A stretch of DNA of 64,000 bases from Lachnospiraceae bacterium (GTDB taxonomy: Bacteria > Bacillota > Clostridia > Lachnospirales > Lachnospiraceae). Every line of letters begins with the position of its first letter. Positions within the stretch are counted from its first letter, which is position 1. The stretch lies in NCBI GenBank assembly GCA_017622845.1, contig JAGAQJ010000031.1, positions 62,001 through 126,000 on the forward strand. The letters are read 5' to 3'. Shown here piece after piece: positions 1-64,000 of the stretch. The position numbers and the translations under genes are program-made. The notes below the pieces were generated by a model. It was not told the origin of the DNA. It searched no databases and saw only the letters and a list, made by a program, of their open reading frames with translations.

Positions 1-269
1 GCTGGAATGAATGTCCAAGCCCTGAGGATATGATTGCAGTCTGCAAATATTGGTATGAGGAATACCGCGCAATACCTGCTGTATTTACGAATGATGTTAT
101 GGAGTTTTATGTGCCCTCTCAGATTGACGCATCGAAAAGGCTTGAGATTGCAAAAGAACATTATGCATTCTGCCCTGACAGAGTCGATCAGGGAACGGAA
201 ACCGGAACGATATCCGAAGTAGCTGCCGGATTGCCAGACTCCAGTGTGTGGTATTTTTGGTGGGATTAA
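1..269 (+). CDS. DUF4253 domain protein, C-terminal part (gene runs off the left edge)
   Basis: The frame is open from the first complete codon (position 3) to a TAA at 267-269, so the true start lies outside the window. The visible 88 residues begin WNECP, continue with a mixed helical stretch, contain AKEHYAFCPDRVDQG and end WYFWWD. This trio (WN-x-CP, an A-x-E-H-x-x-x-CPD block and a terminal W-x-FWWD) is how I recall the DUF4253 family ending. The biochemical role of the family is unknown to me. It is followed 45 bp later by miaB on the same strand. An internal ATG at 30 is not the start, because the family motif lies upstream of it. Confidence 0.75.
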   Translation, partial: WNECPSPEDMIAVCKYWYEEYRAIPAVFTNDVMEFYVPSQIDASKRLEIAKEHYAFCPDRVDQGTETGTISEVAAGLPDSSVWYFWWD

Positions 270-314
270 ACAGTTGAATGATTTCAGTGCAACAGGAGAA
301 CAGAGACAGAAGTT

Positions 315-1772
315 ATGATAAGGAACGAAGAATTAGAAGCAATATTGAAGACAATTGATTTAACCAAGGATGCCCCTTCCGGGGAGCCGATGCGTCAGTA
401 TTACTTTATTAAAAAGGCACGTGAGATTGTAGATGCCGAGAGCAAAAGACTTGGCAGGCGCCTTACGGCAGACGGGGAAACATTCGGGTGCCAGATGAAT
501 GCGAAGGACAGCGAAAAGCTGATTGGTATTCTTGAGAATATCGGGTACGAGATGATTGACGATGAATCAGCGGATTTAGTGTTTTATAATACCTGCACTG
601 TCCGTGACAATGCAAATCAGCGCGTATACGGCAGACTTGGGCTGGTACATAGCATGAAAAAGAAAAATCCGCATAAAAAGGTAGCGCTCTGCGGCTGCAT
701 GATGCAGGAGCCATCCGTGATTGAAAAGATACAGAAAAGCTATTCGTTTGTTAACTTAATCTTTGGAACACACAATATCTATAAATTTGCGGAGCTGCTT
801 GTGGCAATGTACAGTTCAGACAGCATGATTATTGATATTTGGAAGGACACGGATAAGATTGTTGAGGATTTGCCGGCAGAACGCAAGTATTCCTTCAAAT
901 CAGGCGTAAATATCATGTATGGCTGCAATAATTTCTGCAGTTATTGCATTGTTCCTTATGTGCGAGGCCGGGAGAGAAGCCGTAATCCAAAGGATATCAT
1001 CAGAGAAATCGAAAAGCTCGTCTCAGAGGGGGTCGTGGAGATTATGCTTTTGGGACAAAATGTCAATTCCTACGGCAAAACGTTAGAGGAGCCTATGACA
1101 TTTGCAGAACTCTTAAAAGAAGTGGAAAAGATAGAAGGCTTAGAGCGTATTCGTTTTATGACTTCCCACCCGAAGGATTTATCCGATGATTTGATAGAAG
1201 TGATGAAAAACTCTAAGAAAATCTGCCGCCACCTTCATCTTCCGCTGCAAGCCGGTTCTACCAGAATCCTGACAGCCATGAACAGACGCTACACGAAAGA
1301 ACAGTATCTTGAGCTTGCACACAAAATCAGGCGTGAGATACCCGACATTTCGCTGACAACGGATATTATTGTGGGATTTCCGGGAGAGACAGCAGCAGAT
1401 GTGGACGAGACGATAGAAGTTGTAAAAGAGGTACAATATGACAATGCCTTTACCTTCATCTACTCAAAACGTACCGGAACACCTGCTGCCGCTATGCCGA
1501 ATCCCACAAGTGATGAGGAAATCAAGGATAACTTTGACAGATTGCTTAAGGTGGTTCAGGAGACAGCACGAAGCCGTGTGGGACGTCTGGCAGGAGAGGT
1601 TCACAGTGCGCTCGTAGAGGAAATCAATGAGCACGATGCATCGCTTGTATCGGGCAGACTTTCCAACAATACCATTGTGCATTTTCCGGGAGACGCGTCG
1701 CTCATCGGAAAAATCGTTGACGTGAAGCTCGTTGAGGCACATGGATTTTATTATATGGGTGAAATGGTGTAA
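315..1772 (+). CDS. miaB: tRNA-2-methylthio-N6-dimethylallyladenosine synthase (radical SAM methylthiotransferase)
   Basis: Adds the 2-methylthio group to i6A37 of tRNAs reading UNN codons, using two 4Fe-4S clusters. The 485-aa protein has the N-terminal UPF0004 domain with cysteines at about 59 (TFGCQMN), 94 (NTCTV) and 128 (CGCM). It has the radical-SAM C-x3-C-x2-C at 204, 208 and 211, and a C-terminal TRAM domain from about residue 425. The start at 315 has an AGGAG at 294-298, a rather long spacing. A second Met at residue 26 (MRQYYF) is where many clostridial homologues appear to begin, so the start is less certain than the function. MiaA, which makes its substrate, lies 7 kb downstream on the same strand. 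Confidence 0.96.
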   Translation: MIRNEELEAILKTIDLTKDAPSGEPMRQYYFIKKAREIVDAESKRLGRRLTADGETFGCQMNAKDSEKLIGILENIGYEMIDDESADLVFYNTCTVRDNANQRVYGRLGLVHSMKKKNPHKKVALCGCMMQEPSVIEKIQKSYSFVNLIFGTHNIYKFAELLVAMYSSDSMIIDIWKDTDKIVEDLPAERKYSFKSGVNIMYGCNNFCSYCIVPYVRGRERSRNPKDIIREIEKLVSEGVVEIMLLGQNVNSYGKTLEEPMTFAELLKEVEKIEGLERIRFMTSHPKDLSDDLIEVMKNSKKICRHLHLPLQAGSTRILTAMNRRYTKEQYLELAHKIRREIPDISLTTDIIVGFPGETAADVDETIEVVKEVQYDNAFTFIYSKRTGTPAAAMPNPTSDEEIKDNFDRLLKVVQETARSRVGRLAGEVHSALVEEINEHDASLVSGRLSNNTIVHFPGDASLIGKIVDVKLVEAHGFYYMGEMV

Positions 1773-1789
1773 TATTCCTAAAAATTCTC

Positions 1790-1818
1790 TTGAAATGTGG
1801 TAAAAATAGGTATATAGT
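1790..1818 (+). promoter_or_regulatory. Probable sigma-A promoter of sulP
   Basis: TTGAAA at 1790-1795, a 17-bp spacer and TATAGT at 1813-1818, ahead of the sulP ribosome-binding site. Confidence 0.6.
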
Positions 1819-1872
1819 AAGTATGTTTGTTTTTTATAAAAATTTAATAATTACCTATGAGGGAGAATGATT

Positions 1873-3519
1873 ATGGAAAAATTAAAACCAAAGCTGTTTT
1901 CAGTGATGAAAACCTATACAAAGCAGCAGTTTGCCAAGGATGTGGTTGCCGGTATTATCGTGGCAATCATCGCGCTTCCTTTGTCAATTGCGCTTGCGCT
2001 TGCTTCGGGTGTTGGTCCTGAGCAGGGAATCTACACAGCGATTGTTGCCGGATTTTTGATTTCCTTTTTTGGCGGTTCCCGTGTGCAGATAGCCGGACCT
2101 ACCGCTGCATTTGCTACCATTGTAGCAGGTATTGTTGCCCAAAAGGGTATGGACGGACTGATTCTTGCTACAGTAATGGCAGGTATTATATTGATTATCA
2201 TGGGCTTGCTAAGACTTGGAAATTTGATTAAGTATATTCCATATACGATTACGACAGGCTTTACCGCAGGTATCGCGGTGACCATCGCTATCGGTCAGAT
2301 TAAGGACTTTTTGGGGCTTACATATCCGGCAGGCACAGTGACCATTGAGACCATGGAGAAGGCAGAAGCGGTTGTAAAAAATATTGCAACGATTAATTGG
2401 CAGGCCTTGCTTGTCGGTCTTGTGTGTCTTGCCATTTTGATTGTATGGCCTTATATTAACAAGACGATTCCAGGCTCCCTGATTGCGGTTATTGTCGGGA
2501 TTTTGATGGTTCAGCTCCTTAACATGAAGGTCAATACCATCGGTGACTTGTACGAAATCAGCAATAAGCTTCCAAGCTTCCATTTTCCAAGCTTTACACT
2601 GAACGATATCGGCGGAATCCTTCCTGATGCATTTACAATTGCGATTCTTGCCGCGATTGAGTCCTTATTGTCCTGTGTGGTTGCAGACAGTATGATTAAC
2701 TCAAAGCATCGTTCGAACATGGAGCTGATTGCACAGGGCATCGGTAATGTCGGCTCGGCTTTGTTTGGCGGTATTCCTGCTACAGGCGCCATCGCCAGAA
2801 CTGCTGCCAACATTAAAAACGGCGGACGGACACCTATTGCCGGTATGGTTCATGCGATTACGCTTGTGCTGATTCTCGTTGTACTGATGCCCTATGCAGC
2901 ATTGATTCCGATGCCATGCATCGCCGCAATCCTTTTTATGGTTGCTTATAATATGTGCGGCTGGAGAGCTTTTGTAAATCTCTGCAAGTCATCACCCAAG
3001 AGCGATATCATCGTACTTGTCACAACCTTTGTGCTGACGGTCGTATTTGACCTTGTTGTTGCGATTGAGGTTGGCATCCTGCTTGCCGCAATTCTGTTTA
3101 TGAAGCGTATGAGCGATGTTACCGAAGTGGAAGGCTGGAAATACGTTGATGAGGAAGACGACCCTGACAGCATCACGCTCAGAGAGGTTCCTGCACACAC
3201 AATGGTATACGAGATTTCAGGTCCCATGTTCTTCGCCGCAGCGGACAAAATCCTTAAGATTTCCGTAAAAGAAGACACACAATGCCTCATTCTCCGCATG
3301 AGAAGCGTAAATGCAATCGATGCAACCGCGATGCATTCTTTGGAGCAGCTTTATGAAAGCTATGAGAAGAAAAATATTCAGATTATCCTTTCCCATGTAA
3401 ATGAGCAGCCCAAGGCGGTTATGGACAAGGCAGGCTTTACACAGAAGGTTGGAACGGAGAATTTCTGTGCACATATCGACGAAGCTTTGGAACGCGCAAA
3501 AGCGGCTGCTGCAAAATAA
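1873..3519 (+). CDS. SulP-family inorganic anion transporter with STAS domain
   Basis: Membrane permease of the SLC26/SulP family, which carry sulfate, bicarbonate or similar anions. The substrate cannot be told from sequence alone. The 548-aa protein has the usual 10-14 hydrophobic segments from about residue 20 to 410, including the conserved AGPTAAF segment near residue 75. A cytoplasmic STAS domain follows from about 435 to the end. I place the start at the second ATG (1873), because the GGGAG at 1861-1865 sits 7 bp from it but only 1 bp from the ATG at 1867. It has its own promoter and stands alone between miaB and mutS, so it is probably monocistronic. Confidence 0.93.
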   Translation: MEKLKPKLFSVMKTYTKQQFAKDVVAGIIVAIIALPLSIALALASGVGPEQGIYTAIVAGFLISFFGGSRVQIAGPTAAFATIVAGIVAQKGMDGLILATVMAGIILIIMGLLRLGNLIKYIPYTITTGFTAGIAVTIAIGQIKDFLGLTYPAGTVTIETMEKAEAVVKNIATINWQALLVGLVCLAILIVWPYINKTIPGSLIAVIVGILMVQLLNMKVNTIGDLYEISNKLPSFHFPSFTLNDIGGILPDAFTIAILAAIESLLSCVVADSMINSKHRSNMELIAQGIGNVGSALFGGIPATGAIARTAANIKNGGRTPIAGMVHAITLVLILVVLMPYAALIPMPCIAAILFMVAYNMCGWRAFVNLCKSSPKSDIIVLVTTFVLTVVFDLVVAIEVGILLAAILFMKRMSDVTEVEGWKYVDEEDDPDSITLREVPAHTMVYEISGPMFFAAADKILKISVKEDTQCLILRMRSVNAIDATAMHSLEQLYESYEKKNIQIILSHVNEQPKAVMDKAGFTQKVGTENFCAHIDEALERAKAAAAK

Positions 3520-3574
3520 ATAAAAATGAATCATTAAATTTCAATAAATTTTTTCAATAGACCAAAAGCACACT

Positions 3575-3602
3575 TTGATTTTGAAAGCAATTGTGTTAGA
3601 AT
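3575..3602 (+). promoter_or_regulatory. Predicted promoter for a short untranslated transcript
   Basis: TTGATT at 3575-3580, a 16-bp spacer and TAGAAT at 3597-3602, with a TG one base upstream of the -10 (extended -10). There is no reading frame between it and the terminator 57 bp downstream. Confidence 0.45.
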
Positions 3603-3608
3603 ATGGAA

Positions 3609-3690
3609 GAAAGGTAACAGTTCAGCCGTCGGCTTTCTGTTACGCGAAGAAAGAGCAAAAACGGGCAAGCGGTTTTCTTTGCCCGTTTTT
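3609..3690 (+). ncRNA. Candidate small RNA: hairpin plus intrinsic terminator upstream of mutS
   Basis: The 341-bp sulP-mutS gap holds no gene. About 7 bp after the predicted promoter comes a strong hairpin, GTAACAG (3614-3620) pairing with CTGTTAC (3637-3643) around an inner AGCC/GGCT stem. A purine-rich linker and then an intrinsic terminator ending at 3690 follow. Promoter, structure and terminator spacing would give a transcript of about 80 nt. The first hairpin carries the GTAACAGTTCAGCC motif found at several other intergenic sites here. It could instead be a leader/attenuator of mutS or an inserted repeat. From 3691 to 3860 I see nothing firm. Confidence 0.4.
3659..3690 (+). terminator. 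Rho-independent terminator
   Basis: Perfect arms AAACGGGCAA (3659-3668) and TTGCCCGTTT (3679-3688) followed by further T residues. Confidence 0.8.
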
Positions 3691-3860
3691 CAGTCTGCCG
3701 TGACAGCTTCATTATTTCTGCCGTTTGAACAGTCGGCAATCAAAGGATAATGAATGCCAGCGTACCGACATTCGGTAACAATGGTAAAGCGGGCAGAATG
3801 GGCAGGTTTCAATAAGTATTGGATAAAACATGATAAAATACGGAAAGGCAAGGTTAATAT

Positions 3861-6506
3861 ATGGCTGGAATGACACCGATGATGCTACGGTACGTGGAAA
3901 CCAAGAAGCAGTATAATGACTGCATACTTTTCTACAGACTCGGTGATTTTTATGAGATGTTTTTTGAAGATGCCAGGCTGGTATCAAAAGAGCTGGAGCT
4001 GACGCTTACAGGGAAGGATTGCGGACTTGAGGAAAGGGCGCCTATGTGCGGTATTCCGTATCATGCAGTAGACACCTATCTGAACCGGCTTGTCTCTAAG
4101 GGCTACAAGGTTGCCATCTGTGAGCAGGTGGAGGACCCGAAGCTTGCAAAGGGCTTGGTGAAACGGGAAGTAACCCGCATCGTAACGCCCGGCACAAATC
4201 TAAATGTTCAGGCTCTTGAAGAATCAAAAAATAATTATCTTATGTGTATTTCCTATTTTCAGAACAAAATCGGGATATCCGTTGCGGATGTCACAACCGG
4301 CGACTTTTACATGACGGAAGCAGAGAGTCTGGCAAAGCTTATGGATGAGCTTTATAAATATATGCCTACAGAAATCATTTGCAATGATGCATTTTTGATG
4401 AGTGGATTTGATGTAGACGATTTAAGAAACCGTCTTAAGATGACAGTTTACTCACTGGAACCATGGTACTTTGACGAAGACGGCTGCCGGAAATGCTTAA
4501 TGGAGCATTTTAAGGTGAATACTCTTGCGGGGCTTGGACTGGAAGATTTTCCCTCCGGTTTGATTGCTTCCGGTGCACTGATGCAGTACCTTTTGGAGAC
4601 ACAAAAGACACCGCTTTCCCATATCACACACATTACCCCTTATCTGGCAAGCCGTTTTATGCTTCTTGACAGCTCAACAAGGCGAAACCTTGAGCTTACA
4701 GAGACACTTCGCGAAAAGCAGAAGCGCGGCTCCCTGCTGTGGGTGCTTGATAAGACAAAGACTGCCATGGGCGCCAGACAGCTCAGAAATGATATCGAAC
4801 AGCCGCTTATCAATATGGAAGATATCAATGACCGGCTTGATACGATTGAACAGCTTTGCAAAAATACAGTGTCAAGAGACGAGCTTCGGGAATACCTGAA
4901 TCCGATTTATGATATGGAAAGACTGCTTGGAAAGGTAAGCTATAAATCAGCAAATCCAAGAGACCTGATATCGTTTGCAAACTCTATGGAGATGCTTCCT
5001 CATATCAAAACAGTTCTCAAGGACTTTGATGCCAAGCTTTTGCGGGAAATTGATGAGCAGATTGACGGACTTGAGGATTTATTTCAATTAATTCAAAATT
5101 CTATCTGTGAGGAGCCGCCGCTTTTGATTCGAGAGGGTGGGATTATCAAGGAAGGCTTTGACGAGGACATAGACCATCTGAGAAAAGCCAAGACAGACGG
5201 CAAGAACTGGCTTGCCCAGCTTGAGGAAGAAGACCGGGAAAGAACCGGAATCAAAAACCTGAAGATTAAATATAACAAGGTATTCGGCTATTATTTTGAG
5301 GTTACCAATTCTTTTAAAAATCTTGTACCTGATGACTATGTGAGAAAGCAGACGCTTGTCAACGCAGAACGATATACAACGCCGCGGCTGAAGGAGCTTG
5401 AGGACACGATATTAAATGCCGAGGACAAGCTCAATACGCTGGAATACGACATGTTCTGCAAAATCAGAGATGATATCGCAGCACAGCTTGAGCGCATCCA
5501 GAAAACAGCCAAGGCCATCGCAAGACTTGACGTGTTTGCTTCCCTTTCCTTAGTGGCAGAGCAGAATCACTATGTCAGACCGGTTCTGAATGACAAAGGA
5601 ATTATTGATATCAAAGACGGAAGGCACCCTGTCGTAGAAAAGATGATTGACCATGATATGTTCGTGGCAAATGATACTTTTTTGAATAACAGCAATCACT
5701 GTATTGCAGTGATTACAGGACCTAATATGGCAGGAAAATCGACTTATATGCGCCAGTCAGCCCTTATCGTGCTTATGGCACAGCTTGGAAGCTTTGTGCC
5801 TGCAAAAAGTGCCAATATCGGTATCGTTGACAGGATTTTTACGCGTGTAGGCGCCTCCGATGACCTTGCAAGCGGTCAGAGTACTTTTATGGTTGAGATG
5901 AACGAGGTTGCCAATATTTTGAGAAATGCCACATCCAAGAGCTTGTTAGTGCTTGATGAAATCGGACGCGGGACTTCGACCTTTGACGGTCTGAGCATTG
6001 CGTGGGCAGTGATTGAGCATATCAGCAACAAAAAAATACTTGGTGCCAAAACATTGTTTGCAACGCATTATCATGAGCTTACAGAACTTGAGGGGAAGAT
6101 GAGCAATGTCAATAACTATTGCATTGCCGTAAAGGAAAAAGGCGATGATATCGTATTCTTAAGAAAAATTATTAAGGGCGGAGCGGACAGAAGCTATGGG
6201 ATACAGGTTGCCAAGCTTGCCGGTGTGCCGGATATGGTTATTGACCGCGCCAAAGAGATTGCAGAGCAGCTCAGTAATAATGACATTACAGAAAAGGTTC
6301 AGAGCATTACGGTTGATCTAAAGGGTGATAAAAAGAAAGCAAAGCATTATGATGACGTAGATTTAGGTCAGATGTCACTTTTTGATACAGTCAAGGACGA
6401 AGATATCATAAAGGAACTCAAGGAAATTGATATCTCAAACCTGACACCGCTTGATGCGCTGAATACCCTGTATCGGTTACAAAATAAACTAAACAACAGG
6501 TGGTAG
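3861..6506 (+). CDS. mutS: DNA mismatch repair ATPase MutS
   Basis: Recognises mispaired and unpaired bases and starts methyl-independent mismatch repair with MutL. The 881-aa protein has the N-terminal mismatch-binding domain with the F-Y-E wedge (GDFYEMFF, about residues 29-36), connector and lever domains, and a C-terminal ABC-type ATPase. The ATPase has Walker A GPNMAGKST (about 619-627) and Walker B LLVLDEIGRGTST (about 694-706), followed by the ATHYHEL switch. Length is typical. The ribosome-binding site is weak (CAAGG). The ATG at 3870 is an alternative start. mutL follows after about 110 bp, so the pair is likely co-transcribed. Confidence 0.97.
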   Translation: MAGMTPMMLRYVETKKQYNDCILFYRLGDFYEMFFEDARLVSKELELTLTGKDCGLEERAPMCGIPYHAVDTYLNRLVSKGYKVAICEQVEDPKLAKGLVKREVTRIVTPGTNLNVQALEESKNNYLMCISYFQNKIGISVADVTTGDFYMTEAESLAKLMDELYKYMPTEIICNDAFLMSGFDVDDLRNRLKMTVYSLEPWYFDEDGCRKCLMEHFKVNTLAGLGLEDFPSGLIASGALMQYLLETQKTPLSHITHITPYLASRFMLLDSSTRRNLELTETLREKQKRGSLLWVLDKTKTAMGARQLRNDIEQPLINMEDINDRLDTIEQLCKNTVSRDELREYLNPIYDMERLLGKVSYKSANPRDLISFANSMEMLPHIKTVLKDFDAKLLREIDEQIDGLEDLFQLIQNSICEEPPLLIREGGIIKEGFDEDIDHLRKAKTDGKNWLAQLEEEDRERTGIKNLKIKYNKVFGYYFEVTNSFKNLVPDDYVRKQTLVNAERYTTPRLKELEDTILNAEDKLNTLEYDMFCKIRDDIAAQLERIQKTAKAIARLDVFASLSLVAEQNHYVRPVLNDKGIIDIKDGRHPVVEKMIDHDMFVANDTFLNNSNHCIAVITGPNMAGKSTYMRQSALIVLMAQLGSFVPAKSANIGIVDRIFTRVGASDDLASGQSTFMVEMNEVANILRNATSKSLLVLDEIGRGTSTFDGLSIAWAVIEHISNKKILGAKTLFATHYHELTELEGKMSNVNNYCIAVKEKGDDIVFLRKIIKGGADRSYGIQVAKLAGVPDMVIDRAKEIAEQLSNNDITEKVQSITVDLKGDKKKAKHYDDVDLGQMSLFDTVKDEDIIKELKEIDISNLTPLDALNTLYRLQNKLNNRW

Positions 6507-6547
6507 GTTTTGTATCGGCGCGCTGCCTGATACAATGCACAAAGGTT

Positions 6548-6561
6548 GTAACAATTCAGTC
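6548..6561 (+). repeat. Copy of the GTAACAGTTCAGCC intergenic motif (variant GTAACAATTCAGTC)
   Basis: Lies in the mutS-mutL spacer. It matches the motif seen at 3614, 50768, 53619, 62184 and 63679 with small changes. Confidence 0.4.
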
Positions 6562-6615
6562 TTAAGGCTTCCGTTGCAGGCTTTCCATAAAAGCAGCGCA
6601 GAAATGAGGTTACAT

Positions 6616-8718
6616 ATGGCGCAAATTCATGTGCTGGATGATGCTACGATAGATAAAATCGCAGCCGGTGAGGTAGTGGAGCGCCCGGCAAGCGTGGTAA
6701 AAGAGCTGGTTGAAAATGCGATGGATGCGGGTGCTCGTGCGATTACTGTTGAGATTAAAGAAGGCGGCATCGAGTTTATCCGCGTGACAGACGACGGGGC
6801 AGGCATTGAGCATAATCAGGTTCGCAATGCCTTTATGAGACATGCCACCAGTAAAATCAGCTCTGTCGCTGATCTGATGAGTCTGCATAGTATGGGCTTT
6901 CGGGGTGAGGCGCTTTCCAGTATTGCCGCAGTGTCAAAGGTGGAGCTTGTCACAAAGACAAAGGGAGATATGACCGGAACACGTTTTTGCCTTGACGGAG
7001 CAAAGGAAACAGACTTTGAAGAAGTCGGCGCACCGGATGGAACGACGTTTATCGTGAGAAATCTGTTTTTTAACACCCCTGTCAGACGAAAGTTTTTAAA
7101 GACAGCCATGACAGAGGCAAGCTACATCACTGATTTGCTGGAGCATATGGCATTGTCAAGACCGGAGATTTCTTTTAAATATGTGATAAACGGTCAGACG
7201 AAGTTTTACACCAATGGCGACGGTGATATGAAAGCCATTATTTACCGTATTTTTGGCAGGGACATTGCTAATGAGATGATGGAGTTTCAGATTGTAGACG
7301 AGGATATCGTGCTGGATGGCTTTCTCGGAAAACCGACACTCAACCGTGCAAACAGAAATTTTGAAAATTATTTTGTAAACAACCGTTACATCAAAAGTAA
7401 AATAATCTCAAAGGCAATCGAAGAAGGATATCAGTCATACATGATGCAGCACAGATATCCATTTTGTGTGGTACACATTACTGTTCCGACAGAGAGCGTT
7501 GATGTCAATGTGCACCCAACCAAAATGGAGGTACGATTCTCGAACCAAAACGGCATCTATAAGCTGATTGCCGAAAATATTGCAGATTTTCTTTCCCGGC
7601 AGGAAATGATTCCAAATGCTGCACCTGGTCCGGAAAAAAAGCCTGCCAAAAAAGAAAAAGGAGCAGTAAAGCTTGAAGCGCCCGAGCCTTTTGAGAAGGA
7701 ACGAAAGCTCGCTGAGCGCGTGCCGAATATCTTAAAAGAAGACAATGGCTACAACAGAACTAAAAGTGACACACCTGTCAGTTCTGGAAGCAGCTATGAC
7801 CACTCAGGAGCCGCCAATCAGCATGAAAGAACGGGACAATTTCTGTTTCATAATAAGCTGTCTTACAATCGGGAGGAAAACGGAAAGGAACCGTTAATCG
7901 GCAGTGATGCTGACAATAATGACTTTTTTGTAGATAACAGGTCAAAGACTGCTCTGGCAGAGCTTGAACAGAAAACAAATTCTGAAATGCCGAATCCTGC
8001 TATTGGGAAAATACTCGGTACACCCCCAAAGGAAAGCGATGCACAGAATCTCGGCGTGATTAAAGCAAAAGAGCATATTATTGTTGAAAGACCGGAACAG
8101 TTAAATTTCTTTGATGAGAAGCTGCTGACAAGGGAAGCCAAACAGGAATACCGGATTGTCGGACAGGTATTTGACACATACTGGATTATCGAGTATCGGG
8201 ATAAAATGCTGATGATTGACCAGCATGCGGCGCATGAGAAGGTAAAATATGAGCAGATACTTAAGAAGGTGGAGAATAATGAAATCTATACGCAAATACT
8301 GACTCCGCCGGTGATTATCAACGTTACCCCCAAGGAGGCTGATTTAATTAACAGTTACACACAGTATTTTAAAGACTTGGGCTTTGACATAGAGGATTTT
8401 GGCATGAACGCATATGCTGTCAGAGGTGTGCCGCTTGACTTGTTCAGCTACAATATCAAGGAGCTTTTTGAAGAAATACTGACACAGATGTCAGAAAGTC
8501 CGGTGCGCGGCGTGCCGCAGATTATACGCGAAAAGATTGCTTCAATGGCATGCAAGGCGGCTGTAAAAGGCAATAATTCACTGACCTATGAGGAAGCAGA
8601 CCAATTGATCGAGCAACTATTAGAGCTTGAAAATCCATATAATTGTCCGCATGGCAGGCCGACGATTATTTCTATGTCAAAATACGAGATTGAGAAAAAA
8701 TTCAAGAGAATCGTGTAA
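6616..8718 (+). CDS. mutL: DNA mismatch repair protein MutL (endonuclease type)
   Basis: Couples mismatch recognition by MutS to strand incision. The N-terminal GHKL ATPase shows ENAMDAG, DDGAGI and GFRGEALSS. A variable linker occupies about residues 335-510. The C-terminal dimerisation domain contains DQHAAHEKVKYE, the DQHA-x2-E-x4-E metal site of MutLs that nick DNA themselves, plus a CPHGRP motif near the end. That predicts a MutH-independent repair system. The start is set at 6616 (MAQIHVLDD), 6 bp after GAGG. Longer readings upstream lack family similarity and run through an intergenic repeat copy. 700 aa. Confidence 0.96.
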   Translation: MAQIHVLDDATIDKIAAGEVVERPASVVKELVENAMDAGARAITVEIKEGGIEFIRVTDDGAGIEHNQVRNAFMRHATSKISSVADLMSLHSMGFRGEALSSIAAVSKVELVTKTKGDMTGTRFCLDGAKETDFEEVGAPDGTTFIVRNLFFNTPVRRKFLKTAMTEASYITDLLEHMALSRPEISFKYVINGQTKFYTNGDGDMKAIIYRIFGRDIANEMMEFQIVDEDIVLDGFLGKPTLNRANRNFENYFVNNRYIKSKIISKAIEEGYQSYMMQHRYPFCVVHITVPTESVDVNVHPTKMEVRFSNQNGIYKLIAENIADFLSRQEMIPNAAPGPEKKPAKKEKGAVKLEAPEPFEKERKLAERVPNILKEDNGYNRTKSDTPVSSGSSYDHSGAANQHERTGQFLFHNKLSYNREENGKEPLIGSDADNNDFFVDNRSKTALAELEQKTNSEMPNPAIGKILGTPPKESDAQNLGVIKAKEHIIVERPEQLNFFDEKLLTREAKQEYRIVGQVFDTYWIIEYRDKMLMIDQHAAHEKVKYEQILKKVENNEIYTQILTPPVIINVTPKEADLINSYTQYFKDLGFDIEDFGMNAYAVRGVPLDLFSYNIKELFEEILTQMSESPVRGVPQIIREKIASMACKAAVKGNNSLTYEEADQLIEQLLELENPYNCPHGRPTIISMSKYEIEKKFKRIV

Positions 8719-8737
8719 AAGTAATGGAGGTTAGTGC

Positions 8738-9679
8738 ATGAACAACAAACCACTGATTATATTGACAGGACCAACGGCAGCAGGAAAGACAAAACTGTCC
8801 ATAGCGCTTGCAAAGGCTGTAAACGGCGAGATTATTTCTGCTGATTCCATGCAGGTATATCGATATATGGATATCGGCTCTGCCAAAATACGTCCCGGGG
8901 AAATGCAGGGAATCCGCCATTATCTTATAGACATACTGGAACCGACCATGGATTTTAATATTGTGATGTTTCAAGAATATGCAAAACAGGCAATCGAAGA
9001 AATTTATGCCAAAGGGAAGCTTCCGATTATAGTCGGAGGAACGGGATTTTATATCCAGTCCGTATTGTATGATATTGATTTTCAGGAAAGTGACGAGGAT
9101 ACGGCGCTCCGCGCAGAGCTGGAAAGCCTTGCAAGGGAGAAAGGTCCCGGTTATCTTCACGATATGCTGAAGGAATGTGACCCCAAAGCAGCCGAAGCAA
9201 TCCACGCCAACAATATTAAACGGGTAATTCGCGCCATTGAATTTAACAGACAGACAGGCAAACGGATATCAGAGCACAATGAAACAGAGAGAGAAAAAAA
9301 AGCAGCATACAATTCCTGCTATTTTGTTCTTACGGATAAACGGGAGAAGCTTTATGCCAATATTGACAAACGGGTTGATATCATGCTGAATGACGGGCTT
9401 GTCGACGAGGTCAAGCGTCTGATGGATATGGGCTGCAAACGGGAATCCACCGCCATGCAGGGGCTTGGCTACAAGGAAATTATTGAATATCTTGAGGGCG
9501 GAATCACACTGGACGAAGCTGTTTACCGGATAAAGCGCGATACCAGACATTTTGCCAAGAGACAGCTTACATGGTTCCGGCGGGAACGAGATGTCATATG
9601 GATAGAAAAGGAACAATTTGCATATGATGACGAAAAGATGTTAAACTATATGCTAAAACAGTGTGAAAAAATAAAATGA
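8738..9679 (+). CDS. miaA: tRNA dimethylallyltransferase
   Basis: Transfers dimethylallyl from DMAPP to A37 of tRNA, making the substrate later methylthiolated by MiaB. The 313-aa protein carries the P-loop GPTAAGKTKLS (residues 8-18), the DSMQVYR catalytic segment (about 36-42), GGTGFYIQ, and the C-terminal QLTWFRR. GGAGG at 8726-8730 supports the ATG at 8738. It starts 19 bp after mutL. A mutS-mutL-miaA order is common in Firmicutes. Confidence 0.97.
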   Translation: MNNKPLIILTGPTAAGKTKLSIALAKAVNGEIISADSMQVYRYMDIGSAKIRPGEMQGIRHYLIDILEPTMDFNIVMFQEYAKQAIEEIYAKGKLPIIVGGTGFYIQSVLYDIDFQESDEDTALRAELESLAREKGPGYLHDMLKECDPKAAEAIHANNIKRVIRAIEFNRQTGKRISEHNETEREKKAAYNSCYFVLTDKREKLYANIDKRVDIMLNDGLVDEVKRLMDMGCKRESTAMQGLGYKEIIEYLEGGITLDEAVYRIKRDTRHFAKRQLTWFRRERDVIWIEKEQFAYDDEKMLNYMLKQCEKIK

Positions 9680-9701
9680 AAAGACGTAAAGGAAAACAAA
9701 G

Positions 9702-11006
9702 ATGAAAATACCAAATGAAATAAACACAGCAACCCCAAATATATATCAGGAGCTTGGCATATCAGATGAGGTATATTGTTTCAGCAAGGAAATTTTAGAC
9801 AATCTCAGACCGCGTTTCGATGAAATTGACCGGAATACAGAATATAATCAGTTGAAGGTAATCAAGGCAATGCAGGATAACAGGGTAAGTGAAGCATGTC
9901 TTTTGGGTACTACGGGATATGGCTACAATGACCTTGGCAGAGAGACGCTTGAGGCAGTATATGCATCGATTTTTCACACGGAGGACGCATTGGTAAGACC
10001 TCAGATTACTTGCGGAACACATGCACTTGCGCTCGCGCTTATGAGCAACCTCCGTCCCGGAGATGAGCTGCTGTCGCCCGTCGGAAAGCCATATGATACC
10101 TTAGAGGAGGTTATCGGCATCAGACCATCAAAGGGCTCGCTTGCCGAATACGGCATTTCCTATCGGCAGGTAGATTTGCTTGAGGACGGAAGCTTTGATT
10201 ATGAAAATATCAAAAAATCAGTCAATGAGAAAACAAAGCTCGTCACAATCCAGCGCTCAAAGGGTTATCAGACAAGACCCACGCTTTCTGTAAAAAGAAT
10301 CGGGGAGCTGATAGCATTTATTAAAGAGATAAAGCCTGATGTCATATGCATGGTTGATAACTGCTATGGTGAGTTTGTGGAACGGCTTGAGCCTACGGAT
10401 GTCGGAGCGGACATGGTTGTCGGTTCTCTTATCAAAAACCCGGGAGGGGGACTTGCGCCGATTGGCGGATATATTGCCGGAAAAAAAGAATGTGTGGAGA
10501 ATGCGGCATACCGGCTTACTTCTCCCGGACTGGGAAAAGAGGTTGGTGCTTCTCTCGGCATTTTAAGGGATTTTTACCATGGTCTTTTCCTTGCGCCTAC
10601 AGTGACAGCGAGTGCATTGAAAGGGGCGATTTTTGCTGCAAATATATATGAAAAGCTTGGCTTTAGGGTTGTTCCGAATAGTCTCGAATCAAGACATGAT
10701 ATTATACAGGCTGTTGAATTTGGAACTGCCGAGGGTGTGATTGCCTTCTGCAAGGGAATACAGGCCGCAGCGCCGGTTGACAGCTTTGTCACTCCCGAGC
10801 CTTGGGATATGCCCGGATATGACAGTCAGGTCATTATGGCAGCAGGTGCGTTTGTGTCAGGCTCCTCTATTGAACTGAGTGCCGATGGTCCCATCAAGCC
10901 TCCCTATGCCGTATATTTTCAGGGCGGACTGACCTTCGAGCATGCATGCTTTGGCATTATGAAAACGCTCCAAAGCGTGATAGATGCAGGAATTGTGTCC
11001 ATCTGA
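9702..11006 (+). CDS. PLP-dependent methionine gamma-lyase family protein (YnbB-like, 'aluminum resistance' family)
   Basis: Fold-type I PLP enzyme of the family Firmicutes annotators call YnbB or aluminum-resistance protein. The true reaction is not settled. The 434-aa sequence has a GTHALAL segment near residue 106, the PLP-phosphate region and the lysine motif GSLIKNPGGG (about residues 243-252), followed by GGYIAG. AAGGA precedes the start by about 10 bp. It sits directly behind miaA (22-bp gap), as it does in many Gram-positives, so it probably belongs to the mutSL-miaA transcript. The next 145 bp (11007-11151) contain A- and T-rich sequence without a feature I can support. Confidence 0.88.
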   Translation: MKIPNEINTATPNIYQELGISDEVYCFSKEILDNLRPRFDEIDRNTEYNQLKVIKAMQDNRVSEACLLGTTGYGYNDLGRETLEAVYASIFHTEDALVRPQITCGTHALALALMSNLRPGDELLSPVGKPYDTLEEVIGIRPSKGSLAEYGISYRQVDLLEDGSFDYENIKKSVNEKTKLVTIQRSKGYQTRPTLSVKRIGELIAFIKEIKPDVICMVDNCYGEFVERLEPTDVGADMVVGSLIKNPGGGLAPIGGYIAGKKECVENAAYRLTSPGLGKEVGASLGILRDFYHGLFLAPTVTASALKGAIFAANIYEKLGFRVVPNSLESRHDIIQAVEFGTAEGVIAFCKGIQAAAPVDSFVTPEPWDMPGYDSQVIMAAGAFVSGSSIELSADGPIKPPYAVYFQGGLTFEHACFGIMKTLQSVIDAGIVSI

Positions 11007-11151
11007 CCAATGTCAGCGAAACGACGCAATCTTGATGAAATAAAAAACATGTCGAAAAAAAACTAATCTTTTTTGTGTACAGACGCAGTTTGGTGTGGTA
11101 ATATAACTATTGGATTACGCTTAAAACAGAGAGCAGGGCGTACAATAATTC

Positions 11152-11841
11152 ATGAGTCTTTTTAAAGAAATATATGCAAAAGATGAGCTGCCTTATGACA
11201 AATTTATGAGGCTTGGACCGGAATATCTTTCGGATGCCGAGCTTCTTGCTATTATGCTTAGAACCGGTACAAAGGACAAGACGCCGATTGAGCTTGGCAG
11301 GGACATACTAAAGCTGGCAGGCAACAAGTGGGGACTGTTGGGACTCTATCATTTTGGCATCAAGGATTTAATGCAGATACCGGGAATCGGAGAAGTGAAG
11401 GCAGTTCAACTGCTATGCATTGCAGAGATTGCAAAAAGAACATCAAATATGCAGGCAAGACCGGATTTGACCTTTGATAAACCGGAGACAGTAGCAGCCT
11501 ACTATATGGAGCGTATGCGTCACAGAGATACCGAGCAGCTTATGCTGGTGCTTCTTGATGCCAAGCGGCATATTGTGAGTGAATCTGTTTTGTCAACAGG
11601 CACCTCTAACGCAACATTGATATCCCCAAGGGATATCTGCATTAAAGCCATACGCAATGAGGCATCTTACATTGTGCTCCTGCATAATCACCCAAGCGGT
11701 GACCCGACCCCGAGCAGACAGGATGTGCTGGTGACTCAGAAGATAAAGGAAGTATCCGATTTAGTTGAAATTCCATTGCTGGACCATATCATCATTGGAG
11801 ATAACAGATATACCAGTTTTATTCAAAAAGGACTTTTATAA
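11152..11841 (+). CDS. radC: RadC family JAB/MPN-domain protein
   Basis: The 229-aa protein has an N-terminal helix-hairpin-helix-like UPF0758 region (LMQIPGIGEVKA, about residues 82-93) and a C-terminal JAMM metalloprotease fold with LLHNHPSGDPTPSRQD (about residues 179-194). Despite the name, the family's role in repair is doubtful and no reaction is established. It lies 19 bp upstream of mreB, the position it has in Bacillus and many Clostridia, so co-transcription with the rod-shape genes is likely. Confidence 0.93.
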   Translation: MSLFKEIYAKDELPYDKFMRLGPEYLSDAELLAIMLRTGTKDKTPIELGRDILKLAGNKWGLLGLYHFGIKDLMQIPGIGEVKAVQLLCIAEIAKRTSNMQARPDLTFDKPETVAAYYMERMRHRDTEQLMLVLLDAKRHIVSESVLSTGTSNATLISPRDICIKAIRNEASYIVLLHNHPSGDPTPSRQDVLVTQKIKEVSDLVEIPLLDHIIIGDNRYTSFIQKGLL

Positions 11842-11860
11842 GAAACAGAAAGGAGTTGTT

Positions 11861-12871
11861 ATGTTGGCTAACAACGCATTTGGTATCGATTTAGGTACAA
11901 GGACAATCAAAATTTACAATGCTCACAGCGATAATGTTATTGTTGAAAAAAATATGATCGCCATTGAGGACAAGAAAAATTTATTTGCATACGGTGATTC
12001 TGCATTTGACATGTTTGAGAAGGCACCATCTAATATTGAAATTTCCTATCCGCTGTGCAACGGAGTGATTGCGGATATTAAAAATATGCAGATGCTCCTG
12101 AAAAATTTTATACTTGACTGCAACAAAGGAGCTGTAAAGCCGGCTGAATTTTATATTGCAGTGCCTTCCGATATCACTGCTGTAGAGAAGCGGGCATTTT
12201 CCGACCTTGTAAAGGACGCGAACATAAAGGCTAAGAAAATCATGAGAGTTGAGAAGGCTGTCGCAGACGGTCTTGGACTTGATATCGATGTTAAGAATGC
12301 GCAGGGTATTCTGGTAGTCAATGTCGGCTTCCATACGACGGAAATATCCATTCTTTCTCTTGGCGGCATTGTGCTCAGCCGCTTAATTAAGGTTGGCGGT
12401 CAGAAGTTTGATGAATCCATCAAAAATGCGATTCGTAAAGAATTCAGCCTGATTGTCGGCAGCAAAACCGCTGAAAATGTAAAGATTGACCTGCGCGAGC
12501 TTGAGCAGGAGGGAAAAGGAGCTGTCGTATACGGAAGAGATATCGTTACCGGACTTCCAATGGAAAAGGAAATTCCAACGAATCTTGTCAGCGAATGCAT
12601 GCTTGAAAACTTTAACGTAATCATTGACAATATAAGAGTCATTCTTGAGAGAACTCCGCCTGAGCTTTCTGCCGATATTTTCAGACGAGGCATCTATCTG
12701 ACAGGAGGCGCGTCTCAGGTAGCCCATCTTGCAGAGCTGATTGCAAAGGGAACAGGGCTTAAGGTAAATATCAGTGAGAACCCTGTATCGGGTGTTGCAC
12801 TTGGTCTTGCTAAGATTATAAAGGACGATAACTATAAATCAGTTGCTTATTTAGAAGGAATGGGGCGCTAG
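11861..12871 (+). CDS. mreB: Divergent rod shape-determining protein MreB
   Basis: Bacterial actin that organises elongation-phase wall synthesis with MreC, MreD, RodA and PBP2. Phosphate-1 loop GIDLGTRTIKIYN is at residues 7-19. The phosphate-2 loop, usually D-I-G-G-G-T, reads NVGFHT (154-159). The usual EEP-x-A block near 130 reads RVEKAVADG. Later blocks (LSLGGIV, RTPPELSADI, LTGGAS) are conserved. The start is the ATG at 11861 behind AAGGAG; the frame stays open further upstream into radC but without family similarity. 336 aa. Its place at the head of mreCD-pbp2 makes an MreB role very likely, but ATP hydrolysis may differ from the norm. Confidence 0.93.
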   Translation: MLANNAFGIDLGTRTIKIYNAHSDNVIVEKNMIAIEDKKNLFAYGDSAFDMFEKAPSNIEISYPLCNGVIADIKNMQMLLKNFILDCNKGAVKPAEFYIAVPSDITAVEKRAFSDLVKDANIKAKKIMRVEKAVADGLGLDIDVKNAQGILVVNVGFHTTEISILSLGGIVLSRLIKVGGQKFDESIKNAIRKEFSLIVGSKTAENVKIDLRELEQEGKGAVVYGRDIVTGLPMEKEIPTNLVSECMLENFNVIIDNIRVILERTPPELSADIFRRGIYLTGGASQVAHLAELIAKGTGLKVNISENPVSGVALGLAKIIKDDNYKSVAYLEGMGR

Positions 12872-12876
12872 TATTC

Positions 12877-13746
12877 ATGAGTCCGGTGGTAAAGAGAAAA
12901 AAGGACAAATTCTCAATTCCAAGTAAATATCTGCTGTTGATTTTGACCTGCATCTGTGTAGCGCTTATGGCAGTGACCTTTTTTACGGATTATTCCGCAT
13001 CACCTTTCAATAAACTGGTCGGTTATGTCGTGGTTCCGTTTCAGAACGGAGTCAGCCGCATTGGTACCTGGATATCCGTAAGAATGGACGAACTGGGAGA
13101 GCTAAGAATCGTACTTCAGGAAAATCAGGAGTTGAAAAAGCAAATTGATGAGCTGACCGTTCAGAACACACAGCTTCAGCAGGACAAATATGAACTGAAC
13201 AATCTCCGTGAGCTGTATAAGCTCGATCAGCAGTACAGCGGTTACGAGAAAGTTGGAGCCAGAATTATTGCCAGAGACAGCGGCAATTGGTTTCATGCTT
13301 TTACTATTGATAAGGGGACTGATGATGGTCTTGCCATTGATATGAATGTAATTGCCGGAGGAGGTCTTGTTGGAAGAATCGTAGATATCGGCTCTAACTG
13401 GGCGAAAGTCAATGCTGTGATTAACGATGATTCAAATGTCAGCGGTATGGTGCTTGCAAGCTCTGATACGCTGATGGTGACCGGTTCGCTTCAATTGATG
13501 GAGGAAGGCGTTATCGGCTTTGAGCAGCTTATTGATTCGCAAAATAAAGTCGAAGTCGGTGACAAGGTAGTTACCTCCAACATCAGTGACAAATATCTTC
13601 CAAGTATTTTAGTAGGGTATATCAGTGAAATTAATCAGGATTCCAACAACATCACCAAATCCGGGAAAATTACGCCGGCAGTTGATTTTGAGCATCTTGA
13701 GGAGGTGCTTGTTATACTTGAAACCAAGCAGCAGATAGAGGATTAA
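12877..13746 (+). CDS. mreC: Rod shape-determining protein MreC
   Basis: Links the cytoplasmic MreB filament to periplasmic synthases. One transmembrane helix at about residues 16-34, a coiled coil from about 68 to 112 (register of L, I and Q repeats), then the beta-rich MreC core with IARDSGNWFHAFTIDKG and a GVGLVG-like GGGLVGRIVDIG at about 163-174. 289 aa. It starts 5 bp after mreB. Confidence 0.95.
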   Translation: MSPVVKRKKDKFSIPSKYLLLILTCICVALMAVTFFTDYSASPFNKLVGYVVVPFQNGVSRIGTWISVRMDELGELRIVLQENQELKKQIDELTVQNTQLQQDKYELNNLRELYKLDQQYSGYEKVGARIIARDSGNWFHAFTIDKGTDDGLAIDMNVIAGGGLVGRIVDIGSNWAKVNAVINDDSNVSGMVLASSDTLMVTGSLQLMEEGVIGFEQLIDSQNKVEVGDKVVTSNISDKYLPSILVGYISEINQDSNNITKSGKITPAVDFEHLEEVLVILETKQQIED

Positions 13747-13753
13747 CAGGTTC

Positions 13754-14269
13754 ATGAAGAGAAATATCATATTATTTTTTGTAATATTGATTGGATTTGT
13801 CCTGCAGACAACGCTTTTTCAAACGTTGAATTTTGGCGGCATATCACCCAACATACTGATTATCATTACAGCATCCTACGGATTTATGTATGATAAGAAA
13901 TGCGGAATGGTGGTTGGCTTTCTATGCGGACTGCTGATGGATATTTTTTATGGAAATGTCCTTGGCTTTTATGCATTAATTTATCTGTACATAGGAGCTG
14001 CAAACGGTGCATTTCACAGCATCTTTTATCAGGATGACATCAAACTTCCGTTAGTGCTTATTTTGGCAAGTGATTTTATCTATTCCTTTACATGCTATGT
14101 GCTATTGTATCTTTTGAGAGGAAGATTTGACATTCTCTTTTACCTGAAAACTATTATTTTACCTGAAATCGTTTATACTATTTTCGTTACGATATTTTTA
14201 TACCCATGTATTTTGCTGCTGAATAGGACAATAGATGATACCGAAAGAGGTGACCATAAGGTTGTTTAG
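13754..14269 (+). CDS. mreD: Rod shape-determining membrane protein MreD
   Basis: Small integral membrane partner of MreC. 171 aa with about five hydrophobic helices, opening with the typical LQTTLF segment after the first helix and containing GFLCGLLMDIFYG (about residues 55-67), the best-conserved block of the family. It begins 7 bp after mreC. Its 3' end overlaps the next gene by 35 bp. Confidence 0.94.
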   Translation: MKRNIILFFVILIGFVLQTTLFQTLNFGGISPNILIIITASYGFMYDKKCGMVVGFLCGLLMDIFYGNVLGFYALIYLYIGAANGAFHSIFYQDDIKLPLVLILASDFIYSFTCYVLLYLLRGRFDILFYLKTIILPEIVYTIFVTIFLYPCILLLNRTIDDTERGDHKVV

Positions 14270-17129
14270 AAAGCTTAGAGAGGGACTGTTCAATCTGATA
14301 ACCTCCAGATTACTGCTGTTGTTTGTCATTTTTGTGGGAATGGCAGTCATTTTGATATACAGATTATTTGATTTGCAGATTGTAAACGGAGAATCCTATC
14401 TGAATAACTTCCGTCTGATGATACAAAAGGAAAAAGTAATAGAGGGAACCCGTGGGAAAATATATGACAGAAACGGAAATCTTCTGGCATATAATGAGCT
14501 GGCATACTCGGTGACGATAGAAGACGTATATGAGTCCGGTTCTTCCAAAAATGAACAGCTCAACACAACATTGTACAGGCTGATTCATATGATAGAGGAT
14601 AATGGAGACAATATTATCAGTGATTTCAATATTATCTTGAATGAAAATAATGATTATGAATTTACCGTAGAGGGAACAAGGCTTTTGCGGTTTAAGGCAG
14701 ATATCTACGGGCGCCTTACGATAGATAAGCTGTATTATTCAGAAGAAAACGCCTCGGCGCAGGAGATTATTGATTATCTTGTCAATAAATTCAAGATTGG
14801 AACATATTACACCTCAGAAAGCGGAAAAAGAGAGTTCAGCCCCGGAGAAGGATATACGAAAAAAGAAATCCTTCAGCTGGCAGCCCTCCGATATCAGATG
14901 AACTTATACAGCTATCAAAAATATATTCCGACTACTGTTGCCACGGATGTATCGCTGGAGACGGTTGCCGTTATTATGGAAAATGCTTCAGAGCTTGAGG
15001 GTGTCGCCATAGAGGAAGATACCATTAGAAAGTATAATTATCCGTATTATTTTTCTCATATTCTTGGCTATACAGGCAGGATTGATTCTGAGGAGCTGAT
15101 TACGCTGTCTGAGAAAAATGACAGCTATACTATGAATGATACGGTCGGCAAGGGCGGCATTGAGCAGGTAATGGAGCTGGAGCTTCAGGGCGTGAAAGGC
15201 TCGGAAACGATTTATGTAGATAATCTCGGAAAGGTTATCGAAACAACAGATGTCGTGGAATCCCAAGCCGGTAAAGATGTCTATTTGACCCTGGATAAAG
15301 ATCTGCAGGTAGCGATTTACAATATATTGGAACAGAAAATTGCGGGAATTCTGGTGTCAAAAATCAAAAATATTTACAATTATGACCCCTTAACAGCTTC
15401 TTCGCGCCAAAATATTATTGTTCCGATTGATGATGTATATTTTGCACTTTTTAATAATAATGTCATTGATATCAGTCATTTTACGGATGATAATGCTTAT
15501 GATACGGAGAAGGAAGTCTACCAGATTTTTCTTGACAAACAGGCAAATGTTCTCACTACTCTGGAAGAGGAGCTTTCTGCTGCAAAGACACCTTACAATG
15601 AACTTACGAAAGAATATAAAAATTATGAAAGTTATATCGTTACAATGCTTATGGATAAGGGAGTGCTTGTAAGTTCTGCTATCGACAGGGAAGACCCGAC
15701 TTATATTGCATGGACTACAGACGAGGTCATCAGTCTGAATGAGTATCTGACTTATGCCATATCCCAAAACTGGATTGACATTACCAAACTTTCCGTTGAA
15801 TCACAGTATTCTGATTCATCAGAAGTGCTTAACAGCGTAATTGCTTATATCCTTGACAATTTAAAGGATAATACGAGATTTGCCAAAAAGATGTACAAGT
15901 TTATGATCAGTGATCAGACTATCACAGGCAGGCAGGTCTGCATGCTCTTGTGGGAACAGGATTTGATTAGTGTTGAGGAAAGCAAGGTTACATCTCTGAA
16001 AAACGGAGGTATCAGTGCGTACAGTTTTATGCTTGAGATGATACAGAATCTTCAAATTACGCCGGCACAGCTTGCACTTGATCCCTGCTCAGGTTCCTGT
16101 GTTGTGACAGATGTTAATACCGGTGAGGTGCTTGCATTGGTTTCCTATCCGGGCTATGATATTAATAAACTCGCAAACGGAGTTGACGCAGAGTATTTTG
16201 CGAAGCTGCAGGCGGATTTGTCAGTGCCTCAATGGAGTGCAGCGACACAGCAGGAGACAGCTCCCGGCTCTACCTTTAAAATGGTATCAGCAGTTGCCGC
16301 CATGGAGGAGGGCGTTGTTTCCTCCTTGAATGAAACAATTACATGTACAGGCGTATTTGATAAGCTTGCGCCGACGATTCACAGATGCTGGATTGCCCCC
16401 GGTGCGCATGGCGCAATGAATCTGTCAAATGCCATTGCAAATTCCTGCAATATGTATTTTTATGAAGTAGGTTACCGACTCGGACAGGACAGTAATGGAT
16501 ATAACAGTGCGTATGGTCTTTCAAGGCTGGAAAAATATGCAGATATGTTTGGACTTACCGAGAAGTCGGGGATAGAGATTGCTGAGTCCGAACCGAAATT
16601 TTCTGATGAAACGATTGTTCCGACGGCAATCGGTCAGGGCTCCAATAACTATACGACGGTCGGACTTGCCCGGTATCTCACGGCAGTTGCAAACAGCGGA
16701 ACAGTATATAATTTAAGCATTTTGGACAAGCTGACGGATTCCCAGGGCACACTGATTGAAGACTACACTCCTGAAGTCAGGAATACCATTGAGATTGATG
16801 ACAGCATATGGCGTGCGATTCACGCCGGCATGAGAAACGTGGTTGAAAAGAAAGCATATTATAATGATTTAGCGGTTAATGTTGCCGGAAAGACAGGTAC
16901 GGCGCAGGAGGGAAGAAACCGCACCAACCATGCGCTTTTTCTTAGTTATGCACCCTATGAGAACCCTGAGATAGCTGTTACGGTTCGTATCGCATACGGC
17001 TACAGCTCGGATTACGCGGCACAGACTGCAAGGGATGTATATAAATATTACTATGGTTTAGCGGAAGAAGAAGAACTTCTTACCGGTACAGCGGAGCTTC
17101 CTGAATCAGTAAGCGGCGCTGGCGATTAA
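14235..17129 (+). CDS. Penicillin-binding protein 2 (class B transpeptidase), with large internal insertion
   Basis: Cross-links elongation peptidoglycan together with RodA. One membrane anchor at about residues 24-45, a dimerisation/pedestal domain (GTRGKIYDRNGNLLA), then the transpeptidase with STFK (nucleophile S679), SCN (737-739) and KTGT (886-889). At 964 aa it is far longer than typical PBP2s. The extra length is mostly a segment of about 240 residues (about 370-610) between the LTLDKDLQ strand and the CVVTDVNTGEVLA strand. The start could instead be the TTG at 14262, which has AGAGGTG upstream; the ATG at 14235 has AGGA at 6 bp. Confidence 0.93.
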   Translation: MIPKEVTIRLFRKLREGLFNLITSRLLLLFVIFVGMAVILIYRLFDLQIVNGESYLNNFRLMIQKEKVIEGTRGKIYDRNGNLLAYNELAYSVTIEDVYESGSSKNEQLNTTLYRLIHMIEDNGDNIISDFNIILNENNDYEFTVEGTRLLRFKADIYGRLTIDKLYYSEENASAQEIIDYLVNKFKIGTYYTSESGKREFSPGEGYTKKEILQLAALRYQMNLYSYQKYIPTTVATDVSLETVAVIMENASELEGVAIEEDTIRKYNYPYYFSHILGYTGRIDSEELITLSEKNDSYTMNDTVGKGGIEQVMELELQGVKGSETIYVDNLGKVIETTDVVESQAGKDVYLTLDKDLQVAIYNILEQKIAGILVSKIKNIYNYDPLTASSRQNIIVPIDDVYFALFNNNVIDISHFTDDNAYDTEKEVYQIFLDKQANVLTTLEEELSAAKTPYNELTKEYKNYESYIVTMLMDKGVLVSSAIDREDPTYIAWTTDEVISLNEYLTYAISQNWIDITKLSVESQYSDSSEVLNSVIAYILDNLKDNTRFAKKMYKFMISDQTITGRQVCMLLWEQDLISVEESKVTSLKNGGISAYSFMLEMIQNLQITPAQLALDPCSGSCVVTDVNTGEVLALVSYPGYDINKLANGVDAEYFAKLQADLSVPQWSAATQQETAPGSTFKMVSAVAAMEEGVVSSLNETITCTGVFDKLAPTIHRCWIAPGAHGAMNLSNAIANSCNMYFYEVGYRLGQDSNGYNSAYGLSRLEKYADMFGLTEKSGIEIAESEPKFSDETIVPTAIGQGSNNYTTVGLARYLTAVANSGTVYNLSILDKLTDSQGTLIEDYTPEVRNTIEIDDSIWRAIHAGMRNVVEKKAYYNDLAVNVAGKTGTAQEGRNRTNHALFLSYAPYENPEIAVTVRIAYGYSSDYAAQTARDVYKYYYGLAEEEELLTGTAELPESVSGAGD

Positions 17130-17158
17130 TGTAATGTGATACACGAAAGGGAGCAAAT

Positions 17159-17836
17159 GTGAAGAATTCAGTTATTTTAAAAAGTTTTTCCGGTGGAATT
17201 TCAGTTATTTTGGATAGCGCAATTTCATTTGATGAACTATTGGAGGATATCGCAGCTAAATTTCGAGAGGCCGACACTTTTTTTAAAAATGCATCTGTGG
17301 CGGTTTCTTTGGAAGGAAGGGAATTAACAGAACAGCAGGAAAGAGAAGTTCTGGGTGCGATTACACAGAATTCGCATTTGAATGTACTATGCCTTATGGG
17401 AAAGGATGAAGAGAAAAGCCTTAAGTTTCTCGGAATACAGGATAACCTGAAATTTCAGAAGGATGAGAATTGCGGACAATTTTACAGAGGTACGCTCAAG
17501 GATGGAGCCAGTATCGAGACAGAGCACAGCATTATTATTCTTGGTGATGTCTGCAAAGGAAGCTGTGTGTATTCAGGAAAAGACATTGTGATTCTTGGCA
17601 CACTGACTGGAGATGCCTACGCAGGGGCAGGAGGCAGCTGTAATCATTTTGTAGCGGCTCTTGATATGAATCCGAACGCCCTCCAGATTGGGGACCTTGT
17701 GTATCATGGCCAAAAACAAAAAACTACCAGATGGGGATTAAAACCCAAGACAGTACCTAAGATTGCATATACCTACAATGGTGAAGTGCAGATAGCGCCT
17801 ATTACAAAAGAATTGCTGGATGATTTTACCCTGTAA
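17159..17836 (+). CDS. minC: Septum site-determining protein MinC
   Basis: Inhibits FtsZ assembly away from midcell, in complex with MinD. 225 aa: the N-terminal FtsZ-antagonist domain (about 1-95) is followed by the C-terminal beta-helix with HSIIILGDVCKGS, GTLTGDAYAGAGG and the MinD-binding surface (about 125-185). The start is a GTG at 17159; AAAGGGAG ends about 5 bp upstream, and the overlapping ATG at 17157 runs straight into TGA. It heads minCDE, 29 bp after pbp2. Confidence 0.93.
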   Translation: MKNSVILKSFSGGISVILDSAISFDELLEDIAAKFREADTFFKNASVAVSLEGRELTEQQEREVLGAITQNSHLNVLCLMGKDEEKSLKFLGIQDNLKFQKDENCGQFYRGTLKDGASIETEHSIIILGDVCKGSCVYSGKDIVILGTLTGDAYAGAGGSCNHFVAALDMNPNALQIGDLVYHGQKQKTTRWGLKPKTVPKIAYTYNGEVQIAPITKELLDDFTL

Positions 17837-17879
17837 TGACAGGGGTCCGGAGGATCATTATTTGTAATGGAGGATTCCT

Positions 17880-18689
17880 ATGAGTGAAGTAATTGTTGTT
17901 ACATCAGGAAAAGGCGGTGTGGGGAAGACCACTACATCTGCAAACGTAGGAACAGGTCTGGCGGAAATGGGTAAAAGTGTTGTTTTGATTGATGCAGATA
18001 TCGGGCTGAGAAATCTGGATGTTGTTATGGGACTCGAAAATCGTATTGTCTATAACCTTGTAGATGTGATTGAGGGCAACTGCCGGTTAAAGCAGGCACT
18101 AATAAAGGACAAAAGACATGCCGGCTTATTTCTTATGCCGGCAGCACAGACAAGGGATAAGAATTGTATCACTCCGGGACAGATGGTAAAGCTGATTGAT
18201 AGTCTCAGGGATCAGTTTGATTACATAATATTAGACTGTCCGGCAGGGATTGAACAAGGCTTTCAAAATGCCATAGCCGGCGCTGACCATGCAATCGTTG
18301 TAACGACGCCTGAGGTTTCGGCAATCAGGGATGCTGACAGAATTATCGGTCTTCTCGAAGCAAATGAGATTAAGAAGGTAGATTTGGTTCTCAACAGACT
18401 GCGTCAGGACCTTGTGCGCCGCGGAGAGATGATGACAGTTGATGATGTCCTTGATATTTTAGGTCTACCGCTTCTGGGAGTGGTTCCCGATGATGAAAAT
18501 GTGGTTATCGCAACCAATCAGGGAGAACCGCTGGTAGGGAAAAGCTCCGATGCGGGACAGGCATTTTTCAACATTTGTAAGCGTCTGGAAGGTAAAGAGG
18601 TTCCATTTAAAGATTTTGGCAAAAGTTCTACTATTTGGTCAAGATTTTCGGGATTATTCAAAAAAAGTCTACAGGAGGAGCGGGCATGA
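17880..18689 (+). CDS. minD: Septum site-determining ATPase MinD
   Basis: Membrane-targeted ParA-type ATPase that recruits MinC and is released by MinE. Deviant Walker A GKGGVGKTT (residues 10-18), IDADIGLRNLDV, Walker B region YIILDCPAG (about 117-125), and a C-terminal amphipathic helix (WSRFSGLFKK) for membrane binding. GGAGG at 17869-17873 fixes the start. Its stop overlaps the minE ATG (ATGA), implying coupled translation. 269 aa. Confidence 0.97.
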   Translation: MSEVIVVTSGKGGVGKTTTSANVGTGLAEMGKSVVLIDADIGLRNLDVVMGLENRIVYNLVDVIEGNCRLKQALIKDKRHAGLFLMPAAQTRDKNCITPGQMVKLIDSLRDQFDYIILDCPAGIEQGFQNAIAGADHAIVVTTPEVSAIRDADRIIGLLEANEIKKVDLVLNRLRQDLVRRGEMMTVDDVLDILGLPLLGVVPDDENVVIATNQGEPLVGKSSDAGQAFFNICKRLEGKEVPFKDFGKSSTIWSRFSGLFKKSLQEERA

Positions 18690-18955
18690 GTATATTTTCT
18701 GTTTTTAAAAGAAAGACATCAAGCCAGATCGCAAAGGACAGGCTTAAAATTTTACTGATATCAGACAGGGTCAATTGTTCTCCTGAAATGATGGAGCTGA
18801 TCAAGAACGATATTGCACAGGTAATATCTAAATATATGAAAATAGATGCTTCCACTATGGAGATACAAATATCCAAGACAGGTTCTCTGGCTGGAAACGG
18901 CAAAAAAATGCCTGTCCTATATGCAAATATACCAATACTTGATTTGAGGAACTAA
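18686..18955 (+). CDS. minE: Cell division topological specificity factor MinE
   Basis: Stimulates MinD ATPase and gives midcell specificity. 89 aa, starting at the ATG that overlaps the minD stop, with AGGAGG at 18673-18678. The N-terminal membrane-targeting and anti-MinCD helix includes AKDRLKILLISDR (about residues 18-30). The C-terminal part forms the dimerising topological domain. The open frame extends 51 bp into minD, but that region has no MinE similarity. Confidence 0.94.
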   Translation: MSIFSVFKRKTSSQIAKDRLKILLISDRVNCSPEMMELIKNDIAQVISKYMKIDASTMEIQISKTGSLAGNGKKMPVLYANIPILDLRN

Positions 18956-18977
18956 TATACTGAAATCTGGTAATTCA

Positions 18978-19013
18978 AATCAGGACTGTTTCACGGAGCG
19001 GGCAGTCCTGATT
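18978..19013. other. Perfect 11-bp stem-loop between minE and rodA
   Basis: AATCAGGACTG (18978-18988) pairs exactly with CAGTCCTGATT (19003-19013) across a 14-nt loop. No T-run follows, so it is not a classical terminator. It could stabilise or process the transcript, or bind a regulator. Confidence 0.55.
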
Positions 19014-19069
19014 GCGAATACTGAATATAGCATAGCATAAAAAAGCATGAAATGACAGAAAGGAAAATC

Positions 19070-20185
19070 ATGTTTAGAAATTACAGGATAAGAGATTATG
19101 ATTTTAAACTGATATTTTTATTGACTGCAATCACGATTATTGGAATATTGTCAATTGGAAGCGCAAGAGCAGAGCTTCAAAGCAAGCAGATTCTTGGATT
19201 TATTATGGGATTTTTCATTATGATTGTGCTCTCGTTTTTTGATTATTCCTTCTTTCTTCGTTTTTATTGGGGGATTTATGCGCTTAATATTATCTTCCTT
19301 CTTATGGTTGTCTTTTTGGGCAAGGAGGTAAATAATGCAAAGCGCTGGCTGGAGCTTGGAGGAATCCAGTTCCAACCCTCAGAGATTGCTAAGATTATGC
19401 TTATTTTGTTTTACGCCCAATTTATTATGAAACATCATGAAAAATTGAATTCGCTAAAAAATATTGCAGCAATGATTATTCTGCTGCTGCCTCCATTATA
19501 TTTAATATATGAACAGCCGGATATGTCCACAAGTGTTGTAATTGTCGTAATCTTTTGCGTGGTTTGGTATGTTGGGGGGCTTAGCTACAAATTAATCCTT
19601 GGAACCCTTGCTGTCGCAGTTCCCATGACAGTGATACTTTTTATTATGATTCTGCAGCCGGATCAGACGATTATCAACAGTTACCAGCAGGAACGTATTC
19701 TTGCATGGCTGGAACCGGAAAAATATGCTCAGACAACGGCATATCAGCAGACAAATGCCATGATGGCAATCGGCTCCGGACAGTTGTGGGGAAAAGGGCT
19801 TAACAACAATATGATCAGCTCTGTAAAAAATGGTAACTTTATATCAGAACCTCAGACCGATTTTATTTTTACCATTGTAGGGGAAGAGCTTGGATTTGTA
19901 GGCGGCTGTACGGTTATCATTCTGTTGTTTCTTATAACACTGGAATGCTTAAATGTTGCGAGGAAAGCGAAAGATATTGCCGGAACCTGTATTGCAGCGG
20001 GAATGGCAGCGCTTGTAGGATTTCAGAGCTTTGTGAATATATCGGTTGCCACAGGAATTTTTCCGAACACGGGTGTGCCGCTGCCTTTTGTAAGCTCAGG
20101 TCTGACTTCACTGGTGAGCTTATATATTGGAATGGGATTTGTGCTAAATGTACGTTTGCAATGCGTTAGAAAGTATAATAATTAG
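19070..20185 (+). CDS. rodA: SEDS peptidoglycan glycosyltransferase RodA (FtsW/RodA/SpoVE family)
   Basis: Polymerises lipid II during elongation, paired with a class B PBP such as the one encoded upstream. 371 aa with about ten membrane helices. Family blocks include AKRWLELGGIQFQPSE (about 87-102), IGSGQLWGKG (about 237-246) and the catalytic-Asp segment SEPQTDFIFTIVGEE (about 261-275), ending with VPLPFVSSG. The ATG at 19070 has AAGGA at 5 bp; the in-frame ATG at 19052 has none. By position it is RodA rather than FtsW. Confidence 0.93.
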   Translation: MFRNYRIRDYDFKLIFLLTAITIIGILSIGSARAELQSKQILGFIMGFFIMIVLSFFDYSFFLRFYWGIYALNIIFLLMVVFLGKEVNNAKRWLELGGIQFQPSEIAKIMLILFYAQFIMKHHEKLNSLKNIAAMIILLLPPLYLIYEQPDMSTSVVIVVIFCVVWYVGGLSYKLILGTLAVAVPMTVILFIMILQPDQTIINSYQQERILAWLEPEKYAQTTAYQQTNAMMAIGSGQLWGKGLNNNMISSVKNGNFISEPQTDFIFTIVGEELGFVGGCTVIILLFLITLECLNVARKAKDIAGTCIAAGMAALVGFQSFVNISVATGIFPNTGVPLPFVSSGLTSLVSLYIGMGFVLNVRLQCVRKYNN

Positions 20186-20317
20186 ACATATTTCACAACC
20201 GGATAAACAATGACTAAAAAATTGCGCAAAAATTAATGATTTATGATATAGATTTTTATGTGCAAAGGGGTTAAAATAATACTAGATGAATAATGGACAA
20301 AGGAAGGTGCAGGTATC

Positions 20318-20713
20318 ATGAACATTGCGTTAATCGCTCATGACGGAAAGAAAAAATTAATGCAGAATTTTTGTATTGCATATAGAGGAATCTTGAGTAA
20401 GAATGAACTGTATGCAACAGGCACAACGGGAAGGCTGATTGAGGAGGTAACCAATCTCAATATTCATAAGTATTTGGCAGGACATTTGGGGGGAGAGCAG
20501 CAGATATGTGCGCAGATTGAGCATAACCAAATTGACCTTGTTATTTTTTTAAGGGATCCGTTAAATTCCAAATCCCATGAACCGGATGTAAATAATGCCG
20601 TAAAGCTTTGTGATATGCATAATATACCGCTTGCAACAAACCTTGCATCAGCAGAGCTTCTGATAAAGTCGCTTGACAGAGGAGATTTAGACTGGCGTGA
20701 AATGTATAAATAA
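20318..20713 (+). CDS. mgsA: Methylglyoxal synthase
   Basis: Converts dihydroxyacetone phosphate to methylglyoxal and phosphate, a bypass used when sugar phosphates accumulate. 131 aa with HDGKK near the N-terminus (residues 8-12), GTTGRL, the phosphate-binding GHLGGEQQI, LRDPL, and HEPDV with the C-terminal NIPLATN. The usual phenylalanine-tryptophan before DPL is replaced by LR. Placement behind minCDE-rodA is usual in Clostridia. The 132-bp leader is A/T rich; several weak -10-like words are present, none convincing. Confidence 0.95.
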   Translation: MNIALIAHDGKKKLMQNFCIAYRGILSKNELYATGTTGRLIEEVTNLNIHKYLAGHLGGEQQICAQIEHNQIDLVIFLRDPLNSKSHEPDVNNAVKLCDMHNIPLATNLASAELLIKSLDRGDLDWREMYK

Positions 20714-21683
20714 ATTAGGCAGAACCTTATGGACATCATTGCTTGCAGTCGTATTGACCGTGAATCTGACAGGCTGTGGCGCTAAGGAATATACCTTTGC
20801 ATATGACCGAAACAGAAACAATTCCAGTTTTTCTGTTGCATCACACACACAGGGTTATACGCTGGAACCATTTGCATCAGATTTATGTGTTGCGACAGGA
20901 GATATCTCAAAAGGAACAGATATAGACATGTCTCAGGCAACTGCAGCAGGTCTGTTTGATATTACTTCAAGGAATGTTATATATGCCAAGAATGTTCATG
21001 AGAAACTTAATCCTGCAAGTCTTACAAAGATACTCACTGCTTTGTGTGCGTTAAAATACAGCAATCCTGACGATGTGCTGACAGCTTCGGAAAATGTTTA
21101 CATAAGCGAATCGGGAGCCGTAAAGCTTGGCATTCAGGCAGGCGATACTATGACAATGGATCAGGCATTGTATGCATTGCTGTTAAAATCAGCAAATGAT
21201 GTGGCAATTATGATTGCAGAGCATGTAGGAGGAAGTGTCGAAGGATTTGCTGATATGATGAACGAGATGGCAAACAGCCTGGGAGCCACAAACAGTCATT
21301 TTGTAAATCCTAACGGACTGACGGATCCCAATCACTATACAACGGCATATGATTTGTATTTAATCTGCAATGAAGCTGTAAAATATGATAAATTTATAGA
21401 AATTATTCATACGCCGTCTTATACTTCTGTGTATCATGATCAAAACGGCAATGAAAAAAGTATCGATTTGTCAAATACAAATGCCTATATCAAAGGGGAA
21501 GCATTTGCGCCGGATAATGTGACTGTTATTGGTGGAAAAACCGGAACGACAAGTGCAGCAGGAAACTGCCTCCTTCTATATTCAAGGGATAATTCAGGCA
21601 ATCCATATATATCTATTATCCTGCAGTCCAGCGACCGGACAACGATGTATCAGGAAATGACTGCGCTGCTTGGAGAAATTTGA
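20697..21683 (+). CDS. D-alanyl-D-alanine carboxypeptidase lipoprotein (DacF/PBP5-like)
   Basis: Trims terminal D-Ala from peptidoglycan pentapeptides. GTG start at 20697, overlapping the end of mgsA by 17 bp, with AGGAGA about 11 bp upstream. No closer ATG preserves the export signal. The N-terminus is a lipoprotein signal with lipobox LTGC near residues 24-27, unusual for this family, which commonly relies on a C-terminal amphipathic anchor. Catalytic motifs are SLTK (S108), SAN (about 176) and KTGTT (about 280). 328 aa, with no C-terminal anchor domain seen. Confidence 0.9.
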   Translation: MKCINKLGRTLWTSLLAVVLTVNLTGCGAKEYTFAYDRNRNNSSFSVASHTQGYTLEPFASDLCVATGDISKGTDIDMSQATAAGLFDITSRNVIYAKNVHEKLNPASLTKILTALCALKYSNPDDVLTASENVYISESGAVKLGIQAGDTMTMDQALYALLLKSANDVAIMIAEHVGGSVEGFADMMNEMANSLGATNSHFVNPNGLTDPNHYTTAYDLYLICNEAVKYDKFIEIIHTPSYTSVYHDQNGNEKSIDLSNTNAYIKGEAFAPDNVTVIGGKTGTTSAAGNCLLLYSRDNSGNPYISIILQSSDRTTMYQEMTALLGEI

Positions 21684-21730
21684 ATAATAACAAATTTAAT
21701 AGTTTTCATAATAGAGATGATAAATTGGAG

Positions 21731-21759
21731 TTGTTTTTTTTTCAGTATTCAACTATAAT
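21731..21759 (+). promoter_or_regulatory. Strong sigma-A promoter
   Basis: TTGTTT (21731-21736), exactly 17 bp, TATAAT (21754-21759), about 50 bp before the next start codon. Confidence 0.7.
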
Positions 21760-21811
21760 TATATCAGTAAAGTATCATAAATTTATTTATGAATTATAGG
21801 AGGTATTGCTT

Positions 21812-22234
21812 ATGGTGCAGCTTATTGTTGGAAAAAAAGGTAAAGGAAAGACAAAGATTGTTTTGGATATGGTTAACAGAGAAATTTCTAACGCATCCGG
21901 AAACATTGTATATCTTGACAAGAGTAATGATCATATGTATGAGCTGAATAACAAAGTGCGGCTTATTAATGTAAGGGACTATGGAGTTGCCAATGCAGAC
22001 GAATTTGTAGGCTTTATTCGCGGCATCGTTTCTCAGGATCATGACCTTGAGCAGGTATATTTTGATGGCTTTCTGAAAATATCCTGTCTTGAAGGTACTG
22101 ACAGGATTGAAGAGATTATTAACAAGCTGGATTCAATAAGTAATACATATGGATTTAAGATGATAGCCAGTATTTCAATGGATGAGGCTGAATTGCCGGA
22201 ATCTTTGCAATCGAAAGTAATTGTTTCATTATAA
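21812..22234 (+). CDS. Small P-loop NTPase-like protein of unknown function
   Basis: 140 aa beginning VQLIVGKKGKGKTK; GKKGKGKT (residues 8-15) fits Walker A G-x4-GKT. A possible Walker B is LEQVYFDGFL (about 77-86), hydrophobic residues ending in Asp. Beyond that the family is not one I can name. It has no signal peptide or membrane helix, so it is probably cytoplasmic. It has its own consensus promoter, a good AGGAGG 8 bp before the ATG at 21812, and a terminator after it, so it is an independent single-gene unit between a cell-wall hydrolase and an HlyD-like gene. Function is open. Confidence 0.75.
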   Translation: MVQLIVGKKGKGKTKIVLDMVNREISNASGNIVYLDKSNDHMYELNNKVRLINVRDYGVANADEFVGFIRGIVSQDHDLEQVYFDGFLKISCLEGTDRIEEIINKLDSISNTYGFKMIASISMDEAELPESLQSKVIVSL

Positions 22235-22263
22235 TTTGGAAACATATATATTTGTTAACAAGG

Positions 22264-22292
22264 AAGCCTCGGAGGATATTTCCGGGGCTTTT
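22264..22292 (+). terminator. Rho-independent terminator after the P-loop gene
   Basis: AGCCTCGGA and TCCGGGGCT pair with one G-T wobble, followed by TTTTT. Confidence 0.75.
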
Positions 22293-22327
22293 TAGCAGGA
22301 ATATGATAAGGAAATGGAGAATTATCC

Positions 22328-23731
22328 ATGGCAGCTGAGAATAGGCAGGCACGCAGAAAACAACAAAATAAATCGGGGAAAACAATGAATCGGATTGAGC
22401 TTGCAATATTTGGGGCAATGACCATTTATATTTTTGTTGTTATCGTTATGTATTTAAAATCTGAACCTATAAAAGGATATGAGATTCAAATGGGCTCTTT
22501 GTCTGTATCAAAGACATACACCGGAATTGCGCTTCGTCAGGAGGAGCTGCTTACCTCACCATATACAGGATATATAAATTACTATGTAAGAGAAGGAGAG
22601 CGTGTTTCATCAAGAGATACAGTGTACTCTATTGATGAAAGCGGAAAATTGGATTCGCTTTTAAATTCAGGTGACATGGGTGAAAATACGTATTCGGACG
22701 AAGAACTATCCGAGCTTCGCTCCGAAGTAATCCAGTATGACAGAACTTTTGACAGCAAAGACTTTAAGAGTGTTTACGATTTTAAGTATGACTTAGAAGG
22801 CTCTGTAGTAAAGCTTGTGAACCTTAACATGTACGAAAGCATGGAGGCGTTGAATCAATCCAGCCTTGGCGGAATGGTATCCTTGTGCACTGCCGGAAAA
22901 TCGGGATATATTGTCTATAATACAGATGGATATGAAACACTGACTCCTGAGCAGATAACACAGGAGACTTTTGACCAGTCAAATTATGAAAAAAACAGAG
23001 TCAATAATAATGATCTAATAGAAAAAAATGCCACGATAGGAAAGCTGATAACAGACGAAAACTGGTCATTAATCATACCCATCGATGCAGACAGAACCGC
23101 TGAACTGGAAGAGGAAGAATACGTAAAAATCAAGTTCATCAAAACACAGGAGGTTTCCTGGGCACAGGTAGCAATTCTTCATCTTGCAGACGGTGATTAT
23201 GCACAGCTTAGCTTTAATAATTCCTGTGTTTCTTTTTGCACAGATCGTTTTGTTGACATTGAGCTTGTAGTTGATGATGAACAAGGATTAAAGGTTCCAA
23301 ACTCAGCCATCGTTGAGAAAGAATTTTTTATCATTCCGGCAGAATACATGTGTAAAGGCGGTGCAAACGGAAATTATGGTGTTTCTAAGGAGGCTTTTGA
23401 CGAAAATGGAAATGTAGTTTATGAGTTTGTAGAAACAACTGTCTACAATTCTGATGAAAATGAATTTTATGTTGATGACAGCAATCTGAGTGTTGGTGAT
23501 TATATCTGTAAACCCGATTCTACAGATAAAATGGCAGTCAGCCAATCAGGAACCTTAATTGGCGTATATAATATGAATAAAGGTTATGCAGATTTTAAAC
23601 AGATAACGGTCCTGGCAAAAAATGATGAGTATTCTATTGTAAGCTCTAATACCCAATACGGTCTGACTGTGTATGATAGGATTGTCTTGGATGCAGCAAG
23701 TGTGGATAATGATGATTTTATATATAATTAA
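22328..23731 (+). CDS. HlyD-like membrane-anchored protein
   Basis: 467 aa. A basic N-terminus, one membrane helix at about residues 24-41 and a long extracytoplasmic part with biotinyl/lipoyl-like strands (TGYINYYVREGERVSSRDTV, about 80-99) resemble membrane-fusion adaptor proteins. No transporter partner is adjacent. Instead it precedes ylmE and sepF, an arrangement I recall from other Clostridia, which hints at an envelope or division role (inference). GGAGA precedes the ATG at 22328. It is acidic and low in Cys. Confidence 0.7.
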   Translation: MAAENRQARRKQQNKSGKTMNRIELAIFGAMTIYIFVVIVMYLKSEPIKGYEIQMGSLSVSKTYTGIALRQEELLTSPYTGYINYYVREGERVSSRDTVYSIDESGKLDSLLNSGDMGENTYSDEELSELRSEVIQYDRTFDSKDFKSVYDFKYDLEGSVVKLVNLNMYESMEALNQSSLGGMVSLCTAGKSGYIVYNTDGYETLTPEQITQETFDQSNYEKNRVNNNDLIEKNATIGKLITDENWSLIIPIDADRTAELEEEEYVKIKFIKTQEVSWAQVAILHLADGDYAQLSFNNSCVSFCTDRFVDIELVVDDEQGLKVPNSAIVEKEFFIIPAEYMCKGGANGNYGVSKEAFDENGNVVYEFVETTVYNSDENEFYVDDSNLSVGDYICKPDSTDKMAVSQSGTLIGVYNMNKGYADFKQITVLAKNDEYSIVSSNTQYGLTVYDRIVLDAASVDNDDFIYN

Positions 23732-23836
23732 GCATTAGAAGGAGATAAACCGCTGCTAATCCTGCGGAAGAATCATTTTGTTTAATAATATATAATATAA
23801 AAACTTTAAAGGGAACATTCAATAGGAGGAGACATT

Positions 23837-24559
23837 ATGGAAGAAGTGTATATAAAGGAGAATATAAAGGCTGTTGAAGCTGTGATTGCAGCGGAGTGTG
23901 AAAAAGCCGGACGAGCTGTTGACGAAGTAACCCTGATTGCAGTCAGTAAGACCAAGCCTGTAGAAATGCTTCAAGAGGCATATGAATATGGCTGCCGGGA
24001 TTTCGGAGAGAATAAGGTTCAGGAGCTTATCGAAAAATATGAGGTTCTTCCTAAAGATATCAGATGGCATATGATTGGCCACTTGCAGCGGAATAAAGTA
24101 AAATATATTGTTGATAAAGTGTATCTGATTCATAGTGTTGATTCTTTCCGGCTTGCAGAAGAAATCAACAAAGAAGCTGAAAAAAAGAATGTATGTGTCA
24201 ATATTTTAATTGAAGTAAATGTGGCAAATGAAGATACCAAGTTTGGAACAACCTGTGAGGAAGTCAAACAGCTTGTCCGTGATATAGCAAAATTGCCAAA
24301 TATCCGCGTAAAAGGTTTGATGACAATTGCTCCTTTTGTGGCAGATGCCGAAGATAACAGGGAATATTTCCGAAAATTAAAAAAAATAGCGGTTGACATT
24401 ATGGAAGAAAACATTGATAATATAAGTATGGAAATTTTATCTATGGGTATGACAGGTGATTATCCTGTAGCAGTATCAGAAGGTGCTACATATGTCAGGG
24501 TAGGAACCGGTATCTTTGGAGTAAGGCAGTATCAAATGCCGAATGGAAAGGAAATATAA
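23837..24559 (+). CDS. ylmE: PLP homeostasis protein YlmE/YggS
   Basis: Alanine-racemase-fold PLP-binding protein that balances pyridoxal phosphate and amino-acid pools; no catalytic activity is established. 240 aa with the PLP lysine in LIAVSKTKP (about residues 34-42), FGENKVQE, WHMIGHLQRNK and a C-terminal SMGMTGDYPVAV. Strong AGGAGG before the ATG. It ends 1 bp before sepF; ylmE-sepF is a conserved division-associated pair in Firmicutes. Confidence 0.95.
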   Translation: MEEVYIKENIKAVEAVIAAECEKAGRAVDEVTLIAVSKTKPVEMLQEAYEYGCRDFGENKVQELIEKYEVLPKDIRWHMIGHLQRNKVKYIVDKVYLIHSVDSFRLAEEINKEAEKKNVCVNILIEVNVANEDTKFGTTCEEVKQLVRDIAKLPNIRVKGLMTIAPFVADAEDNREYFRKLKKIAVDIMEENIDNISMEILSMGMTGDYPVAVSEGATYVRVGTGIFGVRQYQMPNGKEI

Positions 24560-24560
24560 T

Positions 24561-25082
24561 ATGGGAGTAATGGACAAGTTTTTAGATGCATTGCATCTAA
24601 ACAATGAAGATGAAGGCTACGATGAAGACGATTTCTATGATGAGGGAGAAATCGTAGATAATACAGTAAGAAAACCAATGGCTGTTGTTCGTGATGAGGA
24701 TAATTATGATGAACCTGTTGAGAAAAATTCCAGAAAAGCATCACAGAAAGTTACACCGATCCGCTCAGTTAAGAAGGCACCCGGAAATGGCATGCAGGTA
24801 TGTGCAATTAGACCTGCAAGTGTTGAAGATGCAAGAGAAATTACAGAGACTCTTTTAGCAAATCGCACTGTTATATTAAACTTAGAAGGTCTTGATGTAG
24901 AAATTGCACAGAGAATTATTGATTTTGCATGCGGCTCTACATATGCTATCAATGGAAATCTTCAGAAAATCTCTAACTACATTTTTATAATCACACCTGC
25001 CTGCGTTGATATTTCAGGAGATTTTCAGGAAATTTTCTCAGGAACATTTGATGTTCCGCCAATCTCTCATAATGCAGTGTAA
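24561..25082 (+). CDS. sepF: Cell division protein SepF
   Basis: Membrane-associated FtsZ-binding protein acting with or instead of FtsA at the septum. 173 aa: a short N-terminal amphipathic helix (VMDKFLDALHL) for membrane binding, an acidic and then basic linker (about 18-75), and the globular SepF domain with VEDAREITETLLANRTVILNL split by its usual turn (about 95-115) and FACGSTYAINGNLQKI. The start is the ATG at 24561 with AAAGGA upstream; an ATG at 24570 is also possible. Confidence 0.95.
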   Translation: MGVMDKFLDALHLNNEDEGYDEDDFYDEGEIVDNTVRKPMAVVRDEDNYDEPVEKNSRKASQKVTPIRSVKKAPGNGMQVCAIRPASVEDAREITETLLANRTVILNLEGLDVEIAQRIIDFACGSTYAINGNLQKISNYIFIITPACVDISGDFQEIFSGTFDVPPISHNAV

Positions 25083-25106
25083 TTTTGCTTGGGATAAAAT
25101 AGTATG

Positions 25107-25141
25107 GGCTTCCCACTTTGATTTAAGGTGGGAAGTTTTTG
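25107..25141 (+). terminator. Rho-independent terminator after sepF
   Basis: CTTCCCAC (25109-25116) and GTGGGAAG (25128-25135), followed by six T residues. Confidence 0.8.
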
Positions 25142-25191
25142 CTTTGCAAACTATATATAACATATAAGAAATTGTATTAAAGGAGGATTAT

Positions 25192-26301
25192 ATGTCACAA
25201 CGATTAACAATCAACCAAAACGGCAGGCCTATTTATGATATTGTATATGAACAGGATTTTGGCAGGCTTGCTGAGGAATTAGAGCAGTTTGAAATTAGCA
25301 TGAAAAAGCTGTGTATTGTTACCGATTCGAGAGTAAAGGGTTTTTATGCGGACGAAGTATGTGAGCTGCTCAGGGATAAGTGCAAGAAAATTGTAGTATT
25401 TGATTTTCCGGATGGTGAAAAAAGCAAAAACCTTGATACAGTTCAGAATATCTATAAATTTCTGATAGAAAATAAATTTGAGCGTAAGGATATGTTGCTG
25501 GCTTTAGGCGGAGGTGTTGTAGGCGATACAACCGGTTTTGCAGCAGCCACCTATCTTCGCGGTATTGATTTTGTACAGATTCCCACAACACTTTTGGCAC
25601 AGGTTGACAGCAGTGTAGGCGGAAAAACCGGTGTTGATTTTGACCAGTACAAGAATATGGTCGGAGCATTTTATATGCCCAAGCTTGTCTACATGAATCT
25701 TTCAACGCTGAAAACTCTTGATGACAGACAGTATTATTCGGGTATGGCAGAGGTTATGAAGTACGGGCTTATTAAAAATGCAAAATTTTATGAGTGGATT
25801 ATCGACAATATGTATGAAATTCATGGGAGAGACCTTGAGACATTAGAAGAGATGGTTCTCAAGAGCTGTACCTACAAAAAGCTTGTTGTTGAGAAGGACC
25901 CTACTGAAAAGGGCGAACGGGCAATTCTGAACTTCGGACACACCATCGGTCATGCGATTGAAAAAGCAAAAAACTTTGAACTGATGCACGGAGAATGTGT
26001 TGCACTTGGAAGTGTTGCGGCAGCATATATTTCATGGAAAAGAGATTTGATTTCGAAAGATGAATATTATGAAATCAGGGATATGTTTGTGCCGTTTAAT
26101 CTGCCGATCTCAATAGAAAATATTAATCCGGAAGAAATCTATGCACTGACTGCTTCTGATAAAAAAATGGAGAGCGGTCATATTAAGTTTATCCTTCTGA
26201 AAAAAGTTGGAAAAGCTATGATTGACACAACTGTCACAAAGGAAGAAATTATAGCCGGAATTAATGAAATCTATTTCACAGACGAGGATTGGGATGAATA
26301 G
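25192..26301 (+). CDS. aroB: 3-dehydroquinate synthase
   Basis: Second step of the shikimate pathway; cyclises DAHP to 3-dehydroquinate using NAD and a metal ion. 369 aa with the nucleotide-binding DGEKSKN and LALGGGVVGDTTGFAAATY (about 104-122), PTTLLAQVDSSVGGKTGVD (about 130-148), and metal-ligand blocks LNFGHTIGHAIE and MHGECVALG. AAAGGAGG precedes the ATG. The 3' end overlaps lspA by 8 bp. Other shikimate genes are not adjacent. Confidence 0.97.
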   Translation: MSQRLTINQNGRPIYDIVYEQDFGRLAEELEQFEISMKKLCIVTDSRVKGFYADEVCELLRDKCKKIVVFDFPDGEKSKNLDTVQNIYKFLIENKFERKDMLLALGGGVVGDTTGFAAATYLRGIDFVQIPTTLLAQVDSSVGGKTGVDFDQYKNMVGAFYMPKLVYMNLSTLKTLDDRQYYSGMAEVMKYGLIKNAKFYEWIIDNMYEIHGRDLETLEEMVLKSCTYKKLVVEKDPTEKGERAILNFGHTIGHAIEKAKNFELMHGECVALGSVAAAYISWKRDLISKDEYYEIRDMFVPFNLPISIENINPEEIYALTASDKKMESGHIKFILLKKVGKAMIDTTVTKEEIIAGINEIYFTDEDWDE

Positions 26302-26821
26302 GAAGAAAAAGAGATTGTTGTTGTCAGACATTATATTGATGTTCTTATTAATTGCTGTGGATCAAATCACCAAGTATGCTGCAGTCATTAAGTTAAAGGG
26401 TAATCAACCATGGGTGCTGCTTGAGGGTGTTTTTGAATTTCATTATCTTGAGAATCGTGGTGCTGCATTTGGCATGCTGCAGGATCAGAAATTCTTTTTT
26501 ATATTGATTGCCGCAGTTATATTGCTGGTCATTATTTATGTCCTAATAAAAACACCTTATCAGAAAATGTATATTAAGCTCCATGTTTCGCTTGTTTTTA
26601 TAGCAAGCGGTGCAATTGGCAACCTGATCGACAGAATACGTTTTGATTATGTTGTTGACTTTTTGTATTTCAGTCTGATTAATTTCCCTATTTTTAATAT
26701 AGCGGATATCTATGTAACCTTGTCGGCTGTTTTTCTGGTTATTTTGTTGCTATTTGTTTACAAAGAATCTGACTTGGAATTTTTGTCGTTTCGCGCAAAA
26801 AAATCTCGCGATATAAAATAA
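26294..26821 (+). CDS. lspA: Lipoprotein signal peptidase
   Basis: Aspartyl protease that removes the signal peptide of diacylglyceryl-modified prolipoproteins, such as the carboxypeptidase upstream. 175 aa with four membrane helices, the NRGAAFG block (about residues 54-60), GNLIDRI and the catalytic-Asp regions VVDFLYF and FNIADIYV (about 118-140). The start is the ATG at 26294 inside the aroB stop region, giving the typical basic N-terminus. Translational coupling with aroB is likely; rluD follows after 11 bp, as in many Firmicutes. Confidence 0.95.
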   Translation: MNRKKKRLLLSDIILMFLLIAVDQITKYAAVIKLKGNQPWVLLEGVFEFHYLENRGAAFGMLQDQKFFFILIAAVILLVIIYVLIKTPYQKMYIKLHVSLVFIASGAIGNLIDRIRFDYVVDFLYFSLINFPIFNIADIYVTLSAVFLVILLLFVYKESDLEFLSFRAKKSRDIK

Positions 26822-26832
26822 TTGGTGCATAT

Positions 26833-27756
26833 ATGAAGGAAATAGTTTTTGAGATTTCTTCCGAAATGGAAGATGAGCGTATTGATAAGTGTATCAGCAA
26901 TTATATGGAAAACTTGTCAAGAAGCTATATTCAAAAAATGATGAAAGAGGGAAATGTATCTGTAAATGATGCTGCGGTCAAAGCCAATTACAGGGTAAAG
27001 GCAGATGATAAGGTCAGGTTTATTGTGCCCGATTCTGTAGAGCCGGATATACCGGCGCAGGATATACCGCTTGATATCTTGTATGAAGATATGGATTTTT
27101 TGATTGTAAATAAACCCAAAAATATGGTTGTACACCCGGCTCCGGGACATTATGAAGGAACGCTCGTCAATGCAGTTATGTATCATTGTAAGGGAGAACT
27201 TTCCGGAATTAACGGTGTGATGCGTCCGGGAATCGTTCACAGAATTGACAAGGATACGACAGGTTCCATCATCATATGTAAAAATGATGAGGCGCACAAT
27301 GCAATAGCAGCGCTTTTAAAAACACATGAGATTACCAGAAAATACAGAGCTCTTGTTTTTGGGAACATAAAGGAAAATGAAGGAACGATAGATGCACCGA
27401 TTGGGCGTCACCCTAATGACCGTAAGAAAATGGCAGTCAACGAAAAACATGGAAAGCACGCCGTGACACATTACAAAGTATTGGAACGGTTTGAAAAATA
27501 TACCTATATTGAGTGTCAGTTAGAGACAGGAAGGACGCATCAGATTCGGGTGCATATGGCCAGTATTGGTTATCCGCTATTGGGAGATACAACATATACA
27601 AATCGTAAGTCTCCATTTCATTTAGAGGGGCAGGCTTTGCATGCTATGACAATTGGTTTTGTCCATCCGGGAAAGGGGAAGTATATGGAATTCGAGGCCC
27701 CATTACCGGAATATTTTGAGAGGCTTTTGACAACTCTTAGAAGTGGAAATTACTAA
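26833..27756 (+). CDS. rluD: 23S rRNA/large-subunit pseudouridine synthase, RluD subfamily
   Basis: Isomerises uridine in 23S rRNA. 307 aa with an N-terminal S4 RNA-binding domain (about 14-75), catalytic motif HRIDKDTTG (Asp at about 139) and the LETGRTHQIRVHM block. The ribosome-binding site is weak and translation may be coupled to lspA. A second RluA-family enzyme (48268-49281) and an RsuA-family enzyme (52842-53558) are also in the window, so the exact target uridine is inferred only from subfamily resemblance. Confidence 0.93.
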   Translation: MKEIVFEISSEMEDERIDKCISNYMENLSRSYIQKMMKEGNVSVNDAAVKANYRVKADDKVRFIVPDSVEPDIPAQDIPLDILYEDMDFLIVNKPKNMVVHPAPGHYEGTLVNAVMYHCKGELSGINGVMRPGIVHRIDKDTTGSIIICKNDEAHNAIAALLKTHEITRKYRALVFGNIKENEGTIDAPIGRHPNDRKKMAVNEKHGKHAVTHYKVLERFEKYTYIECQLETGRTHQIRVHMASIGYPLLGDTTYTNRKSPFHLEGQALHAMTIGFVHPGKGKYMEFEAPLPEYFERLLTTLRSGNY

Positions 27757-27850
27757 AGCAGCCTTTTATGCATTTCTATCCGGACGAAAACGGCAGGTAG
27801 TATCTATCCGGCTGCCATTGGTTCCGATAAGTTCTTTTTGTCAGAAATGA

Positions 27851-27879
27851 TTGATATTTTGTTTCATACAAGGTATAAT
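27851..27879 (+). promoter_or_regulatory. Near-consensus sigma-A promoter
   Basis: TTGATA (27851-27856), 17 bp, TATAAT (27874-27879), 55 bp before the cytidylate-kinase-like gene. Confidence 0.75.
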
Positions 27880-27933
27880 GTTTATAAATAAGAACTGCAA
27901 ATCCTAATTTTCTCATAGAAAGGGTGGGGTAGA

Positions 27934-28560
27934 ATGAATACAATAATTACAATAGGACGTCAGTTTGGCTCCGGCGGACATGAAATAGGAGAAAAACTTG
28001 CAAATCATTATGGAATCAAGTATTTCGATAAAGAGCTGCTTTCAAGGGCAGCGCAGGAGAGTGGTTTTTGTGAGGAAATGCTCAAAAATCATGATGAAAG
28101 ACCGACCAATTCGTTTCTCTATAATTTAGTGATGGATACCTATACATTTGGTTACAATTCCTCATCTTTTGTAGATATGCCGATTAGCCATAAAGTTTTC
28201 ATGGCGCAGTTTGACACGATTAAGAAAATCGCAGAGGAAGAGCCATGTATTATTGTAGGACGTTGTGCAGATTATGCATTACAGGAATACAAAAACTGCC
28301 TGCATCTATTTATCCATGCCGACGAAGAAACCAAGATTGAGCGAATTAAAAAGAAATATAATATTGATGCTGACAAGGCACGTGAGATGATGAATAAGAA
28401 AGACAAACAACGTCAAAGCTATTATAACTATTATTCCACAAAAAAATGGGGGCGTGCAGATAGTTATGATTTGTCGATTAACAGTAGCATTCTTGGCATT
28501 GATGGCACAGTAAAGCTTATTATTCAGTACATAGAAGATTTTGAAAACAAGAATAAATAG
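27934..28560 (+). CDS. Cytidylate kinase-like P-loop protein
   Basis: 208 aa beginning ITIGRQFGSGGHEIGEKLA, the altered P-loop (G-R-Q-x-G-S-G-G) of the cytidylate-kinase-like family found widely in Firmicutes. These are thought to be nucleotide kinases, but the substrate is not established. Further blocks are KYFDKELL, CIIVGRCADY (about 104-113) and an Arg/Lys-rich lid near 145-160. GGGTGGGG precedes the ATG; the gene has its own promoter. Its TAG stop is followed, in the same frame, by the decayed intron-protein tail described next. Confidence 0.88.
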   Translation: MNTIITIGRQFGSGGHEIGEKLANHYGIKYFDKELLSRAAQESGFCEEMLKNHDERPTNSFLYNLVMDTYTFGYNSSSFVDMPISHKVFMAQFDTIKKIAEEEPCIIVGRCADYALQEYKNCLHLFIHADEETKIERIKKKYNIDADKAREMMNKKDKQRQSYYNYYSTKKWGRADSYDLSINSSILGIDGTVKLIIQYIEDFENKNK

Positions 28561-28775
28561 TATGCTTGTTTTAGCAGCTATGCAAGAAGATTATTAAAAG
28601 CATGCTGCGCATCATATTCTAAAGAAATATTCGCTGAAGCAGGGCTTATAAGCTGGCTTGATTATTATAATATGAGCGTCACGCTTTGAAGTTATATTGA
28701 ACCGCCGTATGCCGAATGGCACGTATGGTGGATATGACAGGGGAGAGAAAATCTCCCCTATTTGATTGTTTATAG
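28561..28775 (+). mobile_element. Remnant of a group II intron: maturase C-terminal tail plus domains V and VI
   Basis: Domain V is recognisable at 28701-28732. CCGCCGTA pairs with TATGGTGG over eight base pairs (G-T wobbles allowed), a 2-nt CG bulge follows, and TGCC/GGCA closes a GAAT loop. The position of the catalytic triad reads CGC. Domain VI follows as a perfect 8-bp hairpin (28739-28746 with 28752-28759) and then CTATTTGATT, resembling the CTACTCGATT branch-point end of intact introns. Just upstream, a frame ending at TGA 28687-28689 closes with GLISWLDYYNMSVTL, like intron-encoded reverse transcriptase C-termini. Nothing 5' of this is left: no RT motifs and no GUGYG end. The left boundary is uncertain. 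Confidence 0.72.
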
Positions 28776-29057
28776 ATATTTAAATTAGCAATGTTAGTTG
28801 CTACTGCGTAATTTTTCAATCAATATGATGTAATCCAATACCACATTTTTTTAATTCGAACCTTAAGTATTTTTACATATTCTTAATAAAGCCTACCTCC
28901 AAAAGACAGGAGTTTTCAAATAATTATTAGTAAAAGGTGAAACTTGCTATTTGTGAAACACTTTGCTGATACAAAACTGTTTACCGGTATAAGTAAATAG
29001 AGTGCCTAATATTTATTCGCAAAAGCATAGTTTAACGAATAGTTTGTGGAGATGAAT
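28776..29057. other. Gene-free AT-rich stretch
   Basis: About 280 bp between the intron remnant and the terminator of the permease gene. I see no reading frame, tRNA, strong promoter or clear palindrome in it. Confidence 0.5.
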
Positions 29058-29086
29058 AAAAGAACCTATCTGCCATAGGTTCTTTT
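29058..29086 (-). terminator. Terminator of the AI-2E-type permease gene
   Basis: Perfect arms AAAAGAACCTA (29058-29068) and TAGGTTCTTTT (29076-29086); T-rich on the - strand side and usable in both directions. Confidence 0.8.
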
Positions 29087-29101
29087 AAATGTGCAAGATA
29101 T

Positions 29102-30478
29102 TTACTCCAAGTGATCTTTGGAATCGCCCTTTTTCTCATCACTGTCCTTGGAAGGCTTGTTTTCATTCTCATCTGCATGAATTTTTTTTTCACGTTCTTT
29201 TACCACAATCTTGGAAATTTGAGGAATCGGTTTTTTGGCATTGTGCGGAAACTCTACAAATTCCTTAGACTTTGATTTATCATCAATGTATAACAATCTG
29301 AGATATTTTGACGTATCCTGAGGTAAATCTCTTGAAGCAAGCCGAGACTCAACCAGTGACTTTGTAAATGCAAATAAAATTGCAAATATCGGCACGCCTA
29401 CAATCATACCAAATATTCCCCAAATACCGCCAAATAATGTGATAGCAAATATTACCCAGAAACTCGATAATCCTGTTGAACTTCCAAGAATCTTAGGTCC
29501 AATAAAGTTTCCGTCAAGCTGTTGAAGAATAATGACAAAAATTAAGAAATAAACGGCTTGCAGCGGATCAATAAAAAGAATTAATAATATAGAAGGGATT
29601 GCTCCTAAAAATGGTCCAAAGAATGGTATAATATTGGTAACGCCAATGATTAGACTAATTAATACACTGAATGGCGTTCCAAGTATGCTTGTAACAATAA
29701 AGCAAATGATACCTATGATAATGGAATCCAAAATTTTACCTACAAAAAATCCACCAAATGTTTTATTGGCAAATCGCACATTACTGATAAAGCGATTAGC
29801 ACTATCGATTGGTAAAAATGCATATACAATCTTTTTGCCCTGAGCCGCAAATAATTCTTTACTTCCTAATACGTATATAGATATGATGAAGCCAATAATT
29901 AAATTCCAAAACTCCTTGAAAACAGAATATGCGCTCATTGATATAGCCATAATTACACTATTTAACTGGGGAATTAATTTGGAGTTTATAAAATCCTCTA
30001 AATCAATAGAATACTTATTAATTAAGTCCACAACATTTTTTTCTATTGCAGGGTTATCATTTAAAAGCTCTGAAATCCATGTGCTCAGCGTATTAATATA
30101 GCTTGGAAATTGTTCAATAATGGTGCGTATACTGTTATATATCTGAGGAATTACAATAGAAAAAAAGCCATATAATGCCCATAATACTACTACAACTGTA
30201 ACGATAATTGATAGAAATCTTCGCTGACTCTTTTTCCCCTCAATTTTTAAAGCTTTGTATATTGGTTTGAGAATGGTACGTTCTGTTGCATTGACAAGCG
30301 GGGTTAGTAAATATGCAAGAATCAATCCGTCAATAACCGGCATTAAAATCACAAAAATGTTATTTAATGCTGCTGAAAGGCTGTCTAAATGGAAAATTAC
30401 ATAATAACTTGCAAATGCTCCAAGAATTACAAAGAATGCTGTAAGCCCCCATTTTATATACTCCTTATTATTTTTCAT
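29102..30478 (-). CDS. AI-2E family transporter (PF01594-type permease)
   Basis: 458 aa with an N-terminal pair of membrane helices, a soluble central segment (about 105-165) and a C-terminal cluster of five or so helices. The hallmark is IIGVTNIIPFFGPFLGAIPS (about 280-299), followed by DGNFIGPKILGSSTGL. Members export diverse substrates (quorum signal, Na+, others), so the cargo is unknown. A charged C-terminal tail of about 90 residues rich in K, E and D is cytoplasmic. It is a lone - strand gene in the junction region. AGGAG lies about 14 bp before the ATG, a little far. Confidence 0.88.
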   Translation of the reverse strand: MKNNKEYIKWGLTAFFVILGAFASYYVIFHLDSLSAALNNIFVILMPVIDGLILAYLLTPLVNATERTILKPIYKALKIEGKKSQRRFLSIIVTVVVVLWALYGFFSIVIPQIYNSIRTIIEQFPSYINTLSTWISELLNDNPAIEKNVVDLINKYSIDLEDFINSKLIPQLNSVIMAISMSAYSVFKEFWNLIIGFIISIYVLGSKELFAAQGKKIVYAFLPIDSANRFISNVRFANKTFGGFFVGKILDSIIIGIICFIVTSILGTPFSVLISLIIGVTNIIPFFGPFLGAIPSILLILFIDPLQAVYFLIFVIILQQLDGNFIGPKILGSSTGLSSFWVIFAITLFGGIWGIFGMIVGVPIFAILFAFTKSLVESRLASRDLPQDTSKYLRLLYIDDKSKSKEFVEFPHNAKKPIPQISKIVVKEREKKIHADENENKPSKDSDEKKGDSKDHLE

Positions 30479-30553
30479 GCTATCAATCTACGCTCCTATC
30501 TTTTCTTTATTGTAAATATTTAGTTGGAAATAAATAAAAATTGTTATAAAATA

Positions 30554-30582
30554 ATTATAGCATATTATTTTCAGGATTTATA
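30554..30582 (-). promoter_or_regulatory. Extended -10 promoter of the permease gene
   Basis: On the - strand TGCTATAAT (the -10 hexamer occupies 30554-30559) with a poor -35 TATAAA 17 bp upstream (30577-30582). It overlaps the dif-like site. Confidence 0.5.
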
Positions 30583-30600
30583 CTAAAGTTTTTCGAAAAT
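30567..30600. other. Candidate dif-like recombination site
   Basis: Outer arms ATTTTC (30567-30572) and GAAAAT (30595-30600). The right arm is itself the palindrome TTTTCGAAAA (30590-30599), preceded by AG. Read on the - strand the order is TTTTCGAAAAACT, an A/T core, then CCTGAAAAT. By memory this resembles the atypical dif site used by streptococcal XerS, though the core here is about 3 bp longer. It lies 95 bp upstream of a XerS-like recombinase gene and at the gene-orientation switch. Confidence 0.4.
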
Positions 30601-30694
30601 AGTTATAACTTGTAATAGTTCGTTACTGTTCACTCCCAATCAGAAGCAGTGGGAATGGTGCGTCAAAAATAAAACAGATGAGGAGCAGTTTACA

Positions 30695-31756
30695 ATGGAA
30701 AAAATCAATAAAACAACTTATCATGATGAAATGAATAAAAAAAACATTGTCCATTTAAGGGAAATTCTCGATACTCTTCCACCGTTTTGCGGTCAGTATT
30801 TTAGAGGTATGCAGGAATATATATCGAGCAGAACAAGAGTTGCCTATGCTTATGATATACGTGTTTTTTTTGAGTATCTTCATGACAGTAATCCAATCTT
30901 CAGGAAAACGCCAATTAAGAAATATAAGCTGGATATTCTCGACAAAGTAACACGAATGGATATTGAAGAATATCTGGAGCACTGTGCGTATTATACAAAA
31001 GACGGCAAGGAATATATGAATGACGAACGTGGAAAAGCCAGAAAATTAGCCTCTCTACGAAGCTTTTACAATTACTTTTTCAGGAATGAAATGATAGAAA
31101 AAAATCCGGCAGCGCTTGTAAAAATGCCAAAGCTTCATGAAAAAGAAATTATCAGGCTTGATCCTGATGAGGTTGCAATACTGCTTGATACGGTTGAATC
31201 CGGGGAAAGGCTTACCAAAAAGCAGCTTCAATATCATGAAAAAAATAAACTGAGGGATATCGCTTTGCTCACGCTTATGCTTGGCACAGGGATTCGCGTA
31301 TCCGAATGTGTAGGACTGGATATACAGGATGTGGATTTTAAAAATAACGGTATTAAAATACGCCGAAAAGGCGGTTATGAGGCAGTTGTATATTTTGGTG
31401 AAGAAGTCGAGCTGGCACTTCTCGACTATCTCGAACAAAGAGAAAATATAATACCCGTTCAGGGACACGAAGATGCCTTGTTCCTATCAATGCAGAATAA
31501 ACGAATCACTGTACGTGCTGTTGAAAACCTTGTCAAAAAATATGCTTCTACGGTTACTTCCTTGAAAAAAATAACGCCTCATAAGCTAAGAAGTACTTAT
31601 GGCACTACTCTATACAGGGAAACCGGTGATATCTACCTTGTAGCCGATGTACTAGGCCACAAGGACGTAAATACCACCAGAAAGCATTATGCTGCCCTTG
31701 AAGAAGACAGGCGGCGTCAGGCAGCTAAAGCTGTTACGCTAAGAGAAAAGCGCTAG
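30695..31756 (+). CDS. Tyrosine recombinase, XerS-like
   Basis: 353 aa with all catalytic residues: R201 (GTGIRVSE), K225 (RRKGGYE), H296 and R299 (PHKLRST), H322 (LGHKD) and Y332 (RKHYAA). The N-terminal SAM-like core-binding domain spans about 25-165. Length and the RKGGY motif resemble single-recombinase XerS proteins more than the roughly 300-aa XerC/XerD pair. There are no phage, conjugation or cargo genes nearby, and the gene sits beside lexA at the replichore-like switch, so chromosome-dimer resolution is the favoured role (inference). AGGAG precedes the ATG by about 10 bp. The 137 bp after it hold short hairpins (31788-31804; 31817-31841) but no clear terminator. Confidence 0.88.
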   Translation: MEKINKTTYHDEMNKKNIVHLREILDTLPPFCGQYFRGMQEYISSRTRVAYAYDIRVFFEYLHDSNPIFRKTPIKKYKLDILDKVTRMDIEEYLEHCAYYTKDGKEYMNDERGKARKLASLRSFYNYFFRNEMIEKNPAALVKMPKLHEKEIIRLDPDEVAILLDTVESGERLTKKQLQYHEKNKLRDIALLTLMLGTGIRVSECVGLDIQDVDFKNNGIKIRRKGGYEAVVYFGEEVELALLDYLEQRENIIPVQGHEDALFLSMQNKRITVRAVENLVKKYASTVTSLKKITPHKLRSTYGTTLYRETGDIYLVADVLGHKDVNTTRKHYAALEEDRRRQAAKAVTLREKR

Positions 31757-31893
31757 AATCTCACCAATTTTTAAGGCAGGCGATGAAGGCGTATTGAATG
31801 TACGCTGACTGGGGGTAATGCAAAAAATCGGCGAAATTGCATGGTTTGAGGCGTGTTTCCCCTGTATACCGACGCTAAGAAAATAGATTAAAA

Positions 31894-32271
31894 TCAGTTT
31901 TCTGAAGAAGAAACAAACTCTGATGAGTAATATGGTATTGTGATATAGCTTCCGGAAACAATATTATCGGAAGTTAAAGAATTCATTTTCTTTACTTCAC
32001 TAATGTAATCATAGGTGCTTTTGTAATGTTCTGAATCAATGTTATCATTTGCTATTGACCACAAAGTATCCCCTTTTGATACTTCAATACTCTTATAGTA
32101 TTTGTAAGAAGGCTGATGCTCAAAATCGTTTGCCTGTGTTGAAAAAGACATAAATAATATTGCTGTAACAATCACAATAAAAACAGCCAGTATTATAAAA
32201 TTGCGCCTTACCTGCTTTTGACGTCTCAGCCGGTTATCAAATGCTCTTGCTGCATAATCTCTTTTTTCCAT
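31894..32271 (-). CDS. LysM-domain membrane protein, YneA-like SOS cell-division suppressor
   Basis: 125 aa: a basic N-terminus, one membrane helix (about residues 25-44) and a C-terminal LysM domain (SKGDTLWSIANDN onward, about 66-118). Small size, helix-LysM order and divergent placement next to lexA match Bacillus YneA, which halts division during the SOS response. It has a perfect consensus promoter covered downstream by three LexA-type half-sites. The start is the ATG at 32271 with AAGGAG at 9 bp; the frame stays open upstream across the operators but is not coding. Assigned by context and architecture, not by residue identity. Confidence 0.82.
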   Translation of the reverse strand: MEKRDYAARAFDNRLRRQKQVRRNFIILAVFIVIVTAILFMSFSTQANDFEHQPSYKYYKSIEVSKGDTLWSIANDNIDSEHYKSTYDYISEVKKMNSLTSDNIVSGSYITIPYYSSEFVSSSEN

Positions 32272-32301
32272 AGTATGTTTCTCCTTTGTGCCATATAATA
32301 G

Positions 32302-32341
32302 CGAACGTAATTTCCGAACAATTATTCCGAACAACTGTTTA
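32302..32341 (-). promoter_or_regulatory. Three tandem LexA-type boxes in the yneA-like leader
   Basis: CGAAC at 32302, 32315 and 32328, each exactly 13 bp apart, each followed after 4 bp by a degenerate right half (TTTCC, ATTCC, GTTTA) compared with the Firmicutes consensus CGAAC-N4-GTTCG. They lie just downstream of the -10, so bound LexA would block initiation or clearance. Confidence 0.65.
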
Positions 32342-32349
32342 TGCTTTAG

Positions 32350-32378
32350 ATTATACAGAACAAAGGTTTGACTGTCAA
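32350..32378 (-). promoter_or_regulatory. Perfect-consensus sigma-A promoter of the yneA-like gene
   Basis: On the - strand TTGACA (32373-32378), 17 bp, TATAAT (32350-32355). Confidence 0.85.
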
Positions 32379-32397
32379 CATATTTTTTAAAAATTTG

Positions 32398-32424
32398 CGA
32401 ACATTTTTTCTGAATATATGTTTG
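32398..32424 (+). promoter_or_regulatory. Two phased LexA boxes over the lexA promoter
   Basis: CGAAC at 32398 and TGAATATATGTTTG at 32411-32424, again 13 bp apart. The second is a good match to CGAAC-N4-GTTCG and overlaps the -35 of lexA, predicting autorepression. Confidence 0.65.
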
Positions 32425-32450
32425 CATTATTTGCAATTATGTGTTATGAT
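32422..32450 (+). promoter_or_regulatory. lexA promoter
   Basis: TTGCAT (32422-32427), 17 bp, TATGAT (32445-32450). Confidence 0.65.
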
Positions 32451-32474
32451 AGATTAAAAGGAGGCGTTTATTAT

Positions 32475-33092
32475 ATGGCATATGGAAAAATAACAGCAAA
32501 ACAGAAAGAAATTTTGGAATATATTAAAGCAGAAATACTCAAAAAGGGATATCCTCCATCAGTTAGAGAGATCTGTGAAGCAGTAAGCTTAAAATCAACT
32601 TCTTCTGTTCACTCACATCTTGAGACGCTTGAAAAAAACGGATACATCAGACGAGATCCGACCAAGCCACGTGCAATTGAAATTATGGATGACAGTTTTC
32701 AGATGGTAAGACATGAGATGACAAGTATTCCTATCGTGGGAACAGTTGCGGCTGGTCTGCCTATTCTTGCAGAGCAGAATATTGAGGGCTATTTCCCTAT
32801 TCCGGCTGAGATGGTACCTGCAGGTGAATCATTTGTGTTAAAGGTTAAGGGTGATAGTATGATTAATGCAGGTATCTTTAATGGAGATAGTATCTTTATA
32901 CATGCATGCAATACTGCTGAAAACGGAGACACAGTTGTTGCATTGGTAGATGACTCTGCAACTGTTAAGACCTATTACAAAGAAAATGGACACTACAGAC
33001 TTCAGCCTGAGAATGATACAATGGAGCCTATTATATTAGATGAGGTAGAAATTCTTGGAAAAGTGTATGGTGTATTCCGCTTATACCACTAA
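32475..33092 (+). CDS. lexA: SOS transcriptional repressor LexA
   Basis: Represses DNA-damage genes and cleaves itself when RecA filaments form. 205 aa: N-terminal winged helix (about 1-70, SLKSTSSVHSHLETLEK recognition region) and C-terminal S24 peptidase domain with the scissile A93-G94 (VAAGLP), nucleophile S128 (KGDSMI) and general base K165 (ATVKTYY). AAGGAGG at 32458-32464 supports the ATG at 32475. Divergent from the YneA-like gene, with operators on both sides of the shared spacer. Confidence 0.97.
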   Translation: MAYGKITAKQKEILEYIKAEILKKGYPPSVREICEAVSLKSTSSVHSHLETLEKNGYIRRDPTKPRAIEIMDDSFQMVRHEMTSIPIVGTVAAGLPILAEQNIEGYFPIPAEMVPAGESFVLKVKGDSMINAGIFNGDSIFIHACNTAENGDTVVALVDDSATVKTYYKENGHYRLQPENDTMEPIILDEVEILGKVYGVFRLYH

Positions 33093-33284
33093 AATTAAAT
33101 GTGAAGTTTCGTAATGCATCTTTGGTTCTTTCTGAGTTTTGGATTATACATATTTCTGTCAAAAGTATGATGCTTTATGGAAATCACGTTCTTAAGACAG
33201 AATCTTTAACAGCATATTCAAAAATGCGAAAGAATCTACATTTTGGAGTTAATGTCACGAACTTAATACCCAAAGCATAAACTT

Positions 33285-33345
33285 AACACACCTCTGCCTG
33301 TTTCAAAAGAAATAGGCGGAGGTGTGTGTGTTTGCGTTTTCTTCT
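33285..33345 (+). terminator. Terminator after lexA
   Basis: AACACACCTCTGCCT (33285-33299) pairs with AGGCGGAGGTGTGT (33314-33327) with one wobble, followed by a T-rich tract. It probably also serves the remnant on the other strand. The 190 bp between lexA and it show no gene. Confidence 0.7.
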
Positions 33346-33348
33346 TAT

Positions 33349-33641
33349 TTACTTCCATACAATCTCTCCCAAATGTTTCCCAAATGCTTCCAGATGCTCC
33401 TCATCCATGGCTCCAGCATGAATATCTGCATAAAATCCATTACTTCGAATCCATGCAATGAGTTTTAAGTCTGTGATTGGTCCTATAATCGAACCGCCCA
33501 GTCATCTTCACATATAGGATGATCTGTTTGAATATGTTCCGGTTTGATCACAGAAATCCTCACCTGTCCAGAGACCTGTTATTCATCATAACAGCCAAAA
33601 TAAATGTTGTTTCTATAAAAATAAAATCCTTCCTTTGTCAT
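33349..33641 (-). pseudogene. Broken small gene of unknown family
   Basis: On the - strand an ATG at 33641 opens MTKEGFYFYRNNIYFGCYDE and meets TAA. The same frame continues QVSGQVRISVIKPEHIQ through to CEDDWAV before a stop. A shift of frame then gives GGSIIGPITDLKLIAWIRSN and runs on to a terminal LGEIVWK with TAA at 33349. The three pieces read as one protein-like sequence of about 97 codons, disrupted by one nonsense codon and one frameshift. An AGGAAATGG precedes the start. I do not recognise the family. It could be an artefact of sequencing error if both lesions are wrong calls. Confidence 0.6.
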
Positions 33642-33662
33642 ATTACACCATTTCCTATCTCC

Positions 33663-33705
33663 AAAAAATTGCCAGCAGACACACCCATAGGTGGTCTGTT
33701 GGCAA
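33663..33705 (-). terminator. Intrinsic terminator (second of two) of the rplU-rsfS transcript
   Basis: TTGCCAGCAGAC (33669-33680) and GTCTGTTGGCAA (33694-33705), followed on the - strand by six T residues. Confidence 0.8.
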
Positions 33706-33736
33706 ATAAAAGCGGTGTTAAGCTATAACACCGCTT
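33704..33736 (-). terminator. Intrinsic terminator (first of two) of the rplU-rsfS transcript
   Basis: Perfect 11-bp stem AAGCGGTGTTA (33710-33720) with TAACACCGCTT (33726-33736), followed on the - strand by TTTATTT. Two terminators in tandem end the - strand block. Confidence 0.8.
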
Positions 33737-33773
33737 GACGAAAGCTCAACCAAAGCAACACACAATGGACGGC

Positions 33774-34136
33774 TTACCTTGTTATATTTTTTAAATCAAC
33801 TGTTTTACCATCGCGCCACATACGCTCCAAATCATAAAATCCACGACTTTCCTTATCAAATATGTGAACAAGAATGTCATTACAATCTAAAAGAATCCAA
33901 TTTGCAGTGTTGTAGCCTTCAATGTTTTTGGGGTGTATGCCGTCAGCAGCAAGCTTTTCTTCTACATTGTCTGATAAAGCCTGAATCTGGCTCCTATTCA
34001 CTCCGTTTGTTATTACAAAATAATCTGCTACAGTTGATATCTCACTGATATCTATAACTTGAATATCTTCTGCTTTCTTGTCCTCAAGTGCATCAACAAT
34101 TATTTTTAAAGCGCTGTTTAAATTACTCAAATACAT
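33774..34136 (-). CDS. rsfS: Ribosome silencing factor RsfS
   Basis: Binds L14 and blocks subunit joining in starvation. 120 aa with the family core ADYFVITNGVNRSQIQALSD (about residues 37-56), the NWILLDCNDILVHIF strand (about 79-93) and FYDLERMW. AAGGAGG is only 3 bp before the ATG but 9 bp before a TTG two codons later, so a TTG start at 34130 is possible. Last gene of the ribosome-assembly block before two terminators. Confidence 0.94.
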   Translation of the reverse strand: MYLSNLNSALKIIVDALEDKKAEDIQVIDISEISTVADYFVITNGVNRSQIQALSDNVEEKLAADGIHPKNIEGYNTANWILLDCNDILVHIFDKESRGFYDLERMWRDGKTVDLKNITR

Positions 34137-34213
34137 TTTCCTCCTTAAATAATATGTAGGTAAAAATAAGAATTCTGAAATATTGCAAATAAATGTCTTT
34201 ATGCTGCTGCAAT

Positions 34214-34236
34214 ATATGTTGTCTGCGTCATAATGT
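34214..34236 (-). repeat. 23-bp direct repeat, copy downstream of yqeK
   Basis: Identical to 34323-34345, which lies inside the 3' end of yqeK. In the same frame this copy would read IMTQTTY and then stop soon after, suggesting a partial duplication of the yqeK tail. The rest of the 162-bp yqeK-rsfS spacer has an imperfect hairpin near 34265-34290. Confidence 0.7.
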
Positions 34237-34298
34237 TTATAAATAAAATTGTGCTGTCTGTGCTAAAAAGTCTTGGTAGGACCTTTTACGTTGTCACA

Positions 34299-34877
34299 TC
34301 ACAAAGTTTTTACATAGCTGTCATATGTTGTCTGCGTCATAATGTCAATTGGGTTTCCCTTCATCTCAAGATATTTCAGGGTATTTAATAAAATTTTCTC
34401 CATCGCTCTGTCAATATCTATAAAAGCAAGCTGACGAATCTCATCAAGCTCTGGAATTGGTCTGCGACCGGGTTCGATATAATCTGCAATAAACACTATT
34501 TTTTCAAGCAGCGACATGTTTGGATGTCCCGTCGTGTGCCATGTGATTGCCTGCAAAATGTCATCATCGTTGATGCCGAATTTCACCTGTGCTATATATG
34601 CGCCTACCTTGCCGTGCAGTAAATAGGGGTGTTCAGCTTCAAACTCACTGTATGGAATATTATTCTGGTCGCATATTTTTAATTTCTTGTCATTATCCAT
34701 GCATTTTGCACAGTCATGAAGAAGTCCTGCAATTTCTGCTTTTTTTATAAAGTTAGAATTTCGGGTATCCGGATTATAGCGCATTGCCATAGCAACGGCT
34801 GTATATGCCACTCCGAGCGTATGGTGATATCGGTCCTTTGTCAGATGCTTCTTTAAATATTTTTTAATCTTCTTCAT
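34299..34877 (-). CDS. yqeK: HD-domain nucleotide hydrolase YqeK (symmetrical Ap4A hydrolase family)
   Basis: Members cleave diadenosine tetraphosphate to two ADP. 192 aa with His at RYHHTLGVAYTA (about 16-27), the HD motif GLLHDCAK (about 51-58), H-x-G-K (LLHGKVGA) and the AITWHTTGH block, finishing with VFIADYIEPGR. It overlaps nadD by 14 bp, giving tight coupling. The last coding bases contain one copy of a 23-bp direct repeat. Confidence 0.93.
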   Translation of the reverse strand: MKKIKKYLKKHLTKDRYHHTLGVAYTAVAMAMRYNPDTRNSNFIKKAEIAGLLHDCAKCMDNDKKLKICDQNNIPYSEFEAEHPYLLHGKVGAYIAQVKFGINDDDILQAITWHTTGHPNMSLLEKIVFIADYIEPGRRPIPELDEIRQLAFIDIDRAMEKILLNTLKYLEMKGNPIDIMTQTTYDSYVKTL

Positions 34878-35475
34878 AATATAAATGCTCCTGTTTTATA
34901 TAATCAGCAACCTCGGGCGGTACGTATTCTGAGATTGAGAGACTGTTCCGAACCATTGCTCTTATATCTGTAGATGATATCGGTATTTTGGGGATATTGA
35001 GGTATATAATCCTTGCACCTGATTGGGCAAGAATATTTCCCTTTTCCTGCATAGCATTGAAATCATACTCATCTCTCACAGTACACACTAAGGTCGCCAG
35101 TGCGAAGATGCGCTCAGGGTGCCACCATTTCTCAATTTGGAACAAAGAATCAGCGCCGATAATGAAGTAGTATCGTGTGTCCGGATTCAATGCTGACAAA
35201 TCCTCCAGTGTTTCACAGGTGTAGGTGTTGCCGGATTTTTGAACTTCTATCGTCGACAGTTCAAAATACGGATTGTTTTTGATTGCTAAGGCTACCATGT
35301 CGACCCTCTTTTGGGGTTCCAAAACATTTTTTTTCATATATGAATTTCCGCTTGGCATAAATAGAACTTTATCCAAGCCGATTTGCTCCAGCGCTTTCTG
35401 CGCTAATAGCAAATGACCATTATGAATTGGATTGAAGGTTCCGCCCATAATACCGACTTTTTTGCCATTTTTCAT
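34864..35475 (-). CDS. nadD: Nicotinate-nucleotide adenylyltransferase
   Basis: Adenylates nicotinate mononucleotide in NAD synthesis. 203 aa with the nucleotidyltransferase signature GGTFNPIHNGH (residues 11-21), PSGNSYMKK, IIGADSLFQIEKW (about 97-109) and the ISSTDIRAMV motif (about 167-176). Lies between yhbY and yqeK, the standard Firmicutes order. Confidence 0.96.
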   Translation of the reverse strand: MKNGKKVGIMGGTFNPIHNGHLLLAQKALEQIGLDKVLFMPSGNSYMKKNVLEPQKRVDMVALAIKNNPYFELSTIEVQKSGNTYTCETLEDLSALNPDTRYYFIIGADSLFQIEKWWHPERIFALATLVCTVRDEYDFNAMQEKGNILAQSGARIIYLNIPKIPISSTDIRAMVRNSLSISEYVPPEVADYIKQEHLYYEED

Positions 35476-35488
35476 GGAATACCTCTCA

Positions 35489-35779
35489 CTATTTTAGTAA
35501 AACGATTTTGGGATTATCCTTAAATGGTTTATATAATACGATTTTTTTGCCGATAACCTGGACAACCTGCGAATGTGTACGCTCGGCAATAACATTTGCA
35601 ATTTCCTTCGGATCATCGATGCAATTTTTCAATACGGTAATTTTTACCAGTTCATGTGTGTTAAAAACCTCTGAAATCGCATCAACGTTCTCTGGTGTTA
35701 CTGATGATTTTCCTATCTGGAATGCTGAATCCAGGTTCATAGCCAGTCCTTTTAAATAGGATCTTTGTTTGCTTGTCAT
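35489..35779 (-). CDS. yhbY: CRM-domain RNA-binding protein YhbY
   Basis: Small ribosome-assembly RNA-binding protein. 96 aa with LKGLAMNLDSAFQIGKSSVT (about 8-27) and the CRM-type VQVIGKKIVLYKP near the end. The start is the ATG at 35779 (MTSKQRSY) with GGAGG at 9 bp. A TTG-initiated reading eight codons longer overlaps that ribosome-binding site and is rejected. Confidence 0.92.
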   Translation of the reverse strand: MTSKQRSYLKGLAMNLDSAFQIGKSSVTPENVDAISEVFNTHELVKITVLKNCIDDPKEIANVIAERTHSQVVQVIGKKIVLYKPFKDNPKIVLLK

Positions 35780-35803
35780 TATTTTATCCTCCGTTTCTGC
35801 CAA

Positions 35804-37099
35804 CTATTCTTTGTAATAACTAAAGGCAAGACCATACATACGCACTGTATCGCCCTCCTGAATGCCAAGTGCCTCCAATTCATCTAAAATGCCATTATCT
35901 TTAAGGAAGGACTGGAAGAACTTAAATCCGCGCTCAGATTCAAGGTTTGTATATCCGAGCATTTTCTCAATGCGCGGTCCTTCAACGACATATTCATTTT
36001 TCTTCTCATCATACTCTACGGTATAAGGTTCATTGCCGACAATGATATCTGTATCGGGGTTAAATTCCGCTTCAAAAACAGTAGGCGGCTCGTTAATCTG
36101 GGAAAGAAGTTCACTTACATAATACAACAGCTCCTTTAATCCCTGCCCCGAAACTGCCGATATAGGAAATACTTTTATTCCTTTTGGCTCAAATTCCTCT
36201 CGAATTTTCAGAATGGGGTCTTCTTCATCCGGTGCATAAATAGCATCGATTTTATTGGCTGCTATCACTTGAGGTCTGTGAGCAATATCCGCATTGTAAG
36301 CTTCAAGCTCTTTATTAATCGCATAGATATCTTCAAGAGGGTCTCTGCCCTCTGTAGAAGCCGCATCTACAAGATGAATCAGTACTTTTGTGCGTTCAAT
36401 ATGGCGTAAAAATTCATGACCTAGTCCTACACCTTCAGAAGCGCCTTCTATCAATCCCGGAATGTCCGCAATCACGAAGCCTTTGCTTCCCTCTAAATCC
36501 ACGACTCCAAGATTAGGATTCAAGGTGGTAAAATGATAGTTGGCAATTTTCGGTCTTGCGTTGGTAACACGCGATAAAAGAGTAGATTTGCCCACATTTG
36601 GAAATCCTACAAGACCTACATCGGCGATAACCTTTAATTCAAGGAAAAGATTCAGCTCTTTTGACGGCTGTCCCGGCTGTGCATATTTGGGAGCCTGCAT
36701 CGTAGAGGTAGCGTAGTGCTGATTGCCATTTCCGCCCTTTCCTCCGCTTAATATGATCTGTCTGCGGTTATCACCTGACATATCAGCTATAATCTTTCCT
36801 GATTCCAATTCCTTGATAATGGTTCCTTCAGGAACTTTGATAATGATATCTTCGCCGTTTTTTCCGCGGCAGTTTCGCTTACCGCCCTGTTCTCCGTCCT
36901 GCGCACAATATTTTCGAATGTGCCGGAAATCCGTAAGTGTATTCAAGCCCTCATCAATTTCAAAAATAACACTTCCGCCGTTGCCGCCGTCTCCTCCGTC
37001 AGGACCGCCATTCGGCACATATTTTTCGCGTCTGAAAGAGACATGTCCATCTCCACCTTTGCCGCTTCTGATATATATTTTGGCTCTATCTGCAAACAT
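35804..37099 (-). CDS. obgE: GTPase Obg/CgtA
   Basis: Essential GTPase in 50S assembly and stress signalling. 431 aa: glycine-rich Obg fold (about 1-158, GGDGGNGG and GGKGGNGNQH), G domain with GFPNVGKSTLLS (about 165-176), FTTLNPNLGVV, DIPGLIEGA and NKID, then the Firmicutes OCT domain (about 355-431). GGAGG 10 bp before the ATG. Sits between rpmA and yhbY; a hairpin upstream suggests partial termination before it. Confidence 0.97.
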   Translation of the reverse strand: MFADRAKIYIRSGKGGDGHVSFRREKYVPNGGPDGGDGGNGGSVIFEIDEGLNTLTDFRHIRKYCAQDGEQGGKRNCRGKNGEDIIIKVPEGTIIKELESGKIIADMSGDNRRQIILSGGKGGNGNQHYATSTMQAPKYAQPGQPSKELNLFLELKVIADVGLVGFPNVGKSTLLSRVTNARPKIANYHFTTLNPNLGVVDLEGSKGFVIADIPGLIEGASEGVGLGHEFLRHIERTKVLIHLVDAASTEGRDPLEDIYAINKELEAYNADIAHRPQVIAANKIDAIYAPDEEDPILKIREEFEPKGIKVFPISAVSGQGLKELLYYVSELLSQINEPPTVFEAEFNPDTDIIVGNEPYTVEYDEKKNEYVVEGPRIEKMLGYTNLESERGFKFFQSFLKDNGILDELEALGIQEGDTVRMYGLAFSYYKE

Positions 37100-37191
37100 T
37101 TACTTTCAACCTCCGTATTATTCAGCGCCTTTACAGCTACAACCTTTCCTTAAAATGATTTTGACAGGCATTTATATAAGCTGTCAACTAC

Positions 37192-37224
37192 ATACAAAAG
37201 GCTTCAGGTGAAGCCTGAAGCCTT
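37192..37224 (-). terminator. Hairpin/terminator between rpmA and obgE
   Basis: Perfect 11-bp arms AAGGCTTCAGG (37198-37208) and CCTGAAGCCTT (37214-37224), followed on the - strand by TTTGTATG. Just beyond lies an inverted repeat TTGACAG/CTGTCAA (37161-37187) that may include a weak promoter for obgE. Confidence 0.6.
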
Positions 37225-37246
37225 ATAATAGGTTCGTAAGTATAGC

Positions 37247-37534
37247 TTAGTTCTCCTCTACAGGATAAACGGAAGCCTGTTTCTTGTCTCTTCCTTTTCT
37301 CTCGAATCTGAGTACACCATCAACTAATGCAAATAATGTATCATCTCCGCCAATACCAACATTTACGCCCGGATGAATCTTTGTTCCGCGCTGTCTATAT
37401 AAAATGTTGCCTGCTTTTACGAACTGACCGTCTGCTCTCTTAGCACCTAATCTCTTAGACTCGGAATCTCTACCGTTCTTTGTAGAACCAACTCCCTTTT
37501 TATGAGCAAAAAACTGAAGATTTAACTTCATCAT
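37247..37534 (-). CDS. rpmA: Ribosomal protein bL27 with Prp-cleaved N-terminus
   Basis: 50S protein near the peptidyl-transferase centre. 95 aa. The N-terminus reads [15 protein letters not shown]; in Firmicutes the segment ending QFFA is removed by the protease Prp, whose gene is immediately upstream. AAGGAGG lies 9 bp before the first of two adjacent ATGs; the second (37531) is equally plausible. Confidence 0.97.
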
Positions 37535-37538
37535 GACA

Positions 37539-37877
37539 CTACACCTCCTTGATTATGAGTTCGAAAAACTTTTTCTTTTTTCGTGTTCCGTAATTCTGTT
37601 CAATCTCTTTTAAACCCATTACCATAGAATCCATCAAAAGCTTTGTCTTGTCATTAATATCGTCAGGAAAATGACATTCTATATAGCCTTCCTTTTCATT
37701 ACTTTCAGTAACAATATGTTCCTTAGCTAATTCCTCAATGGAATTCAAAGTATTAATTACCAAAACAGAAATTGAGGCACATACAATATCCTTACCTGAA
37801 CACCCAAAACCAGCATGTCCCATACAGGTAAATCCTTTGTAACTGTCATTGGATTTAAAGATTACAATAGTAGTCAT
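37539..37877 (-). CDS. prp: Ribosomal-processing cysteine protease Prp
   Basis: Cleaves the N-terminal extension of L27. 112 aa with the catalytic His in MGHAGFG (about residues 19-25) and catalytic Cys in [10 protein letters not shown] (about 28-37). Lies between rplU and rpmA, the invariant Firmicutes position, 4 bp before rpmA. Confidence 0.95.
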
Positions 37878-37900
37878 AATTATCTAACGAACAACATCTA

Positions 37901-38206
37901 TTAAGCGTTGATTTTATCAATCTTAACCTGAGTGTATGCTTGTCTATGACCGTTCTTCTTGTGATAGCCTGTCTTTCTCTTATACTTGTAAACGATAACC
38001 TTCTTGCCTCTGCCCTGCTCCATAACGGTAGCTGTAACAGTTGCATTGGCTACATCTGCGCCTACTTTAAGAGAATCATTGCTAACAGCAATTACTTCGT
38101 CAAAAGTTACAGTGTTTCCTGCCTCAGCATCAAGCTTTTCTACCTTGATTACATCTCCCTCGGAAACCTTGTACTGCTTTCCACCTGTTGCAATAATTGC
38201 GTACAT
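37901..38206 (-). CDS. rplU: Ribosomal protein bL21
   Basis: 50S protein binding 23S rRNA. 101 aa starting [14 protein letters not shown] with the C-terminal [28 protein letters not shown] precedes the ATG. First gene of the rplU-prp-rpmA-obgE block, read from a strong promoter. Confidence 0.98.
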
Positions 38207-38281
38207 ATTGCACCTCCTAAAAAATTACTCGCTAACTTTGGTGATACCTGAGATATGCTTAAACCTAGTTATGCGGCATAC
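38207..38281 (-). promoter_or_regulatory. Structured 5' leader of rplU, possible L21 autoregulatory leader
   Basis: About 75 nt between the predicted start of transcription and the start codon. On the - strand GAGTATGC can pair with GCATATCTC, and a short GGT/ACC stem precedes the ribosome-binding site. L21 leaders are known in Firmicutes, but I cannot confirm the family consensus by eye. Confidence 0.35.
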
Positions 38282-38287
38282 TCAAGT

Positions 38288-38316
38288 ATCTTAGCATTTA
38301 ACCTTCCAAATGTCAA
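38288..38316 (-). promoter_or_regulatory. Strong promoter of the rplU operon
   Basis: On the - strand TTGACA (38311-38316), 17 bp, TAAGAT (38288-38293). Confidence 0.75.
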
Positions 38317-38335
38317 TAATATTTTGAAAAATTAT

Positions 38336-39583
38336 TTAAAAAATGTATAACTGTTCCGCAAGGCTTTTTTGGTTTTTCTGTCTTGTAATTTCCACAAGCT
38401 CCAGCGCTGTCATATCAACTATTGTGGTTTTTACCATATCCTGTCTGGCATCATGCCTTAGCTGTGCAAGAAGCTTTTCCTTGTCGGCAGCATGTTCCAT
38501 ATTGATAAAGTCAACAAGTATCATTCCTGTAAGATTTCTTAAGCGAAGCTGATACATAATTTCCCTTGCTGCTTCCAGATTGATTGCAAGAATGTAATCG
38601 GCATTTGACTTTTTGGATATGTTCTTGCCGGAATTGACATCTATGACATACATCGCTTCTGTCTTTTCAATCACCAGATAGGCTCCTGATTTAAGCCATA
38701 CTTTTGTACTGAGCAGTTCTTTTAATTTTGTTTCAATGCAGTAGAGCTTGTTTAGCGGATAGCTGTTGTCTGTATAAAGCTTAAGTTTCTCAAGCATATC
38801 CGGTGATGCAAATTTCAAAAACGCCGACAGCTCATCGTATAATTCGTTATCGTCGGTAATAATCTGACTGAATGTAATATTTCTGATATCTCTTAGCATC
38901 GTGAGATACGGCGGCGGAGACTGCCATACTCTGCTGTAGCAGGTTCGATGGATTCCTTCGTTTAACAGGGAATCCATCTGTCTGCTTAAGAATCGGCATT
39001 CTTTGTCAAGAAGCGCAAGGCTGTTGGAATCCCCAGTAATTAATTCCTCGGCATTTGTTCTAATCACGACTCCATAATTAATATCATCAGGAATTGCATT
39101 TAAAAGCTGTTCGCGGACTGGTTTGGAACACTTTTTTGATACACCCTTGCTTCTGTTTCCGCTGGTAACGACACAATACTTTCCGGCGATGGAAAGATTG
39201 GAGGTAAAGACAGGCTCCTTGCTTCTGACGGCTTCCTTCTCAAGTTGAACGAGAATCTCATCTCCTGCTTTCAGACGCCCGTCAAAGCTTCTGTTTAGAA
39301 GAACCGGATTACTTATCGCATCAATTGGAAGATACCCGTGCTTTCCCTTTTGGTAGTCAATAAAAGCAGCCTTAATGCTCCCGACTATGTTCATTACCTT
39401 TGCCACAAAAATATCTCCGATATTTATGATGTTATTATCATCTTTTGATGACAAAAGGCTTTCTTTTTCAGAAGTATTTTTATAATAACGAACCGTTTCC
39501 AGGCGATTGCTCTGCGTATTTATGGAATACGCCAAAATGCCTGTCTGGTATCTTGTAAGAACAAAACGAATGTCAGACATCAT
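38336..39583 (-). CDS. Ribonuclease E/G family protein (short form)
   Basis: Endoribonuclease acting on rRNA or mRNA. 415 aa with an S1 insert near the N-terminus (GDIFVAKVMNIVGSIKAAFI, about 56-75), the catalytic-Asp motifs YVIDVNSGKN (about 312-321) and ILVDFINM (about 354-361), and the C-terminal VEITRQKNQKSL. It stops there without the zinc-link C-P-x-C of E. coli RNase E/G, so dimer architecture may differ. Its ATG overlaps the stop of the preceding gene (ATGA). Confidence 0.9.
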   Translation of the reverse strand: MMSDIRFVLTRYQTGILAYSINTQSNRLETVRYYKNTSEKESLLSSKDDNNIINIGDIFVAKVMNIVGSIKAAFIDYQKGKHGYLPIDAISNPVLLNRSFDGRLKAGDEILVQLEKEAVRSKEPVFTSNLSIAGKYCVVTSGNRSKGVSKKCSKPVREQLLNAIPDDINYGVVIRTNAEELITGDSNSLALLDKECRFLSRQMDSLLNEGIHRTCYSRVWQSPPPYLTMLRDIRNITFSQIITDDNELYDELSAFLKFASPDMLEKLKLYTDNSYPLNKLYCIETKLKELLSTKVWLKSGAYLVIEKTEAMYVIDVNSGKNISKKSNADYILAINLEAAREIMYQLRLRNLTGMILVDFINMEHAADKEKLLAQLRHDARQDMVKTTIVDMTALELVEITRQKNQKSLAEQLYIF

Positions 39584-40290
39584 GAATAATCACTCCCAAC
39601 AAATCCGAGAGGCTTCAATTGAACTGCTTCTTCTGTACCAACATTTGTGTAGGTTTCCTCTCTTGTAATCAATAAACCGAATTCGTCAAGCTCCGCATGA
39701 TTCATCTCATATAATGCCTTAATAACAAGTGAAGGCTTGATATTTCCTGAACTGCTGGCATCAACTGTCATACTTATCGAAGCAGAAGCCTCGTTGTAGC
39801 TGCATTCAAAAATGTAGGGCTTCATATCAAAGGTTGACTCGCTCTTCTTCGTCTTTTTGGTCACAATGATTTCAGGCTGAGCGTAGAAAGACGCCACTGT
39901 CTGCCCAGATAAAAAAGATGGGAAATAGCCATCACGAAAGGCAATGGTGTACTTTGCTGCTGCGACGCTTGCCATTGCATTTCCTGCATTATCAGGGAGA
40001 AGGCGGGCTTCAAGTATCTGTATCCCGTCAACCATTTGCGCATTCAGTGCATCGATAAACTCCTTCGAGCTTGTCAGGGAGTTCACTTCTATATCCATGT
40101 ATTCTCCATTACTCTCAAAACCAACTCCGAGCGGAGCAGCGAAAGACATAATCTGATGCGGACTGAAGCCTGCCGAATATGCGATATCAATTCCGGCGCG
40201 GCGGATAGCCTTCTGAAAATAGCGCATCACATCTAAGTGCCCTATGAACTTGAGCACGCCATGCTTAGAAAATTTTACTCTTATTTTCAT
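39580..40290 (-). CDS. TIGR03936 / DUF2344 family radical-SAM-associated protein
   Basis: 236 aa starting KIRVKFSKHGVLKFIGHLDV, with AIRRAGIDIAYSAGFSPHQ (about 28-46), both typical of this family. It is always found next to a large B12-binding-type radical SAM protein, here encoded immediately upstream. The joint function is unknown. The start is the ATG at 40290, with GGAGG 11 bp before it. A start at 40308 would place that GGAGG inside the gene. Followed by the RNase G gene with a 4-bp overlap, as in other Clostridia. Confidence 0.88.
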   Translation of the reverse strand: MKIRVKFSKHGVLKFIGHLDVMRYFQKAIRRAGIDIAYSAGFSPHQIMSFAAPLGVGFESNGEYMDIEVNSLTSSKEFIDALNAQMVDGIQILEARLLPDNAGNAMASVAAAKYTIAFRDGYFPSFLSGQTVASFYAQPEIIVTKKTKKSESTFDMKPYIFECSYNEASASISMTVDASSSGNIKPSLVIKALYEMNHAELDEFGLLITREETYTNVGTEEAVQLKPLGFVGSDYS

Positions 40291-40307
40291 ATTGATTTCA
40301 GCCTCCA

Positions 40308-42179
40308 TTAATTAGTACGTGGTTCTGTACAAATGCCGCATTGGAATCTGGCAGCGCCGCAGGCATTGCATTGTTCCTTACAATTTTTCGTCACCTGTTC
40401 GTTAAGCGCCTGTTTCCACTCTCTCTTTAAAAATTCCTTTGATACGCCGCAGTCAATAAAATCCCATGGGAATATTTCATCAAGACTGCGTTCGCGTGTG
40501 GTATAAAAGCTTGTATCAATACCACATTCTTCGAAGGTTTCAAGCCATACATCATGCTTATAATATTCACCCCATGCATCAAAAAGACACCCTTTTTGAT
40601 AGGCTTTTAAAATCGGCTCACACAGGCGTCTGTCTCCACGTGCAAGAATACCCTCCATCACGCTGGCATCTGCCTCATGCCAATTGTATTTGATACTTTT
40701 TCCGTTAAGCTGTTCCATGATGGCTCTCTTTGTAATATAAGCCTTTTCAATGAACTGCTCCTTCGTACATTGCGGCGCCCATTGAAAAGGAGTAAAGGGC
40801 TTCGGAATAAAAAAGGAGGTGCTGGCGACAATTTGGACTTTTCCGTTTCTTTTTTCCTTTGGTACGGTATCATAATATGCAACTGCAATCTTATTGGAAA
40901 GCTCAGCGATGCCTCTGATGTCCTCCTCTGTCTCTGTAGGAAGTCCAAGCATGAAGTAAAGCTTTACGCGGTTCCACCCTCCTTCAAATGCCAGGGTAGC
41001 CCCTTTAAGTATGACTTCTTCGGTCAATCCTTTATTAATGACATTTCTCAAGCGCTGGCTTCCTGCCTCCGGCGCAAAAGTCAGGCTGCTCTTTTTGATA
41101 TCCTGCACCTTTTCCATCACATCAAGTGAAAAGGCGTCGATTCTAAGTGATGGAAGGGAAATGTTCACTTTTTTCTCACGGCATTTGTCAATGAGGAAGT
41201 TGACAAGCTCCTCAAGGTGTGAATAATCACTTGAGCTTAGGGAGCTTAAAGAAATTTCCTCATATCCTGTGTTGTCAAGCATTTTAATGGCATAATCCTT
41301 AAGCATGTCAACACTGCGTTCCCGAACAGGCCTGTACAACTGACCTGCCTGACAAAAACGGCAGCCGCGGATACAGCCTCTTTGTATCTCAAGGACAACC
41401 CTGTCCTGCGTGCATTTCATAAAAGGCACGACAGGTTTTTCCGGGTAATAGGTATCTGTCACATCAGTGACAATCTCTTTTATGATAGTTGCAGGAATAT
41501 CCGGACGTGTCGGCACGAAGGACTTTATTGTGCCGTCTTCCTTATAGCTTACCTCATAAAATTGAGGTACATACATTCCGGGAAGCTTTGCAGCCCCGGT
41601 AAGAAACTGCTCTCTGGAATCATGATTTTCCCTGCATTTTTTATATAAGTCCAAAAGAGGTCTGTACTGTGTCTCACCTTCTCCGATATAAAAGATATCA
41701 AAAAAATCTGCGATGGGTTCCGGATTATAGCTGCAGGGACCGCCGCCGATTACAATCGGGTGCTCCCATGTCCGCTCAGAAGCAATCAAGGGAATCTGTG
41801 ACAAATCAAGAACCTGCAAAATATTGGTGTAACACATCTCATATTGGATTGTAATTCCCAAGAAATCAAAATCCTTGATCGGGTCCTGTGATTCCAATGC
41901 AAAGAGCGGAAGCTTTCGTTCTCTCATAATGGCATCAAGATCAGGCCATGGAGAATAAACACGTTCACACCATGTATCCTCAAAATGGTTAAACATGTCA
42001 TAAAGTATCTGAATACCAAGATGTGACATGCCAATCTCATAGACATCAGGAAAACACATTGCGAAACGTACATCAATGTCCTTTTTATCCTTCATAACAC
42101 TATTTACTTCGTTGCCGATATATCGTGCAGGCTTCTCAACCTGTAACAAAATCTCATCACTTAATGCTAATTTCCTCAT
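40308..42179 (-). CDS. TIGR03960 family radical SAM protein
   Basis: 623 aa. An N-terminal B12-binding-like Rossmann region (FPDVYEIGMSHLGIQILYD, about 43-61, and VIGGGPCSYNPEPIADFFD, about 142-160), then a radical SAM core with RGCIRGCRFCQAGQLYRP (C-x3-C-x2-C, about 267-284), and a C-terminal Cys-rich tail (NCKEQCNACGAARFQCGIC) that may hold a further cluster. Substrate unknown; partner of the DUF2344 gene downstream. The ATG at 42179 has AGGA at about 7 bp; the 16-codon longer reading is unsupported. Confidence 0.9.
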   Translation of the reverse strand: MRKLALSDEILLQVEKPARYIGNEVNSVMKDKKDIDVRFAMCFPDVYEIGMSHLGIQILYDMFNHFEDTWCERVYSPWPDLDAIMRERKLPLFALESQDPIKDFDFLGITIQYEMCYTNILQVLDLSQIPLIASERTWEHPIVIGGGPCSYNPEPIADFFDIFYIGEGETQYRPLLDLYKKCRENHDSREQFLTGAAKLPGMYVPQFYEVSYKEDGTIKSFVPTRPDIPATIIKEIVTDVTDTYYPEKPVVPFMKCTQDRVVLEIQRGCIRGCRFCQAGQLYRPVRERSVDMLKDYAIKMLDNTGYEEISLSSLSSSDYSHLEELVNFLIDKCREKKVNISLPSLRIDAFSLDVMEKVQDIKKSSLTFAPEAGSQRLRNVINKGLTEEVILKGATLAFEGGWNRVKLYFMLGLPTETEEDIRGIAELSNKIAVAYYDTVPKEKRNGKVQIVASTSFFIPKPFTPFQWAPQCTKEQFIEKAYITKRAIMEQLNGKSIKYNWHEADASVMEGILARGDRRLCEPILKAYQKGCLFDAWGEYYKHDVWLETFEECGIDTSFYTTRERSLDEIFPWDFIDCGVSKEFLKREWKQALNEQVTKNCKEQCNACGAARFQCGICTEPRTN

Positions 42180-42239
42180 AAATAATCCTATTTGCAGCAG
42201 TTCATCCGTAAATCTAAACTGCTGCACCTGTTTTTAATT

Positions 42240-43769
42240 TTATTGTGGCAGCATTTTACCATCGACATCAAAAAGATATGGAATACCTCCGATATCAACA
42301 ATGCCTGTCTGCATATTTCCGTTGATATCAAAGTAATAAATGCTTCCGTTAATAGTTACCAGACCAATTGCCATATGACCATCTGTCTCATAATATTTTG
42401 TCGATACGCCATCGCTGAACCAGCCAGTGTACATCGAGCCATCTGCCGCGAAAAGATAAGAAAGACCATTTAAGGTTACAGCTCCTGTTGTCATATGTCC
42501 CGCCGCACCGAAGAAATAAGTTTTGCCTTCAATTGTCTGCCAGCCTGTTACCTTGTGTCCGTCTACCATGGACAGATAATAACTGTAAACGCCGTCATTG
42601 AACCAGCCATAAGCCATTGAACCATCGGCTGCAAAGAGATAAGTCTGGTCGCCGATTGTCTGCCAGCCTGTCTGCATGATTCCGTTTATATCAAAATAAT
42701 AATATTTGTTTCCTATAATATTAAGTCCTGTCAGCATATGACCATCTGTCGAGAAGAATCTTCTTCCGTCAGGAAGGTCAAGGAATCCGGTATACATCGC
42801 GCCGTCGGCTGCAAAATAGTAAGAAAGACCATTGATATTTTGAAGTCCCGTAAGCATTTTGCCATCGGCTCCAAAATAGTACATTCCCAATCCGATCGGG
42901 GTAAAGCCTACCGCCATAGCACCGTCAGGCTGCAGATAATACAAGCCGTCATCAAGAGGCAGCCAGCCTGTTACCATTCGTCCGGCAGGGTCGAGATAAT
43001 ATTTTGCAGTGCCCAAATCGAGCCAGCCACGCTGCATTTTGTAGTTAATGTAATAATATAAAAATCCTTTTCTTGCTGCCCAGCCGGTATTTACAATGCT
43101 TGTGGAATAATCCTTAAGAGCATAGTTCAGGTCTACATTCCCGTTGATTCCTGCGATTTTGCCGCTATCCGTATACTGCCATACAGAGGCATCCGGCACA
43201 TCACAGGAGGCATTCCATTGTGCAACCCATTTATCATAAAATACAGGACCTATTTTCGTGGTAAACCAGTTCGTATTGGCATATACCATAGGATAATAGC
43301 CTTCTGCTTCAATCATTGCACAGAAGGTATTTGCCATAAGAGAAAGTGTCTCCGGTGAAAGATTTTTCTGTACATTATCCTCTACATCCCACACTACAGG
43401 ATACGAAACCTGCACATTCTGAATCGCGTTCAGGACAAACTGTGCTTCAAGAGCAACCTCCTGTACATTGGTAGCATAAGAATAAATATAAACACCTGTT
43501 TTAATACCTGCCTGCTGTGCCGCAAGCATATTATAATAAAAATATTCGTCAATTCCCTTCTTGGTAGAACCAACTCTGATAAAGGCAAAGGAAACGCCGC
43601 TTTGGGCTACTGCCTGCCAGTTAATCGGTCCCTGCCACTTCGATACATCAATTCCTTTCTCTACAACTGCTGCTTCGGCATGATATGCAGGTATGCCGGA
43701 AAGCATACACACAGTAAGAAGCAGACAAATTACGCGCATCAATTTGTTGGCTGATTTCTTGTTTCTCAT
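42240..43769 (-). CDS. Secreted GH25 lysozyme with C-terminal cell-wall-binding (choline-binding type) repeats
   Basis: Muramidase exported to the wall. 509 aa: signal peptide about 1-33 (ends AEA), GH25 catalytic domain about 37-225 with GIDVSKWQG, VVWDVED and VWQYTDSGKIAGINGNVDLN split by its usual turn. It ends in about twelve 20-residue repeats (YYF-x-DG-x-M-x-TGW type, about 245-507). The repeats account for the DNA periodicity seen at 42245-43050. GGGAGG is about 11 bp before the ATG. Lies alone between the radical SAM block and hisB. Confidence 0.95.
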   Translation of the reverse strand: MRNKKSANKLMRVICLLLTVCMLSGIPAYHAEAAVVEKGIDVSKWQGPINWQAVAQSGVSFAFIRVGSTKKGIDEYFYYNMLAAQQAGIKTGVYIYSYATNVQEVALEAQFVLNAIQNVQVSYPVVWDVEDNVQKNLSPETLSLMANTFCAMIEAEGYYPMVYANTNWFTTKIGPVFYDKWVAQWNASCDVPDASVWQYTDSGKIAGINGNVDLNYALKDYSTSIVNTGWAARKGFLYYYINYKMQRGWLDLGTAKYYLDPAGRMVTGWLPLDDGLYYLQPDGAMAVGFTPIGLGMYYFGADGKMLTGLQNINGLSYYFAADGAMYTGFLDLPDGRRFFSTDGHMLTGLNIIGNKYYYFDINGIMQTGWQTIGDQTYLFAADGSMAYGWFNDGVYSYYLSMVDGHKVTGWQTIEGKTYFFGAAGHMTTGAVTLNGLSYLFAADGSMYTGWFSDGVSTKYYETDGHMAIGLVTINGSIYYFDINGNMQTGIVDIGGIPYLFDVDGKMLPQ

Positions 43770-43849
43770 CAGTCAAATTTCCTCCCATTTCGTGTCTTAA
43801 ATTCGTTTACAAGCATAAATATAAAGGTGCTGAATCGTTGCTTATAAGA

Positions 43850-44437
43850 TTATAAGCTTCCTTTCGTAGAAAGCACATCTTTGATACGGTTATCCATAGC
43901 TGATGCATCATCAAGCGCTTTTGCAAATGCCTTAAAGATTGCCTCAATCATGTGATGGCTGTTTTCGCCGCTGAGCATTTTAATATGGATATTCATAGCG
44001 GCACTGTAGGATACGGCATAAAAGAACTCTTTGACCAGAGAGGTGTCAAAGTCTCCTACCATATCATTCGGAAAGGTACAGTCAAACTGCAGATAGGGTC
44101 TGCCGCACAAATCAACGGCACACAATGCCAATGCATCGTCCATTGGAAGGACAAAATAGCCATAACGCTTGATTCCCTTTTTGTCACCAACAGCTTCCTT
44201 GATTGCAGTTCCCAGCACAATGCCGGCATCTTCAACAGTGTGATGGCCGTCAACTTCTAAATCACCCTTAATTTTCACATCAAGGTCAAAAAAACCATGC
44301 TTGGAAAAGCCTTCGAGCATATGATTAAAGAAGCCGATACCTGTATCAACGGAGGATTTTCCTTCTCCGTCAAGATTGAGTTTGATTAATATGTCTGTTT
44401 CTTTTGTAACTCTTTTTACTTCTGCTATTCTGTCCAT
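43850..44437 (-). CDS. hisB: Imidazoleglycerol-phosphate dehydratase
   Basis: Sixth step of histidine synthesis. 195 aa, monofunctional (no phosphatase domain). Metal-ligand His clusters are visible in GFFNHML (about 36-42), DGHHTVEDAG (about 63-72) and ENSHHMIEAIFKA (about 158-170). Last gene of the hisZGDB set here. Its end overlaps a palindrome GCTTATAA/TTATAAGC (43840-43857). Confidence 0.96.
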   Translation of the reverse strand: MDRIAEVKRVTKETDILIKLNLDGEGKSSVDTGIGFFNHMLEGFSKHGFFDLDVKIKGDLEVDGHHTVEDAGIVLGTAIKEAVGDKKGIKRYGYFVLPMDDALALCAVDLCGRPYLQFDCTFPNDMVGDFDTSLVKEFFYAVSYSAAMNIHIKMLSGENSHHMIEAIFKAFAKALDDASAMDNRIKDVLSTKGSL

Positions 44438-44472
44438 TGTGAGATTCCCTTTCTGTAATAATGAAGTGTCAC

Positions 44473-45768
44473 TTAATTGTTCTCAAATCTGACATGAATT
44501 GAATTTGCATGTGCCGTAAGCCCTTCCTTTTTTGCAAACAATTCGATATCCTCATGAACTTTTTCAAGAGCCTCTCTCGAATAAGAAATGACACTTGATT
44601 TCTTTACATAGTCATCAACATTTAATGGCGAGAAGAACTTAGCTGTGCCGTTTGTCGGAAGCACATGGTTTGGCCCTGCATAATAATCACCAAGCGGTTC
44701 AGAAGAATATTCGCCAAGGAAAATCGCTCCGGCATTTCGGATTCTTGTCATGGTATCGAATGGGTTTTTGGTCAAAATTTCAAGATGCTCAGAGGCTATC
44801 TCGTTTGCAGCTTCAATAGCGGTTTCCATATCCGGCGCCACAAGAATATATCCGTAATTATCAAGGGATTTCTGTATGATTTCCCGACGTTCAAGCACCT
44901 TTACAAAACCATCGACCTCCTCCGATACCTTTTGTGCAAGCTCATTGCTGGTGGTGATTAAGATAGCAGAGGCAAGCTCGTCATGTTCAGCCTGTGACAA
45001 CAGGTCGGCAGCCACATATCTTGGCGTGGCGCTTTCATCAGCAAGGACAAGGATTTCGGACGGGCCGGCGATGGAATCGATGCTTACATGTCCATAAACA
45101 GCACGCTTTGCAAGCGCTACAAAGATATTTCCGGGTCCTACAATCTTGTCAACCTTGGGAATCATGTCTGTACCATAAGCAAGCGCTGCAATCGCCTGTG
45201 CTCCGCCGACCTTATAGATCACATCGACACCTGCAATATCAGCGGCAACAAGCGTTGCAGGGTTTACCTTTCCATTTGCTCCGGCAGGCGTTGTCATGAT
45301 AATATTCGAAACACCTGCAACCTTGGCAGGAACAACATTCATCAGCGTTGTGGAAGGATAAGCCGCCTTTCCGCCGGGAACATATACGCCCACACTCTGC
45401 ATGGGCGTAATTTTCTGACCAAGGATTGTGCCGTCTTCCTTAGCATCAAACCAGCTCACGCGCTTCTGTTTCTCATGATATGTACGAATGTTAGCAGCAG
45501 AATCCTTCATTACCTGTATAAAGTGCTCGTCAAGCTCCTGATAAGCTGCGTCTATCTCCTCTTTTGTAACCTGAAAATTCTCTTTTGTTATGGTACACTT
45601 GTCAAACTTCAATGAATACTCAAAGATGGCATCTTCCTTGCGCTTTTTTACATTTTCAATAATATCTGCGACAATTTTCTCGTATTCGCCATAATCATTC
45701 GTGCTTCTCTTTAGTAAATTCTCAAGCAAATTCTGCTTTGTCTGATTGTTTAATGTTACGATTCTCAT
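44473..45768 (-). CDS. hisD: Histidinol dehydrogenase
   Basis: Oxidises histidinol to histidine in two NAD-dependent steps. 431 aa with [15 protein letters not shown] (about 132-146), the zinc and catalytic block [14 protein letters not shown] (about 255-268) and SEHLEILT (about 324-331), and [23 protein letters not shown] precedes the ATG, which overlaps the hisG stop. Confidence 0.97.
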
Positions 45769-46433
45769 AGCTCCTCCTTAAGTGCCTGTAAGATTTCTTT
45801 GATTCTTTCCGCTTCCATTTTCATGCTCACCTGATTCACAATCATCCGCGCAGAAAGCGGACAGATTTCTTCTAATACTTCCAGACCATTTTCTTTCAAC
45901 GTGGAACCGGTCTCCACAATATCGACAATCACATCGCTGAGCCCTACGATGGGGCCAAGCTCTACGGAGCCGTTCAGCTTTATGATGTCAACGGTCTGAT
46001 GCTTTTGATTATAGAAGTAATCCTTTGCAATTTTGGGATATTTGCTGGCGACGCGAATCATATCATGGTGCTGCAGAAGCTCCTTTGCAGAGGCTGGGCC
46101 ACATACACACATACGGCATTTCCCAAAGCCAAGGTCGAGTACCTCGTACACTTTTCTGTTTTCTTCCATAATCGTATCGCTGCCTACGACTCCAATATCA
46201 GCAGCCCCATACTCTACATAGGTAGGCACATCAGGACCTTTTGCAAGGAAAAATTTGAGCTTTAAATCTTCATTCACAAAAATTAATTTTCTGGAATCCT
46301 TATCCTTCATTTCCTCACAGGTAATGCCAATCTTCTCAAGAAGCTCCAGCGTCTTGTTTGCAAGTCTTCCCTTACCAAGTGCAAAGGTAAGGTATCGCAT
46401 ATCCTCTGTTACTTTATTCATACCAAATACCAT
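45765..46433 (-). CDS. hisG: ATP phosphoribosyltransferase, short form catalytic subunit
   Basis: First committed step of histidine synthesis. 222 aa, the short HisG type lacking the C-terminal regulatory domain, hence dependent on HisZ encoded just upstream. Motifs: [14 protein letters not shown] (about 18-31), [12 protein letters not shown] (about 73-84), and the PRPP loop [16 protein letters not shown] (about 168-183). Three in-frame Met codons near the start (46433, 46421, 46400) make the exact start uncertain; none has an ideal ribosome-binding site, so translation may be coupled to hisZ. Confidence 0.95.
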
Positions 46434-46441
46434 GCCTTTCT

Positions 46442-47623
46442 TTATATAAATAATACCTTTGAAAAGTGATTGTCCTGAGCAAATGCTGCATAATGTTCCT
46501 TAGCTTCTTCCATTTTTAACAGCACTGTAGAGTATCCCTGACTGCGATATTCTTTTGCTTTGGTAAGCGCTGTCCGGAAATCCTCTTTGTAAACAAGCAG
46601 AAGATTTTTGTTTTCAAGTTCAGGACAAAGTTTTTGTCTGGTAAGAGCTGACACAAGGTCATCAATCATCACGACAAAACCTGTTGCGGGCGCCGGCTTT
46701 CCGAATTTCTCCAAAAGCTTGTCGTAACGCCCTCCCTTTGCAATGGCGCTTCCTGTCTGATAGGTATAAGCGCTGAAAATAATACCAGTGTAATAGTTGT
46801 ATTTGCTTACCATAGCGAGGTCAAAGGATATGTATTTGTCTACACCATAAATTTTCAGCAGCTCATATACCTGCTTTAACCGTTCAATTGCTTCTTTCGA
46901 ACGTGGATTGTCTGCATACTCCAGCGCCTCATCAAGAATGTCATAAGAGCCAAACAAATTGCTGACGCTTAAAAGCGCTTCTATTGACTTTTCAGGAATA
47001 TTTTTGCCAAGTAAAAGCTCATGTGCGCCAAAATCATTTCTATTGGATATAAAATCACGCAGTGCAAGCTCTGTCTCCTCATCAAGCTTTGCATTTGCGC
47101 ACAGACCCTTAAAAAATTCAATCTGACCGATGGATACCTGAAACTCTTTCAAACCGGAATTAAGCAGCGCCTCAACAAGCATTGCAATCATTTCGGCATC
47201 TGCTTCGGGGGAAGCATCACCAAGCAGCTCAGCGCCCATCTGCGTCGTTTCCTTCAGCTTTCCCTGTAAGTCATTTGTATTGATAAAGTTATTTCCCGAA
47301 TAACAGAACCGGAGCGGAATCGTCTCATCCATAAAATACTTGGCAACGCATCTTGCTATGGACGGCGTAAAATCCGGTCTGAGAACGAGCGTATTTCCTT
47401 CTTTGTCAAAGAATTTATACAACTCCTTGGAAGGAGTTGTTCCAATCTCCCGGCTAAACACATCAAAAAATTCAAAGGTAGGTGTCTGAATATCCTGATA
47501 ACCGTAGCTGTGAAGCTTTTCGCCAAAAAGCCTTTGGATATTTTGCTTATTTGCATATTCCTTTCCGTATATATCACGCACTCCCTCAGGAGTGTGTACG
47601 AGTCTTTTTCCCATAAAATCCAT
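46442..47623 (-). CDS. hisZ: ATP phosphoribosyltransferase regulatory subunit
   Basis: Histidyl-tRNA-synthetase paralogue that forms the hetero-octamer with short HisG and confers histidine feedback. 393 aa with [13 protein letters not shown] (about 10-22), [13 protein letters not shown] (about 69-81), RFCYSGNNF and a C-terminal [12 protein letters not shown]. Start at 47623 with GGAGG at 8 bp; a reading nine codons longer is unsupported. Read from a near-consensus promoter with palindromic operator-like sequence in the leader. Confidence 0.94.
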
Positions 47624-47653
47624 GGTGCAAACCTCCATCTTTTTGTTCATACT

Positions 47654-47691
47654 TTAACACGTTAACGTGCTAATTCGTTACTAAGTTAGTA
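47654..47691 (-). promoter_or_regulatory. Palindromic operator candidates in the his leader
   Basis: Perfect 12-bp palindrome CACGTTAACGTG (47658-47669), extended by TTAA and CTAA to 20 bp with one mismatch, plus a second palindrome TACTAAGTTAGTA (47679-47691). Both lie downstream of the -10. The GTTAAC core is shared with TrpR-type operators, so a TrpR-related HisR/YerC repressor is a reasonable guess. Confidence 0.5.
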
Positions 47692-47706
47692 CAGTGCATT
47701 AACCGA

Positions 47707-47735
47707 AGTATACACTCTTTTGTTAGTTGTGTCAA
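47707..47735 (-). promoter_or_regulatory. his operon promoter
   Basis: On the - strand TTGACA (47730-47735), 17 bp, TATACT (47707-47712). The -35 box contains the stop codon of recU. Confidence 0.8.
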
Positions 47736-48265
47736 CCTCTCTCATTCAAATCAAGCTGAATCATGTCTAAATACGGGACCATTTGTCCGCCTTTATGTTT
47801 TATAAAATAGTTATCCTTTAATTCATCAAAGCGAAAGCTTTTTCTGCCGCCGTTTTCCATTCTGTCCCAAAAGCCATTTAATTCACGAATACTCATATAA
47901 TACATCACATCACGGGAAGTATAGTAAATGAGGAAAAAGGCGATGCCATCCTGCTTGTCGAAATCTCTCATAAACTGAACCTGATGCGGATGAATATTCT
48001 GCAGGGCAAAGGTATCGACTGCACATTCCTTCGCATCAAAGCATACGGGAATCCCCTGAACGGCACCTATGTAATCGACAGTGCTTTTCTGATCGAAATA
48101 TGCCAATGTAATATGTCTTGTTTCCTTATCAATTGTTATCGGGGTGATAGGCGTTGGAACCTTCTGAATCAGCGCAAGTCCGTTTTCTCTATATTTTTCA
48201 TTGGTCAGATTAATCATTTCCTCTAAAAGGGAACCGCGAAGCCCTCTCGAACTCCAAGTAGGCAT
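47732..48265 (-). CDS. recU: Holliday junction resolvase RecU
   Basis: Cleaves four-way junctions in recombinational repair of Firmicutes. 177 aa beginning PTWSSRGLRGSLLEEMINLT; the metal-binding nuclease core is STVDYIG (about 78-84) and CFDAKECAVDTF (about 91-102), then IHPHQVQFM, GIAFFLIYY and FWDRMENGGRKSF, all matching RecU blocks I know. The ATG at 48265 follows a GGAGGAGGAG run; a longer frame runs into the next gene and is rejected. RecU is usually beside a PBP1 gene; that is not so here. Confidence 0.92.
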   Translation of the reverse strand: MPTWSSRGLRGSLLEEMINLTNEKYRENGLALIQKVPTPITPITIDKETRHITLAYFDQKSTVDYIGAVQGIPVCFDAKECAVDTFALQNIHPHQVQFMRDFDKQDGIAFFLIYYTSRDVMYYMSIRELNGFWDRMENGGRKSFRFDELKDNYFIKHKGGQMVPYLDMIQLDLNERG

Positions 48266-48267
48266 AA

Positions 48268-49281
48268 CTACTCCTCCTCCAAAAGCTTTTGGAAAATGGC
48301 AGGAGGCGGACATTCCAGCACTTTTCCCGAAAGCTGTGCAAAGTTCTGCTCAGAATTTACAGGAAAAACCAGCTTATGAGCATGAAGCATCTGATTTTTG
48401 ACGCCTTTCCGGACATACTTACGATTGGCTGCTTCATCACCATACTTCATATCTCCCAGAATCGGATGCCCAATTGATGCCAAATGCGCACGTATCTGAT
48501 GTGTTTTTCCGGTAAAAAGCTGAACCTCCAGCATCGTAATATGTTTTCCTTCCCGAACAGAATGGACGGCTGTATCAATAAAGTCTGCTTCTTTTTTGCG
48601 TGATTCCGGGATATCTGCTTCTCTCTTATAAACAGTTACTTTATTTTGCCTGGTATCTTTATATAAATATCCTGTGATGCGTTCATTGATTGCTACAGTG
48701 CCCCAAACCAGACAATAATAGTACTTTTGAAGGGACTTGTCCTTGATGATGCGATTCATATACTGGCTTCCGGCAAGCGTTTTTCCACACACTACCATTC
48801 CCGATGTATTGCGGTCAAGCCTGTTGCAGATAGAAGGCTTAAAAGTCGAAAGGGAGTCCGGCGTTAACTTTTTGTGTGTAAGCAGGTATCCAATGAGCCA
48901 TTCATTGACACTGATATCCGCTGGATTTGCTTTTTGTGACAATACGCCTGACGGTTTATTAACAACAAGAACATGCTCGTCCTCATAAACAATTTCTAAA
49001 GTCTTTAATGCTGCATAAGCCTGTTCGTATGGAAATGTCTCAGAGCTGTTGCTTGTGGTATTTCCACTGAACTTTTGAAAAGTATCGTCTGATAAAAACA
49101 GCTTGACTTCATCATGAATACACAGAATTTCTTTTCCGTCTGCTTTTTTTCCATTTAAAATAATATTCTTTTTTCTCAGCATTTTGTAGATAAAACTGTC
49201 AGGAGCGTCTTTTAACAATTTTTTCAGATACTTGTCAAAGCGCTGTCCTGATTCATTTGAAGTTATGTTTGTCAAAATCAT
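48268..49281 (-). CDS. RluA-family pseudouridine synthase
   Basis: 337 aa with an N-terminal S4 domain (about 10-70), the catalytic motif NRLDRNTSGMV (Asp at about 171) and FTGKTHQIRAHLASIGHP (about 255-272). Target uridines cannot be assigned; it is more divergent than the RluD-type protein at 26833-27756. Start at 49281 gives the expected N-terminus; the 16-codon extension overlaps the preceding gene. Ends 2 bp before recU. Confidence 0.9.
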   Translation of the reverse strand: MILTNITSNESGQRFDKYLKKLLKDAPDSFIYKMLRKKNIILNGKKADGKEILCIHDEVKLFLSDDTFQKFSGNTTSNSSETFPYEQAYAALKTLEIVYEDEHVLVVNKPSGVLSQKANPADISVNEWLIGYLLTHKKLTPDSLSTFKPSICNRLDRNTSGMVVCGKTLAGSQYMNRIIKDKSLQKYYYCLVWGTVAINERITGYLYKDTRQNKVTVYKREADIPESRKKEADFIDTAVHSVREGKHITMLEVQLFTGKTHQIRAHLASIGHPILGDMKYGDEAANRKYVRKGVKNQMLHAHKLVFPVNSEQNFAQLSGKVLECPPPAIFQKLLEEE

Positions 49282-49294
49282 TTGTTTTTGCCTA

Positions 49295-49861
49295 TTAAAG
49301 TGAAATGTCACACAGAAGTTCCAGAACATCAGTTTCCTTTTTGCTTCCTTCCAGTTCTTGAAGCTGAGTTAACCGCTCCGTGAAACGCTTCTGCTCATCA
49401 AATATTTTTACGGTTACATTTTTCAGACTGTTTTGCTTTAACATATCTTTGATATGCTCTTCACAGGCAGTCGTATTGCAGCTTTTAAATTCAGTATAGC
49501 CTATCAGGTTATTTCCGCGTATGGCAAAACAGGTGATAGGAAAATTGAGCTTGTAGGAGGTAAGATACATACTGTAAAGGACTGACAGTTCACCCGTTTT
49601 TGCAGCAATTTCCTCATAAATCCCGGGACTGAATTTGGGAATCCGGATATACATAATGGCTGATACAAGGCTTTTGCTTGACGGAAGAAGTCCTAAAACA
49701 GCGACTACCGTCAGAAGATTTTCCTTTTTCCCTGTAGAGAAATATCCTAATAAAAATACTGCAATGGATATCAGAAAATATACAGCAGTAAGCAGGATTA
49801 CCTTTTTTTTCTCGTAGATGGGATAACCAAATTCGCCCTTTTTTACCTTTTGTTTCTTCAT
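49295..49861 (-). CDS. Conserved-looking membrane protein of unknown function
   Basis: 188 aa. A Lys-rich N-terminus, two membrane helices (about 20-41 and 48-70), then a soluble C-terminal domain of about 115 residues with a Cys pair (SCNTTACEE, about 127-135) and a charged end. I do not recognise the family. AGGAG precedes the ATG by about 10 bp. It ends 13 bp before the RluA-family gene, so the two are probably co-transcribed. Confidence 0.7.
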   Translation of the reverse strand: MKKQKVKKGEFGYPIYEKKKVILLTAVYFLISIAVFLLGYFSTGKKENLLTVVAVLGLLPSSKSLVSAIMYIRIPKFSPGIYEEIAAKTGELSVLYSMYLTSYKLNFPITCFAIRGNNLIGYTEFKSCNTTACEEHIKDMLKQNSLKNVTVKIFDEQKRFTERLTQLQELEGSKKETDVLELLCDISL

Positions 49862-49936
49862 CTTATATCTTCTCCTATTTGTACTGACTGTGGCTGTCCA
49901 GACCTGCCAAAATGGTTACTGTTGGTTCAATTTTTA

Positions 49937-50698
49937 TTATTTCAGGAATCTCATGATTTCAAGAATAATGCTGTGCGGAACTGCTTTTGCAGCGGCCTCA
50001 AAGCTTTTAATCCAAGGTCCGTACACAGATTTTTCACGCTTGTGATAAGAATCTGCAATCGCTTTTTCAACAACGAGGTCTGCACGAGCCATAGTAAGCT
50101 TTTTCACAGCGAGCGTACTTCCGTTTTTCTCTGCGATATCAAAAAAAGGTGTATCGACAGGTCCCGGACAAACGGCTGTCACATAGATTTTCTTTGACCT
50201 TAATTCCTGGTTTAAAGCTCTGGAAAAGCTATATACATAAGATTTTGTTGCCGCATATACTGCAAAATTCGGCTGAGGCAGAAAGGCCGCACTTGAGGCA
50301 AGCTGAATAATCCTGCTGTTTTTCTTCATATATGGCAGGCACAGATAAGTCATCTGTGTCAGCGCCCGGCAGTTGACGTCAATCATGCCAAGCTCATCAT
50401 GAATATCCGATGTGGAGAAATCTCCCATAATTCCATATCCGGCACAGTTGACGAGCATGCGGATTACAGGCTTCTCAGCAGCCAGCAGATTTTCCAGTCT
50501 TTTCATATGTGCTTCATTTGTGACATCCATGTCAAGTACGCGTGTTGTATGTTCAAGATACTGTGCGACCTCGAGCATTGCTTCCTTTCGGCGTGCGATA
50601 AGCCATATTTCATCAATACTGTTAAAGGTGTTATCTAACTGTAAAGCAAATTCTGCGCCCATACCTGAGGACGCACCGGTAATAATGATTACATTCAT
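49937..50698 (-). CDS. Short-chain dehydrogenase/reductase
   Basis: 253 aa NAD(P)-dependent oxidoreductase of the classical SDR fold: cofactor loop TGASSGMG (about 7-14), LVNCAGYG (about 82-89), catalytic Ser in LASSAAF (about 134-140) and YAATK (about 147-151), with PGPVDTPF after it. Arg residues after strand 2 (IARRKEA) suggest NADP. Substrate unknown. Start at 50698 with AAAGGA 8-9 bp upstream. Confidence 0.92.
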   Translation of the reverse strand: MNVIIITGASSGMGAEFALQLDNTFNSIDEIWLIARRKEAMLEVAQYLEHTTRVLDMDVTNEAHMKRLENLLAAEKPVIRMLVNCAGYGIMGDFSTSDIHDELGMIDVNCRALTQMTYLCLPYMKKNSRIIQLASSAAFLPQPNFAVYAATKSYVYSFSRALNQELRSKKIYVTAVCPGPVDTPFFDIAEKNGSTLAVKKLTMARADLVVEKAIADSYHKREKSVYGPWIKSFEAAAKAVPHSIILEIMRFLK

Positions 50699-50767
50699 GA
50701 AGCATTTCCTTTCTGCTGCGATAATTGTTTTCATTCAGATTTTTGATGGGTCAAAACCAATTATTTC

Positions 50768-50781
50768 GTAACTATTCAGTC
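50768..50781 (+). repeat. Copy of the GTAACAGTTCAGCC intergenic motif (variant GTAACTATTCAGTC)
   Basis: In the 97-bp spacer between the ygiQ end and the SDR start. Confidence 0.4.
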
Positions 50782-50795
50782 CCCTCATAGTTACA

Positions 50796-52823
50796 TTATT
50801 TCTTTTTATGCGTATTCCGGATTGTCTTCTTTTTCATGTTGTTTTTTTTCGTATTGTTTTCTTTCACATTGCTTTTCTTAACATTCTTGTCTTTTGCATT
50901 CCTATTAGTCTGTTTGCTGTCGCTGCTTTTCTGATATTTATTATTGCTCTTTTGGTAAATTTTATCAGATGATTTTTTGTCCCTGTGCTGGTTTGCTGGT
51001 CTGCCTGTCTCAGAAGCAAGCCTTCTTGGCTTAATCAGGCAGTGCTTTTCGAAACCAATCAAATCTTCACGTCCTGCAAGCTTTAGTGCCTCACGCACGA
51101 GGTCATAATTTTGGGGATTGCGGTATTGTATCAGTGCTCTCTGCATTGCCTTTTCATGCGGATTTTTACAGACATAGACCGGCTTCATATCCGTTGGGTC
51201 GATTCCGGTGTAATACATAACGGTCGACATCGTTGAAGGTGTCGGATAAAAATCCTGCACCTGCTCCGGCATGTAGCCGATATCCCTTAAATATTCTGCA
51301 AGCGCTACTGCCTCTTTCATGGTAGAGCCTGGATGCGATGACATTAAGTACGGCACTAAAAACTGATTTTTACCGATTTTCTGATTGAGTCTGCGGTATT
51401 TCTCCGTAAAAGCCTCATATACAGCATTCTCAGGTTTTCCCATTTTAGACAAAACAGCATCACAAATATGCTCTGGTGCGACCTTAAGCTGTCCGCTGAT
51501 ATGATGCTCTACAAGTTCCCTGAAAAAAGTATCATCTTTATCGAGCAAAAGATAATCAAATCGGATACCGGAGCGGACAAACACCTTTTTCACATTAGGA
51601 AGCTTTCTCAGCTTACGCAAAAGCGACAGATAGTCAGCATGATCAACCTCAAGGTTCGGGCAGGGCTTGGGACACAGACATTGCCTATGCTTGCAGACAC
51701 CTGCTTTTAACTGTTTTTGGCATGACGGCTGTCTAAAGTTTGCTGTTGGTCCGCCGACATCATGAATATATCCTTTAAAATCCTTATCCTGTGTGATAAG
51801 CTTTGCTTCCTCAAGAATGGATTCATGGCTTCGAACCTGTATGATACGCCCTTGATGAAAGGTCAATGCGCAGAAATTACAGCCGCCGAAGCATCCCCGG
51901 TTGCTAATCAGAGAAAATTTAATCTCGGTAATCGCAGGCACACCGCCTGCTTCCTCATAAGAGGGGTGATAGGTTCTTTGATATGGCAGCGCATAGACAT
52001 CGTCCATTTCCTGCATGGAAAGCGGAGGCTGCGGTACATTCTGCACAACATAGATGCCGTTGGGATATGGCTCTATCAGCGTTTTACCGTTAAAAGGGTC
52101 TGTATTATCATGCTGTATCTTAAAGCTTTTGGCATACAGCGTTTTATTGGCAAGCATATCATTGTAAGATGGCAGCAGCTCATAATCATAAAGGGTTGAA
52201 ATATCTTTTGTTTTATAGACAGTTCCGGAGATAAATGTTAAATCTTTCACAGAAATGCCGCTGTTGAGCGCATCTGCTATTTCAATAACAGACTTCTCTC
52301 CCATGCCATAAGAAATGATGTCCGCCTGACTGTCAAGCAAGATGGAACGCTTGAAAGAATCGGACCAGTAATCATAATGCGCCATGCGTCGAAGGCTCGC
52401 TTCGATACCTCCGATAATAATTGGCGTATTGCGGTATTTTTTACGAATCAGATTGCTGTATACAACAGTCGCATGGTCGGGTCTTTTATACGCGGCGCCT
52501 CCGGGAGTGTAGGCGTCCGTCTCACGATGCTTTTTTGAAACATAATAGTGATTTACCATAGAATCCATATTTCCGGAGGAAACGAAAAAGCCAAGCCGCG
52601 GTGTTCCTAAAACGGTGATGCTCTCATCATTTTTCCAATCCGGCTGTGAAATAATGCCGACATGATATCCATGAGCCTGGAGCAGGCGCGTGATAATCGC
52701 ATGTCCAAATGACGGGTGATCAACATACGCATCACCTGTAACATATATGAAATCTAACTGTTCTATTCCAAGCTCTTGCACTTCTTCCATTGTCATCGGA
52801 AGAAAACCATTCGCAAGTGACAA
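50796..52823 (-). CDS. YgiQ family radical SAM protein
   Basis: 675 aa. An N-terminal UPF0313 region ([20 protein letters not shown], about 33-52), a radical SAM core with [18 protein letters not shown] (C-x3-C-x2-C, about 311-328), and an extra Cys-rich insert ([12 protein letters not shown], about 378-389). The last 60 residues are a low-complexity K/N/S tail. Function unknown. A TTG start at 52823 fits GAGGAGG 9 bp upstream and gives the expected N-terminus; ATG codons 9 and 11 residues later are alternatives. Confidence 0.92.
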
Positions 52824-52841
52824 TTTTATCGTCCTCCTCTG

Positions 52842-53558
52842 TTAATTGTTATATGATGCTAATTCTGTAATTTCCTGTTCTGTGAGAGGTCTGTATGCAC
52901 CCTTTGGCAATGTTTTGTCAAGCAAAAGCGGTCCCATAGAAAGTCTTTTCAGATATATTACACGCCCTCCGACTGCTTCGACCATTCTCTTGACCTGATG
53001 AAAACGCCCTTCTGTAATCGTGAGCTTTATCGTATAAGTCATGTCTGCCTGTGTCAGCAGTTCCACCTTTGCTGGCAGCGTAGGCGCATCATCGCCAATG
53101 TCCACTCCTGTTTCTAATATTTTGATTTTCTCCTCATTGATGCTTCCACTGCATTCTGCGTAATAAGTCTTTGCCACATGCTTTCTTGGCGAAAGGAGAT
53201 TGTGTGCAAGCTCACCATCATTCGTAATCAGCAAAAGTCCTTCGGTATCTTTGTCAAGCCTTCCTACCGGAAATAAATCCCTTCCGGCAGCATCCTTCAG
53301 CAAATCCATAACGGTCTTATCCTGCTTATCGCTTGTGGCAGTCACAACGCCCGCCGGTTTATGGAGCATATAATAATATGTACTCTGATAAACAAGCAAT
53401 TTTCCTAAATAAGCAACTGCATCTTTCTTCTCATCAAGCTTAAAATCAGGCTTTTTGATAATCATATCGTTGACTGATATACTGCCTTTTCTGATATATT
53501 CTTTTACCTGGTTTCGGGTGCCAAGCTGCATGTCACACAAAAACTTGTCTAATCTCAT
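52842..53558 (-). CDS. rsuA: RsuA-family small-subunit rRNA pseudouridine synthase
   Basis: 238 aa with an N-terminal S4 domain (MRLDKFLCDMQLGTRNQVKE), YMLHKPAGVVTAT (about 63-75), catalytic VGRLDKDTEGLLL (Asp at about 102) and EGRFHQVKRMVEAVGG (about 187-202). The family makes pseudouridine 516 in 16S rRNA or related sites. GAGAGG precedes the ATG. Ends 18 bp before ygiQ, so co-transcription is likely. Confidence 0.92.
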   Translation of the reverse strand: MRLDKFLCDMQLGTRNQVKEYIRKGSISVNDMIIKKPDFKLDEKKDAVAYLGKLLVYQSTYYYMLHKPAGVVTATSDKQDKTVMDLLKDAAGRDLFPVGRLDKDTEGLLLITNDGELAHNLLSPRKHVAKTYYAECSGSINEEKIKILETGVDIGDDAPTLPAKVELLTQADMTYTIKLTITEGRFHQVKRMVEAVGGRVIYLKRLSMGPLLLDKTLPKGAYRPLTEQEITELASYNN

Positions 53559-53618
53559 GAAGAACCTCTCATTTCATAAATTATCTATAAGTTTTATACG
53601 AATGCTTTTTCATAGAAT

Positions 53619-53632
53619 GTAACTATTCGGTC
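53619..53632 (+). repeat. Copy of the GTAACAGTTCAGCC intergenic motif (variant GTAACTATTCGGTC)
   Basis: Between divergent rsuA and ylbJ; it directly abuts the first ATG of ylbJ. Confidence 0.35.
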
Positions 53633-54637
53633 ATGCACATTCATAATTTCCGTAAACGTGCTATAGAATATAATAAACGGATTTCCGGTGAGTATATGCT
53701 GTTAAAAACCTTAGCATATCTTCTGCTTATTATCATCATACTAAGCCACCCTGACGATACTTTTCAATATGCATATGAGGGGCTGTATCAGTGGGCAGCA
53801 AAGATGGTGCCTACCTTGTTTCCATTTATGATGATTAGCTCTATTATGGTCTATAGCGGCGCTGATTTAGAGCTTGGAAGCATGCTGGGCAAATTCATGA
53901 AAAAAATCTTTCGATACAGCAGATATGGGCTGTATGCAATATTTATGGGCTTTTTCTGTGGTTTCCCAATGGGCGCTAAGGTAGTCAGCGAGCTTTTTGA
54001 AAAAGATAAAATCAGCAAAGCAGAGGCAAATACGCTTCTTGCTTTCTGCAATAATATCGGACCTGCCTATTTCATGGGAATTATTATGCCGATATTACAT
54101 GAAAGCGGATATCATACCATAGTGCCCTTCGTGTTTGGAATGTATGGAATTCCTGCACTTTATGGAGTTATCTTAGGTCACATGCAGTCAAAGAAATCTC
54201 AGATTTTAAATATTTATGACTCTGATGAAAACAGCAGTCCAACCTGTGCGCAAAAATCTTCTCTGGCGACAACGCTGAAAAAATCCTGTATTGACAATAC
54301 ACAGTCTTTGATTATCCTTGGCGGATACATTACCTTCACCAACGCTTTTCGGATTTTTCTTGATTTTATACCCTTGTCAGCCAACAGCAAATGTATTTTA
54401 TCAAGCTTTTTGGAGATTATCGGCGGCGTACAGGCGATTTACACCACAACGCTGACGCCGGAGCAAAAGGTCTTCTGGATTATGACTGCTCTATGCTTCG
54501 GCGGTGTCTCCTGTATCCTGCAGACTAGCAGTTTTCTTGAAAAGTCTGGCCTGTCCCTTATATATTATTTAAAGCATAAAACAATTATTACGCTTGTTTC
54601 AGCAGGCTATTATTTGATGCTGACAAAGCTGCTTTAA
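53633..54637 (+). CDS. ylbJ: YlbJ-like sporulation integral membrane protein (nucleoside-recognition/Gate domain)
   Basis: 334 aa with about eight membrane helices and the gate-domain signatures VPTLFPFMMISSIMVYSG (about 60-77), GFFCGFPMGAKVVSEL (about 103-118) and FCNNIGPAYFMG (about 139-150). Bacillus YlbJ is under mother-cell control and needed for spore cortex. It is the only + strand gene in the right-hand block. The start is uncertain: 53633 has no good ribosome-binding site, and the ATG at 53696 gives a more typical N-terminus but has GGTGAG too close. Confidence 0.85.
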   Translation: MHIHNFRKRAIEYNKRISGEYMLLKTLAYLLLIIIILSHPDDTFQYAYEGLYQWAAKMVPTLFPFMMISSIMVYSGADLELGSMLGKFMKKIFRYSRYGLYAIFMGFFCGFPMGAKVVSELFEKDKISKAEANTLLAFCNNIGPAYFMGIIMPILHESGYHTIVPFVFGMYGIPALYGVILGHMQSKKSQILNIYDSDENSSPTCAQKSSLATTLKKSCIDNTQSLIILGGYITFTNAFRIFLDFIPLSANSKCILSSFLEIIGGVQAIYTTTLTPEQKVFWIMTALCFGGVSCILQTSSFLEKSGLSLIYYLKHKTIITLVSAGYYLMLTKLL

Positions 54638-54649
54638 CCTTAACGAGTC

Positions 54650-54684
54650 CGCAGCAGAGTGCGTACTCCTGATTCATTGCTGCG
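54650..54684. terminator. Nested stem-loop between convergent ylbJ and amidase genes
   Basis: CGCAGCA (54650-54656) pairs with TGCTGCG (54678-54684), enclosing an inner GAGT/ACTC stem (54657-54668). There is no T-tract, so termination is inferred only from its place between converging genes. Confidence 0.4.
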
Positions 54685-54688
54685 TTAA

Positions 54689-55726
54689 CTAATTAAGTTT
54701 TATGATATTTGACTCTGTACTCTTATCATACAGATTATATGCCTTAAAGATGAGGTTATCCTTTTTACCATAACTCATACTAACAGATACCGTCATCGTG
54801 GGACTGCCCTTTATCCAGGGCTGAAGGGGCGACCATGTTAATCCGTTATCCCAAGAATACGAATAATACTGGATTACGGATTCGCCGTCAAGCGCTGTCA
54901 ACTCAACTGTAGCATATTTTCCGGTTTTATCATAATTGATTAGATTTGCACCAACATATACAGGCGGAGTAGAATCATTATATACGCGGCTTGCAGGAAC
55001 CGGAACAGCTAAAGGCGCATAATTTCTGTAATCGGTCTTCCCGTCCTTCGAGACAAGTCCGAAGTATCTGGCAACTGCCTCGGCATCACGAACACCAAAT
55101 TCCTTCAGGCTTTCCTGCGTCTGCAGATAAGCGGCATCGTTGCTATTGTCAACATGACAGTGCTCTACAATAATGGAAGGAATATTTCTTATCGCACATT
55201 GGCGTATAATTCCATAGTAATCTGTTCCCTTACTGCCGATTCTGGTCTTAATGCCGCGATTGAATAATCCCATTTCCTCAAACTGATTTAAAAATTCATT
55301 CCCCATAGAATAACCCTGACTGTATAACAAACCTGTGGATGGAACCCATACTTCACTTCCATAGAGGATATGGGAAATAGACATATTAAAATGGAGTGAA
55401 AACAGGAAATCTGCCTGAACCTCTGCCGCAAACGCTGCCCGTTCTTCCAGCGACATATCAATATCCTCTGTATGTGTCAGATAAACCTTCACATTTTCGT
55501 ATTTTTCAAGCTGTTCCTTCATATACAAAGCAACAACCATGGTATAGTGCTTTTCGGGTATTGGTAAATAATCCGTTCCCAGATTGGAACCGCCATGCCC
55601 TGGATCAATCACAACAACAATAGGCTCTGCTGCTTCTGCTTCGGATAAATTGAAACCGGAAATACAAGATACTGTCAGAATCACACACAATAGGAAAGTC
55701 ATCGCCCTTTTTAATATCTTTCTCAT
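54689..55726 (-). CDS. Secreted N-acetylmuramoyl-L-alanine amidase (Amidase_3)
   Basis: Cleaves the lactyl amide between glycan and stem peptide. 345 aa: signal peptide about 1-33 (ends AEA), zinc amidase domain with VIDPGHGG (about 40-47, first His), the Glu in PEKHY, SLHFN (about 111-115, second His) and catalytic Glu in IVEHCHVDN (about 187-195). A beta-rich C-terminal region of about 90 residues (DGESVIQYYSYSWDNG) may bind the wall. The start at 55726 has AAAGGAG at 6 bp; a reading 13 codons longer lacks support. Confidence 0.92.
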   Translation of the reverse strand: MRKILKRAMTFLLCVILTVSCISGFNLSEAEAAEPIVVVIDPGHGGSNLGTDYLPIPEKHYTMVVALYMKEQLEKYENVKVYLTHTEDIDMSLEERAAFAAEVQADFLFSLHFNMSISHILYGSEVWVPSTGLLYSQGYSMGNEFLNQFEEMGLFNRGIKTRIGSKGTDYYGIIRQCAIRNIPSIIVEHCHVDNSNDAAYLQTQESLKEFGVRDAEAVARYFGLVSKDGKTDYRNYAPLAVPVPASRVYNDSTPPVYVGANLINYDKTGKYATVELTALDGESVIQYYSYSWDNGLTWSPLQPWIKGSPTMTVSVSMSYGKKDNLIFKAYNLYDKSTESNIIKLN

Positions 55727-55794
55727 TCTTTCTCCTTTACTGATATATTTTTGCAAAACAAGCAAAGATTACCTTGCCTGCGGTATAGTCAGTA

Positions 55795-55819
55795 TAACCC
55801 ACAGAAAAACTGTGGGTTA
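55795..55819. other. Perfect 10-bp hairpin with AAAAA loop
   Basis: TAACCCACAG (55795-55804) and CTGTGGGTTA (55810-55819). No T-run on either strand; it lies between the amidase gene and the end of the coiled-coil gene, so it may be a terminator or processing site. Confidence 0.5.
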
Positions 55820-55886
55820 ACTTTACGAAACACGGCTGTATATGGAAATGGCTGCTTATTGCACATACATGCTCCGTTCACAAGTT

Positions 55887-56489
55887 TTAAATTAAATCAA
55901 TATTATCTGTATCGGAATTGTCAGCAGATTGTATTTGCTCTGCTGCTTCTTCCGGCGGCATAAGTTCTGCCCTGTTTGCCGTGACAACATTATCAATTTC
56001 CCTGAGATTTCCTACCAGCGCATTATAGTCACGTGTTGAAATTTCTATTGACTGCTTTAGAATATTCTCCAGATTTGCAAGAATACTGTCTGTATACTGC
56101 ATTGCGGCAGATTTTACATTGTTTGCCTCAATCGTTGCATTATCCAGAATATCCTGTGCCTGTTTGGTTGCCATTTCTACAATCTCATTCGCCTGAGCAT
56201 ATGCCTGCTGCATAATCTGATGCTCGCTAATCAGCTCATTCGTCTGAACAGCCGCATCATTTAACAGCTCTTGTGCTTTTTGCCTGGCATCGTTTAAGAT
56301 TGCCTCTTTATTGGAAATAATTTTCTGATAGCGCTTTATCTCCTCCGGGGTTTTCATGCGCAATTCGCGTAGCAAATCATCGATTTCCGCTTTATTTACC
56401 ATGATAATATCTGTCGAAAACGCTTTATATTTGCAGTTATCTATGTACTCCTCAATTTCATCTATTAACTGCTCTATTCTGCTGCTCAT
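55887..56489 (-). CDS. Coiled-coil cytoplasmic protein (DivIVA/ATP-synthase-subunit-like)
   Basis: 200 aa, almost entirely helical: acidic N-terminal segment (RIEQLIDEIEEYIDNCK), a PEEI turn near 48, then long Ala/Gln/Asn/Glu-rich coiled coil (about 55-135) of the kind seen in DivIVA and V-ATPase subunit E/H families, and an acidic tail. No membrane segment. Annotators often call such genes ATPase, but no nucleotide-binding motif is present. It sits 41 bp downstream of coaD, an arrangement recurrent in Lachnospiraceae as I recall. Precise role unknown. Confidence 0.75.
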   Translation of the reverse strand: MSSRIEQLIDEIEEYIDNCKYKAFSTDIIMVNKAEIDDLLRELRMKTPEEIKRYQKIISNKEAILNDARQKAQELLNDAAVQTNELISEHQIMQQAYAQANEIVEMATKQAQDILDNATIEANNVKSAAMQYTDSILANLENILKQSIEISTRDYNALVGNLREIDNVVTANRAELMPPEEAAEQIQSADNSDTDNIDLI

Positions 56490-56530
56490 ATTACTCCTCC
56501 ATACTTTACGCGTTCCTATCCGGAATGCAT

Positions 56531-57016
56531 TTACTTATTTTTAAATTTATCATATACAAGCTCAGCTACAAAGTCAGGCACACACTGCGAAATATCTCCA
56601 TGAAAGGAAGCGATTTCCTTTACACTGGAGGAACTAAGGTATGCATATTCAAGACTTGTAGTCAGAAATACCGTATCAAGATTTCCATTAGACAGCTTCC
56701 TGTTCGTCTGAGCAATCTGTAATTCATACTCAAAATCTGTAATAGCCCGTAAGCCGCGGACCGAAATATGAATATCCTTCTGTCTTGCATAATCAATCAA
56801 AAGACCGTTAAAGGAATCTACTTCCACATTCGGCAAATCCTTTGTAGCCTCCTTTAATATACTAACACGTTCCTCAACAGAAAACAACGCATTCTTCGCC
56901 TTATTATCCAAAACGCTTACGATTAAGGTATCAAACATTTTAGATGCCCGTTGAATCACATCAAGGTGACCAAGAGTCATAGGGTCAAAACTCCCCGGAT
57001 AAATTGCAGCATTCAT
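56531..57016 (-). CDS. coaD: Phosphopantetheine adenylyltransferase
   Basis: Penultimate step of coenzyme A synthesis. 161 aa with the T/HxGH nucleotidyltransferase site [16 protein letters not shown] (about 6-21), [15 protein letters not shown] (about 88-102) and the C-terminal [18 protein letters not shown] (about 123-140). GGAGG is about 9 bp before the ATG. rsmD-coaD is a standard Firmicutes pair. Confidence 0.97.
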
Positions 57017-57039
57017 GGTATTAATCCTCCATAGGTATT

Positions 57040-57588
57040 TTATATTTTTCTTATGAATACGTGCTTGTTTGTTTTATACTGCTTTTCTTTCTCTACAAAA
57101 AAGCCAATATCCTCTACATAATTAAAGGAGGTTTCACGTGCAGCTTCCACAACAATTAAAGTGTCCTCATTCACATATGCGGCGTCACGAAGAATCTCCA
57201 GAACTCCTTTTTCGTAATTCTGTTGATATGGCGGATCAAGAAATATCACGTCAGCCGTCTCCTTAATGCTGCCCCTGAGCGCGGAAAAAACATCTTGCTT
57301 TAACACAACAGCCTTGTCCGTCAGATGTGTGTGTTCTAAATTATCCGTAATACATGCAATAGCCTTTTGATTGTTTTCTATAAAATAAGCTTTTCTGGCG
57401 CCGCGGCTCAATGCCTCGATACCAATGCCGCCGCTTCCTGAAAAAAGGTCGACAAAGACAGCCCCTGACAAATATGGCATCAGCATATTGAAAAGTGTTT
57501 CCTTTATTCTGTCAGTTGTCGGGCGTGTATCCAATCCTTCAGGCGTCTTTAGCAAAAGACGTCTGGCAGTTCCAGCAATTACTCTCAT
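57040..57588 (-). CDS. rsmD: 16S rRNA (guanine966-N2)-methyltransferase RsmD
   Basis: Methylates G966 in the 30S subunit. 182 aa beginning [13 protein letters not shown], with [13 protein letters not shown] (about 22-34), the SAM loop [20 protein letters not shown] (about 45-64) and the catalytic DPPYQQ (about 122-127). Ends 23 bp before coaD. Confidence 0.96.
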
Positions 57589-57622
57589 AATAAAAATCTC
57601 CTATCAATATATTTATCTACGA

Positions 57623-59860
57623 TTATACTCTAAGTTTGGTACCTTTTGTATCTCTTTTACCAATTTTTATTTTATTCATTTCAATTTTTTTATTTTTATA
57701 TTCGATAGAAAATTCAGCTCCAGGCTGACAGTAGTAGACATTTTCAATGTAATCACCGCTTCCAAGCTTCATACCTCTGACTCCTACCGCTGTTTTTTTC
57801 AGTTCTGAAATCTCGTCCACGTCAAATCTGAGAAAATATCCGTCTTTGCTCTGCAGAATAATATGCTGATGCTCTGTTACCACTTCAATGCTGGCCAGTT
57901 CATCTTCTTCGTTGAGTTTTGTTGCCGCCACTGTTCGTTTGGTTACATCAAACTCACCGCCGCTTACAATCTTGCACATTCCCTGTTTCGTAACAAATAA
58001 TAATCTGTACAGATTTAATTCGGACTGGCTTGCAATCGCGACGATATCCTCATTACCTGAGCTGTAATTGCTGACGTTGTCGACCGGAATCCCTTTATCC
58101 CGAAAACGTCCAAAAGGAATATCTGCTACTTTAATTGTATGAAGCTGCCCTAAGTTTGTAAACAGGCAGATTCTTCCTGTATTGCGGCATTTTACGACAT
58201 ACTTAAATTCCGCATGCGCAGCTTCCTTATTTCTCTCATAGGCTGCCATATCGATTGTCTTACAATATCCAAACTTATCCATAAGGAACATGACATCCAT
58301 ATCTTCAAGCTTTTTCTCCTCATAGACAGCTTCCCCGGCGTTTTCAATATGTGTTCTGCGTTTTCTCGAATACTCTTTCTTAATGATATCCAGTTCCTGC
58401 ATAATAACCTGTGCCATGGAATCACGGCGGTCAAGGATGTCCTCATATTTGTAAATGTTCGCGTTTGTCTCCTCATTCTCCTTCATGAGCGCTTCAATTT
58501 CCAAGCCAATCAGCTTGTACAGACGCATATCAAGAATCGCGTTTGCTTGCCGTTCGGTAAAATTTAACTGCTGAGCCATGATTGCAGATTCCTTTGAACG
58601 GAATTTGATACCGTCTGTAATACCATCCGTCAGACAGTTTTTAACCATGCTTCGGTCCTTCGAACCGCGAAGAATTTCGATAATAAGGTCTATGATATTA
58701 CATGCCCGTATCAGCCCTTCCTGTATCTCGCGTTTTTCAAGCTCTTTGTTTAACAGTGTTGTATATTTGCGTGTTGCTATTTCATATTGGAACGCTACAT
58801 TTCTTGCAATAATGCTCTTTAGCCCTAAGGTTTCCGGTCTGCCGTCTGCTATGGCAATCATATTGACACCAAAGGTATCTTCGAGACGTGTCTTTTTATA
58901 CAGCAGATTCTTAAAGTTTTCCACGTCTGTGTCCTTTTTTAATTCGATTACGATACGAATCCCCTCTTTTGAGGACTGGTTTGAGATATCAAGAATTTCC
59001 GGAGCCTTCTTTTGCTCATACAAAGCAGCAATATCTTGCAAAAATTTACCGATATTGGCACCAATCATCGTATATGGAATTTCTGTTATGACGAGATTCA
59101 GCTTTCCTCCCTTGGCTTTCTCTACTTCAACCTTGCCGCGAAGCTTTATCTTGCCGACTCCGGTTTCATAGATGGAAAGGAGGTCATCTTTATTGCAGAC
59201 AATTCCTCCTGTAGGAAAATCCGGTCCCTTCACATACTTCATCAGTTCGCGTGTCGTTATGTTCTCATTCGTCATATATGCTTTGGTAGCATCAATCACT
59301 TCGCCCAGATTATGCGGAGGAATACTTGTAGCCATTCCTACGGCGATTCCCTCAGAACCGTTTACCAGTAAATTAGGGAACTTGCAGGGAAGGACGCTTG
59401 GCTCCTTCTCTGTTTCATCAAAATTAGGGACAAAATCAACCACATCTTTATCAAGGTCTGCCAATATCGCCTCCTGCGAAATTTTCTGCAGCCTTGCCTC
59501 GGTATATCGCATGGCAGCAGCTCCGTCGCCTTCGATATTGCCAAAATTGCCGTGTCCGTCAATCAGCGGAATTCCCTTTTTAAAATCCTGTGTAAGCACA
59601 ACCAGCGCGTCATATATGGAGCTGTCGCCGTGAGGGTGATACTTACCCATGGTATCTCCTACAATACGCGCGCTTTTTCGGTACGGACGGTCATATCTGA
59701 TGCCAAGCTCATGCATATCATATAAGGTACGTCTCTGAACGGGCTTTAAACCGTCGCGAACATCAGGCAAAGCTCTTGCAATGATGACACTCATGGCATA
59801 ATCAATAAAAGACCTTTGCATGGTCTCTGAATATTCGGTTTTAATAATTCTTTCTTCCAT
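57623..59860 (-). CDS. parC: DNA topoisomerase IV subunit A (GyrA/ParC family)
   Basis: Breakage-reunion subunit for decatenation. 745 aa. Winged-helix region with YHPHGDSSIYDALVVLTQ (about 73-90); the Ser and Asp at the quinolone-determining positions are wild type. Catalytic Tyr in AAMRYTEARL. A beta-pinwheel C-terminal domain begins at about 495. The GyrA-box QRRGGKG is absent, and the partner gene lies directly upstream, so I prefer topoisomerase IV over gyrase. Separated from parE by a 294-bp spacer holding a MITE-like element. Confidence 0.9.
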   Translation of the reverse strand: MEERIIKTEYSETMQRSFIDYAMSVIIARALPDVRDGLKPVQRRTLYDMHELGIRYDRPYRKSARIVGDTMGKYHPHGDSSIYDALVVLTQDFKKGIPLIDGHGNFGNIEGDGAAAMRYTEARLQKISQEAILADLDKDVVDFVPNFDETEKEPSVLPCKFPNLLVNGSEGIAVGMATSIPPHNLGEVIDATKAYMTNENITTRELMKYVKGPDFPTGGIVCNKDDLLSIYETGVGKIKLRGKVEVEKAKGGKLNLVITEIPYTMIGANIGKFLQDIAALYEQKKAPEILDISNQSSKEGIRIVIELKKDTDVENFKNLLYKKTRLEDTFGVNMIAIADGRPETLGLKSIIARNVAFQYEIATRKYTTLLNKELEKREIQEGLIRACNIIDLIIEILRGSKDRSMVKNCLTDGITDGIKFRSKESAIMAQQLNFTERQANAILDMRLYKLIGLEIEALMKENEETNANIYKYEDILDRRDSMAQVIMQELDIIKKEYSRKRRTHIENAGEAVYEEKKLEDMDVMFLMDKFGYCKTIDMAAYERNKEAAHAEFKYVVKCRNTGRICLFTNLGQLHTIKVADIPFGRFRDKGIPVDNVSNYSSGNEDIVAIASQSELNLYRLLFVTKQGMCKIVSGGEFDVTKRTVAATKLNEEDELASIEVVTEHQHIILQSKDGYFLRFDVDEISELKKTAVGVRGMKLGSGDYIENVYYCQPGAEFSIEYKNKKIEMNKIKIGKRDTKGTKLRV

Positions 59861-59888
59861 CTGCCAATATGCTCCTTATTTATGTATC

Positions 59889-60145
59889 CTAGTGCCTTGT
59901 CTTATTGATAATTAGCCAAACCTACTTGCCTATCCGTCCATCTGCGTAGTTTTGCCAAATATCAACGAGACAAGACACTAGTACAACTTTTCGTAAATAA
60001 CCAGACCAATAACGCAGAATATTTTTTCGAGTGTGCATGACAAAAAATGTAGGCGTAGCGGGCTACGTCGAGGCTTTTTGCCATGTGCAATCGGGAAAAT
60101 AGGCAAGTTATTTGATTGAGTTATTTAAAAATCGTTGTACTAGTG
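59889..60145. repeat. Composite palindromic MITE-like element between parE and parC
   Basis: Part A (59889-59981) has terminal inverted repeats of about 33 bp; the outermost 14 are CTAGTGCCTTGTCT and AGACAAGACACTAG with one mismatch. Part B (59976-60145) has ends CACTAGTACAAC and GTTGTACTAGTG, then further matching bases, and encloses a long hairpin (about 60032-60095, GGCGTAG/CTACGTC with GCATG/CATGTGC flanks). The two parts share CACTAG. No reading frame inside. It accounts for nearly all of the parE-parC spacer. Confidence 0.7.
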
Positions 60146-60154
60146 TACTATCTA

Positions 60155-62083
60155 TTAAATATCAAGCTCTGCCTCGGTAGCATGCTCATATATAAATGTC
60201 TTTCTGGGAAGGACATCTGTTCCCATCAATAACTCTGTTATTTCAGATGCCATACGCGCATCTTCAATTTCAATCTGTTTCAACATTCTGGTTTCCGGAT
60301 TTAATGTAGTTTCCCACAACTGCTCAGCGTCCATCTCACCAAGACCCTTGTACCGCTGCAGCGTGAATGTGCCCTTATGCGTCCTGCGGTATTTTTCAAG
60401 CGCCTTGTCGTCATAGAGATACTCTTCTTTGCCTTTTGCCGGCATTGCCTTATAAAGAGGCGGCATCGCAATATAAATATGCCCTTCATAGATTAATTCC
60501 GGCATAAAGCGATAAAAAAGCGTCAGAAGCAGATTGCTGATATGCGCTCCATCCACATCGGCATCTGCCATAATAACAATTTTGTTATAGCGAAGCTTGG
60601 AAATATCAAAGTCGTTGCCATACCCTTCAGAAAATCCACAGCCGAATGCATTAATCATCGTTTTGATTTCTGCATTTGCAAGCACCTTGTCAATGCTTGC
60701 CTTTTCCACATTAAGGATTTTACCTCTGATGGGGAGAATCGCCTGATAATTTCTGTCACGGGCAGTCTTTGCGCTTCCGCCTGCCGAATCACCTTCTACA
60801 ATAAATATCTCGCACTTGCTGTAATCTTTTGACTCACAGTTTGCCAGTTTGCCGTTGGAGTCAAAGGAAAATTTCTGCTTTGTAAGCATATTCGTCTTTG
60901 CTTTTTCTTCTGTTTTGCGAATTTTTGCTGCTTTTTCAGCGCAGGAGATAACGCTTTTGAGCACTTCGACATTTCTGTCAAAATAACGGGTCACTTCATC
61001 TCCTGTCACCTTGCTGACCGCCTTTGACGCGTCTTGATTGTCAAGCTTTGTCTTGGTCTGTCCCTCGAATCTGGGGGCCGGATGTTTGATTGATACGACA
61101 GCCGTCATGCCGTTTCTCACATCTGCTCCGGTAAAGTTTACATCCTTTTCCTTCAATATATTCAGCTCGCGAGCATAATTATTGATGACTGTTGTAAACA
61201 TTGTCTTAAATCCGGTTAAGTGTGTACCGCCCTCCGCATTATAGATATTGTTGCAGAAGCCAAGCACACTCTCATGAAATTCATTGACATACTGAAAGGC
61301 GCACTCAACGGTGATATCCTCGCTGACTCCGGTAAAGTATATGATATCATGCAAGGTTTCTTTATTTTTATTGAGGTCCTTTACATATCCTACAATTCCC
61401 TCCGGCTCGGAGTATGTCACGGTTTCGTCATGTTCTCCGCGCTTATCCGTAAAAATGATCGTCAGCTTCGGATTCAGGTAAGCGGTTTCATGAAGCCTGC
61501 TCTTTACATCGTCGGCTTTAAACCATGTTTTATCAAAAATTGACGGGTCAGGCGTAAAATTAATTGTCGTTCCGGTTTCTCTGGTTTTGCCGATTACAGG
61601 AAGCAGTCCGTCAATCAGCTCAACCACCGGATTCCCGTACTCGTACTTGTCCTGATGAATCAAACCGCCGCTTTTTACGGTAACCGTAAGCTGCGTGGAA
61701 AGTGCATTGACAACGGACGAGCCTACACCGTGGAGACCGCCGCTTGTTTTATAAACACTGTTATCAAATTTGCCGCCTGCATGAAGCGTCGTAAAGACGA
61801 CTCTCTCGGCGCTGACACCTTTCTGATGCATGCCGACAGGGATACCGCGTCCGTTATCAGATATGGTTGCGGAGCCGTCCTTCTCAAGCGTCACACGGAT
61901 TTCACTGCACGCGCCTGCAAGATGTTCATCGACAGAATTATCGACAATCTCATAGATTAAATGATTCAAACCTTTTGTTGAAACACTTCCTATGTACATG
62001 CCCGGTCTTTTCCTGACAGCCTCAAGTCCCTCCAGCACAGTAATGCTGGAGGCATCATATATATTATTATCTGTTTTTGCCAT
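60155..62083 (-). CDS. parE: DNA topoisomerase IV subunit B (GyrB/ParE family)
   Basis: ATPase subunit of type IIA topoisomerase. 642 aa: GHKL ATPase (EIVDNSVDEHLAG about 45-57, DNGRGIPVG, GGLHGVGSSVVNAL), transducer with the QTKTKL lysine (about 334-339), and TOPRIM with VEGDSAGGSAK (about 424-434) and MADADVDGAHI (about 499-509), ending ARMASEITELLMG. AAAGG is about 12 bp before the ATG. Short GyrB length with no insert fits ParE. Followed by parC on the same strand. Confidence 0.92.
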   Translation of the reverse strand: MAKTDNNIYDASSITVLEGLEAVRKRPGMYIGSVSTKGLNHLIYEIVDNSVDEHLAGACSEIRVTLEKDGSATISDNGRGIPVGMHQKGVSAERVVFTTLHAGGKFDNSVYKTSGGLHGVGSSVVNALSTQLTVTVKSGGLIHQDKYEYGNPVVELIDGLLPVIGKTRETGTTINFTPDPSIFDKTWFKADDVKSRLHETAYLNPKLTIIFTDKRGEHDETVTYSEPEGIVGYVKDLNKNKETLHDIIYFTGVSEDITVECAFQYVNEFHESVLGFCNNIYNAEGGTHLTGFKTMFTTVINNYARELNILKEKDVNFTGADVRNGMTAVVSIKHPAPRFEGQTKTKLDNQDASKAVSKVTGDEVTRYFDRNVEVLKSVISCAEKAAKIRKTEEKAKTNMLTKQKFSFDSNGKLANCESKDYSKCEIFIVEGDSAGGSAKTARDRNYQAILPIRGKILNVEKASIDKVLANAEIKTMINAFGCGFSEGYGNDFDISKLRYNKIVIMADADVDGAHISNLLLTLFYRFMPELIYEGHIYIAMPPLYKAMPAKGKEEYLYDDKALEKYRRTHKGTFTLQRYKGLGEMDAEQLWETTLNPETRMLKQIEIEDARMASEITELLMGTDVLPRKTFIYEHATEAELDI

Positions 62084-62140
62084 TGAGCAACCAGCCTTTC
62101 TAAAACATTATATAACAATCCAGTACCTTCATAATTATGA

Positions 62141-62182
62141 GCAGAAGACCATGCAAAATTTCTGTCGGAAATGGTCTTCTGC
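62141..62182 (-). other. Perfect 12-bp stem-loop in the parE leader
   Basis: GCAGAAGACCAT (62141-62152) and ATGGTCTTCTGC (62171-62182) around an 18-nt loop, about 60 bp upstream of parE and downstream of its predicted promoter. No T-run in either direction, so a regulatory RNA structure or protein site is more likely than a terminator. Confidence 0.55.
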
Positions 62183-62183
62183 C

Positions 62184-62197
62184 GTAATAGTTCAGCC
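62184..62197 (+). repeat. Copy of the GTAACAGTTCAGCC intergenic motif (variant GTAATAGTTCAGCC)
   Basis: Lies directly beside the parE leader stem-loop. A shorter related GTAACAGTTCG occurs at 62317-62327 in the same 541-bp parE-pta spacer. Confidence 0.5.
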
Positions 62198-62260
62198 CAG
62201 AGGTTCAAATTATCGCCACTGATGTTTCCATATATTAGGATAGGCACGATGACGAACAAT

Positions 62261-62289
62261 ATTATAACATAACTTTTTGACCTTGCAAA
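62261..62289 (-). promoter_or_regulatory. Predicted promoter of parE-parC
   Basis: On the - strand TTTGCA (62284-62289), 17 bp, TATAAT (62261-62266) preceded by TG-T (extended -10). Confidence 0.6.
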
Positions 62290-62476
62290 GGTTTTTGAGT
62301 CCTGTTCACTCAATTCGTAACAGTTCGAACGAAAACGTAAAATCGAACAATTGTCAGTACACAGAAGGCGGCCAGTCCTATCTGAACAGCAACGTTTTTG
62401 AACAAATTTTCGAACATACATTTTTGTAATATTTTAATAAAAAACAGATTTCTCTGCATTTATTTTAATACAACCA

Positions 62477-62504
62477 TTGCAAATGAAAAAAATTTGTATA
62501 CAAT
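62477..62504 (+). promoter_or_regulatory. Predicted promoter of pta
   Basis: TTGCAA (62477-62482), 16 bp, TACAAT (62499-62504). Confidence 0.55.
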
Positions 62505-62543
62505 AGTAATTAGAAATGCAAGTAAGACCGCTAAACATCACGG

Positions 62544-62557
62544 TGTAAACGCTTTCA
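62544..62557 (+). promoter_or_regulatory. cre box (CcpA operator) in the pta leader
   Basis: TGTAAACGCTTTCA fits the 14-bp consensus TGWAANCGNTNWCA at every position. It is about 33 bp downstream of the predicted transcription start, a place where bound CcpA usually represses. Confidence 0.75.
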
Positions 62558-62624
62558 CACATAACCTGTGCACACTGGTGCATGTAGCAAAAAACTATCA
62601 AAAGAAAAGGAAGGATTTTTAATT

Positions 62625-63608
62625 ATGTATGGATTTGGTACAATGATTGAACAACTGAAAAAGAACCCTAAGACAATCGTCTTTACTGAGGGTACTGACC
62701 CACGTATTCTTGAGGCTGCTTCTCGTCTTTTGGCAAGTAGTTTCCTTCACCCTATTCTTGTTGGTAATGAAGAAGATGTCCTTAAGGCTGCTGAGGAGGC
62801 AGGTTATAATATCCGTGGTGCACAGATTATAGACAGCAACCACTATGATCGCTTTGACGAGATGGTAGAGCGATTCTGTGAGATTCGGAAAAATAAGGGA
62901 ATGACTCCTGAGGAGGCAAGAAAAGTCCTTGCACAGCCAAATTATTTTGGAACAATGCTCGTAGAGATGGGTGTTGCAGACTCCCTTCTTGGCGGCGCTA
63001 CATACTCTACTGCCGATACTGTTCGTCCTGCTTTACAGATTATCAAGACAAAGCCCGGCCACAGCATCGTTTCTTCCTGCTTTATCCTTGTTCGTCCCGG
63101 TGCTACAGGTGAAAATGAGGTTCTTGCAATGGGTGACTGCGCAATCAATATTAATCCCACAGAAGACGAGCTTGTTGAAATTGCCGGCGAGACTGCTGAG
63201 TGTGCAAAAATTTTCGGCGTCGACCCGAAGATTGCATTTTTAAGTTACTCTACTCTCGGCTCCGGAAAGGGTCCAGATGTTGAAAAAATGAGAAATGCAG
63301 CAAACAAGGCAAAGGCTAAATATCCAAGTCTTCCTATCGAAGGTGAGCTTCAGTTTGATGCTGCCGTATCTCCCCGTGTTGCACGTACAAAGTGCCCGGG
63401 CTCTACAGTTGCAGGACATGCCAATACATTTATTTTCCCTGACATCAACTCCGGAAACCTTGGTTACAAGATAGCACAGAGAATGGGTAATTTTGAGGCA
63501 TATGGTCCGATTCTCCTTGGATTGAATGCGCCAATCAATGACCTTTCCCGCGGCTGCAATGCAATTGAAGTATATTCCATGGCAATCATCACAGCAGCTT
63601 TAGTATAA
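62625..63608 (+). CDS. pta: Phosphate acetyltransferase
   Basis: Interconverts acetyl-CoA and acetyl phosphate in fermentative acetate formation. 327 aa, the short form without the N-terminal DRTGG domain, with VFTEGTDPRILEAA (about 18-31), GVADSLLGGATYSTADTVRP (about 116-135), and the C-terminal PGSTVAGHANTFIFPDINSG (about 262-281). The ATG at 62625 has AAGGAAGG upstream; a 19-codon longer reading covers the ribosome-binding site. No acetate kinase gene follows within the window; the gene ends at its own terminator. Confidence 0.95.
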   Translation: MYGFGTMIEQLKKNPKTIVFTEGTDPRILEAASRLLASSFLHPILVGNEEDVLKAAEEAGYNIRGAQIIDSNHYDRFDEMVERFCEIRKNKGMTPEEARKVLAQPNYFGTMLVEMGVADSLLGGATYSTADTVRPALQIIKTKPGHSIVSSCFILVRPGATGENEVLAMGDCAININPTEDELVEIAGETAECAKIFGVDPKIAFLSYSTLGSGKGPDVEKMRNAANKAKAKYPSLPIEGELQFDAAVSPRVARTKCPGSTVAGHANTFIFPDINSGNLGYKIAQRMGNFEAYGPILLGLNAPINDLSRGCNAIEVYSMAIITAALV

Positions 63609-63628
63609 ACGATAATTAATATACGACA

Positions 63629-63666
63629 AAAACGGCACATATTTTACAGTATGTGCCGTTTCTTTT
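63629..63666 (+). terminator. Rho-independent terminator after pta
   Basis: Perfect 12-bp arms AAACGGCACATA (63630-63641) and TATGTGCCGTTT (63650-63661), then CTTTT. Confidence 0.85.
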
Positions 63667-63678
63667 ACATTATTTTGT

Positions 63679-63791
63679 GTAATAGTTCAGCCTTGCCCAT
63701 TCATAGGTTGCCAAATGGTACAATATACTCTTAGACTGCAAGCAGTCACGTCTATATTGCACACCCATTTCTGCATGGCTGAACTGTTGCT
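63679..63791. repeat. 113-bp palindromic element bounded by the GTAATAGTTCAGCC motif in inverted orientation
   Basis: Ends GTAATAGTTCAGCC (63679-63692) and GGCTGAACTGTTGC (63778-63791) are inverted copies with two mismatches. Inside, AAATGG/CCCATTT, ACAATATA/TATATTG and GACTGC/GCAGTC nest as further stems, so the whole element can fold back. No reading frame. Confidence 0.65.
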
Positions 63792-63794
63792 GTT

Positions 63795-64000
63795 TTATCT
63801 TAACTTTTTACAGCATGTGATAGCCAGCGAACCGGGTCCGATATGGCAGGAAACGCTGAGTGACAATGGGTCTACCGCAAAGATTGGATAATCAGGAAAC
63901 TGCTCCTGAACCTCCTGTTTAAATGCATATGCCGCTTCCTCATTCTGGGTATGTGCGATTGCCAGATAAATCTGATTATCCGGCGAGATACCGCCAAAAC
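63795..64000 (-). CDS. DegV family fatty-acid-binding protein, C-terminal part (runs off the right edge)
   Basis: On the - strand the frame is open from the window edge to TAA at 63795. The 68 visible residues read GGISPDNQIYLAIAHTQNEE near the edge and end SVSCHIGPGSLAITCCKKLR, matching the DegV C-terminal block (H-x-GPG-x-LA). DegV/FakB proteins bind fatty acids, and FakB types deliver them to FakA kinase. The start and the lipid-binding half are outside the window. Confidence 0.88.
   Translation of the reverse strand, partial: FGGISPDNQIYLAIAHTQNEEAAYAFKQEVQEQFPDYPIFAVDPLSLSVSCHIGPGSLAITCCKKLR

Follow-up and report, generated by a model that had tools for sequence, protein, structure and literature searches.

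The window that we analysed, a 64,000-nucleotide stretch of a Lachnospiraceae genome, contains the gene for a tyrosine recombinase and, 1.65 kb upstream of this gene with another gene in between, a 34-bp palindromic site. Both lie in a region in which GC skew and gene orientation flip (Table 1). The recombinase has the complete R-K-H-R-H-Y set of catalytic residues that is expected of a dif/Xer dimer resolution system, and these six residues show no variation across 39 aligned sequences. In a Pfam scan of seven window proteins, we find a pseudouridine synthase, a cytidylate kinase-like protein, an AI-2E transporter, a LysM protein, LexA and RsfS in addition to the recombinase, and no mobile-element gene besides the recombinase among the seven. 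A first-pass annotation of this DNA had described a 353 amino acid tyrosine recombinase with a full catalytic set, no mobile-element neighbours and a position at an orientation switch, and our results bear out each of these statements. The AlphaFold model of the recombinase (pLDDT 83.7, pTM 0.58) matches Xer structures loosely over the whole chain (TM about 0.4, rmsd above 10 Å in the top rows of the comparison) and adds only a predicted fold class.

Table 1. Features of the window and, below them, of viral loci with repeats around an integrated element and of genomes in which gene and site are far apart
Feature	Position	Strand	Description
Tyrosine recombinase, XerS-related, 353 aa	30695..31756	+	Pfam Phage_integrase 2.1e-33; catalytic R201 K225 H296 R299 H322 Y332
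Proposed dif site, 34 bp, 14+6+14	29011..29044	+	conserved island; one exact assembly match; matrix score 49.4
Left arm of 34-bp site	29011-29024		ATTTATTCGCAAAA
Central hexamer of 34-bp site	29025-29030		GCATAG
Right arm of 34-bp site	29031-29044		TTTAACGAATAGTT
Replication terminus region (GC-skew/gene-orientation switch)	28500..33500	.	local cumulative maximum 29.0 kb; plateau, overall maximum 33.0 kb
Viral locus L402	2352-2380 with 8588-8621		29-bp repeat made up of 8 flanking bp, left arm, hexamer and 1 further base; 6228 bp from full site
Viral locus L394			26-bp repeat made up of 6 flanking bp, left arm and hexamer; 5752 bp from full site
Viral locus L417	1486-1519 with 7571-7604		18 bp (four hexamer bases and right arm) repeated 6085 bp away
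Genome G144	gene 438.5 kb; site 495.4		skew peak 495
Genome G024	gene 7.7 kb; site 36.4		skew peak 37
Genome G099	gene 140.6 kb; site 131.0		skew peak 131
Genome G087	gene 43.5 kb; site 56.0		skew peak 58; contig end 59.4

Relationship of the Recombinase to XerS

The best NCBIfam model for the recombinase is XerS (NF003462), which it matches with 194 bits, below the cut-off of 267 bits; proteins of two other genomes of the family reach 196.8 and 215.5 bits. In a tree of 58 sequences, 38 of them are split from XerC/D (100/100); these are XerS, the proteins of the family and two smaller groups. A clade of 27 (98/96), made up of 26 family proteins and one order-level relative, stands beside a XerS clade (100/99). 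The long branch of one divergent family protein (G317) falls outside the 27-member clade, and a site of the same design (ACTTTTTCGCAAAATTCTAGTTTTACGAAAAATG) lies upstream of that protein's gene. By its place in the tree, the recombinase is a sister of XerS, and it is not XerS by the curated model. The earlier label “XerS-like” agrees with the nearest tree clade; the protein scores below the XerS cut-off and falls outside the XerS clade.

A Conserved 34-bp Palindrome

When window positions 28000-34500 are compared with relatives by blastn, one conserved island stands out in a poorly alignable intergenic stretch (28560-29102). This island is the 34-bp site, ATTTATTCGCAAAAGCATAGTTTAACGAATAGTT, which is the only place in the window with a matrix score of 0 or more. 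A first word search around 29 relatives had missed it, the top upstream words looking coding. The pattern TATTCGCRAAA-N6-TTTWACGAATA, with at most 2 mismatches, occurs in 68 of 150 genera of the family (one genome per genus), compared with 1 of 150 for its reversed control. There is a single place in 65 of the 68 genera, and some of the places found are not on the contig of the xer gene. A matrix built from 71 loci shows that the three bases past each pattern end, AAC ... GTT, which were outside the search pattern, are conserved at 77-95% per base. The inner arms are unequal (CGCRAAA versus TTTAACG read on the opposite strand). The site is short, palindromic, non-coding, essentially single-copy and located at a GC-skew switch, as described for dif/Xer systems in general (PMC9765430).

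The assembly of the source genome has one more place at 3 mismatches or fewer, on contig C8. This weaker copy (AACTATTTGAAAAAGAAATGTTTTGCGAATAGTT, G000:C8:16039-16072; L005, L380; matrix score 35.9) is found about 170 bp upstream of the gene for a 408 amino acid integrase and downstream of an ORF that resembles a rolling-circle replication protein; no skew switch is seen at this copy.

The first-pass annotation had placed the dif-like site elsewhere, at a palindrome (ATTTTC...TTTTCGAAAAT) that we find at 30567-30600, 94 bp ahead of the ATG. A pattern derived from this string has a single occurrence in the assembly. We looked for its 17 arm bases in up to 400 bp of upstream DNA at 23 loci with proteins of 80% identity or more; the closest match at each locus carries 3-8 mismatches, and the shuffled control (100 shuffles of the window's own upstream) has a mean of 4.8 and a minimum of 3. 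We rejected this palindrome as the recombination site because it is not conserved in relatives, the close ones matching it no better than shuffles do. The palindrome at 29011-29044, a different one, is present in 18 of these 23 loci. The other five have just 58, 382, 1777, 1966 and 2634 bp of upstream DNA, and in the two or three longest of them the site may be truly absent or diverged.

Distribution and Linkage of Gene and Site

The XerS-like gene is found in 147 of 150 genera of the family at E ≤ 1e-20, a number that falls to 137 when the threshold is E ≤ 1e-60. In the genus of the source genome, 27 of 38 genomes have it at E ≤ 1e-60, among them 16 of the 18 with at least 90% completeness and at most 5% contamination; the other 11 genomes (2 of the 18 good ones) have no match at this threshold. 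Outside the family the recombinase is rare: 9 of 249 genomes of the phylum have it at E ≤ 1e-40, and of these nine, four belong to the family (the source genome included) and one to the order.

We listed the xer places of 130 genera and obtained longer flanks for 99; the other 31 were judged from the 150-genus pattern search alone. A site was accepted at 88 of the 99 xer loci, 58 of them by the matrix (score of at least 5; 495 shuffled loci reach a maximum of 3.7). Because the matrix missed diverged sites, a palindrome rule for the 400 bp upstream was added with shuffled and downstream controls (pass rates of 3.4% and 6/98, respectively), and it accounts for the other 30. As many as 57 of the 58 best matrix matches fall upstream of the xer gene. 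A match downstream of the gene in genome G103 was taken as chance because a palindromic sequence, below threshold, sits upstream there. The site lies within 250 bp upstream of the gene in 69 of the 99 loci, usually at 25-250 bp. Of the 11 loci without an accepted site, one has just 118 bp of upstream DNA and two belong to genomes in which the site is found farther away: in G088 it is on a different contig (0 mismatches) and in G058 it lies about 12.6 kb upstream (2 mismatches). A separate set of 80 named loci includes 51 that score 8 or more with the matrix. Twelve of the 80 were re-examined, and six low scorers among them have a diverged palindrome 66-140 bp upstream; at one of the twelve, L113, no site is seen within 10 kb upstream.

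The Site Marks the Skew Switch

In six genomes, the peak of the cumulative GC skew is 0-5.5 kb from the site, and in four of the six it is within about 1 kb. For example, in G085, a genome in a single contig of 3.83 Mb, the cumulative peak is at 1870 kb and the site at 1870.6; skew is positive in each of ten 20-kb stretches sampled before 1870 kb and negative in each of ten sampled from there on. The single-contig genome G046 (6.93 Mb) has ten positive and ten negative stretches, and its peak and site are 5.5 kb apart. Does the peak follow the site or the gene? In four genomes chosen for gene-site separation, where the two are 10-56 kb apart (Table 1), the skew peak tracks the site and not the gene, these peaks being local ones within 21-64 kb of DNA. 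In the window, the skew has its local maximum close to the site, and the plateau that extends beyond it to the overall maximum counts against reading the locus as a dimer resolution module. As in XerS/difSL, the proposed recombination site is beside the gene at the terminus.

Canonical Xer Proteins and dif

A standard XerC/XerD pair with a canonical dif site elsewhere in the genome had been named as the finding that would speak against a single recombinase. In the source genome we find an XerD homologue, no XerC above the cut-off and no Bacillus-type dif at 3 mismatches or fewer. This genome has 15 Phage_integrase matches, 13 of them above the cut-off. The XerD homologue (RipX-type, above the XerD cut-off; L001, G000:C63:13587-17099) lies beside a 230 amino acid ORF, which we take to be SpoIIM-like. 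Many genomes of the family have an XerD homologue as well, and in many the XerS-like protein is joined by a further XerC-model match (about 1e-77 to 1e-93). In 13 of the 48 gene-bearing family genomes of the scanned set, mostly drafts, there is a single XerC-model match at E ≤ 1e-40; this match is the XerS-like gene by coordinates in 8 of the 13 and by E-value alone (1e-45 to 1e-48) in 5.

The family resembles organisms with XerC/XerD and a canonical dif in the tyrosine recombinase fold, the 6-bp central region and the terminus position. It differs in that none of the 56 family genomes scanned has an XerC above the curated TIGR02224 cut-off (12 of 24 others do) and none has a Bacillus-type dif at 3 mismatches or fewer (6 of 24 outside; Fisher p-value 4e-4), the dif consensus being an insensitive one that finds dif in just those 6 of 24 outside genomes, although the contrast is clear.

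Paired Changes in the Arms

To keep the comparison of the outer arms from being circular, we chose sites within 350 bp upstream on the strength of the inner 20 bases alone; 40 of 99 loci exceed the 99% shuffle threshold. The outer 7 arm bases are complementary at 81.1%, compared with 58.5% when whole right arms are swapped; none of 5000 trials reaches the observed value, in a test that ignores kinship. Examples of arm pairs that are altered yet matching are ATCACTTCG...CGAAGTGAT, ATCTATCGGTTAAA...TTTAACCGATAGAT and ATAACGCCGATAAA...TTTATCGGCGTTAT. The outer arms change together, which fits a single reader for both arms; such symmetric change between genera is as expected if one protein reads both half-sites.

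Phages and Integrated Elements at the Site

In a collection of viral contigs, 26 stretches have the exact form CTATTCGCRAAA-N6-TTTWACGAATAG and at least 120 have a looser form, while the reversed control patterns have no exact and no looser match. Among 93 viral loci (L394-L486), a close xer gene is present in 3 and a distant one in 3; another count, of loci that encode proteins related to the Zot-like as well as to the replication proteins of filamentous-phage-like contigs, gives 7. By Pfam, Zot exceeds the cut-off in L399; in L402 and L417 it falls short, and there the REP_ORF2-G2P replication protein is above the cut-off. Around three integrated elements, each about 6 kb long, the full site stands on one flank and a half site on the other; filamentous-phage genes are present in two of the three (Table 1). 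The systematic repeat search required the full hexamer and returned 3 of the 93 loci, one with an inverted repeat (L466); L417 was spotted by inspection. The provirus junctions break inside or at the edge of the central hexamer. From these repeats, the elements in L402, L394 and L417 have the appearance of insertions made by Xer recombination, with an exchange inside the hexamer or at its border. CTX-type phages are known for such Xer-mediated insertion. Filamentous phages seem to insert into the 34-bp site.

A Probable Single-Recombinase Module and Its Alternatives

The window very probably contains a one-recombinase chromosome dimer resolution module of the Lachnospiraceae. This reading builds on the gene and the site, their family-wide linkage, the symmetric arm changes, the skew-switch position that is independent of the gene, the canonical alternative that we did not find and the junctions in or at the edge of the hexamer. 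Against it stand, besides the plateau in the window's skew, the XerD homologue of many family genomes, the 11 of 99 loci at which no site was accepted, the genomes of the genus that lack a gene match at E ≤ 1e-60 and the weaker copy of the site on contig C8. A one-recombinase module in a member of the Clostridia had been put forward in the first-pass annotation; the XerS-related recombinase, the linked palindrome at the skew switch and the lack of a canonical XerC/dif agree with that proposal, and the site chosen for it was wrong. In the mechanism that we propose, a chromosome dimer would carry two 34-bp sites as direct repeats, and each site would be bound by a pair of identical XerS-related subunits, each of them on one 14-bp arm. 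Using Tyr332, the tetramer would make its cuts where the 6-bp central region meets the arms and would then exchange strands, which would yield monomers at the terminus. By analogy with XerS, XerH and XerCD, we infer that the protein binds and cleaves the site, that it acts without a XerC/XerD partner and that FtsK controls it. For the family as a whole, it is likely that dimers are resolved by one XerS-sister recombinase acting on a co-evolving 34-bp palindrome, that the XerD homologue is dispensable and that filamentous (perhaps other) phages attach there.

Could the XerS-like protein instead stand in for XerC and pair with the XerD/RipX homologue on the 34-bp site? The source genome has an XerD above the cut-off, many family genomes have the second XerC-model match and the inner arms are unequal, all of which would suit two proteins. 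However, 13 of the 48 gene-bearing genomes lack a second match at E ≤ 1e-40 and the outer arms co-change in a way that fits one reader, and we regard such a pair as improbable.

The palindrome might also be a transcriptional operator of the xer or lexA genes and not a recombination site, given its usual position shortly upstream of the xer gene and the presence of LexA among the window neighbours. We reject this reading, which has very little chance of being correct, because the skew follows the site: its peak stays with the site in the four genomes where the gene is 10-56 kb away. Moreover, another gene separates site and xer in the window, the site is present on phage contigs and integrated elements are bordered by half sites. 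It is harder still to believe that the gene encodes an integrase, domesticated or from a mobile element, that uses the site for attachment and has nothing to do with dimer resolution. The tyrosine recombinase fold is common to integrases and many viral contigs have the site, but the gene occurs in 137 of 150 genera, the site is at the skew switch, the scanned neighbours include no element genes and only 3 of the 93 viral stretches have a close copy of the gene.

If the single-recombinase module is real, an abundant family of gut anaerobes gains its dimer resolution site, and a clade-wide bacterial single-recombinase Xer system joins XerS, XerH and XerL. The naturally diverged recombinase/site pairs are numerous and would be material for a DNA-recognition code. 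The site may also serve as a sequence marker near the skew peak, and it is a likely insertion point of filamentous phages in these hosts.

Comparison with Known Single-Recombinase Systems

The published single-recombinase systems are XerS, XerH, XerA and XerL (PMC5357621, PMC2731167, PMC9765430). XerS/difSL of streptococci and lactococci is similar in having a lone recombinase of about 355 amino acids and a palindromic site just upstream, at the terminus (PMC5357621). The family site, however, is nearly symmetric and 34 bp long, with AACTATTCG-type arms around a 6-bp centre, whereas difSL has 31 bp, an 11-bp central region and the arms TTTCCGAAAA / TTTTCTTGAAA (PMC5357621). XerH/difH of Helicobacter and Campylobacter also has a single recombinase of similar size and a site that often adjoins the gene (PMC5357621, PMC2731167), but the difH arms are different (TGAAAAC...TTTTCAAA; PMC2731167), and among PDB sequences XerH matches our recombinase more weakly than XerD or XerA does. 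XerL/dif of the Legionellales, reported in 2022, is similar in its description: that system is clade-wide, was found late, uses a single recombinase and long uninterrupted inverted repeats, and has a mobile element that inserts at dif; it differs in belonging to an order of Proteobacteria and in a gene-site distance above 400 kb in L. pneumophila (PMC9765430).

A 2011 survey of dif sites gave predictions for 97 of 100 Firmicutes with an XerCD-based profile, and its main text makes no mention of Lachnospir, Eubacterium or phytofermentans. No report of a Lachnospiraceae Xer/dif system is among the literature matches listed. We read the system as a previously undescribed Xer/dif subsystem, its recombination activity being something we infer.

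XerS itself and its relatives also turn up in other genomes. In a genome whose XerS scores 557 bits, a difSL-like sequence is found upstream. In two other families of the phylum (f26 and f76; L369-L375), XerS is above the curated cut-off in large genomes of 4.6-7.3 Mb, and no obvious difSL is seen by eye in the 320 bp upstream. Another family (f9; L287-L289) has XerS-related proteins that are 36-37% identical to the window protein, together with XerC-model matches near or over the cut-off in the same genomes.
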